In this document: positions 1 through 28,526 of the stretch, in pieces
Position numbering within the stretch: the stretch's first letter is position 1
Layout: every line of letters begins with the position of its first letter
IMG/VR virus record: IMGVR_UViG_3300045051_001327
Coordinates: 1 to 28,526 of that record
Direction: 5' to 3' (one strand)
DNA from: a virus
Length of the DNA stretch: 28,526 bases
Program-made: the position numbers and the translations under genes
The notes under the pieces: generated by a model
What the model was told of the DNA's origin: nothing
Seen by the model: only the letters and a program-made list of their open reading frames with translations
Databases searched by the model: none

Positions 1-94
1 CCTCGCCGCGCTCGACGCCAGCGGGCAGCGGATGATCGGAGTCGACGAACTGCACTGCATCGACCTCGAACCTCTTTGTCACGTATTTCATCAT
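1..94 (-). CDS. Partial phage protein, duplicate of the gene at 329-613
   Basis: This is the N-terminal part of a gene that runs off the left edge of the window. The start can be ATG at 94 or the adjacent in-frame ATG at 91, after an AGGAGAGG ribosome site. The roughly 30 residues visible match the start of the 94-residue protein at 329-613. The DNA identity covers 1-110 against 523-632 with four mismatches, all transitions. None changes a shared codon, and one creates the extra ATG. It is therefore a recent duplicate. The function is unknown; see the full-length copy for the family. Confidence 0.75.
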   Translation of the reverse strand, partial: MMKYVTKRFEVDAVQFVDSDHPLPAGVERGE

Positions 95-127
95 CCTCTC
101 CTGGCACTCTATTCGGCTTCGGTGCCA

Positions 128-298
128 TTAACCATTTCTCTTCGCTCGATCGTAGAAGTACGACATTAGGAAGACCACACCCAGCGTCCAAATCACTGCC
201 GCGGCAGTGTGATTCCAAAACTGCCACGACATCCACCCGTACAGCGCGCAGAGGTGCGCCATAATCCCCAAAGACGACGCCGGTTTGTCGCTGCTCAT
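128..298 (-). CDS. Small single-span membrane protein
   Basis: This 56-residue protein has a strong ribosome site (AAGGAGAT) just before the ATG at 298. Residues about 12-22 and 32-48 are hydrophobic and tryptophan/aromatic-rich, and the tail is basic (RAKRNG). One transmembrane helix is likely, perhaps two, with a cytoplasmic C-terminus. It lies between the two copies of the duplicated gene. No family was recognised. Such proteins in phages can be holins, inner-membrane exclusion factors or unknown, and nothing here distinguishes these. Confidence 0.65.
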   Translation of the reverse strand: MSSDKPASSLGIMAHLCALYGWMSWQFWNHTAAAVIWTLGVVFLMSYFYDRAKRNG

Positions 299-328
299 CC
301 TTTATCTCCTTCTTCCCTTGGTATACTT

Positions 329-613
329 CTATGCCAACTCGAAACACTTCTCGAAGTCTTCCCTGGGGTACGGGTAGCGCGACCCGTCCTTCATGGTCAC
401 GACCCAGTCGCCGGGCCGGATCTGAATCCTCCCATGCCCCGTCTCAACGAAGTAGTTGTAAATCGGCCCGTACTTGTGCCGAAAGAAGCTCTGGTCGCTT
501 CCGCTTCCAGCGTAGCGAGCCTCCTCGCCGCGCTCGACGCCAGCGGGCAGCGGATGGTCGGAGTCGACGAACTGCACTGCGTCGACCTCGAACCTCTTCG
601 TCACGTATTTCAT
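329..613 (-). CDS. Phage protein with C-terminal PGDWVVT-type motif
   Basis: This 94-residue protein begins MKYVTKRFEVDAVQF and ends with RPGDWVVTMKDGSRYPYP followed by EDFEKCFELA. That layout, with a basic/valine-rich start about modifying a 'VEAVQ' strand and a terminal PGD(Y/W)(I/V)V...YP...F...YE segment, is common in small uncharacterised phage proteins. The ribosome site AGGAGAGG precedes the ATG at 613. A second copy starts at 94 and leaves the window. No enzymatic motif is visible. The role is unknown. Confidence 0.8.
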   Translation of the reverse strand: MKYVTKRFEVDAVQFVDSDHPLPAGVERGEEARYAGSGSDQSFFRHKYGPIYNYFVETGHGRIQIRPGDWVVTMKDGSRYPYPREDFEKCFELA

Positions 614-647
614 CGTCCTCTCCTGGCACTCTTTAGGTCTACGATGC

Positions 648-728
648 CTACTTCCGACCGAACATCCACCAGAGCAGCCGACACAGCCAGTTTCGGCAGT
701 CCCGGGAGTGGACGAAGTCGTCGTTCAC
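648..728 (-). CDS. Possible 26-residue translationally coupled peptide
   Basis: A GTG at 728 overlaps the TGA of the preceding gene (GTGA), the same coupling used at many junctions here. The reading frame gives 26 residues with two cysteines, several tryptophans and a basic end (FVHSRDCRNW, WWMFGRK). It fills an otherwise empty gap of about 110 nt. It is too short to assign from composition, and it could be chance. Confidence 0.35.
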   Translation of the reverse strand: MNDDFVHSRDCRNWLCRLLWWMFGRK

Positions 729-1078
729 GAGATCGGCTCCAGGAGCACGATCACGCGGTACTTCCCCAGCTTGATCTTCTCGTCGCCCATGAGACCGCGG
801 AGCTGAGTCACGATAGACCCGATCCTCATTTCACAGTAAATCTGAGTGGATTCATCCTGAAACTGCTGCACGAAGAAGGTTCCAACAAGCACATTCGAGT
901 ACCGGTCGAAGACCTTCTCGGGAACCTGCTTCGCGAGCGTGACGAGCGACTGGATCTCGGACTGGCACTGCGAGACCTTGATCCGCGCCTCGTCAGCCGC
1001 CTGACGGGTCTGCTTCGTCAGGGCCTCGAGATCCCGGACACCTTGCGCGATGATCGTTTCGATGCTCTTCTGGAACAT
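725..1078 (-). CDS. Hypothetical helical protein
   Basis: The 117-residue product starts at the ATG at 1078, which directly follows GTAGGAGGTAGC; a longer frame beginning at 1096 has no ribosome site. Residues 1-55 are predominantly helical with heptad-like spacing (EALTKQTRQAADEARIKVSQ), suggesting a coiled coil. The second half (residues about 60-110) alternates hydrophobic residues and looks beta-rich. No conserved catalytic motif was seen. It follows the gene at 1087-1524 by 8 nt. Confidence 0.75.
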   Translation of the reverse strand: MFQKSIETIIAQGVRDLEALTKQTRQAADEARIKVSQCQSEIQSLVTLAKQVPEKVFDRYSNVLVGTFFVQQFQDESTQIYCEMRIGSIVTQLRGLMGDEKIKLGKYRVIVLLEPIS

Positions 1079-1086
1079 GCTACCTC

Positions 1087-1524
1087 CTACGAACACTTAC
1101 AGCAGGGACCGAGCTCCCCGGTACATTGACAGCGACCTACGCTGTCGTGGTGCTTGCAGTCCATGTCCGCACCACACACTAGACACTTTGCAGACGTCTC
1201 GATCTTCATACCCATCTTCCGCTCGATCCGATCGAGCACCGCCTTCTCGACGTCCAAGACGCCGGTCGGAGCGACGTTCGCGAGCCGGATGGCCGAGATG
1301 ACGATGTCGGCGACGTACTTCTCAATCGCGGGCTGCTCAAAGATCTTTTCGGCGCCTGCATGGTCCGCCTCCTCAGTCATGTTCTCGAGCGCCTGCGCGG
1401 CCTTCCGGACGTGCTTCAGCGCGTGGTCGAAGTCCTTGTACTTCGATGGGGAGTTCTTGAACTGCTCGCTGTAGAGCTCGTCAGTCCAGAGCTTCGCGAG
1501 CGTATCCTGTAGGAATTTCAGCAT
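1087..1524 (-). CDS. Helical protein with Cys-rich tail, weakly MazG-like
   Basis: This is 145 residues. Residues about 30-105 are all-helical, and the segment KYVADIVISAIRLANVAP followed by DVEKAVLDRIERKMG resembles the last two helices of MazG-type all-alpha NTP pyrophosphohydrolases. The usual glutamate of the ExxD motif is a tyrosine (YVAD), so activity is doubtful. The last 32 residues carry eight cysteines and two histidines (CLVCG, CKHH, CQC, CCKC), a probable metal-binding appendix. The ribosome site is GAGGT, 7 nt before the ATG. It could be an inactive relative or an unrelated helical protein. Confidence 0.7.
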   Translation of the reverse strand: MLKFLQDTLAKLWTDELYSEQFKNSPSKYKDFDHALKHVRKAAQALENMTEEADHAGAEKIFEQPAIEKYVADIVISAIRLANVAPTGVLDVEKAVLDRIERKMGMKIETSAKCLVCGADMDCKHHDSVGRCQCTGELGPCCKCS

Positions 1525-1529
1525 AGATA

Positions 1530-1898
1530 TTACCTCGAAGCCTGCGCCTTGCGGATCCCGGCCCTCAGAAGTTTGAGGAGCGGTCGCTCTTCTTTCAGTT
1601 CCTTCTTCCGAAGCTTCTTGGCATTCTTTATCCGCTTCGCCCGGTCACGGTAGTACCGATCGAGCAGCGAGAGCGCCTTCCGGAGGACCTTCCGGAGATC
1701 TCGCTTTCCCCAGAACGTGACCGCGGCGGAATCGTCGTCCCCCGGGTGATGCTGGAAGGGTCCGCGGTACTGCTTCCCACGGACCGTCGCCGGGAGCTCG
1801 AGGTAGAAGCGAAGGCCGGTGAAGTCCTGACCCTCGATCAGCTTCGAGATGATCTCGATCCGATTGGTCATCTCCTCGGCGTACACGTTGACGCGCAT
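1530..1898 (-). CDS. Conserved phage protein of MRVNVYAEE type
   Basis: The 122-residue protein begins MRVNVYAEEMTNRIEIISK, has a central beta-rich part with RFYLELPATV and PGDDDSAAVTFWGKRDLR, then a helical part and a very basic C-terminus (RAKRIKNAKKLRKK). The start segment plus DDDSAAVTFW recalls a recurrent small phage family of unknown function. The ribosome site AAGGAGAG lies just before the ATG. The basic tail could bind nucleic acid. Confidence 0.8.
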   Translation of the reverse strand: MRVNVYAEEMTNRIEIISKLIEGQDFTGLRFYLELPATVRGKQYRGPFQHHPGDDDSAAVTFWGKRDLRKVLRKALSLLDRYYRDRAKRIKNAKKLRKKELKEERPLLKLLRAGIRKAQASR

Positions 1899-1913
1899 AA
1901 GCTCTCCTTCTTC

Positions 1914-2462
1914 CTAGATCGGATACTGTCCGTCCTTCGACTTCGTCGACCCGAACGCCCGCGCATTCCGCCGGGCCGCGGCACGCATACTGCGCCCGTC
2001 GGTCGCCGGGACAGACCGACGCTTCTTCCTGGTCCGCGCGGCAGGCTTCGGCAGGCCCGGCTGGTTGAAGATCCCAAGGAATCTCCTTCGACAGTCCGGG
2101 CAGACCCAGCCGTCGAAGGGCCGGACGCCGACGAAATCCCATCCCTCCTGACCGCTGTAGACATTCTTACAGCGCGCGAGGTTGTTGTCCGGCCGCGCAC
2201 CGAGGCAGCGGACGCCGTTCGGCGCCCGACCGCCAGCGAACTTCGAGCTCCGGGAGAGGTCCTGGAGGTCCTTCGAGAGTGCCGGATGCGTCTCTCGGCA
2301 GGCCCGCGCGTACGCCAGGATCGCGGACTTCGCGTGCGGATCGTGCGTCAGGTCCAGGACGAAGTACTGACAGCCGTGATGCTTCTCCCCGATCTTGTCC
2401 GTCTCGTCATTCCTGGTGACGCAGTACTTGTTGTACAGCCCCATCTGCCTCTCGCCGCCCAT
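1914..2462 (-). CDS. Phage protein with GEKHxGCxYFVLDL motif and zinc-knuckle tail
   Basis: This is 182 residues. The first 65 contain YCVTRNDETDKIGEKHHGC and YFVLDLTHDPHAKSAILAYA, a pattern shared by many uncharacterised phage proteins. The middle carries a cysteine set (C at about 85 and 98, then CPDC near 120) that could bind zinc. The last 45 residues are basic (RTRKKRRS, RAAARRNAR). It starts at the ATG at 2462, with AGGAGG 8 nt upstream; an internal ATG six codons later (MGLYNKY) fits the family start but lacks a ribosome site. It probably binds nucleic acid. Confidence 0.8.
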   Translation of the reverse strand: MGGERQMGLYNKYCVTRNDETDKIGEKHHGCQYFVLDLTHDPHAKSAILAYARACRETHPALSKDLQDLSRSSKFAGGRAPNGVRCLGARPDNNLARCKNVYSGQEGWDFVGVRPFDGWVCPDCRRRFLGIFNQPGLPKPAARTRKKRRSVPATDGRSMRAAARRNARAFGSTKSKDGQYPI

Positions 2463-2474
2463 TTTTCCTTCCTC

Positions 2475-2660
2475 CTAATTCTCCGGGTGATTCTTCTTCC
2501 CCATGATTCGGATCTTCAAGAACTCCGTCTCCTCGCAGATCGTGAACACCTTACCGCACAGCCGACACTGAACTTGAGCGACGAGCTTCCTGTCGGGAGG
2601 TCTCATGACGTCACGATCTTCCTCCGGAATCTCTCGGCCGCAGAGTGGACAGTAGATCAT
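2475..2660 (-). CDS. Zinc-ribbon protein
   Basis: This 61-residue protein carries two CxxC knuckles, CPLC at residues 4-7 and CRLC at about 32-35, which is a classical zinc ribbon. A charged helix follows (CEETEFLKIRIMGKK). The ribosome site GAGGTAGGGG lies directly before the ATG at 2660. Its position between a macro domain gene and another zinc-binding protein suggests one transcription unit. The role is unknown; DNA or protein binding is likely for the fold. Confidence 0.8.
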   Translation of the reverse strand: MIYCPLCGREIPEEDRDVMRPPDRKLVAQVQCRLCGKVFTICEETEFLKIRIMGKKNHPEN

Positions 2661-2668
2661 CCCCTACC

Positions 2669-3136
2669 TCACTGCTTCAGTACTAGGACGAACCTTCCGT
2701 CCGAAAGGTGTCGATCCAGGATCGGCCGGACCTCCGACATCTCGAGGCCGCCGTTCCCGCAGCCGACGAGACTGACGGCGACTCTCTCCCAGCCGAGCTC
2801 CACCGCGCTCAACTTCAGCGCCTCGGCGCTCGACTCGATCAGTTTGAGACTCGCCCCGCTCTTCCAGGAGAGCCACGGGGACTTGATGTTCAGCGGCTTC
2901 ACCGGGAAGGCGATCAGCGGAGCCTTCGGGTACCGGAAGACCGGCGTCAGGGATCCGAACTGTCGGCAGACCTTCCCGTACCAGACCGGGAAGTCCGGAT
3001 ACTTGTCGGCGGCCTGCTTGGCGAGTCCACGGCCCATGACGTTCGCACCGGTCGCCGTCCAGCCGACGTTCGTCGGGATGACGAGGAGGTGTGTCTTCTC
3101 GTAGTCCCAGAGGTCGCCGTACTCAGCGCGGATCAT
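2669..3136 (-). CDS. Macro domain protein, DarG/TARG1-like ADP-ribose binding or hydrolase
   Basis: The 155-residue single-domain protein has the macro fold signatures in order: a GDLWD start at residues 7-11, VIPTN ending at Asn23, VMGRGLAKQAADKYP at 33-47, IAFPVK near 75, and VGCGNGGL at 124-131 followed by VRPIL. The G(R/K)GLA and GCGNGGL plus (D/E)VRPIL combination is the DarG/TARG1 branch, whose members bind ADP-ribose and can remove it from DNA or protein. Inference: it may protect phage DNA from ADP-ribosylating toxins such as DarT, or process ADP-ribose made by host immunity. The ribosome site GGAGG lies upstream of the ATG at 3136. Confidence 0.82.
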   Translation of the reverse strand: MIRAEYGDLWDYEKTHLLVIPTNVGWTATGANVMGRGLAKQAADKYPDFPVWYGKVCRQFGSLTPVFRYPKAPLIAFPVKPLNIKSPWLSWKSGASLKLIESSAEALKLSAVELGWERVAVSLVGCGNGGLEMSEVRPILDRHLSDGRFVLVLKQ

Positions 3137-3140
3137 ATTA

Positions 3141-3374
3141 CTAGTCCTCCCTATCGATCGTTGGCTTCGGAAGGATCTTGTCCTCGACGATCCGGCTGCC
3201 GACCCGGAGGAGCCAGATTAGACCGAGCGGGCTTCCGTGCCGCTCGATCATGTATGGAGCCTCCGGATTCAAGACGTCCATGACCATAACGATGATTTGG
3301 GCGCCGGACCCGATCTTCTCGGAGAGCTTACTCACCGCATCGGAGGCGACAGCCTCGAGCTGCTCTTTGTTCAT
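3141..3374 (-). CDS. Hypothetical 77-residue protein
   Basis: The start is the ATG at 3374, which overlaps the TGA of the upstream gene as ATGA. A longer GTG frame beginning at 3410 is less likely. The N-terminal half is a helix (EQLEAVASDAVSKLSEKIG) and the rest is beta-rich (AQIIVMVMDV, GLIWLLRVG). No motif was recognised. It is probably soluble, despite a hydrophobic strand near residues 25-33. Confidence 0.72.
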   Translation of the reverse strand: MNKEQLEAVASDAVSKLSEKIGSGAQIIVMVMDVLNPEAPYMIERHGSPLGLIWLLRVGSRIVEDKILPKPTIDRED

Positions 3375-3598
3375 TGTTCTGCGACCCCGCATCGACACTC
3401 GTTCAGGCACTTGCAGTCTGGATTGACCGGACCGATGTACGTAATTGTCGCGTTTCTCGGGACCCTCTGATTTAGTTGAAGATCGACCTGAGCCCTCGCA
3501 TCCTCGGCGCTGAACGCAAAAGGACGAAGCTCGTACTGGCCCCGATCTTGAGACCAGATCCGGACGATGTAGCGGTTAGGCTTTACGGGGCAGCTCAC
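3371..3598 (-). CDS. Hypothetical protein with Cys-rich C-terminus
   Basis: This 75-residue protein starts at the GTG at 3598, inside the last 23 nt of the upstream gene, with AAGGAG about 10 nt before it. The sequence YIVRIWSQDRGQYELRPF then FSAEDARAQVDLQL looks like a small alpha/beta fold with the frequent 'SAEDA' helix of trafficking-type domains. The end carries CKC and CRC pairs. Its stop overlaps the next start (ATGA). The function is unknown. Confidence 0.68.
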   Translation of the reverse strand: MSCPVKPNRYIVRIWSQDRGQYELRPFAFSAEDARAQVDLQLNQRVPRNATITYIGPVNPDCKCLNECRCGVAEQ

Positions 3599-3836
3599 TT
3601 GAAGGCTTCTCCTTGAACTTCTTCGCCATCCTCCAGAGCGGCAGCGCGGCCTTGAGCAGCTCCTTGTCCTCCATCATCGCCCCGTGCTTCTCCCGGTAGA
3701 GCGTCGGGTAGATCATGCCGCCGATCGAGTCGGCACGCTCGATCATCTCGAGCATCTTCGGGATATCGTGCTCGCCGATGAGGCCAGCAGTCATCGCGCA
3801 GATCCGCAGGGTATTCTGGTACTCTTCCGCCGTCAT
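3576..3836 (-). CDS. Hypothetical helical protein
   Basis: This 86-residue, almost entirely helical protein is rich in Met, Glu and Lys. It is coupled to the gene before it by an ATGA overlap (ATG at 3836). No motif or membrane segment is apparent. It is conserved in layout with its neighbours, so it is probably expressed, but the role is unknown. Confidence 0.7.
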   Translation of the reverse strand: MTAEEYQNTLRICAMTAGLIGEHDIPKMLEMIERADSIGGMIYPTLYREKHGAMMEDKELLKAALPLWRMAKKFKEKPSSELPRKA

Positions 3837-4276
3837 AGCTTCTCCTTCTTCAGATAATTTTCACGAGCCTTGTTCGGATTGCAGCAAAAGTCTTCGCAGT
3901 TCGGCGGCAAAAACTCGCCGATCGGCTTTCCGCGCGAGACCTCGGCGTCCGTCCAGAGGTGCCAAGGTCGGCATTCCGTGATGAGCCAGTGCTTGTGCTT
4001 CTCGAGCCCAGAATTCTTTCCGCAGTCGAGACACATCGTCGATCCGGGGCAGCCCTGCTTGAAGTAGTGGCGTTCGCCCGGCTCGAGGATCCTCCGGCAC
4101 GGTAGACAGTGGTCCATTCGCTTCGGGACGTGCTCGGCGACGCGCCCTGCGGCCTCCTCGCACCAGGGACAGAGGAAGGTGTCGTCCGGGTTCCAGGTGT
4201 GGTTTTTCCCGACGCACTCCACCATCGCGTAGGTGCCGTTCGTCTCGACGAAATAATCTCCGAGCTTGAATCTCAT
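3833..4276 (-). CDS. Multi-knuckle zinc-binding protein
   Basis: The 147-residue protein starts at the ATG at 4276, which overlaps the upstream TGA (ATGA); an upstream in-frame extension to 4327 is unlikely. Paired cysteines occur as CPWC, CLPC, CLDC and FCC, with histidines between, consistent with two or more zinc sites. The N-terminus (MRFKLGDYFVETNGTYAMVE) looks like a small beta-barrel strand set. The CLPC and CLDC pairs resemble a treble-clef or ribbon fold used by HNH and other nucleic-acid-binding proteins, but no HNH catalytic set is visible. Confidence 0.75.
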   Translation of the reverse strand: MRFKLGDYFVETNGTYAMVECVGKNHTWNPDDTFLCPWCEEAAGRVAEHVPKRMDHCLPCRRILEPGERHYFKQGCPGSTMCLDCGKNSGLEKHKHWLITECRPWHLWTDAEVSRGKPIGEFLPPNCEDFCCNPNKARENYLKKEKL

Positions 4277-4542
4277 TTGGCACTCTTTCGACCTTTTGTG
4301 CCGGTCCGCTTCTTCGGCGACATCCACTTGCAGAACGCCCGCGTGCAGGAGCCGCAGAGATCCTTCGTCCGGAAGGAGATCTCATCGCCGACCTCGAGCA
4401 CGGGCATCTGGAAGTTCGTCCCGCGGCGGACGGACCGGTCCGAGAGGTTCGGCTTCTCGCCGGAGCGACTGTCGGCGAACTTCCGGCCGCAGCGGTCGCA
4501 GAGGTAGTCGATCCTCTTCTTCTCCGGGTTCGGATGTCTCAT
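4273..4542 (-). CDS. Small zinc-binding protein
   Basis: This 89-residue protein starts at the ATG at 4542, preceded by GGAGGTCCCG. CDRC at residues 15-18 and CGSCTRAFC at about 70-78 can form a zinc site around a beta-rich core. The C-terminus is strongly basic (KKRTGTKGRKSAK). The start overlaps the stop of the preceding membrane peptide (ATGA), and its own stop overlaps the next start the same way. It is a likely nucleic-acid or protein adaptor. Confidence 0.75.
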   Translation of the reverse strand: MRHPNPEKKRIDYLCDRCGRKFADSRSGEKPNLSDRSVRRGTNFQMPVLEVGDEISFRTKDLCGSCTRAFCKWMSPKKRTGTKGRKSAK

Positions 4543-4646
4543 CGGGACCTCCGACGGCGAACGATCGCACAGCCGATCGCCCAGACTAGCGTGCCGCAGA
4601 AGAATCCGAGAGCCGCGATCAGACAGAAGAGCCCGCCGTTCGTCAC
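4539..4646 (-). CDS. 35-residue membrane peptide
   Basis: The GTG at 4646 follows AAGGACTGACC, and the TGA overlaps the next ATG as ATGA. The product has a hydrophobic span of about 22 residues (LFCLIAALGFFCGTLVWAIG) and then CAIVRRRRSR, a classical positive-inside single-pass peptide. It completely fills the gap between its neighbours. Possible roles include holin-like or regulatory peptide, with no further support. Confidence 0.6.
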   Translation of the reverse strand: MTNGGLFCLIAALGFFCGTLVWAIGCAIVRRRRSR

Positions 4647-4648
4647 GG

Positions 4649-4849
4649 TCAGTCCTTCCCACCCATGAACGCCTTGATGCCCTTCACGACGATCCCGGTG
4701 ATCTTGTTCTGGTCCTTCGCCTCTCCGTGCTCGACGGCGGTCTGAACGAGGTCCAGGAGATCGGACTTCATCTTCATCCTGTCGCCGGACGAAGGCGCGT
4801 TGTACTTGTCAACGAAAGCGTCGATCTTCTTCACGAGGTCTGCGAACAT
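4649..4849 (-). CDS. Hypothetical helical protein
   Basis: The 66-residue protein is helical throughout (FADLVKKIDAFVDKYNAP, then SDLLDLVQTAVEHG). The ribosome site GGAG lies 8 nt before the ATG. It is the first gene after the hairpin at 4903-4940 and may start a new transcript. A weak -10-like TTATAC sits just upstream without a recognisable -35. The function is unknown. Confidence 0.7.
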   Translation of the reverse strand: MFADLVKKIDAFVDKYNAPSSGDRMKMKSDLLDLVQTAVEHGEAKDQNKITGIVVKGIKAFMGGKD

Positions 4850-4902
4850 GTTTTCGTCTCCCGTGTATAATCCCTTCGTATTCCCGATCCCGCCCTACAT
4901 GG

Positions 4903-4940
4903 CGAGGGGCTCCGTCCGGCTGTCCCGGCGGAGCTCCTCG
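4903..4940 (-). terminator. Strong hairpin after the GT4 gene, likely terminator without U-tract
   Basis: Arms 4903-4914 (CGAGGGGCTCCG) and 4929-4940 pair over 12 bp with one mismatch, and inner CCGG/CCGG can extend the stem around a short loop. It sits 7 nt past the stop of the glycosyltransferase at 4947. No T-run follows on the minus strand, so it could be a pausing or processing site instead. Confidence 0.5.
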
Positions 4941-4946
4941 CCTACT

Positions 4947-5933
4947 CTAAAAATTGTCCAGACAAATCCCGTTCCACTCCTCGACAAGACGTGGTAGGAC
5001 GACGTCGGATCGGAAGCGCTCGGCGTTCTGGCAAGCAAGATCGCCGATGGTCTTCCAGTCTTCGTCCTTGAAAGACAGCGCAAGACGGACGAGGTCCTCG
5101 GCGCCGCTGATCGATTCGTACAGAACTCTCGCCTTTCCCATGTACTCCGCCGCGCCGACGGCTGTTGCGTTGGCAATGACGAAAGCACCGGTCGCCTGCG
5201 CCTCGACGATCGAAATCGGCATTCCGAAGGCGTGCGAGAATTCGTCGTACGTCGAAATATAGATCGCGGCGTCTCGGACAAGCTTCGAAGCTTCGACTCT
5301 GGAGAGGTTTGTACGGATACGGACGTAACCCCCGAGGGAGTCGTTCAGCGCCGTCAGCGCATCGACGACCTGAGACTCCTTTCCGATAACCAGATTTACC
5401 GCCAGCGTAAAGTTTGCGAAGGCGAATAGTCTGTTTCCGATAGTGACGAAGTCCTCCAGCCTCTTCGTCGGAAGGCCAGCCGAAAGCCGGACGACGGAGT
5501 TTCTGTCCTTCGGACTCCGATAGTAGAGGTACGGATCGTACGCAACAGGCAGCTCTACGACGCCGGGGACCTTACGAGCGAGGTGCGGAAAGGCGAAGAC
5601 GCGGCGGACTGCCGGATGCGCAACCATACGGGCCGCCAGCGCCTCGTCCCAGTCAAACGAGTGCGCCCGGATCGTCACCAACCCCCTCGGGAGCTGGTCT
5701 ATGTAGTACGACGCCGTCGTCATGTGGTGGACGTGGACGACGTCCGGACGGACGGCGACGAGAGCCTCCCGAAGGGACTTCCGGTGGACCGGAACGGTCG
5801 GCGGGTCGCCGTAGCCGGACGTCGGAGACCAGACCTCGACCTGGATCCCGCGGCCGAGGATGTACGAGATCTCGGCATCGACGTACGACTCAGAGCCCTG
5901 CGGGAAGTGAGCAAGGACGTAGAGGACCTTCAT
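4947..5933 (-). CDS. Glycosyltransferase family 4 (GT-B fold)
   Basis: This is 328 residues. It starts at the ATG at 5933, overlapping the stop of the GT2 gene upstream (ATGA). The N-terminal Rossmann half runs from MKVLYVLAHFP through DVVHVHH at about 64-70. The second half has SAGLPTKRLED at 151-161, the position of the GT4 donor-binding loop, and EFSHAFGMPISIVEAQATG at 231-249, the glutamate-containing donor motif of retaining GT-B enzymes. It would transfer a sugar from a nucleotide-sugar donor to an acceptor that cannot be read from sequence. It is coupled to a GT2 enzyme, so the pair may act sequentially on one glycan. Confidence 0.88.
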   Translation of the reverse strand: MKVLYVLAHFPQGSESYVDAEISYILGRGIQVEVWSPTSGYGDPPTVPVHRKSLREALVAVRPDVVHVHHMTTASYYIDQLPRGLVTIRAHSFDWDEALAARMVAHPAVRRVFAFPHLARKVPGVVELPVAYDPYLYYRSPKDRNSVVRLSAGLPTKRLEDFVTIGNRLFAFANFTLAVNLVIGKESQVVDALTALNDSLGGYVRIRTNLSRVEASKLVRDAAIYISTYDEFSHAFGMPISIVEAQATGAFVIANATAVGAAEYMGKARVLYESISGAEDLVRLALSFKDEDWKTIGDLACQNAERFRSDVVLPRLVEEWNGICLDNF

Positions 5934-6544
5934 AGTCCGTGCTTCCTCTTGATCGCCTCGAACGCCTCGGCCGACGGGATCCGGACGCTGATCCCGTCGT
6001 CGATGATGAACTTCTCGAAGAGGCAGTACGGGACGTACACGCCCCGCCGCCCCAGGGCCGCCATCGTCAGCCAGAGGTCCCAGTCCTGGAAGCGCCGGAT
6101 CGCCGGATCGAAGCCGGGGAAGGACGATCGCCGAATCAGGCTCGTCGTGTCGATGTAGTTGCCGCCGCGGAGACGCTCCGGACTCCACTTCCCCGGGAAG
6201 ATCTCCCCTACCGGAAACTTATGGGAGGTCTCGAAGTTCGTACTGTACTTGTCGGTGTTGTACCGGTACCCGCAGTAGGCGAAGTCGGCGCCGCTCGTCT
6301 CGAGCGCCGGAATCATCTTCTCGAAGATGGACTCGGAAATCACCGAGTCGTCGTCGACGAAAAGAAGGTACGGCTGGGTCGCAGCCCGAGCCCCCGCGTT
6401 ACGCTTCTCGTTCCCGTTATCTTCCCCGTGGACGACGACGATCTGCGTCGCGCCCGCGGCCTTGACGGACGGGACGCACCGGTTCGCGAGGAATCCGACC
6501 CGAGAGTCGATCGTCGGGATCACGACGGTAACGGGATACGACAT
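5930..6544 (-). CDS. Glycosyltransferase family 2 (GT-A fold)
   Basis: The 204-residue protein has the GT2 layout: strand PVTVVIPT at 4-11, NEKRNAGA at 45-52, the metal-binding FVDDDS at 62-67, an acceptor-side loop with NYIDTTSLIRRS at about 129-140, and QDWDLWLTM at 153-161. This is the complete catalytic domain of a short inverting GT2 without membrane segments. It would act in the cytoplasm on a nucleotide sugar. The start follows directly after the stop of the small gene upstream and has only a weak ribosome site. Its stop is coupled to the GT4 start. Confidence 0.88.
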   Translation of the reverse strand: MSYPVTVVIPTIDSRVGFLANRCVPSVKAAGATQIVVVHGEDNGNEKRNAGARAATQPYLLFVDDDSVISESIFEKMIPALETSGADFAYCGYRYNTDKYSTNFETSHKFPVGEIFPGKWSPERLRGGNYIDTTSLIRRSSFPGFDPAIRRFQDWDLWLTMAALGRRGVYVPYCLFEKFIIDDGISVRIPSAEAFEAIKRKHGL

Positions 6545-6721
6545 TCAGTCTTTCTTTTCGCTGGATTCCTCTGCGCAATTGCTGTGCTGATCCCGGAACT
6601 TCAGGATTCGATTGACGACTTCGTTGGAGTCCTTCGGAGTCCGGATCTCATACTCGTCCCGGCAGTGCTGGCAAAAGAGCTTGATCCCGTACGGACCACC
6701 ATTCGCCTCGACGTTTGTCAT
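6545..6721 (-). CDS. 58-residue Cys-containing protein
   Basis: The frame from the ATG at 6721 to the TGA at 6547-6545 directly precedes the GT2 start. It has one CQHC knuckle near residue 17, then EYEIRTPKDSNEVVNRILKF and a lone His/Cys (HSNC), so a zinc site of CxxC...HxxC type is possible. The C-terminus is acidic then basic. It fills the gap between the acidic Cys-rich protein and GT2. The function is unknown. Confidence 0.62.
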   Translation of the reverse strand: MTNVEANGGPYGIKLFCQHCRDEYEIRTPKDSNEVVNRILKFRDQHSNCAEESSEKKD

Positions 6722-6730
6722 GAATCATCC

Positions 6731-7009
6731 TCACCGAATGCAGTCGTGGCAGTTGCAACCGGGGACGGGACCGGATTCCCGGTGCTCCATCTCCTCCTCG
6801 TCCTCACAGCAGGAATCGCAGTCGCAGGTATTGTCATGCATCCACTCCTCCGCGCCGTCCCGGCCAGTCGTGTCCTCGTCCTCCTCCTCGTGGCAGGGGC
6901 AGCCGCAGAGCTTGATGGACTTGTCGGCCTGGGGCCACGATCCCGCACAATCCGGGCAGTAGCAGCCGTAGCCGTTCTCAAGGCGAATGGGACCTGAAAG
7001 TTCTGGCAT
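6731..7009 (-). CDS. Acidic, Cys-rich putative metal-binding protein
   Basis: This 92-residue protein starts at the ATG at 7009, 6 nt after AAGGAG. Thirteen cysteines occur in four clusters (CYCPDC, CGCPC, CDCDSCC, CNCHDC) separated by acidic runs (EEEDED, EDEEEMEHRE). The pattern could coordinate several metal ions in a metallothionein-like way, or zinc. It shows no similarity I can name. Translation is probably coupled to the gene before it (TGATG overlap). Confidence 0.7.
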   Translation of the reverse strand: MPELSGPIRLENGYGCYCPDCAGSWPQADKSIKLCGCPCHEEEDEDTTGRDGAEEWMHDNTCDCDSCCEDEEEMEHRESGPVPGCNCHDCIR

Positions 7010-7188
7010 CACTCACTCCTTCCCGTGGCCTTCCGCCAGATCCGCTCGAGGACCGCATCCTGCTTGTCGGTCAGCGAGGCGCGGCCCGTGATGCTCTGGA
7101 GGAATTCATCCTCCCACTCCGTGAGGTTGTATTCATCGTTCTCAACGGCCTGCCGAATCTCGGCAATCAGCAACAGCGTGTCGCTCAT
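7009..7188 (-). CDS. Small phage protein, WExEF...LTxKQ family
   Basis: The 59-residue protein starts at the ATG at 7188 after GAGGAAGGA. The segment TEWEDEFLQSI, then SLTDKQDAVLERIWRKATG, matches a small recurrent phage family of unknown role. A second member lies at 17160-17399. It is all-helical. Confidence 0.75.
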   Translation of the reverse strand: MSDTLLLIAEIRQAVENDEYNLTEWEDEFLQSITGRASLTDKQDAVLERIWRKATGRSE

Positions 7189-7195
7189 TCCTTCC

Positions 7196-7363
7196 TCACC
7201 AGCAAACAGCGCAGGACGACTCCCCGGCCTCAATGACGCCGTTCTCGCAGCGGTGCCCGGGAATCCACCGCCAGCCGCGCCAAACGCGAAGCTGCTTCGA
7301 CCAAGCGACGATCCGCTTCAACTCCTGCGGGTCGAGGTCGCGCCAGAAAACTGTTTTCGCCAT
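7196..7363 (-). CDS. 55-residue Trp-rich protein
   Basis: The frame from the ATG at 7363 to the TGA at 7198-7196 fits exactly between its neighbours. Eight tryptophans occur in 55 residues (VWRGWRWIPGH is typical), with three cysteines at the end (CENG...CAVCW). The ribosome site is weak (AAGAG). It is similar in size to its Cys-containing neighbours. The function is unknown. Confidence 0.58.
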   Translation of the reverse strand: MAKTVFWRDLDPQELKRIVAWSKQLRVWRGWRWIPGHRCENGVIEAGESSCAVCW

Positions 7364-7372
7364 ATAGCTCTT

Positions 7373-7633
7373 CTAGTCCCCTGAAACTTCGGTCGCGTCC
7401 ATCGAATCCCAGTCGATGCTGGGGAGACATTCGGGCCACTGTTCCGCGATGACCTGCTCGGCCAACTCCCGCGCCCACTTCCGCCGCCCCTCGTCTGTCT
7501 TCTCGGTGTAGGCGCACCCGAACTCGAACTTTTCGCCCTTGCCTTCGACCTCAACGATGTGGCCGCAGCACCCGGTTTCGCAACCGTAGTAGCTGTGGTA
7601 GACGCGGACTTTCAGCTTCGTCATAGCGTTCAA
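7373..7633 (-). CDS. Conserved small phage protein, VRVYHSYYGCETGCCGH type
   Basis: The 86-residue protein has LKVRVYHSYYGCETGCCGHIV near its start, a motif found in uncharacterised phage proteins, then a charged helix (RRKWARELAEQVIAEQWPE). The TTG at 7633 overlaps the upstream stop as TTGA and has GGGAG 5 nt before it; the ATG at 7624 is the alternative. Four cysteines and a histidine could bind a metal. Confidence 0.75.
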   Translation of the reverse strand: MNAMTKLKVRVYHSYYGCETGCCGHIVEVEGKGEKFEFGCAYTEKTDEGRRKWARELAEQVIAEQWPECLPSIDWDSMDATEVSGD

Positions 7634-7776
7634 ACGCGCTCCCGTGAATCAAGTAAGGTTTTGAGTAGCATCTTTACGAGGTGAGAGCGTGACCGGCGGG
7701 GCCGATTGAGAAGAGGCGTAGAGCCCCCACCCTTAGCCACTTTCGCCATCGACCTTTCGAGATCGCTCTTCGCCAT
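7630..7776 (-). CDS. 48-residue basic protein
   Basis: The frame starts at the ATG at 7776 and ends at a TGA overlapping the next start. The product is basic (LNRPRRSRSHLVKMLLKTLL) with an amphipathic C-terminal helix. Its start context, GATTGCTATGGC, is identical to that of the preceding gene. The role is unknown. Confidence 0.5.
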   Translation of the reverse strand: MAKSDLERSMAKVAKGGGSTPLLNRPRRSRSHLVKMLLKTLLDSRERV

Positions 7777-7781
7777 AGCAA

Positions 7782-7922
7782 TCAAACCTTCACACCGATG
7801 CGCTTCAGAATCCGCCGCACCTTAGCCCGACAGCGGCATGGGGAATTGAGCTTCATGACACACTCCTCCGAGACTTTGAGGATTTCCTCAATCAGATCAG
7901 GTTTCTTTTTCGTTTTTGCCAT
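7782..7922 (-). CDS. 46-residue basic protein with CRC pair
   Basis: The frame runs from the ATG at 7922 to a TGA 5 nt before the next start. The sequence MAKTKKKPDLIEEILKVSEE and then CRCRAKVRRILKRIG suggests a short helical nucleic-acid-binding protein. It lies just after the large hairpin at 7937-7994. No ribosome site is clear. Confidence 0.5.
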   Translation of the reverse strand: MAKTKKKPDLIEEILKVSEECVMKLNSPCRCRAKVRRILKRIGVKV

Positions 7923-7936
7923 AGCAATCGATCACG

Positions 7937-7994
7937 ACCCTCTCTCATTAGACCGACTCGGGGGAAACGTGAGTCGGCCTCGAGGAGAGAGGGT
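7937..7994 (-). promoter_or_regulatory. Two-tier hairpin in the leader of the 7782-7922 gene
   Basis: The outer arms ACCCTCTCTC (7937-7946) and GAGAGAGGGT (7985-7994) pair perfectly over 10 bp. The inner arms CCGACTC (7953-7959) and GAGTCGG (7971-7977) pair over 7 bp, with an 11-nt loop and an asymmetric internal loop. It occupies an intergenic gap of about 100 nt and ends about 15 nt before the downstream ATG. It could be an attenuator, an RNA processing site or a terminator followed by a new start. No T-run follows. Confidence 0.6.
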
Positions 7995-8029
7995 AGTGAA
8001 CCCTTCCATATTGGCATTCTTCAATTCTT

Positions 8030-8290
8030 CTATGCCTTCGGCCACGTTCCGTCATACCGGATCTTGCCGACGACGTTCATTGTCGTGTGTCCCTGGTCGC
8101 TCATACAGGTGAAGACGTCCGTCTTTCCGTCCGCCCCCTTCCCACGGTGTAGCGGAGCGTTCTCGCTCGCCAACGTTGCGAATGAGCAGAGCTGATCGGC
8201 CGTCCGCGCTTGGATGTGGTAGACCAACCCGGCGCCGCCTTTCTTCAGGTCCGACTTTGACAAACTCCGACTGATAATCCATTCGATCAC
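8030..8290 (-). CDS. Hypothetical protein
   Basis: The 86-residue protein starts at the GTG at 8290, overlapping the upstream stop (GTGA), with GGAGG 7 nt before it. A helical start (VIEWIISRSLSKSDLKKG) is followed by beta-rich sequence (GLVYHIQART, KTDVFTCMSDQG, NVVGKIRYDGTW). No motif was recognised. The gene precedes the two-tier hairpin at 7937-7994. Confidence 0.7.
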   Translation of the reverse strand: MIEWIISRSLSKSDLKKGGAGLVYHIQARTADQLCSFATLASENAPLHRGKGADGKTDVFTCMSDQGHTTMNVVGKIRYDGTWPKA

Positions 8291-8571
8291 TCGCCCACCT
8301 CCGGATCCTGGCCGCTGAGAGTCTTGAATTCTTTAATCGCTCCACACTTCTTACAGGAGACGATCGCGAAGAACTTCCGCCGTCCCGCCTTGTAGGTCAG
8401 GATGGCGCTTCCCCAGCGGTTGACTTCGGCCTTGTCGATGATCTCGGCGACCGCCGGGAGCTCGCGTTCGACGACCGGCTCCCAGTCGTGCTTGCAGCGG
8501 AAGAGCCAGTAGACAGTGAAGCAGGCAAAGGCGAGGCTCCACGCGAAAGTCACGATATAGATCTGATTCAT
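8287..8571 (-). CDS. Membrane-anchored protein with zinc-ribbon-like domain
   Basis: The 94-residue protein has an N-terminal hydrophobic helix (about residues 4-24, IYIVTFAWSLAFACFTVYWLF). It is followed by CKHDWEPV and, near residue 73, CKKCGAIKEF. The His/Cys pair plus a distal CxxC suggests a small zinc ribbon facing the cytoplasm. The ribosome site GGAG is 5 nt before the ATG, next to the palindrome GTGTACAC. It may tether a zinc-binding factor to the membrane. Confidence 0.75.
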   Translation of the reverse strand: MNQIYIVTFAWSLAFACFTVYWLFRCKHDWEPVVERELPAVAEIIDKAEVNRWGSAILTYKAGRRKFFAIVSCKKCGAIKEFKTLSGQDPEVGE

Positions 8572-8590
8572 AAAGTCTCCGTGTACACGC

Positions 8591-8794
8591 CTACTTATTC
8601 TCCTGCTTCCGGACGTCCTCCTGGACGACTCCGGCGATCCGCTCGACGATCTGGAGCGTCGTCCGGATCATCGTGTAGGACAGCGGCGAGTGGTCGACGG
8701 CCGGACCGACGATCTCGTACTGGCTCGGCGCGTCGGACTTCCGGAAGATCGTGAACGGGCCGACCTCGGCGATCTTCTCGTCAGGCTTTGGCAT
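8591..8794 (-). CDS. Hypothetical 67-residue protein
   Basis: It starts at the ATG at 8794, 14 nt inside the end of the DUF3310 gene, with GGAGAG upstream. It has a beta-rich first half (EVGPFTIFRKSD, QYEIVGPAVD) and a helix (MIRTTLQIVERIAGVVQEDV). No family was recognised. It is likely to be made by coupled translation. Confidence 0.68.
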   Translation of the reverse strand: MPKPDEKIAEVGPFTIFRKSDAPSQYEIVGPAVDHSPLSYTMIRTTLQIVERIAGVVQEDVRKQENK

Positions 8795-9026
8795 TCCGTC
8801 TCTCCTTCTCCGTCTCGATCGCGCGATCCAAGTACCAGCGGGCCTTCTCGAGGTCCTCGACGATCTTCGTCGGATCCTTCAGTCCGGCCCGAGCGATGTA
8901 CTTCGCGGCGTTCCAGCGGTAGGCGTCCGCCGTCAGGCCCCACGCCTGAAGGCACTTCCAGACCTCGTGCGGGACGTCCCCGCCGTAGTGCGAAGGGTGA
9001 TTGACAGCCTCCTTCGGTGCGCTCAT
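8781..9026 (-). CDS. DUF3310 (SaV-like) phage protein
   Basis: The 81-residue protein has the family signature VNHPSHYGG at 8-16, then AYRWNAAKYIARAG and a terminal EDLEKARWYLDRAIE, which is the usual DUF3310 layout and length. The family is common in phages near nucleotide metabolism or replication genes; its role is not established. The start ATG at 9026 overlaps the ThyX stop (ATGA), which places it directly in the ThyX unit. Confidence 0.88.
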   Translation of the reverse strand: MSAPKEAVNHPSHYGGDVPHEVWKCLQAWGLTADAYRWNAAKYIARAGLKDPTKIVEDLEKARWYLDRAIETEKERRNAKA

Positions 9027-9829
9027 ACCTTCGAGTGCTTCGGCACCCATTCCCCCTTCTCGTTTCGGCCGAAATCCTGGAACAGCGCGGGCCAGTTCGC
9101 AGTTGCGGCATTCGCGATCCTGTCGAAGACGTACCGGATCTCGACCTCGGCCCCCGCCGCGGTCCGCATCTCCAGGACGTGCCGCATCGCCCGGAAGTTG
9201 ATCGTGATCCCGATCGTCGTCGACATCCCCTGCGGGGCGAAGCGACGGATGAACGACGTCCACTTCTTCTTGTACTCGAAGCTCCGTCCGGGCTCGTCGA
9301 GACCGAGCTTCGCGGCGAGCTTCGAGCAGAAGTTCTCGTCTTCGAGGAACTTCAGCTCGCACATCTTCTCGATCTCCGGCGTGATCTCCGGGTCCTTCGG
9401 GATCCAGAGGCCGAAGTCGTCCATCCGGACGTACCGGAGGGACTCCTGGGAGGGCGAGAGTCCGGCCCGGTGCCGGACGAGCTCGTGCGTGAAGACGCGG
9501 GAGACGTCCCGCAGAATCCAGTGCGTCGAGCCGTGCTCGACGACGGAGCCGTGCTTCGACTTCAGGATGTTCTCGATGTACTCCCGGTTGCCCTCCCGGA
9601 TCTTCGTGATGTTCTTGTTGTGCTCGCCGACCCCGAAGGACCGGTAGCAGAGGCGACCCATGATCTCGGTCAGGAGCTCGGAGTCCGACGGCCGGTCCGG
9701 CGCGTCGATGTTCTTGTCGAACCAGTTGTTGCCGACCTCGGCGTACGTCTCCCGCAGGAAGCGCTCGATCTCCCGCTCGTTGAGACCGGACTCCCCGACG
9801 AGATAAACTTCCGGAGTGACTCGGTGCAT
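9023..9829 (-). CDS. thyX: Flavin-dependent thymidylate synthase ThyX
   Basis: The 268-residue enzyme has the ThyX layout. An N-terminal region with GRLCYRSFG at 58-66 precedes SVVEHGSTHWIL and VSRVFTHELVRHR. The signature RHRAGLSPSQESLRY starts at residue 119, which is the RHR plus eight residues and serine variant rather than the shorter RHRx7S form. STTIGITINFRAMRHVLEMRT follows at about 204-224. It makes dTMP from dUMP using methylenetetrahydrofolate and FAD with NADPH, supplying dTTP for replication. The ribosome site GGAGAGGG directly precedes the ATG. It is the first gene of a coupled pair with DUF3310. Confidence 0.95.
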   Translation of the reverse strand: MHRVTPEVYLVGESGLNEREIERFLRETYAEVGNNWFDKNIDAPDRPSDSELLTEIMGRLCYRSFGVGEHNKNITKIREGNREYIENILKSKHGSVVEHGSTHWILRDVSRVFTHELVRHRAGLSPSQESLRYVRMDDFGLWIPKDPEITPEIEKMCELKFLEDENFCSKLAAKLGLDEPGRSFEYKKKWTSFIRRFAPQGMSTTIGITINFRAMRHVLEMRTAAGAEVEIRYVFDRIANAATANWPALFQDFGRNEKGEWVPKHSKV

Positions 9830-9853
9830 ACCCTCTCCTTCTTCCCTTCGTTC

Positions 9854-10099
9854 CTACTCGTACAGCTTCGCGAGCGCCTGCTCGACGGCGGGCGAGACCG
9901 TCGCGATCATCCGCCGGAAGACCTCCCGCTCCTTCTTCGGCAGCTTCTCGGCGCCCGCCAGGAGGCCGTTGACGACCGCCGAGGTCGAGAGGCGGACCAG
10001 CGTCCGGGCAAGCTTCTCGACGTCGGTCTCGAACGACTCGACGGCGCCGCCCGCGGTGGCCCGCTTCGCCCAGCGGACCAGAAACTCCTTCTTCGTCAC
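9854..10099 (-). CDS. Hypothetical helical protein
   Basis: The 81-residue protein most likely starts at the GTG at 10099 (VTKKEFLVRWAKRATAGG) with GAGAGGG upstream; a longer frame to 10192 overlaps the previous gene and has no ribosome site. It is helical throughout and rich in Ala, Lys and Arg. It lies just upstream of thyX. The role is unknown. Confidence 0.68.
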   Translation of the reverse strand: MTKKEFLVRWAKRATAGGAVESFETDVEKLARTLVRLSTSAVVNGLLAGAEKLPKKEREVFRRMIATVSPAVEQALAKLYE

Positions 10100-10136
10100 G
10101 GACCCTCTCTTCCTCGTCCCTTCTTCCGGTCGACGG

Positions 10137-10661
10137 TCACTTCTTCCGGACGGTCGTCTTCTTCTCGAGCTCAGCGAGGCGCTCCTCGGCACGGCGTGCG
10201 CGGTCGGCCGCGGCGATCATCTGCGTGACGGCCTCGGCGCGGGCGCGATCGTGCTTCTCGGTCTCGGCCTGCGCGGCATCCCGGGAACGCTGCATCGTGA
10301 CGAGGGTGTTCTGAACGGTCGCGACCTTCTGGTCGGCGACAGCGGCCCGGTGCAGGATAACCTTCTCGTTCTCGACGAACTTCTCGATCTGGCGCCGGAG
10401 CTCGACCAGCTCCCGGTCCTTCTTGCCGACCTCGGTCCGGAGGCCGTCGATCTGCGTCGAGAGCTCTCGGTCGGTCCGGGTCATCTTCAGGCGGAGGTTC
10501 TCGGCCTCAAGGCGCACGATCTGGGAGTTCTTCTCGCTCACGAGGCTCCTGGCGGAGCGGAGGTCCTGCGTAAGCTCCGCTAGGCGACCCTCGAACCGTC
10601 TCTGGAGAAGCTCAAGTTCGATCTCCTGCGGGGTCGGGGTCTTGACGGTCGATTCGTCCAT
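10137..10661 (-). CDS. Long coiled-coil protein
   Basis: Of the 174 residues, about 140 form a continuous heptad-patterned helix rich in Glu, Arg, Lys and Leu (for example NSQIVRLEAENLRLKM and KKDRELVELRRQIEKFVENE), broken once near residue 100. It ends in a basic patch (KKTTVRKK). It is probably a soluble oligomeric protein. Its position between a zinc ribbon gene and thyX suggests an accessory role; structural use as a scaffold is possible but not supported by context. Confidence 0.78.
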   Translation of the reverse strand: MDESTVKTPTPQEIELELLQRRFEGRLAELTQDLRSARSLVSEKNSQIVRLEAENLRLKMTRTDRELSTQIDGLRTEVGKKDRELVELRRQIEKFVENEKVILHRAAVADQKVATVQNTLVTMQRSRDAAQAETEKHDRARAEAVTQMIAAADRARRAEERLAELEKKTTVRKK

Positions 10662-10663
10662 AC

Positions 10664-10813
10664 CTACCCTCTCTTTGATTTAAGAACGTTACAGCTCGGA
10701 CAGTACAGGACCATTACCGGACGACCGCGTCCGTACTTCTTCTCTCGACTCTTCTGGAACCGACGGAGTCGACGACCGCACCGGCACGTCAGGGGAATTA
10801 TGAGGGCACTCAC
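10664..10813 (-). CDS. Short zinc-ribbon protein
   Basis: The 49-residue protein starts at the GTG at 10813, overlapping the TGA before it (GTGA), and ends 2 nt before the coiled-coil gene's ATG. CRC at residues 10-12 and CPSC at 38-41 form a two-knuckle zinc ribbon, with a basic loop (RRLRRFQKSREKKYGRGR) between. It fills the gap exactly. The function is unknown. Confidence 0.68.
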   Translation of the reverse strand: MSALIIPLTCRCGRRLRRFQKSREKKYGRGRPVMVLYCPSCNVLKSKRG

Positions 10814-11310
10814 AGCCAGTCTCCTATTCCGAGCTTCTCTTCCCAGTCGCGCGTACGCTTTCCGAGGCGATCCGCAACAATCAGAACAGCGTACGCTGCG
10901 TCCTTTGCCTGACGGACGAGCGCCTTGTGAACTCGCACGGCTCTCCTGTACGGCTCCCCTTTCGTTCTGGAAAGACGTCGAACCTGATGCTCCGCAGTCA
11001 TTGCATTTTGCCGGGCCATCTGGAACATGTGCTCGAACTTTCTGAGATCGAGCTCGTACGGATTCCCGACGGCTTCTCCGGCTGGCGGAATCATCGCAAG
11101 CACTTCCTGTCCTGTTTCGACCGTTGAGATCGCTACGATCGAATAGGACTGCATCGCGCTTTTTAACAGCGCCGAAAGATATGGATCCTTGATCCCGGAC
11201 TTTCGGAGCTTGCTCTGCTCCTCAGCGATCTCAACAAGCGCGTTTCCACAGTTCCGGAATTGGAAACTGTAATACTCGATATCGCGCATGAGACGGTCGA
11301 TTTTCTTCAC
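10810..11310 (-). CDS. Hypothetical helical protein
   Basis: The 166-residue protein starts at the GTG at 11310 (GTGA overlap with the upstream stop). It is almost all helical with few glycines and contains KAMQ- and RAVR-type amphipathic helices. A central proline-containing segment (AMIPPAGEAVGNPYEL) separates two helical halves. No motif was recognised. It is coupled to both the secreted-protein gene before it and the zinc-ribbon gene after it. Confidence 0.72.
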   Translation of the reverse strand: MKKIDRLMRDIEYYSFQFRNCGNALVEIAEEQSKLRKSGIKDPYLSALLKSAMQSYSIVAISTVETGQEVLAMIPPAGEAVGNPYELDLRKFEHMFQMARQNAMTAEHQVRRLSRTKGEPYRRAVRVHKALVRQAKDAAYAVLIVADRLGKRTRDWEEKLGIGDWL

Positions 11311-12047
11311 TTCTCGAACCCGCCTTGAGGCAGCAGTTCCTTCCCGTCGATCTTGATCGAGAGGTCGTCGACGTAGACGAACCCCTCCCTTGACCGGACG
11401 ACGATTTCGATGGCGACTTTGTCCGTAGACCCCGCGATCGTCGTCACCTCGAAGGAGAGCTTCGTCCAGACCGGCGTGTCGACCGGGATCTTCTTCGATG
11501 ACAGCGTCCCGTCGTACCAGAATCGAACCGTGTCCCCCTCCCCCTCGCCGGTCGTCCCGTCCGAGAGGACCCAGACGGAGAACTCGATCTTCTTTCCGGC
11601 GCCCTTGACTTCCGGCGTGTAGAGGAGCCGCGCGTTCCTAGCCTTCGCGCCGGGGACGAGCTTCGCCGCCGTCCCGCCGGAGTGGACACGGTCGTTCAGC
11701 AGGCAGACTTTGTGCGTGCCGTCGACCGGGCCGCTCCAGCCTTCCGGAATACTACCCCCATGTCCGGGGACGACCGGGACGTAGAGCTTCAGGAGGCGCT
11801 CCCGCAGCTTCATCCTCCAGACCGGATCGAGGTCCGGCCACGCCTTCCCGTAGGCGTCGCTGGCGGCGTCGAGAAGGTCCTGCCGCTTCTTCGGATACTT
11901 CCTGAGCAGCTTGACGTACTCGTCGCCGACGCCGACCTTCCCGGAGGCGGTCTCCGCCTTCGCCAGATCCTCGGCGAGCTTCTGGACGGTCTCGTCGTAG
12001 CTCTGGAGAAGGAATGAGGCCAGGAAGAAGGACACGATCGTCTTCAC
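11307..12047 (-). CDS. Putative secreted protein with beta-sandwich-like C-terminus
   Basis: The 246-residue protein starts at the GTG at 12047, 5-6 nt after AGGAGGT and overlapping the TGA before it. The first 16 residues (VKTIVSFFLASFLLQS) are a signal-peptide-like hydrophobic stretch with one basic residue. Residues about 20-95 are helical. From about 130 the sequence is beta-rich with EFSVWVLSDG, VRFWYDGTL, WTKLSFEVTT, AIEIVVRS and FVYVDDLSIKIDG, then GGFE. That is the layout of carbohydrate-binding jelly-roll modules. No catalytic motif is seen. It may act at the host envelope. The fold is inferred from strand pattern only. Confidence 0.62.
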   Translation of the reverse strand: MKTIVSFFLASFLLQSYDETVQKLAEDLAKAETASGKVGVGDEYVKLLRKYPKKRQDLLDAASDAYGKAWPDLDPVWRMKLRERLLKLYVPVVPGHGGSIPEGWSGPVDGTHKVCLLNDRVHSGGTAAKLVPGAKARNARLLYTPEVKGAGKKIEFSVWVLSDGTTGEGEGDTVRFWYDGTLSSKKIPVDTPVWTKLSFEVTTIAGSTDKVAIEIVVRSREGFVYVDDLSIKIDGKELLPQGGFEK

Positions 12048-12211
12048 CGAACACCTCCTCGTTTGTTCTTCCGGGGACGATTCCAGTAAGGGGACCGACA
12101 CGAGACCTTCCCGCATCTGGTCGGCTTCGGCGTCTTCGAGATCCAGGTGCCCCCGCATCGGAAGCAGAACAGCTCGTACATCGTCACCGTCTTCGGTCCG
12201 TCGTTCTTCAT
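12044..12211 (-). CDS. Zinc-ribbon protein, YWNRPR type
   Basis: The 55-residue protein has FCFRCGGTWISK, then CGKVSC and SPYWNRPRK. This is the short zinc ribbon used in many phage and Arc-like proteins, with C16, C19 and downstream cysteines as ligands. The start ATG at 12211 is only about 9 nt past a promoter -10 element, so its message may be nearly leaderless. Its stop overlaps the secreted-protein start (GTGA). It probably binds nucleic acid or protein. Confidence 0.75.
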   Translation of the reverse strand: MKNDGPKTVTMYELFCFRCGGTWISKTPKPTRCGKVSCRSPYWNRPRKNKRGGVR

Positions 12212-12219
12212 GCCTTAGA

Positions 12220-12247
12220 ATGGTACCCAATACACGGTATATGTCAA
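12220..12247 (-). promoter_or_regulatory. Sigma70-like internal promoter
   Basis: The minus strand has TTGACA (12247-12242), a 16-bp spacer and TACCAT (12225-12220). The perfect -35 starts 2 nt after the glycosyltransferase stop and the transcript would begin near 12213, almost at the ATG at 12211. It would drive the zinc-ribbon, secreted-protein and downstream genes. Confidence 0.6.
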
Positions 12248-12248
12248 G

Positions 12249-12896
12249 TCAAAAACTGAATCCGCGATTCGTCCGGTACCAGGGCTTCCCAGGGATATTG
12301 ATCCCAAAGGATCTCCCCCACTTCGCGACCAGTTTCCGGTGCTGTTCCTCCCAGGAGCACCTCTTCTTCGCCTCCGCCTTCGTTCCGCCAGTGATGCTTC
12401 CGGGGAGAGGATCGAGTTCGCTGAATCGCTCGTAGATCTTCCCCTTCGAGATCATCGTCAGAGCGTAATCGTCATCCTCCACATAAGCCGGGAAGTACCG
12501 TTCGTCGTAGAAGCCGATCGCCGTCTCGTTCCCGCGTCGGTGGACCTGGACCGAGAACTGGAGGTACGACAGGAAAAGATCGACGTCGGAGCGACTCGCT
12601 AGGAGCTGTCGAGCGGCCTCCAGACGCTCGGTCGACCAGATGATGTCGTCCTGGAGGATCACGAGTCCGCCGAACTCGCCCTCGACGAAGGCGCGACGCA
12701 GGAAGAGATTCCAGGAGCCGGAGACACCGAGGTTCCGCGGCGGACGCTCGACGGGGACGGCGATCGGGATCTCCTGGCGCCCGTTGTCCAGGACGAGGGC
12801 ACGGTCCGGAGGACGGATCGCCTCCAGGAACGACCTGTTCCGGACGAGGAGGTCGACCCGCGTCAGCGTCGGAATCGCGACGAGAAGCCCCGTCAT
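12249..12896 (-). CDS. Glycosyltransferase, GT2-like
   Basis: The 215-residue protein starts at the ATG at 12896, overlapping the upstream TGA (ATGA). It has the GT-A pattern: VAIPTLTRVDLL at 6-17, NLGVSGSWNLFL at 55-66 and the metal-binding ILQDDIIW at 80-87. It continues with a helix that would hold the acceptor loop and a basic C-terminal part (GKPWYRTNRGFSF). It lacks membrane spans. It sits at the end of the glycan cassette that includes a GT9-like and a GT4 fusion, so it likely transfers one sugar of the same glycan. Confidence 0.8.
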   Translation of the reverse strand: MTGLLVAIPTLTRVDLLVRNRSFLEAIRPPDRALVLDNGRQEIPIAVPVERPPRNLGVSGSWNLFLRRAFVEGEFGGLVILQDDIIWSTERLEAARQLLASRSDVDLFLSYLQFSVQVHRRGNETAIGFYDERYFPAYVEDDDYALTMISKGKIYERFSELDPLPGSITGGTKAEAKKRCSWEEQHRKLVAKWGRSFGINIPGKPWYRTNRGFSF

Positions 12897-14446
12897 GGAA
12901 AGAACCTCCCCAGCCAGCGTTCGAAACGCTCCGGCGTGTACGCCGAGAAGAGCATGTGGTCGGTCCCCGGAAAGTCTCTCCCGAAGGCCCACGGGTTCGG
13001 CTGGACGAAGTGGGCGATCCGGGTCGACTCCGGGTAGCAGAGGAACTGCGGCGTCCCCTCGTACCAGCCGACGATGTTCATCGCCGAGTGCGAGGTGAGC
13101 ATCCCCGAGCAGAGCTGGACGAGACGCGCGACTCCCGGGACCGTCAGACGATCGACAAGGCAGGTCACGCCGGGCAGGTCGAGCACGATCTCCCGGTGCG
13201 GCCGGTCCGCGCCGTAGGAGCGGCCGACCAAAACAACGGGAACACCGCGCTTCCGGCAGATCTCGAAGGCGGTCCTGTAGAGCTCCTCCGGAAGATTCCG
13301 CTCGAACGAGCTGGCCGAGATCGCCGCCAGCAGGAACGGCCGGACCGGCAGGAAGCGCTCCAGAATCTCGAGGTCCCCGGGGGACGGGTAGAACCGGAGG
13401 GGCTTCGGCTTGCAGCTCGGGAACCCCGGCGGATGGAAGATCTGGTCGGACGTCGGGTGTCCGCGGCGGCGGCGCTCCTGCGGGTCCGACGAGGCGATCC
13501 AGGGCGTCTCGTCGTGGATCCGAAGGAACTCTCGCCGGGGGTGCCACTCGAAGAGTTCCCTCGCGAACGGATTGTGGGAGTTCAGGAAGAGCGTCGCCCG
13601 ACGATCCGGACCGAGCGTCTCCAGACGCTCGTAGACGCTCGTCGAGTAGAGGTACATGAAAACGTCTCCGAGGCCGCCGCCCGCCTCGAACCGCATCTCC
13701 TTCGAAGTCGGCAGCGACGGGGGCGTGAAGTCGCCGAGAGTCAGCTTGACCCGGAGGCTCCTCTCGAGGAACGAGAGGAAACGGTCCCGGAATCGCGAGA
13801 CGTCCGGGAGCGACGGCTGGCCGTAGCGGACGCCGAGCTCCCGGAGGAGGCTTGTCCGGTCGTCGTCCGGACCGACGTAGGAGACCGGCGTGCCCATCGC
13901 GGCACACGGGAGCGCGACGTGCATCCGGGTCGTCGTCACGAGGGCCGCGCGGGCGTAGCGGTCGAGCGCCTCGACGGCAAGTCTCCACTTGTCGGCGAAC
14001 GGCGCCGCTGGGACGTTGTGCGTCCCTCCGGCGCGTCCGGGGACGTCGACGAAGATCTCGCCGGATCTCGGGCCGTCGTATCGCGGCAGCGTCAGGGTCG
14101 GACAGCCGATCAGCTCGCACTTCCAGCCGCGCTCGGCGAATCTCTGGTGGGAGACGGGGTCCCGCAGGCCGATCGGCCAAGGACTCCGTCCGAGCCAGTC
14201 CTTCGTCCGGCCGTCCATAAGATGCGCCGGGTAGTTGATTCCGGCGAAAAGGATCCGCGAGGCGTCCTGATCGAACGGCGCGAAGAGCATCCCGGCGGCG
14301 ACGCAGGGACCGTAGTCATCCCAGTACGGATTCGCCTCGTCCCGGAAGACGGCTCGCGACGGCCCCAGAAGACGGGAAAGCGCAGCGACCTGGAGAAGAT
14401 CCCCGAGGTTCTCCGCACGATCCCGATTGAACGTCATGATCCTCAC
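12893..14446 (-). CDS. Fusion: polysaccharide pyruvyltransferase-like plus GT9-like glycosyltransferase
   Basis: This is 517 residues, starting at the GTG at 14446 (GTGA overlap, GAGGT 6 nt upstream). Residues 1-200 look like a polysaccharide pyruvyltransferase: NLGDLLQVAALSRLLG at 13-28 and VTTTRMHVALPCAAMGTPVSYVG at 170-192 match the (S/T)xRxH...P..A.G.P motif of WcaK/PssK-like enzymes. Residues 250-517 resemble GT9 heptosyltransferases: GGGLGDVFMYLYST at 256-269, then LVGRSYG and, near 450-470, LTSHSAMNIVGWYEGTPQF, the GT9 donor loop. Pyruvyl transfer from phosphoenolpyruvate to a sugar and addition of a sugar could be combined in one polypeptide. The GT9 half is a weaker call than the pyruvyltransferase motif. 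Confidence 0.7.
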   Translation of the reverse strand: MRIMTFNRDRAENLGDLLQVAALSRLLGPSRAVFRDEANPYWDDYGPCVAAGMLFAPFDQDASRILFAGINYPAHLMDGRTKDWLGRSPWPIGLRDPVSHQRFAERGWKCELIGCPTLTLPRYDGPRSGEIFVDVPGRAGGTHNVPAAPFADKWRLAVEALDRYARAALVTTTRMHVALPCAAMGTPVSYVGPDDDRTSLLRELGVRYGQPSLPDVSRFRDRFLSFLERSLRVKLTLGDFTPPSLPTSKEMRFEAGGGLGDVFMYLYSTSVYERLETLGPDRRATLFLNSHNPFARELFEWHPRREFLRIHDETPWIASSDPQERRRRGHPTSDQIFHPPGFPSCKPKPLRFYPSPGDLEILERFLPVRPFLLAAISASSFERNLPEELYRTAFEICRKRGVPVVLVGRSYGADRPHREIVLDLPGVTCLVDRLTVPGVARLVQLCSGMLTSHSAMNIVGWYEGTPQFLCYPESTRIAHFVQPNPWAFGRDFPGTDHMLFSAYTPERFERWLGRFFP

Positions 14447-16164
14447 GACTGCACCTCGAGAAGTCTCTCCGCGGCCCGACGTGCCGCGACGTCCCAGGTG
14501 TACTTCGTCACAATCTTCTCGCGAAGCTCGTTAATCTTCAGACCGCGAGCTCCGACGGCGTCGCTCATCAAAACAGCAAGCTTCCTGATCGACCGGACCC
14601 CGAACCTCGAGAAGAGCTGATCCTTGTACCAGTCGGAGATCCAGTCGCCCTCCGGATACTTCTTCACGCCGTCCGGCTTAAAGAGGAGCGCCTCCGGACC
14701 GAAGATCTCCGTGTGGCAGGTGTTGTCCGGCACGATCACCGGCAGGCCGCAGGCTGCGGCCTCGGCCGCGGGCAGATTGAAGCCCTCGCCGCGCGAGGCC
14801 GAGACGTAGGCGTTCGCGCCGCAGTAGATCTTCGCCATCTCATGCTCGTCGAAGGAGCCCTCGAGCGTCCAGATCGGAACGTTGTAGTTCGCGAACTGTT
14901 TGTAGATCTTCGCGTTCCAGGCGGGCGGCGAGTGCGTCAGGCCGATGACGAGGTGGACGTTCCGCTTTCCTCGGAAAGCGAGCTCGGCGGCGTCGGCGAT
15001 AACGTCCCAACCCTTCCGGAAGCCCGGCAGACCGATCGTCAGGAAGACGAAGCCGTCCGGGACCCCGACCCGCCCGCGCCGGGCCGTCGAGATCAGGCGG
15101 CAGGGCAGGAGCGTCCGGCGTCCGAGCGGCCGGAAGATCGTCGGATCGACGCCAAGTGGCATGACCCGCATCGGCAGGCGGACGCCGGAGTCCCGGAAGA
15201 CCTCCGCGTTCCAGGACGACGGCGTCCAGAGCTCGTCGAAGTTCGCGTTCGCGCGCTTCACCATGTCCTCGTGTACACGGACCGAGGTCTCCTGCATCGT
15301 CCAGACGATCCGGTGCCGGTCTCCCCGGGAGACGTGGTCCGGTCCCATCATCCGCAGGAGCGGCGCCTTCGGAGAGATGAGGATGTTCTTGTGGACGTTG
15401 AGACGGGTCCGGAGGTCTTCCTTAACGTACACCGGCTCCTTGTGGGAGTCGTCGATCCGGACCGACATCGAGTTCGCCAGCCGGAAGAGGATTTCACGGT
15501 TGGCCTTTCCGTAGCCGGTATACTGGTACAGATGTCCCACCCACAAAACTCCCGGCGGAAACGTCTTCGGCTCGACCGGCTTCGGAGCTACCGCCGTGCT
15601 CGTCAGGTCCGAGATCTTCGGCGCCGGAACCGCGGTCGAAGTCTCGCCTGACGCCTTAAATTCCACAACAGCCTCGGCCATCGAGTCCATCGCACGCATC
15701 TCGTGCTCGCGCCAGACCCAGGTCCTCGGGAGTTGCAGAAAGGTCGTCCCGGTCTCCACGAGCGCGATCGCGAGCTCGACAGTCTCGTTCCCGGGCCGGA
15801 CCGCGTTCCGCTCCGCCCAGCGTGCCAGGAGCCGCCGCCCGGCCGCCGTCGGACGAATCAGGAGCGTGTCGAGCGAGATCCGGCCGATCCCGGAGAAGAC
15901 CCCCGGCCTCTTCGGTGGGGCGCCGATGCGGTCGACGAAGGCCGCGACGTCCCAGGTCTCGCGCAGGACCGGCCAGACGCGCGCCGAGTTGATCTGGCCG
16001 CCCGACGCGACGAACAGGAAGCAGTCCTTCTCGATCGTGAAGCGCTCGGCCGCGTCGACGAGCGCGGCGCAGACGGACGGCCCGGGGACGTGCGGACCGA
16101 CCGTGACTCCCTTGATGCGACCGAAGAGCGGCGAGGGGGATCCCTTGAACGTGACGACGATCAT
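14443..16164 (-). CDS. Fusion: GT-A-like N-terminus plus GT4 glycosyltransferase
   Basis: This is 573 residues, starting at the ATG at 16164 (ATGA overlap). The C-terminal half is a confident GT4: VLWVGHLYQYTGYGKANREI near 205, a second Rossmann strand FVFLTIGLPGFRKGWD near 370, and EMAKIYCGANAYVSASRGEG then FNLPAAEAAACGLPVIVPD near 440-475 with the donor glutamates. The first 160 residues are a separate domain (IVVTFKGSPSP, CFLFVASGG, LDTLLIRPTAAGRRLLARW, TFLQLPRTWVW) whose pattern resembles GT77-like nucleotide-diphospho-sugar transferases. A Pro/Ala-rich linker (about 175-200) joins them. Possibly two transfers by one protein. Confidence 0.8.
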   Translation of the reverse strand: MIVVTFKGSPSPLFGRIKGVTVGPHVPGPSVCAALVDAAERFTIEKDCFLFVASGGQINSARVWPVLRETWDVAAFVDRIGAPPKRPGVFSGIGRISLDTLLIRPTAAGRRLLARWAERNAVRPGNETVELAIALVETGTTFLQLPRTWVWREHEMRAMDSMAEAVVEFKASGETSTAVPAPKISDLTSTAVAPKPVEPKTFPPGVLWVGHLYQYTGYGKANREILFRLANSMSVRIDDSHKEPVYVKEDLRTRLNVHKNILISPKAPLLRMMGPDHVSRGDRHRIVWTMQETSVRVHEDMVKRANANFDELWTPSSWNAEVFRDSGVRLPMRVMPLGVDPTIFRPLGRRTLLPCRLISTARRGRVGVPDGFVFLTIGLPGFRKGWDVIADAAELAFRGKRNVHLVIGLTHSPPAWNAKIYKQFANYNVPIWTLEGSFDEHEMAKIYCGANAYVSASRGEGFNLPAAEAAACGLPVIVPDNTCHTEIFGPEALLFKPDGVKKYPEGDWISDWYKDQLFSRFGVRSIRKLAVLMSDAVGARGLKINELREKIVTKYTWDVAARRAAERLLEVQS

Positions 16165-16643
16165 CGACGTCCCCGCTTCTTCTTCGCCTTCTTCGGAGCG
16201 ACGTGCTTCCCGTTTCCGTGGATAGTCCCGGGTTCAATGGCGATGACGGCGGTGCCGACGTTCACGATCCAATTTAACTTGAGCTTCGGATCCCGGGCCT
16301 CCCGGGCGCCGGGGCACTTCGCCTCGTGGATCAGGCTGCACGGCTTCTTGCCGTCGTAGCCGTAGTTCTGGTGGACGCGGCGGAGGCACACCGGGCACAT
16401 CGAGATCGCGGGTCCGTCGCACTCGACGCAGACCGGCGGTCTGGCGGACGGGACGCAGGCGTCCGGGGAGGTGAGGGTGAGGGTGCTCGGGGGAGATGGA
16501 GAGGAGACCACGACGACGGAGCTGCCGGGGTCGTTCTGCTTCCGACGGACGCAGGACTCGTGAGCAAGGTTCATACGCTCGTCGGAGAGCATCGGCTCGC
16601 CGACCTGGATGTCCAGCTCGCAGAGTGCGCACTTGAACGACAT
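16161..16643 (-). CDS. Two-module zinc-finger protein
   Basis: The 160-residue protein starts at the ATG at 16643, 6 nt after AAGGAGCTGGTG. Its first module carries CALC at 5-8 and HESC at about 29, and a Ser/Pro-rich linker follows. Its second has CVECDGPAISMCPVC and CSLIHEAKC near 75-110, a B-box/treble-clef-like pair. The C-terminus is basic (KKAKKKRGRR). The stop overlaps the GT4 fusion start. It may be a regulator or adaptor for the glycan operon; that is inference. Confidence 0.75.
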   Translation of the reverse strand: MSFKCALCELDIQVGEPMLSDERMNLAHESCVRRKQNDPGSSVVVVSSPSPPSTLTLTSPDACVPSARPPVCVECDGPAISMCPVCLRRVHQNYGYDGKKPCSLIHEAKCPGAREARDPKLKLNWIVNVGTAVIAIEPGTIHGNGKHVAPKKAKKKRGRR

Positions 16644-16933
16644 CACCAGCTCCTTTCTTCCTCGAGCGCGCTCGCGACGACCGACGCGAGTGCGTCGATG
16701 TCCTCCGGCTCCTCGGCGGGAGGCTCGACGTTCAGTTCGAGGAGACAATGAATCAGCTTCGCGTCGACCGGGAAGTCCGCCTTGTTGAAGAAGTCGAGCG
16801 GCCAGCCGGTCAGCTTCCCGTTCTGCTCGAGGTCCCGACGGATGTACGAGCAGAGGAAGCAGGTCGGCTCCTTCGTCCGGATCAGCTCACGGAACGAGGC
16901 CGATCGCTCTAGCTCCCGAAGGACTTCGCCCAT
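16643..16933 (-). CDS. Hypothetical protein
   Basis: The 96-residue protein starts at the ATG at 16933, 25 nt inside the end of the preceding gene and 5 nt after GAGG. Two cysteines (CFLCSY near residue 25) and a basic helix precede an acidic end (EEPEDIDALASVVASALEEERSW). Its stop overlaps the next ATG by one base (TGATG). No family was recognised. Confidence 0.7.
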   Translation of the reverse strand: MGEVLRELERSASFRELIRTKEPTCFLCSYIRRDLEQNGKLTGWPLDFFNKADFPVDAKLIHCLLELNVEPPAEEPEDIDALASVVASALEEERSW

Positions 16934-17133
16934 TTCTCCCTCGCTTCTGTCTCTCGAAGGGCAATCTGCGCCCGCAGTGTCCCGAACTCCTCCATCTCCG
17001 CCGAGGTGAAGTCCCCGGTGGAGACCTTCCGCTCCAGGACGGCGTACCGGCGCCGGACCCGGTCGAGCTCCGTCCAACCCCGGGGCGTCTCGCGGACCGC
17101 CCCGAAGAGATCCCGCTGCTTCGGTCTCGCCAT
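16909..17133 (-). CDS. Hypothetical basic helical protein
   Basis: The 74-residue protein starts at the ATG at 17133 with GGAGG 5 nt upstream; a TTG at 17163 would extend it but lacks a good site. It is basic and helical (ELDRVRRRYAVLERKVSTGD, EMEEFGTLRAQIALRETEA), like small DNA-binding or coiled-coil phage proteins. It ends inside the next gene's start region. Confidence 0.7.
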   Translation of the reverse strand: MARPKQRDLFGAVRETPRGWTELDRVRRRYAVLERKVSTGDFTSAEMEEFGTLRAQIALRETEAREKWAKSFGS

Positions 17134-17159
17134 GGAAGCCTCCGTGTACACGGTCACTT

Positions 17160-17399
17160 TCAAAAGTCGTAGTCTGTTTCGAGCTCGTAGGTCTCAACCA
17201 TCCTCTGCACGACGGCGAGTTGCTTCGGCGTCAGCGGAGTCTTCGCCTCCAGTTGCCGAAGGACGCTGTCGATGAACTCCGCCTCCCACGAGGTCACGTC
17301 GACGTCCATGTGGTCGAGCTCCTTCACCAGCTCGAGTTGCTTCGAGACCAGCGCGCCGATCGCGCGGTCGACGTCGTCGAAGGGATTCACGTCGGTCAT
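17160..17399 (-). CDS. Small phage protein, WExEF...LTxKQ family (paralog)
   Basis: The 79-residue protein starts at the ATG at 17399, overlapping the TGA of the preceding gene (ATGA). The segment VTSWEAEFIDSVLRQL, then TPLTPKQLAVVQRMVETY, aligns with the protein at 7009-7188 at the tryptophan, EF, S, LTxKQ and VxxR positions. The N-terminal 40 residues are extra. The function is unknown; the recurrence suggests a small conserved module. Confidence 0.75.
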   Translation of the reverse strand: MTDVNPFDDVDRAIGALVSKQLELVKELDHMDVDVTSWEAEFIDSVLRQLEAKTPLTPKQLAVVQRMVETYELETDYDF

Positions 17400-17611
17400 G
17401 GTCTCACTTTTCTCCTCACCAGCTCGTCCGACATGAGTTGCACGTCGCTCTCGACGATCCGGACCATCTGCTTCAAACTGAAGGGCTCCGGAAGAATCTG
17501 CGGCATGAGGATCTCAGCCTCCCGCAGGAATTCCCGACCGGACTCGACACGGTCGACGAGCCAGTTGCTCGGCGCCGAACGGATCGTCTGGATCCAGAAT
17601 TCGTCGGTCAT
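17396..17611 (-). CDS. Hypothetical helical protein, first paralog of a tandem pair
   Basis: The 71-residue protein starts at the ATG at 17611, overlapping the TGA of the gene before it. It aligns loosely with its neighbour at 17608-17829: an RS...WL segment, a helix with E.E, and an ending EL.RRK. Both are helical and of equal length. They appear to be tandem duplicates with diverged sequence. The function is unknown. Confidence 0.7.
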   Translation of the reverse strand: MTDEFWIQTIRSAPSNWLVDRVESGREFLREAEILMPQILPEPFSLKQMVRIVESDVQLMSDELVRRKVRP

Positions 17612-17829
17612 AGAGCACTCGCCTTTCTCCGATCGAGCTCCTCGCGAAGAACGCGAAGCTCCCATTTGGCGTCCGCGACGGCCCGACGGAGCTCCGTCGA
17701 TTCGTACCAGCGCTGCCCACGAAGGAGCTGCTCCGACTCGTGGATCAGCCGTGTCGTCGTCGAGATCTGCTCGGCCAGCCAGGAATCCGTCGACGATCGA
17801 ACGAGCTTCCGGAAACGATCGGATGGCAT
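17608..17829 (-). CDS. Hypothetical helical protein, second paralog of a tandem pair
   Basis: The 73-residue protein starts at the ATG at 17829 with GGAGGT about 9 nt upstream and a TGATG overlap with the preceding stop. It contains RSSTDSWLAEQIS, TTTRLIHESEQLLRG and LRVLREELDRRK. The end is the part most similar to the neighbouring paralog at 17396-17611. The function is unknown. Confidence 0.7.
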   Translation of the reverse strand: MPSDRFRKLVRSSTDSWLAEQISTTTRLIHESEQLLRGQRWYESTELRRAVADAKWELRVLREELDRRKASAL

Positions 17830-18281
17830 CACAGGCCGACCTCCTGGATCCGGACGACCGCCTCGACGGCCCCGGCGTACTCCGGCGTCCCCTCGAGCGC
17901 CGCGAGGTCGAGGATCGTCTGGAGGCAGGTCCCGTTCCGACCGACCCGGATCGGTGCCCGAGCACCCGGGACGGTCTTCAGGATCGTCAGGCCGGACGCC
18001 TCGAAGGCCGCCGCGTCCATGCACTCGAGAACCAGGAAGCCCTCGTGACCGGCGAGCTCGTGCGGGTACTTCCCGCCGTGCAGCTCCCGCACGAGGCCGA
18101 GCCACTTCCGCTTCGAGATGCAGAAGTCGTTCGGCGCCGGGCAGGGACAGACGCCGGACCACTGACCAAGACAGCGGACGTTCTCGCGCCACAACCGACC
18201 TAAGACGGCGGCGCCTTTCGCGAGACGCGGCGGGATCATCGCCCGCTTCCGAGCGGCGATCGTCTCCTGGATCGTCGACAT
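17829..18281 (-). CDS. Hypothetical protein with Cys cluster
   Basis: The 150-residue protein starts at the ATG at 18281, 7 nt after GGAG, immediately after the stop of the nuclease gene. A cysteine cluster CLGQWSGVCPCPAPNDFC lies near residues 37-54. The remainder has KYPHELAGHEGFLVLECMD, GARAPIRVG and then a helix. The Cys set could bind a metal or an Fe-S cluster, but the spacing matches no family I know. Confidence 0.7.
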   Translation of the reverse strand: MSTIQETIAARKRAMIPPRLAKGAAVLGRLWRENVRCLGQWSGVCPCPAPNDFCISKRKWLGLVRELHGGKYPHELAGHEGFLVLECMDAAAFEASGLTILKTVPGARAPIRVGRNGTCLQTILDLAALEGTPEYAGAVEAVVRIQEVGL

Positions 18282-18282
18282 A

Positions 18283-18903
18283 TCAGGTCTCCGAACAGAG
18301 ATTCTCGAATTCCGACCGACTGACGATCAGACCGCCGACACGGAAACTCCCGTCGAGCAGGTACTCGACGACCTCCTCGGCGCACTTGACCGGACCGGCG
18401 AAAATTTTCGATGACGGAATCCGGAAGAGGCACCAGTCGAATTCCGCCGCCAGCTCGTCCTTCCGCCGGTCCACATCGATCTGCCGACCCCAGTGCCAAG
18501 CGGCACCGTCGCACTCGACCAGGACGGTGCGCTGGACGATCGAACCGGACTTCGGTTCCTCCGACCGGAGCCAGAAGTCGAAGGTGTACCGGTCGAGTCG
18601 GAAGTTACAGCAGAGAACGACCTTCCTGACGTCGTCGGAGACTTTAACTAGGGCGGTCTCCTCCGGACGTCCGGAGGAGTCGCGAGGATCCCAGCCGACG
18701 GTCCGTCTCCGGGAGAGCGCCTCGATCAGGCGGACCCCGAACAGAGCCTCGAGAGGTGAGCGGGATCGGAGACGAAGATCCGCCAGAGAAAGCGCCAGGA
18801 GCCGATCGGACTCCGGTCGGTCGAGACGGACCGGTTCGGCGGCGGCGACGTGGGCGTCGATCGCCGTACGGAACTCCGAGGTCAGACGTCGGGGGTCTCT
18901 CAT
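18283..18903 (-). CDS. DUF559/VSR-like PD-(D/E)XK nuclease
   Basis: The 206-residue protein has the endonuclease layout: SPLEALFGVRLIEAL at about 49-63, then RYTFDFWL near 105-112 (candidate Asp109) and VLVECDGAAWHWGRQIDVDRRKD in two parts at 127-149 with Glu130 and Asp132. The E-x-D-G-x-x-W/H then R...DRRRD pattern is typical of DUF559 and very-short-patch-repair-type nucleases. No basic DNA-recognition domain is fused. It lies just downstream of the repeat-rich intergenic region and primase gene, so a role in DNA processing or degradation of host DNA is plausible. The exact cleavage specificity is unknown. Confidence 0.72.
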   Translation of the reverse strand: MRDPRRLTSEFRTAIDAHVAAAEPVRLDRPESDRLLALSLADLRLRSRSPLEALFGVRLIEALSRRRTVGWDPRDSSGRPEETALVKVSDDVRKVVLCCNFRLDRYTFDFWLRSEEPKSGSIVQRTVLVECDGAAWHWGRQIDVDRRKDELAAEFDWCLFRIPSSKIFAGPVKCAEEVVEYLLDGSFRVGGLIVSRSEFENLCSET

Positions 18904-19072
18904 AACTCGTTTAAAGGACAGTTAGGACAGTTGGACAGTTTTTTCATTCCACGCTCTCGCGCGCGCGCACGCGCGCGCGTGAAGGTGATGAATCGGGAAT
19001 TCTGTCCAACTGTCCTAAAAACCGCAAAATTGACGAAATTTTCAAGTTTTCGCACCGCAACTGTCCTTTAAA
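18904..19072. repeat. Intergenic inverted iterons around alternating CG tract, candidate replication origin
   Basis: A 169-bp gene-free segment lies directly after the primase-helicase stop. Its outer arms TTTAAAGGACAGTT (18910-18923) and AACTGTCCTTTAAA (19059-19072) are perfect inverted copies. The inner arms 18922-18938 and 19002-19018 are a perfect 17-bp inverted pair. Together they give three GGACAG copies per side in opposite orientation. Between them is a 24-nt alternating pyrimidine-purine tract (18958-18981) that includes the palindrome CACGCGCGCGCGTG. An AT-rich run (19017-19050) follows. Iterons, AT-rich DNA and proximity to a primase-helicase fit a replication origin; a regulatory site is the alternative. 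Confidence 0.7.
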
Positions 19073-21358
19073 TCAGAACTGATTCTCCCTGGAAATCCGG
19101 ACGTGCGTCTCCGAGAGTCCGACTCCGAGCCGCCATTTGTGCCCACCGGCCTTCTCGACGTTGTACCCGAGGTCCGCCAGCCTCCGTCCGAACGCCGTCC
19201 CGGACATCGGCTCCTCGTGACCCATCTCCCGGCGATGCCAGTCGACGAAGGCGTCGTACAGGTCGGACGCCTTCGCTCGGAGCTGCGGCATCAGAACGCA
19301 GCAGTCGGAGAAGAAGCGTCCGACGACGTCGGCGTCGGAGCGGTACTCCGCCGTCGCCGAGAGAACCTCCGGCGGATCGGCCAGACCGCCCTCGCGCCAA
19401 CGCCGGGCGCCCTCGACCGCCCAAGCGAGAATCCCCTCACGCTCGGCCATCAGTTTGTCCATCAGCGTGTAGTCGATCCGGTCCGGACCGATGACGACGG
19501 AGAACGGGATCAGGCGGACCCGGCGCCAGATGCCGAAGTCCATTCCTTTGATCTCCGGCTTGTTGTTGGTCGCCATGAAGATCTTCCAGGTGGGACGGAG
19601 CGTCCAGAAGTCCTCACGCATCCGGCGGACCTTCAGCTCGTCGCCGCCCGTGAGCTGCTTGACGAAGTTCTCCGCCAGACGTCGTCCGTCCTCGACCTCG
19701 ATCGTCGTGACGAATCTTTTTCCGGCGAGATCGGCCCGTTCGGTCGGATGCGGGACGCTGCTCCTCGTCATGACGAGATCCGGAGCTGCCTCGGCGGCGT
19801 AGTCCGGACCGATGACGTTCCGGAGCGCACCGAGGAAGGTCGACTTTCCGTTCGCGCCCTTTCCGTAGGCGATCGGAAGGATATGTTCGCGGACGATGCC
19901 GGTCAGAGAGTATCCGGCGAGCCGCTGGAGGTAGCCGACCAGAACGTCGTTGTCGTTCATGATCTCGCGCAGGAACGACTCCCAGCGCGGCGCCTTCGCG
20001 GCCGGATCGTACGTCGTCGGACAGACCTTCGTCAGGAGATTCTCTCGAAGATGTTCTCCGAATGTCCCGTCTTTCAGATTCAACGTGCCGTTCAGGCAGT
20101 TCAGCATCCAAGGATCTCCGTCGAACTGCTCCGGCTCGACGGCCCGCATGTGTTGGGCGACGCGCAGTGTCGCGGAGATCCGTTCGGACTTCTGACGTCT
20201 CTCTCCGGCGTTGACGGCGATCTCGACCGACCGACCGAAAGCGGCGCCGACCCTGTCCGGAACCCAACGCCTTCCGTCCCAGACGACCCACTTTCTCCAA
20301 GGGTCGCAGAAGACGAAGTCTTTGCCGAAGTGCGAGACGAACTGGTTTGCGGTGTCGACGTCGGTGACGGTCTCCTCCGGATCGTCCTTCCGACGCTTCG
20401 TCTTCTGTCCGAACCCCTGTTCGAGAAGCTCCTTCGCCGACTTCTTGAAGTCTCCGCCGTACTTCAGGAACGTGATCGCGGCCCACTTCGAGTAGGTCGC
20501 GTCCGGTTCGAACGGCGCGGCGTTCGATGAGAAGACGTGCAGGTTATCGCCGCAGAAGCCGACCGAGGCGGAGTGTCCGTCGTCCGTCTTGCCGGGCCGA
20601 CGCCAGTAGACGATCGGTCCGTCGATCTTCGCCTTCCGCCAGCCGTACGGTTCGAGAACGGCCTCCCAGGTCGCGCGGGCGTTGAAGTCGTCCCCGGGAG
20701 CCGTCTCGCCGGTCTTGTCGGGATTCCCCTTCTCGCCGGGACCGATGATCTTCTTCGGCGCCCGATTGAACGAACGGGCCGTCTCGAGCAGCGTCGTCCG
20801 CTCCTCGGCGGTCAGCGTCGGGATCTCGGTCAGGAACGGCCCGTCGGCGTGGACGTACGCCTTCTCGAGTGGGTGGCATTTCGGATGGCTCGGTGGCGCC
20901 AGCACGTAGCCGCCCTCGCCGCGCGTCTCGATCAGAACGTGCTTGTCCTCGGCGACGGCGAGCTTCTGGTTGTGCTCGACGGCCGGTGCGCGGAAGTAGA
21001 AGTGCGCGCCGCCCTTCGGCGTCGCGATCCGAGGCAGCCTCTCGACGAGGCCCGGCCGGACAGCCCGGACGGCGTCGATCCACGGGACGACCAGAGACGG
21101 ATCGTCGAAGTCGATGATCTCGAGGCCGCCGGAGACGACACCGCCGATGATCGCGATGCCGATCGGCCGATCTACGGAGAACCACTTGTGCAGTTCGAAG
21201 TCGATCGGTCGACGCTTCTCGTACGCCTTCCAAGCGACGGCGGGCGCCTTCGAGCCGTTCGCTAGGACCGGAACGATGGACAGACCGGAAGCGAGGTACG
21301 CTCTCGCTGCGGCGAGTATGTACTCCGGGGAGGCCGTCCCCGGTGCCGTGTCCGACAT
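19073..21358 (-). CDS. Primase-polymerase fused to SF3 (D5-like) helicase
   Basis: This is 761 residues, starting at the ATG at 21358 (alternative TTG at 21373). The N-terminal archaeo-eukaryotic primase (prim-pol) domain has GLSIVPV near 25 and a catalytic IIDFDD at 81-86 (Asp83/Asp85), followed by KGGAHFYF at 115-122. A linker with acidic and basic patches follows. The helicase part has D5_N-type sequence up to about 470, then Walker A GKGANGKST at 499-507, a TTIEVEDG Walker B-like strand near 551-558, IFMATNNKPE (sensor 1) at 593-602 and IWRRVRLIPF at 610-619 holding the arginine finger. It would prime and unwind the phage chromosome. It lies beside the candidate origin. Confidence 0.93.
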   Translation of the reverse strand: MSDTAPGTASPEYILAAARAYLASGLSIVPVLANGSKAPAVAWKAYEKRRPIDFELHKWFSVDRPIGIAIIGGVVSGGLEIIDFDDPSLVVPWIDAVRAVRPGLVERLPRIATPKGGAHFYFRAPAVEHNQKLAVAEDKHVLIETRGEGGYVLAPPSHPKCHPLEKAYVHADGPFLTEIPTLTAEERTTLLETARSFNRAPKKIIGPGEKGNPDKTGETAPGDDFNARATWEAVLEPYGWRKAKIDGPIVYWRRPGKTDDGHSASVGFCGDNLHVFSSNAAPFEPDATYSKWAAITFLKYGGDFKKSAKELLEQGFGQKTKRRKDDPEETVTDVDTANQFVSHFGKDFVFCDPWRKWVVWDGRRWVPDRVGAAFGRSVEIAVNAGERRQKSERISATLRVAQHMRAVEPEQFDGDPWMLNCLNGTLNLKDGTFGEHLRENLLTKVCPTTYDPAAKAPRWESFLREIMNDNDVLVGYLQRLAGYSLTGIVREHILPIAYGKGANGKSTFLGALRNVIGPDYAAEAAPDLVMTRSSVPHPTERADLAGKRFVTTIEVEDGRRLAENFVKQLTGGDELKVRRMREDFWTLRPTWKIFMATNNKPEIKGMDFGIWRRVRLIPFSVVIGPDRIDYTLMDKLMAEREGILAWAVEGARRWREGGLADPPEVLSATAEYRSDADVVGRFFSDCCVLMPQLRAKASDLYDAFVDWHRREMGHEEPMSGTAFGRRLADLGYNVEKAGGHKWRLGVGLSETHVRISRENQF

Positions 21359-21425
21359 TCGGACCCCTCTCAACCCGCGCTACCGTTCCCCGAACCCTTT
21401 GCCCATTAAGTCGGTTGCCTCTAGC

Positions 21426-21457
21426 GCTGCCGCGAGGGGAGGAACCCTCGCGACAGC
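21426..21457 (-). terminator. Hairpin upstream of the primase gene
   Basis: CGCGAGGG (21431-21438) pairs with CCCTCGCG (21445-21452) around a 6-nt loop, and flanking GCTG and CAGC add 4 bp past a single mismatch. It lies in a gap of about 150 nt between the ssDNA-binding-like gene and the primase gene. No U-tract follows on the minus strand, so termination is inferred from position. Confidence 0.5.
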
Positions 21458-21467
21458 AGAGAAGCAA

Positions 21468-21496
21468 GGGACGACGGGGTCACGGGCCGTCGTCCC
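21468..21496 (-). terminator. Hairpin after the ssDNA-binding-like gene
   Basis: GGGACGACGG (21468-21477) and CCGTCGTCCC (21487-21496) form a perfect 10-bp stem with a 9-nt loop, followed on the minus strand by TTGCTTCTC, which is moderately U-rich. It is the first of two stems between the genes at 21513 and 21358 and is the better terminator candidate of the pair. Confidence 0.55.
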
Positions 21497-21512
21497 GCTT
21501 GGAGGAACTTCG

Positions 21513-22196
21513 CTACCAGGAGTCCGTCGCGCCCCCGGACTTCGCGGGCTGAGTGGCGCCTTTCCCGGGCGTCGCGGTCTTCGTCGCGGCCTTCTGCTCC
21601 GGCTTCGGGTCCGCCTTCTTCGTCTCGGTCTTCGCGACTTCCTTCGTCGTCGCTGCGGCGCCGTGCGGATTCGGTCCTTCTTCGGCGGGCGGAGACCAGG
21701 GGTTGATGAAGGCGATCCGGCTGCGGATCCTGTGAGAGCCCGGCGGATACTCCTCGTCCTGGACGGCGCCTTCGAAGGTCCGTCCGGCCCAGGGCGTGTT
21801 GACGAGAAGCTCGCTCAGTTTCTCCTCCGGTCGGATCGCCCGACCGAGAATGGTGCCGAGGTCGCGCTTCATGTAGATCAGATTGTCCGTCGTCCCCCAG
21901 AAGACACGTTCGAGAACGGCACCCTTCGTGATATGCGGCTCGCCGGTCTTCGGATTCGGAACGCTCTCGGGGTCGAGGATTTCGCAGAACAGCTTGAAGC
22001 CTCTCGAGCCGGAATTCGCGACGAAGATCTCGTAGTCGGCGACGACGGGCTCGGCGCCCTTCCTCTTGATCTCCTGGGTCGTGCAGACGAACTTGTAGGT
22101 CCCCGGCGGGACTCTCCCCGGCGTCGAAAATTCCGCCGCCTCCGCCTTCTGGAAGTCCTCATCGAAGTCCGAGAACGGATTCTTTGGATCGCCCAT
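21513..22196 (-). CDS. Putative phage ssDNA-binding protein (DUF669/SSB-like)
   Basis: The 227-residue protein starts at the ATG at 22196 after AAGGAGAAAAGT. An acidic start (NPFSDFDEDF) is followed by GTYKFVCTTQEIKRKG and then a G..LF.EI-type strand (GFKLFCEILD), R....LG (RDLGTILGRA) and WAGRTFEGAV. This pattern matches the beta-rich DUF669/SSB-like proteins encoded next to RecA-like Sak4 recombinases. The last 55 residues are low-complexity Lys, Thr, Ala, Pro and Gly, a disordered tail. Family assignment rests on pattern and gene context. The gene is immediately downstream of the Sak4-like ATPase. Confidence 0.65.
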   Translation of the reverse strand: MGDPKNPFSDFDEDFQKAEAAEFSTPGRVPPGTYKFVCTTQEIKRKGAEPVVADYEIFVANSGSRGFKLFCEILDPESVPNPKTGEPHITKGAVLERVFWGTTDNLIYMKRDLGTILGRAIRPEEKLSELLVNTPWAGRTFEGAVQDEEYPPGSHRIRSRIAFINPWSPPAEEGPNPHGAAATTKEVAKTETKKADPKPEQKAATKTATPGKGATQPAKSGGATDSW

Positions 22197-22279
22197 ACTT
22201 TTCTCCTTCATCTCTTTGAAAAATCGACCACGGGATTTTCACCCCTCACCAGAGCCAGTTCACTCCGGTCGCGCTTCCC

Positions 22280-23593
22280 TTACTTTGCGTAGGCCAGTAC
22301 GTTCTTCTTCACCTCCTCTTCCGTCGTGCCCGCCGGTGTCGCGATATAGACCGTCTCCTGACCGTCCCGGTCGAGGAAGGCTCGTCCGGCCAGAACCTTC
22401 CCGAACTCCTCGTACAGAAATTCGACCTGCGGCTTCCGGAGATCCTTCGAGGACTCGACCCCGTAGAGTGACCGGATCATCGACTTCGCCTCGGCGCCCT
22501 TGAAGTACGGATGGATGTGTCCGTTCGCCGAGCAGCCCTGCCTCCGGCACTTATGTCCGTCGTCCGGCCAGCGCATCTCGCCCGCCCTGGTCATCATGAC
22601 CTTGATGTCCTCGAGCGACGCGGCGGGCTGGTCCGGCTGGATCGGCGTGACGCCGAAGAAGACCTTCAGCTCCTCGCAGGACTCCTCCGGGGTCGACGGC
22701 GGCGGGACCGGCTCCGGCTCGATCGGATCGTCCGGCGTTCCGGGAGGGACAGCTAGTGCGTCCGCGGCGGCCTTGACGGTCTCCGGATCCGCCTGCGCGA
22801 CCGTCCGGATCGCCTCCGCGGTCTTCTCGACCGGCGTCTGGTCCGGGACGATCAGGATCGGCTCGGTCGGCTCGGCGACCGGGGCGTCCGGAGCGTCGAG
22901 CATCTCGCCGACGTGCGGGGCGAAGAGCTCCGCGAAGGCCCGCTTCTTCGTGACGTCGTGGACGGAGTACTTCGGCATCCAGTCGTAGCGGGTCTTCGTG
23001 CAGGTCACGAGGAACTTCGAGTCCTTCGCCTTCTTGTTCTCCTCGGTATGGCACCTCATTGCAATATCGAAGAGGTACTCCGTCTGCTTGTCGGCGTCGA
23101 GCAGGAACTCGCCGGTCTTCTTCAGGATCTCCTCGCCGGACTTGCTTGTCGCTTCCATGTATTCGTCTTTTTCACGGAACGACAAAATCACATTCATCGG
23201 CAGCTCCGTGAGCATCCCCAGGAAGGCGGCGAAGCGGCGCTTCTCGACGCCCCAGTCGCCGCGGGTCATCGTCTCGTTGCCGCGTTTGTTCTTGATGTAG
23301 TCGACGATGTCCTGGATCAGATCCAGGTAGAAGACGGTCGCCGAGTCGATGACGAGCGTCTCGAAAGCGCCGGGATGCGCGCGGATCCAGGCCAGGATCG
23401 GTTCGAGCTGGCGCCAGCGGTTCGCGACCTTGACCTTGAAGTCGTACTTCCCGATGTACGGCTGGGAGCCCTTCTCGGAGTCGACGATGCAGACTTTCGG
23501 GAAGCTGAGTGCGAACCGGGTCTTCCCGGTGCCGCCCTTCCCGAACAGGGCGATCTTCAGGTACTTCTTCTGCTTGACGGGGTCTTCGAACAC
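22280..23593 (-). CDS. RecA-like AAA_24 ATPase (Sak4-type recombinase-like) with zinc-binding C-terminal part
   Basis: This is 437 residues, starting at one of two tandem GTGs (23593 or 23596) after AAGGAGG. The first 230 residues are the AAA_24 core: LFGKGGTGKTRFALSFPK with Walker A at about 18-25, VDSEKG at 38, LVIDSATVFY with the Walker B Asp83, and TCTKTRYDWMPK near the C-terminus of the domain. Sak4 proteins promote annealing or strand exchange with the partner ssDNA-binding protein, and the next gene is such a candidate. The C-terminal third has a disordered Pro/Glu linker and CRRQGCSANGHIHPYF near 350, a possible zinc site. The fused tail is unusual for this family. Confidence 0.78.
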   Translation of the reverse strand: MFEDPVKQKKYLKIALFGKGGTGKTRFALSFPKVCIVDSEKGSQPYIGKYDFKVKVANRWRQLEPILAWIRAHPGAFETLVIDSATVFYLDLIQDIVDYIKNKRGNETMTRGDWGVEKRRFAAFLGMLTELPMNVILSFREKDEYMEATSKSGEEILKKTGEFLLDADKQTEYLFDIAMRCHTEENKKAKDSKFLVTCTKTRYDWMPKYSVHDVTKKRAFAELFAPHVGEMLDAPDAPVAEPTEPILIVPDQTPVEKTAEAIRTVAQADPETVKAAADALAVPPGTPDDPIEPEPVPPPSTPEESCEELKVFFGVTPIQPDQPAASLEDIKVMMTRAGEMRWPDDGHKCRRQGCSANGHIHPYFKGAEAKSMIRSLYGVESSKDLRKPQVEFLYEEFGKVLAGRAFLDRDGQETVYIATPAGTTEEEVKKNVLAYAK

Positions 23594-23626
23594 CACGTTC
23601 CTCCTTCTTCCTATCCCCACTTCATC

Positions 23627-23992
23627 CTAAGAACTACCCTTCTCCTCGGTCGCATTGTTCCTTACTGATGTGACGTCCGGGGTCGCACCTCCTTTCACGA
23701 CGATCCCGCTGTCGAAGCCGTGTTCGGTGTCCATGACCCGAGCCCGTTCGGCGGCGATCCGGAGCGCCTGCGCGACGGCCTCCGCCTCGTCGGCTCCGAC
23801 GGTGCCGACGGAGCTCCAGGAGACCCCGGCCCGCCCCCAGGCGTGACCGCGGACCTCGAAGGACCAGTCCTCCTGAGAGGCGACCGTCACGATCGGCCGC
23901 TTCCCGCGCCGGACGTTCCGGGGGTCGAAGAACGGGTCGATCAGGACGACCCAGTTCTTCGTGTCCCTCTTCTCCCAGACCTCGACGCTCAC
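23627..23992 (-). CDS. Hypothetical 121-residue protein
   Basis: It starts at the GTG at 23992, overlapping the helicase stop (GTGA), 6 nt after AAGGAGGT. The product has a beta-rich core (WVVLIDPFFD, PIVTVASQED, WSFEVRGHAW, SWSSVGTVG) and a helix (AEAVAQALRIAAERARVM). A short alpha/beta fold such as a double-stranded nucleic-acid-binding or adaptor module is possible. No motif decides it. Its position between helicase and recombinase suggests a replication or recombination accessory. Confidence 0.7.
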   Translation of the reverse strand: MSVEVWEKRDTKNWVVLIDPFFDPRNVRRGKRPIVTVASQEDWSFEVRGHAWGRAGVSWSSVGTVGADEAEAVAQALRIAAERARVMDTEHGFDSGIVVKGGATPDVTSVRNNATEEKGSS

Positions 23993-25785
23993 CGGCGGAC
24001 CTCCTTCGGGGCGCCGCGCCGGAGCGCCTCGTGGAACCAGTCCGGCAGCATCTTCGCGGACTTCCAGAGGAAGGACTCGAAGCCAGCATCGAGTAGGTAG
24101 GTCGTCGCCCAGTCGTCGCGCGAGCGGACCGACCGGCCGTAGCTCTGGACGATCTTGAGGGCGCAGAGCCAGGAGTACCACGCCGAGTCCCGATCCATCC
24201 GCTGCTTGATGACGCGGTCCTGCATGTTCGGCCAGGGCATCTTCGCGATGATCTGGAATCTGGAGAGATCGCCCTTCAGGTCGAGACCCTCGTGCATGGC
24301 GGGCGCGACTATGACGGAGTCGGTCCGGCGGGCGTGTTCCTGGAGCATCTCGTCCTTGTTCTCGAAGTGCTCCTGAAACAGCAGGCGGTCGGCGTGCGGC
24401 CCGTCGATCTGCTGGTACAGGATCTTCGCTAGTGAGAAGGAGTGGCAGTGGATGATCCCGCGCTGGCCCTTGTGCCGCTCCAGGATCTCGGCGACCTTCC
24501 GGACGAACTTCGGCTCGGTCGGGTCCTTCGGGTTTTGATCGCGGGTGAAGTACTTGAAGCCCATGTTCCCGGCGTAGTCCTTGTAGATCGGCCGGTTCTC
24601 GACCGGGAAGTCGCAGGGCGTCCGGACGAGCTCGACCTCGTCCATCGAGAGGCCGAGGTTCCGGGCCCAGACCTCGACGTCCAGGATCGTCGCGGACATG
24701 AAGCAGAGGCGCTCGGCGTGCCGGAAGAGGAGGTCCTGCGCAAAGTCTTTCGCGTAGAGAGGCCGGGCGACGACCTTCCGGCGATCGTCGCCGGTCCGCT
24801 TGTCGTTGTACCGGACGACCTCCAGGATCCACTCGGTCTTCTCCAGGAAGGCCAGGAAGTTCGCGAGCTTGCCGTCGAGCTCCTTCAGGGCGTCGAGCTC
24901 GGCCGCGGAGAGGTCTTCATCAAGCTCATCGTCGGAGTCGTCCGCCGAGGCGTCCTTGATCCGGCGAGCGACGATCGCGATCAGGTCGGTCTCGGCCAGC
25001 CAGTCCAGGAACTCCTGCTTGGTCCGGATCTCGCGATCGATCCGGACGCCGACCAGCGAGAGCGTCCACTCCGAGAGCTCCAGGGTCACGAAGTTCATGA
25101 GCTGCGATTCGGTGTTGTGGGCCTCGTCGACGATCATGAGCGCGCGGGGCGCGAAGCGGCCGATCCGCTGCTGGAAGAGGAAGCTGGAGAAGTTGAAGAG
25201 TGCGATCGGCGCGTCGTGCGTCCGCTGGAGCTGCGCCCAGTACGGGCAGTGGTGGCAGGACGGCGTCAGACCCAGACCGACGGCGGCCTGAAGCGGCGTG
25301 ACGCCTGCGGCGATCGCGATCGGCCGGGCCTCCGCCTCGTCGATGCAGACGGACAGGATCCCCTTCGACTTCGAGCGACAGACGCCGTCGGCGGCGTTCT
25401 GGCCGTCCGGGTGCGCGTCCGGGTGCGTGCAGGGATAGTTCGCGCGGCCCTTGATCGTCTCGATGTCGGGGGAGGGGTAGTCGGTCGCGTACTGGTCCTG
25501 GAGGATCTTCTGCGAGGTCAGCATGAAGGTCCCGCGGCCGACCGAACGGAGCGCGTTCGCCAGGGTCTTGCAGGCGTCGGTCTTCCCGGCGCCGGTCGGG
25601 AGCTCGCCGACTACGACGCGCTTCCCGGCGGCGAAGGCGGCGGCGGCCCGCTCCAGGAAATGCTTCTGCTGCGGGCGGGGCGTCTTGCCGGGCGTGAACT
25701 GCGCGAGGAGCTGCTCGGCGCTGAACGTCCAGGGGGAGAGTTCTTTTTTTACCGGCGGGGCCGACGTGGGGGGCTTCGTGACCAC
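23989..25785 (-). CDS. XPD/DinG-family SF2 helicase with cysteine-rich Fe-S region
   Basis: This is 598 residues, starting at the GTG at 25785, 5 nt after AAGGAGG (VVTKPPTSA). Motifs in order: GELPTGAGKT at 60-69 (Walker A), cysteines at about 119, 136, 147, 177 and 180 that can hold a 4Fe-4S cluster, VDEAHN at 219-224 (motif II), FMSATILD at 362-369, and QSYGRSVRSRDD at 547-558 (motif VI). That arrangement is the DinG/XPD family, 5'-3' DNA helicases of repair and replication. It is the first gene after the leftward promoter, ahead of the recombinase and primase. A run of seven A bases lies near codons 12-14. Confidence 0.93.
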   Translation of the reverse strand: MVTKPPTSAPPVKKELSPWTFSAEQLLAQFTPGKTPRPQQKHFLERAAAAFAAGKRVVVGELPTGAGKTDACKTLANALRSVGRGTFMLTSQKILQDQYATDYPSPDIETIKGRANYPCTHPDAHPDGQNAADGVCRSKSKGILSVCIDEAEARPIAIAAGVTPLQAAVGLGLTPSCHHCPYWAQLQRTHDAPIALFNFSSFLFQQRIGRFAPRALMIVDEAHNTESQLMNFVTLELSEWTLSLVGVRIDREIRTKQEFLDWLAETDLIAIVARRIKDASADDSDDELDEDLSAAELDALKELDGKLANFLAFLEKTEWILEVVRYNDKRTGDDRRKVVARPLYAKDFAQDLLFRHAERLCFMSATILDVEVWARNLGLSMDEVELVRTPCDFPVENRPIYKDYAGNMGFKYFTRDQNPKDPTEPKFVRKVAEILERHKGQRGIIHCHSFSLAKILYQQIDGPHADRLLFQEHFENKDEMLQEHARRTDSVIVAPAMHEGLDLKGDLSRFQIIAKMPWPNMQDRVIKQRMDRDSAWYSWLCALKIVQSYGRSVRSRDDWATTYLLDAGFESFLWKSAKMLPDWFHEALRRGAPKEVRR

Positions 25786-25982
25786 GGGTTCCTCCTTCTT
25801 CCTTCCCGACCGGACGGTTCCTCCGCCGTCCGGCCGGGCCCTTCCTAGAGCCGCTGAACCTTCGCGGCCCGCGATCCGCCCGCCGCACAGCGGGAGGTGT
25901 GTGGGCACCGACGCCGCGGGCAGGACGGACCTTTACCCCGGCCGCGAAGGTTCAGAGACTCTACGGTGCTGTCGGTGCCCAC
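25786..25982 (-). promoter_or_regulatory. Structured 5' leader with interleaved inverted repeats (pseudoknot topology)
   Basis: The leftward transcript would start near 25982. Its order is B' (25982-25971, GTGGGCACCGAC), A' (25955-25940, CTGAACCTTCGCGGCC), B (25912-25901) and A (25869-25854). B' pairs with B over 12 bp and A' with A over 16 bp, all perfect, and TAGAG/CTCTA adds 5 bp beyond a 3-nt internal loop. The interleaving means a pseudoknot or two alternative folds. A third hairpin (25810-25817 with 25826-25833) has GGAGG in its loop, before the start codon. The leader is about 197 nt long. Possible roles are cis-acting antitermination, translation control or a structured ncRNA. Confidence 0.75.
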
Positions 25983-25988
25983 GGGAGG

Positions 25989-26016
25989 AGTATAGCCCGA
26001 GTTCGGATACAGTCAA
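25989..26016 (-). promoter_or_regulatory. Main leftward sigma70-like promoter
   Basis: The minus strand reads TTGACT (26016-26011), a 16-bp spacer, then TATACT (25994-25989), close to consensus (5/6 and 5/6). CAGTCA and TGACTG (26010-26015, 26027-26032) form an inverted pair over the -35, a possible operator. It would drive the helicase and the rest of the leftward replication unit. Confidence 0.75.
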
Positions 26017-26052
26017 GAGAAAAATGTGACTGAAAATAGAATTCGAAAATGC

Positions 26053-26090
26053 TTGCTTTTCGGACCGGTGCGCATAATAATGCGCATTAT
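26053..26090 (+). promoter_or_regulatory. Rightward promoter with palindromic operator-like site
   Basis: On the plus strand TTGCTT (26053-26058), a 17-bp spacer and AATAAT (26076-26081) form a weak sigma70-like promoter. A perfect 14-bp palindrome (ATAATGCGCATTAT, 26077-26090) covers the -10 region and ends just before the ATG at 26093. GCGCAT is also repeated 12 bp apart (26070 and 26082). Confidence 0.55.
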
Positions 26091-26092
26091 AA

Positions 26093-26344
26093 ATGGCTCG
26101 TCCGAAGAAGATCACCCTCCCGGTCAACCTGAAGTGCCCTCTCAGCGGCGCGCAGATCGACACGAAAGCCTTCGAGGAGCACTACGCGAACGCCTATTCC
26201 GCCAAGGGCGGCCTGTCGGTCTACGTTCTGTGCTACACACACGGCTTCCAGGGATTCATCAATAACCCTACTATCGTGGAGCTCGTCAATGCCGAAGCAG
26301 AGAAAGCAAAAGCCCGAGCCGTCCCCGCTCCCAGAGCCCGCTGA
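26093..26344 (+). CDS. First rightward gene, small protein of unknown function
   Basis: This 83-residue protein has no Shine-Dalgarno before the ATG; it follows TTATAA, so the mRNA may be leaderless. The sequence has a basic start (MARPKKITLPVNLKC), CPLSGAQID, then a helix FEEHYANAYSAK and CYTHGFQGF. One Cys/His pair could bind metal, but spacing is uneven. The frame overlaps the next gene by 56 nt. It could be a regulator or a small structural protein. Confidence 0.7.
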   Translation: MARPKKITLPVNLKCPLSGAQIDTKAFEEHYANAYSAKGGLSVYVLCYTHGFQGFINNPTIVELVNAEAEKAKARAVPAPRAR

Positions 26345-28358
26345 CGAGGGTCTCGTCGAGACGGATCTGCTCCCCGAGCCGGAGCCGAACGGCCACGCCG
26401 AGTCGGAGGCCGCCGAGCCCGTCGCCGAGGAGCCCGCGAAGATGAAGGTCCAGATCGAGGGGACCGCTTCGGCCGTCCGCGGCGCCGCCCGGAAGATCGC
26501 CAACTCTCCGGCGCCCACGCCGATCGCGACCCCGTCGAACGACGCCGAGATCCCGGACAACACCGACGCTCTTCTCGCCGACGGGCGGAACATGGTCGTC
26601 ATCCGACGTACCTTCCCGAAGTCCGTCGAGATGTCCGACGGCTCGAAGCGTCGCTGCGCGACGAAGCTGCCGGACCGCTACGACTGCCCGACGACGCGGG
26701 AGAAGATCGAGAACGACGTCTTCGATCGCTTCGGCGGCTCGGAGTACAAGTGCACGATCCATCCGGCGACGACGAACGGCGAGGCGACCCAGCTCGGCTT
26801 CTTCACGATCGAGCATCCGAACCCCGAGGAGCCGCCGTACTTCCCGGACGATCCGCCGGAGGTCGAGCAGTTCGATCCGCGGACGTCGGTCAACACGACC
26901 GGCACCGACCCGACCATGCGCGAGACGGACGGACTCGCGAAGCTCCGGGCCGACGCCGAGCGGCGTCTGGAGCGCGCCCGGGTCCGGAAGGAGATGAAGG
27001 AGCTCGAAGCGGAGGCGAAGCGTCTCGAGGAGGAGATCGACGGCGTGGACAAGAAACCGGCCGCCCCCGTCGTTCCGTCCGGCGAGTCCGACGAGGTCCG
27101 GAAGCTCCGCGAGGATAACGAGCGTCTGCGGCGCGAGGCCGAGGCGAAGAAGAACGACGACCGCTTCGCGGCGATGCAGAACTCGATCGCCGATCTGGCG
27201 AAGAGTGTCGCCGCCCTTGCCGCGGGCGGCGGGAAGTCGAGCGGCGGCGAGGACTCACTCGCGATCAAGATGCTGACCCAGAGTCAGCAGCACTCGAAGG
27301 ACATGCTGGAGCTCGTCAAGAACGCCTCGTCGAAGCCCGCGCCGTCCGGCGAGGGCGATTTCGACAAATTCCTCGACCGCATGGCGAAGCTGAACGCGAT
27401 CACGGGCGGCGGTCCGAACAAGGGCCGCGGGCTCTCGCAGCTCGAGGAGAAGTTGATCGACATGTCCTTCGAGCGCCTGACCGGCGGCGGCGACGACGAG
27501 GGCGGAGGGGACGGCGAGGACGACGTCGCGAAGCTCGCAATCAAGGAGTTCGCCCCGATCGCGAAGACCTTCGTCGAGAAGAAGATGAACGAGGCGGAGG
27601 CGGCCTCCGGCGGGTCGCCCCTGACGCCCGAGCAGCTCAAAAAAATACAGCTCGAGGCCGCACAGGCGGCGGCGAAGAAGGTCCAGGAGGACCTCGCCCT
27701 CCAGGGCCTCGGCCTCGCGACCGGCCAGGATGGGCGTCTGATCGCCGTCCACATCCAGAAGTCGACCAAGCCGGTCGTCACGCCCCGTCAGCTCGGCTCG
27801 AGGGTCGTCTCGGAGACCAGGACGTCCGGCGGCGTCGTCAAGAAGGTCGCGATCGAACCTGCGAATCTGTCGGAGCGGCCGAAGCCCTCCGCCGAGCCGC
27901 CGTCGGTTCCGGTGGAGGGAGCGAAAGGAGAAGAGAACGTGCCCAAGTGCGGCGTCTTCCCGATGCTCGGACCGAACGGGTCCGAGCTCAAGATCCCGTT
28001 TCCGGTCCGTCCAGGCGACATGAAGTACGACCGGAAGTACGCGGTCGACTTCGTCCTGGACGGGATCCGCTCGGAGATCCGACAGGGCTTCCCTCAGAAG
28101 TCCGAGACCGACAAGCGGATCGAGAGCTACGTGATCGGCGACGCGATCGAGTACCTCGACGACGAGATCCTGGATCAGCTCGACGGCGTCGACACCGGAA
28201 CGAAACTCGAGGCGCTGCTTGGACCCTGGGGCGAGGCGTCGAAGATCTCCGAGATCAAGAAGGCCGGGGACGACGAGGTCGTCGCGAGCTACCTCCGGAA
28301 GCTCGTGCTCTCGATCCAGCGGGAGTGGCAGCGCGAGAAGGGCGCACCGAAGAGCTGA
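26289..28358 (+). CDS. Large multi-domain phage protein, unknown
   Basis: The 689-residue protein starts at the ATG at 26289, 7 nt after GGAG and inside the previous gene. It has an acidic Pro/Glu-rich N-terminus (about 1-60) and a beta-rich domain at about 95-180 (RRCATKLPDRYDCP, FDRFGGSEYKCTIHP). A coiled coil rich in Arg/Glu follows at about 215-310. Gly/Asp-rich spacers (GGGDDEGGGDGEDD) and an alpha-helical C-terminal domain at about 560-689 complete it. The FGG-S-E-Y...I strand pattern recalls small phage domains of unknown function. It is probably a structural or scaffold-type protein, but there is no direct evidence. Confidence 0.82.
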   Translation: MPKQRKQKPEPSPLPEPADEGLVETDLLPEPEPNGHAESEAAEPVAEEPAKMKVQIEGTASAVRGAARKIANSPAPTPIATPSNDAEIPDNTDALLADGRNMVVIRRTFPKSVEMSDGSKRRCATKLPDRYDCPTTREKIENDVFDRFGGSEYKCTIHPATTNGEATQLGFFTIEHPNPEEPPYFPDDPPEVEQFDPRTSVNTTGTDPTMRETDGLAKLRADAERRLERARVRKEMKELEAEAKRLEEEIDGVDKKPAAPVVPSGESDEVRKLREDNERLRREAEAKKNDDRFAAMQNSIADLAKSVAALAAGGGKSSGGEDSLAIKMLTQSQQHSKDMLELVKNASSKPAPSGEGDFDKFLDRMAKLNAITGGGPNKGRGLSQLEEKLIDMSFERLTGGGDDEGGGDGEDDVAKLAIKEFAPIAKTFVEKKMNEAEAASGGSPLTPEQLKKIQLEAAQAAAKKVQEDLALQGLGLATGQDGRLIAVHIQKSTKPVVTPRQLGSRVVSETRTSGGVVKKVAIEPANLSERPKPSAEPPSVPVEGAKGEENVPKCGVFPMLGPNGSELKIPFPVRPGDMKYDRKYAVDFVLDGIRSEIRQGFPQKSETDKRIESYVIGDAIEYLDDEILDQLDGVDTGTKLEALLGPWGEASKISEIKKAGDDEVVASYLRKLVLSIQREWQREKGAPKS

Positions 28359-28391
28359 GGTCCGTCGGGGTCCGAAAGAGAGAGGATACGA

Positions 28392-28526
28392 ATGAGCCAT
28401 CCCGAGAATATCTCGATCCAGGCGGCCCTGATCTCGCAGATCGAGGAACTCTACCGGCAGTGCTTCATCCTGGCCGAGAAACTGATCGCCGAGTCGATCG
28501 GACGGGTCGGTCTCCGGGAGGAGGAC
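28392..28526 (+). CDS. Partial rightward gene
   Basis: It starts at the ATG at 28392 with GAGG 6 nt upstream and continues past the window. The 45 visible residues form one or two helices (SIQAALISQIEELYRQ, AEKLIAESIGRVG). There is no family hint. It is 33 nt downstream of the large gene, so it belongs to the same transcript. Confidence 0.68.
   Translation, partial: MSHPENISIQAALISQIEELYRQCFILAEKLIAESIGRVGLREED

Follow-up and report, generated by a model that had tools for sequence, protein, structure and literature searches.

What is the function of the 169-bp gap, filled with inverted short repeats, that follows a predicted primase-helicase gene in the virus genome fragment studied here? 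The stretch of DNA that we analyzed (hereafter, the window) is an entire 28.5-kb IMG/VR virus record, a linear fragment (IMGVR_UViG_3300045051_001327; 28,526 nt). A preliminary description of this DNA had proposed that the gap is a probable replication origin. The features that bear on this proposal are the following.

17829-18281, minus strand: ORF with a homolog directly after the element in the relatives L004-L006
18283-18903, minus strand: nuclease-like ORF with a weak match to PF18741, below the cut-off; located elsewhere than beside the element in L004-L006
18904-19072, no strand: whole element, predicted replication origin; the complete intergenic gap, 169 bp
18910-18923, plus strand: outer inverted-repeat arm TTTAAAGGACAGTT, 14 bp, 100% matched; contains iteron 1 (18916-18923)
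18922-18938, plus strand: inner inverted-repeat arm TTAGGACAGTTGGACAG, 17 bp, 100% matched
18925-18932, plus strand: iteron 2, GGACAGTT
18933-18940, plus strand: iteron 3, GGACAGTT
18946-18993, no strand: imperfect central palindrome enclosing the C-G core; 23-nt arms, 74% complementary
18958-18981, no strand: 24-nt alternating purine/pyrimidine (CG/CA/TG) tract
19002-19007, minus strand: iteron 4, GGACAG followed by AA
19002-19018, minus strand: inner inverted-repeat arm pairing with 18922-18938
19008-19015, minus strand: iteron 5, GGACAGTT
19016-19058, no strand: A/T-richer stretch on the primase side, between inner and outer iterons; candidate unwinding element
19059-19072, minus strand: outer inverted-repeat arm pairing with 18910-18923; contains iteron 6 (19059-19066)
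19073-21373, minus strand: primase-helicase, proposed initiator, 766 aa; PrimPol (PF09250), D5_N (PF08706), DUF5906, and a Pox_D5 C terminus
19172-19201, minus strand: recognition helix SGTAFGRRL of the predicted C-terminal winged helix, residues about 725-734

The repeat arrangement given in the preliminary description holds in every particular. GGACAG occurs three times on each side (18916, 18925, and 18933 on the plus strand; 19002, 19010, and 19061 on the minus strand), and both inverted pairs, the 14-bp outer (18910-18923/19059-19072) and the 17-bp inner (18922-18938/19002-19018), are perfect. They end where they had been said to end: one arm reaches 19072, a single base short of the primase stop codon, and the opposite arm stops six bases before the ATG of the nuclease-like ORF. 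The facing sets point inward and are separated by 63 bp, an arrangement of two iteron sets around a central region that characterizes PICI-type origins. The bare hexamer is not rare in the window (24 occurrences versus 17 expected); its distinctive traits here are clustering and the TT that follows it. The 8-mer GGACAGTT is found five times in the window (0.52 expected; none of 100 shuffles reached five), in each case inside the element.

At the center of the element lies the alternating CG/CA/TG tract, 24 nt long as described; the next longest alternating purine/pyrimidine run across the window spans 11 nt. This C-G/C-A alternation departs from the AT-rich center of PICI origins. The AT-rich stretch noted earlier as neighboring the tract corresponds to A/T-richer sequence on one side only (19016-19058), which is partially conserved in relatives and predicted to form a side hairpin. 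Folded as a single strand, the element reaches -50.7 kcal/mol, versus -24.5 +/- 3.3 for shuffled sequences (z = -8.0). Scanning positions 18700-19300 for a sigma-70-like promoter and an intrinsic terminator revealed neither, in agreement with the earlier view that no intrinsic terminator accounts for the element.

The gene adjoining the element encodes, as had been proposed, a primase-polymerase/SF3 helicase. Its profile matches to PF08706 (5.6e-30), PF19263 (3.6e-10), and PF03288 identify an SF3 helicase of the D5 type, and by profile comparison its PrimPol domain matches structures of ORF904 of plasmid pRN1. As in ORF904, an AEP/PrimPol domain, an SF3 helicase, and a C-terminal winged helix (here modeled) are combined in one protein. 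The neighborhood also encodes a Sak4-like annealing protein (22280-23620) and a DinG/XPD-like helicase, indicating that the element lies in a replication/recombination block. Elsewhere in the window, we noted by eye an ORF resembling a ThyX-type thymidylate synthase (9023-9829, minus strand) and several large glycosyltransferase-like ORFs (4947-6544 and 12249-16164, minus strand), the latter an unusual bulk for a 28-kb phage fragment.

Conservation in relatives, a check suggested in the preliminary description, is strong. Four viral contigs (L003-L006) whose primases are 75-88% identical to that of the window keep the element at the same position, beginning right after the primase stop; the L003 contig stops within the element. 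A site directly 3' of the initiator's stop is what P4 crr, PICI, and pRN1 origins have in common, and it is found both in the window and in L003-L006. In L004-L006 the C-G core is kept, with substitutions that preserve its alternation, and the gene after the element differs from the nuclease-like gene of the window; the element therefore does not belong to that gene. In relatives of about 71 and 73 kb, all copies of GGACAGTT lie at this site except for one stray copy in one of them, and neither these two genomes nor the window contains a second GGACAGTT cluster. A broad pattern search for a C-G core between GGACAG arms returned only the known relatives and apparent chance matches, mostly in coding DNA. 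The joint absence of an inflection in GC skew and of repeat conservation had been named as grounds for refuting the origin proposal. Repeat conservation is borne out. Cumulative skew shows no clear inflection where the element lies, be it in the window, in Acidithiobacillus phage AcaML1, or in the two relatives of about 71-73 kb, a result that is uninformative because skew was not separated from gene orientation.

Beyond close relatives, a scan for paired GGACAGTT yielded at least 119 stretches. At least four GGACAGT within 300 bp were present at 32 of the 119 listed loci, versus 7 of the 120 listed for the reversed motif, which served as a control. Where such clusters neighbor a recognized D5/SF3 primase, they are located 3' of it, typically at 8-39 nt from the stop codon, and the primases concerned are only about 28-45% identical to that of the window. 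Many GGACAGT clusters sit apart from any recognized SF3 primase. Dense clusters in both orientations without a recognized SF3 primase adjoining occur, for instance, at L012, L013, L040, L045, L090, L100, and L108, and two others (L041, 433-639; L046, 4247-4314) lie 3' of helicase/primase proteins of the AAA_25 type, which is RecA-like rather than SF3.

The layout extends further than the repeat sequence. We examined 53 primase homologs encoded on genome contigs, most of which are planctomycete or actinobacterial. GGACAG clusters are absent from all of them, and many carry another iterated 7-mer, ruling out GGACAGTT as a universal mark of this primase family. Forty-eight of these homologs entered a count of 7-mers. 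In 10 of them, the 330 nt 3' of the stop contain five or more copies of a 7-mer other than that of the window, a number reached in none of 186 control tiles and none of 39 upstream windows; in 20, such a 7-mer has at least four copies just 3' of the stop. By eye, these elements share a plan in which two or three iterons are followed by an arm that is often similar to TTTCCGGTTAA..GC, then by an alternating tract (for example, TACACGCGCACGCGCGTA), the mirror image of the arm, and iterons in inverted orientation. Iterons in both orientations were present in all 39 elements analyzed, close same-strand iterons are spaced 8-11 bp apart in 86 of 94 cases (mode, 9), and the gap between facing arms is commonly 45-80 bp. 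Alternating purine/pyrimidine runs of at least 13 nt occur in 15 of 67 primase 3' regions, versus 8 of 848 control tiles, and 17 of 40 elements fold with z <= -3, versus 0 of 37 control stretches. These controls are based on composition and position, and the relatives compared are not fully independent. Since elements were picked by repeated 7-mers, degenerate iterons are missed and the geometry statistics describe detectable elements; at about 30 of 70 primase loci no iteron cluster was detected within 350 nt, and the rule is thus not universal.

Named replicons show the same range. The full plan is present 3' of the primase in Acidithiobacillus phage AcaML1 (iteron TCTGACGGG, core TACACGCGCGCGCGCGTA) and Arthrobacter phage Karkharias (iteron GAGTGACAC). 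Plasmids of B. paralicheniformis and B. glycinifermentans carry it 3' of a P4-family primase with (AT)n-type cores; the Singulisphaera plasmid pSINAC02 has GGGTACT repeats 3' of its P4-family primase, and pPL62-4 has, by eye, apparent GGGAC-type arms 3' of its P4-family primase. No such repeats were found 3' of the primase in pGEOTH02, a Thermaerobacter plasmid, or an S. anulatus plasmid, and the 3' side of the primase of Bordetella phage BPP-1 is without iterons. In Karkharias, the annotated hypothetical gene gp59 (PQ184797.1; L388, 3496-3837) overlaps the iteron/alternating-tract element and is possibly a spurious call. The archaeal Methanoculleus virus L4768 has GGGGCA/TGCCCC-type repeats 3' of its primase-helicase (L389, about 2640-2920) that may follow the same plan.

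A candidate for the factor that reads the iterons is the C terminus of the primase itself. Its last 145 residues were modeled with a mean pLDDT of 83.5 and show the order of elements of a winged helix; the closest structural matches, at modest E-values, are the C-terminal region of the ASFV PrimPol and RFX DNA-binding domains. A TxFG recognition helix is predicted at 14 of 17 loci with GGACAG and at 2 of 23 loci with other iterons, a difference that is not significant once kinship is counted: on the helicase tree, GGACAG changes only about four times, leaving 2-4 independent pairs. Strong as the raw correlation is, we rejected a strict recognition-helix code for the iteron on this ground, and the apparent pairing of helix and iteron is best treated as a lead, not proof. 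The small zinc protein suggested earlier as a possible binder is not required by our explanation.

How does the element compare with characterized origins? Those of SV40 and papillomaviruses also combine an SF3 initiator acting as a double hexamer with inverted short sites, but their origin-binding domain is N-terminal and of another fold. The annotated cis required region for replication of phage P4 (crr) offers a closer parallel. It starts 46 nt past the stop of alpha, an SF3 primase-helicase; its 8-bp repeats recur every 9 bp on one strand, and inverted copies face them at a distance of about 55 bp. The P4 type 1 repeat, GGTGAACA(G), resembles GGACAG in its core only and is distinct from the GGACAGTT of the window. 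P4 further differs in its AT-rich spacer, its duplicated 120-bp unit, the lack of a C-G core, and a separate ori, which like crr carries type 1 repeats; its primase is of the Toprim type, not AEP (PMC4234260), whereas the window protein has a PrimPol domain (PF09250).

PICI/SaPI origins directly follow rep and consist of two iteron sets flanking an AT-rich center; they were tested together with rep in E. coli, and the authors of that study regarded the organization as absent from every other bacterial replicon known (PMC6092414). For its origin, SaPI Rep relies on its C-terminal domain (PMC7581432). Our element shares the position and the two iteron sets around a central region but differs in its alternating C-G center and in its setting, phage-sized genomes (about 71-73 kb in relatives). 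In pRN1, a stem-loop 3' of orf904 is required and its stem must be intact; the authors reported no iterons in pRN1 and none that were origin-like in BIP-1, and predicted a stem-loop in phages encoding proteins with AEP, SF3, and winged-helix domains (PMC4234260). The window resembles pRN1 in domain composition and in a site directly 3' of the gene; a long stem-loop of predicted high stability is present there together with iterons, which pRN1 lacks according to its authors. SCCmec Cch2 has a D5_N-type helicase with iterons 3' of its gene, and its C-terminal domain binds the iteron-bearing putative origin; binding there depends on direct repeats alone, and the polymerase/primase is separate (PMC7581432). 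We regard the element as a distinct variant within the group formed by P4 crr, SaPI/PICI, and pRN1 origins, set apart by its alternating C-G core and its phage-sized setting.

Repeat conservation, the same architecture 3' of many SF3 primase-helicases, and the parallel with P4 crr support the original proposal. We infer that the element is, with high probability, a replication origin or an essential cis-acting initiation site recognized by the product of the adjoining gene. Since many phages and some plasmids have this layout, with other repeats, after comparable genes, it is very probably a place where replication starts. In the mechanism that we envision, each arm would be occupied by copies of the PrimPol-SF3 protein, one every 8-9 bp, whose C-terminal winged helix would contact the inward-facing GGACAGTT iterons. 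Two SF3 rings, facing each other at a distance of about 60 bp, would thus be loaded over the palindromic alternating C-G core. Using ATP, they would part the strands, either at this core or in the adjacent A/T-richer stretch, and so expose template for the PrimPol domain to prime; two forks would then depart, making replication bidirectional. Counting against an origin is that a C-G core should be hard to melt, unlike the AT-rich center of PICI origins.

Other functions must be weighed against initiation at this site. P4 has separate iteron regions in ori and crr, and by analogy the element could be an auxiliary site of the crr kind that assists replication starting elsewhere. We consider this unlikely: neither the window nor the relatives of about 71 and 73 kb contain a second GGACAGTT cluster, and PICI origins at this position suffice with rep (PMC6092414). 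The element might instead be an operator or promoter region, its iterons being bound by a regulator or by the primase so as to control downstream genes or to autoregulate. It does lie upstream of same-strand genes and its inverted sites are operator-like; an autoregulatory side role would be compatible with an origin. As the main function, however, such control is quite improbable, given that the element stays with the 3' end of the primase gene while the next gene differs between the window and L004-L006, and that no sigma-70-like promoter was found in 18700-19300. Moreover, the 9-bp pitch and the 45- to 80-bp facing gap recur with different sequences behind SF3 primases, and in P4 the annotation of crr describes a region that replication requires in cis.

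The stable fold of the element, the excess of folded elements over controls, and the need for stem integrity in pRN1 (PMC4234260) raise another alternative, in which the repeats merely form a stem that ends or stabilizes an mRNA or serves as a pRN1-style origin signal. We rejected a pure stem-loop model on finding stems less constant than iterons across elements, and we give this alternative little credence: arms have unequal numbers of units (e.g., 3 + 2 or 2 + 3) with spacing still near 9 bp, many elements with good iterons fold no better than shuffled sequences, and no terminator was found. Finally, the repeats look like terminal inverted repeats, the block contains the Sak4-like annealing protein, and some GGACAGT clusters lie near terminase genes, as might be expected of packaging, recombination, attachment, or transposon-end repeats unrelated to initiation. 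Only 135 bp separate the arms, without a transposase, and the same geometry with changed sequence recurs 3' of SF3 primases rather than of integrases or terminases, making this the most far-fetched of the alternatives.

Replication initiation at the element, if correct, carries broader implications. Phage replication origins are seldom identified from sequence alone, and a portable signature, in which inward iterons with a 9-bp pitch and an alternating core directly follow an SF3 primase gene, would allow origin prediction in many uncultured phages and extend the organization described for PICIs to phage-sized genomes. The C-G core may act through Z-DNA, through a cruciform, or solely by providing spacing and symmetry, and named phages are now at hand for testing its role. 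More speculatively, and with considerable doubt, we raise the idea that a single class unites the SF3-primase origins of phages, satellites, and plasmids, with a fixed pitch of about 9 bp, a fixed facing gap of about 60 bp, and a free choice of iteron sequence, for whose recognition a few residues of an RFX-like winged helix would be responsible. The palindrome at the center, in which purines and pyrimidines alternate (as C-G in GC-rich replicons and as T-A in AT-rich ones), would in this class be a supercoil-sensitive Z-DNA or cruciform switch that loads two SF3 rings. Separately, the reversed-motif control of our scan contained inverted TTGACAG clusters of similar style (L293, 4780-4983; L361, 3462-3665), which are possibly further origins.
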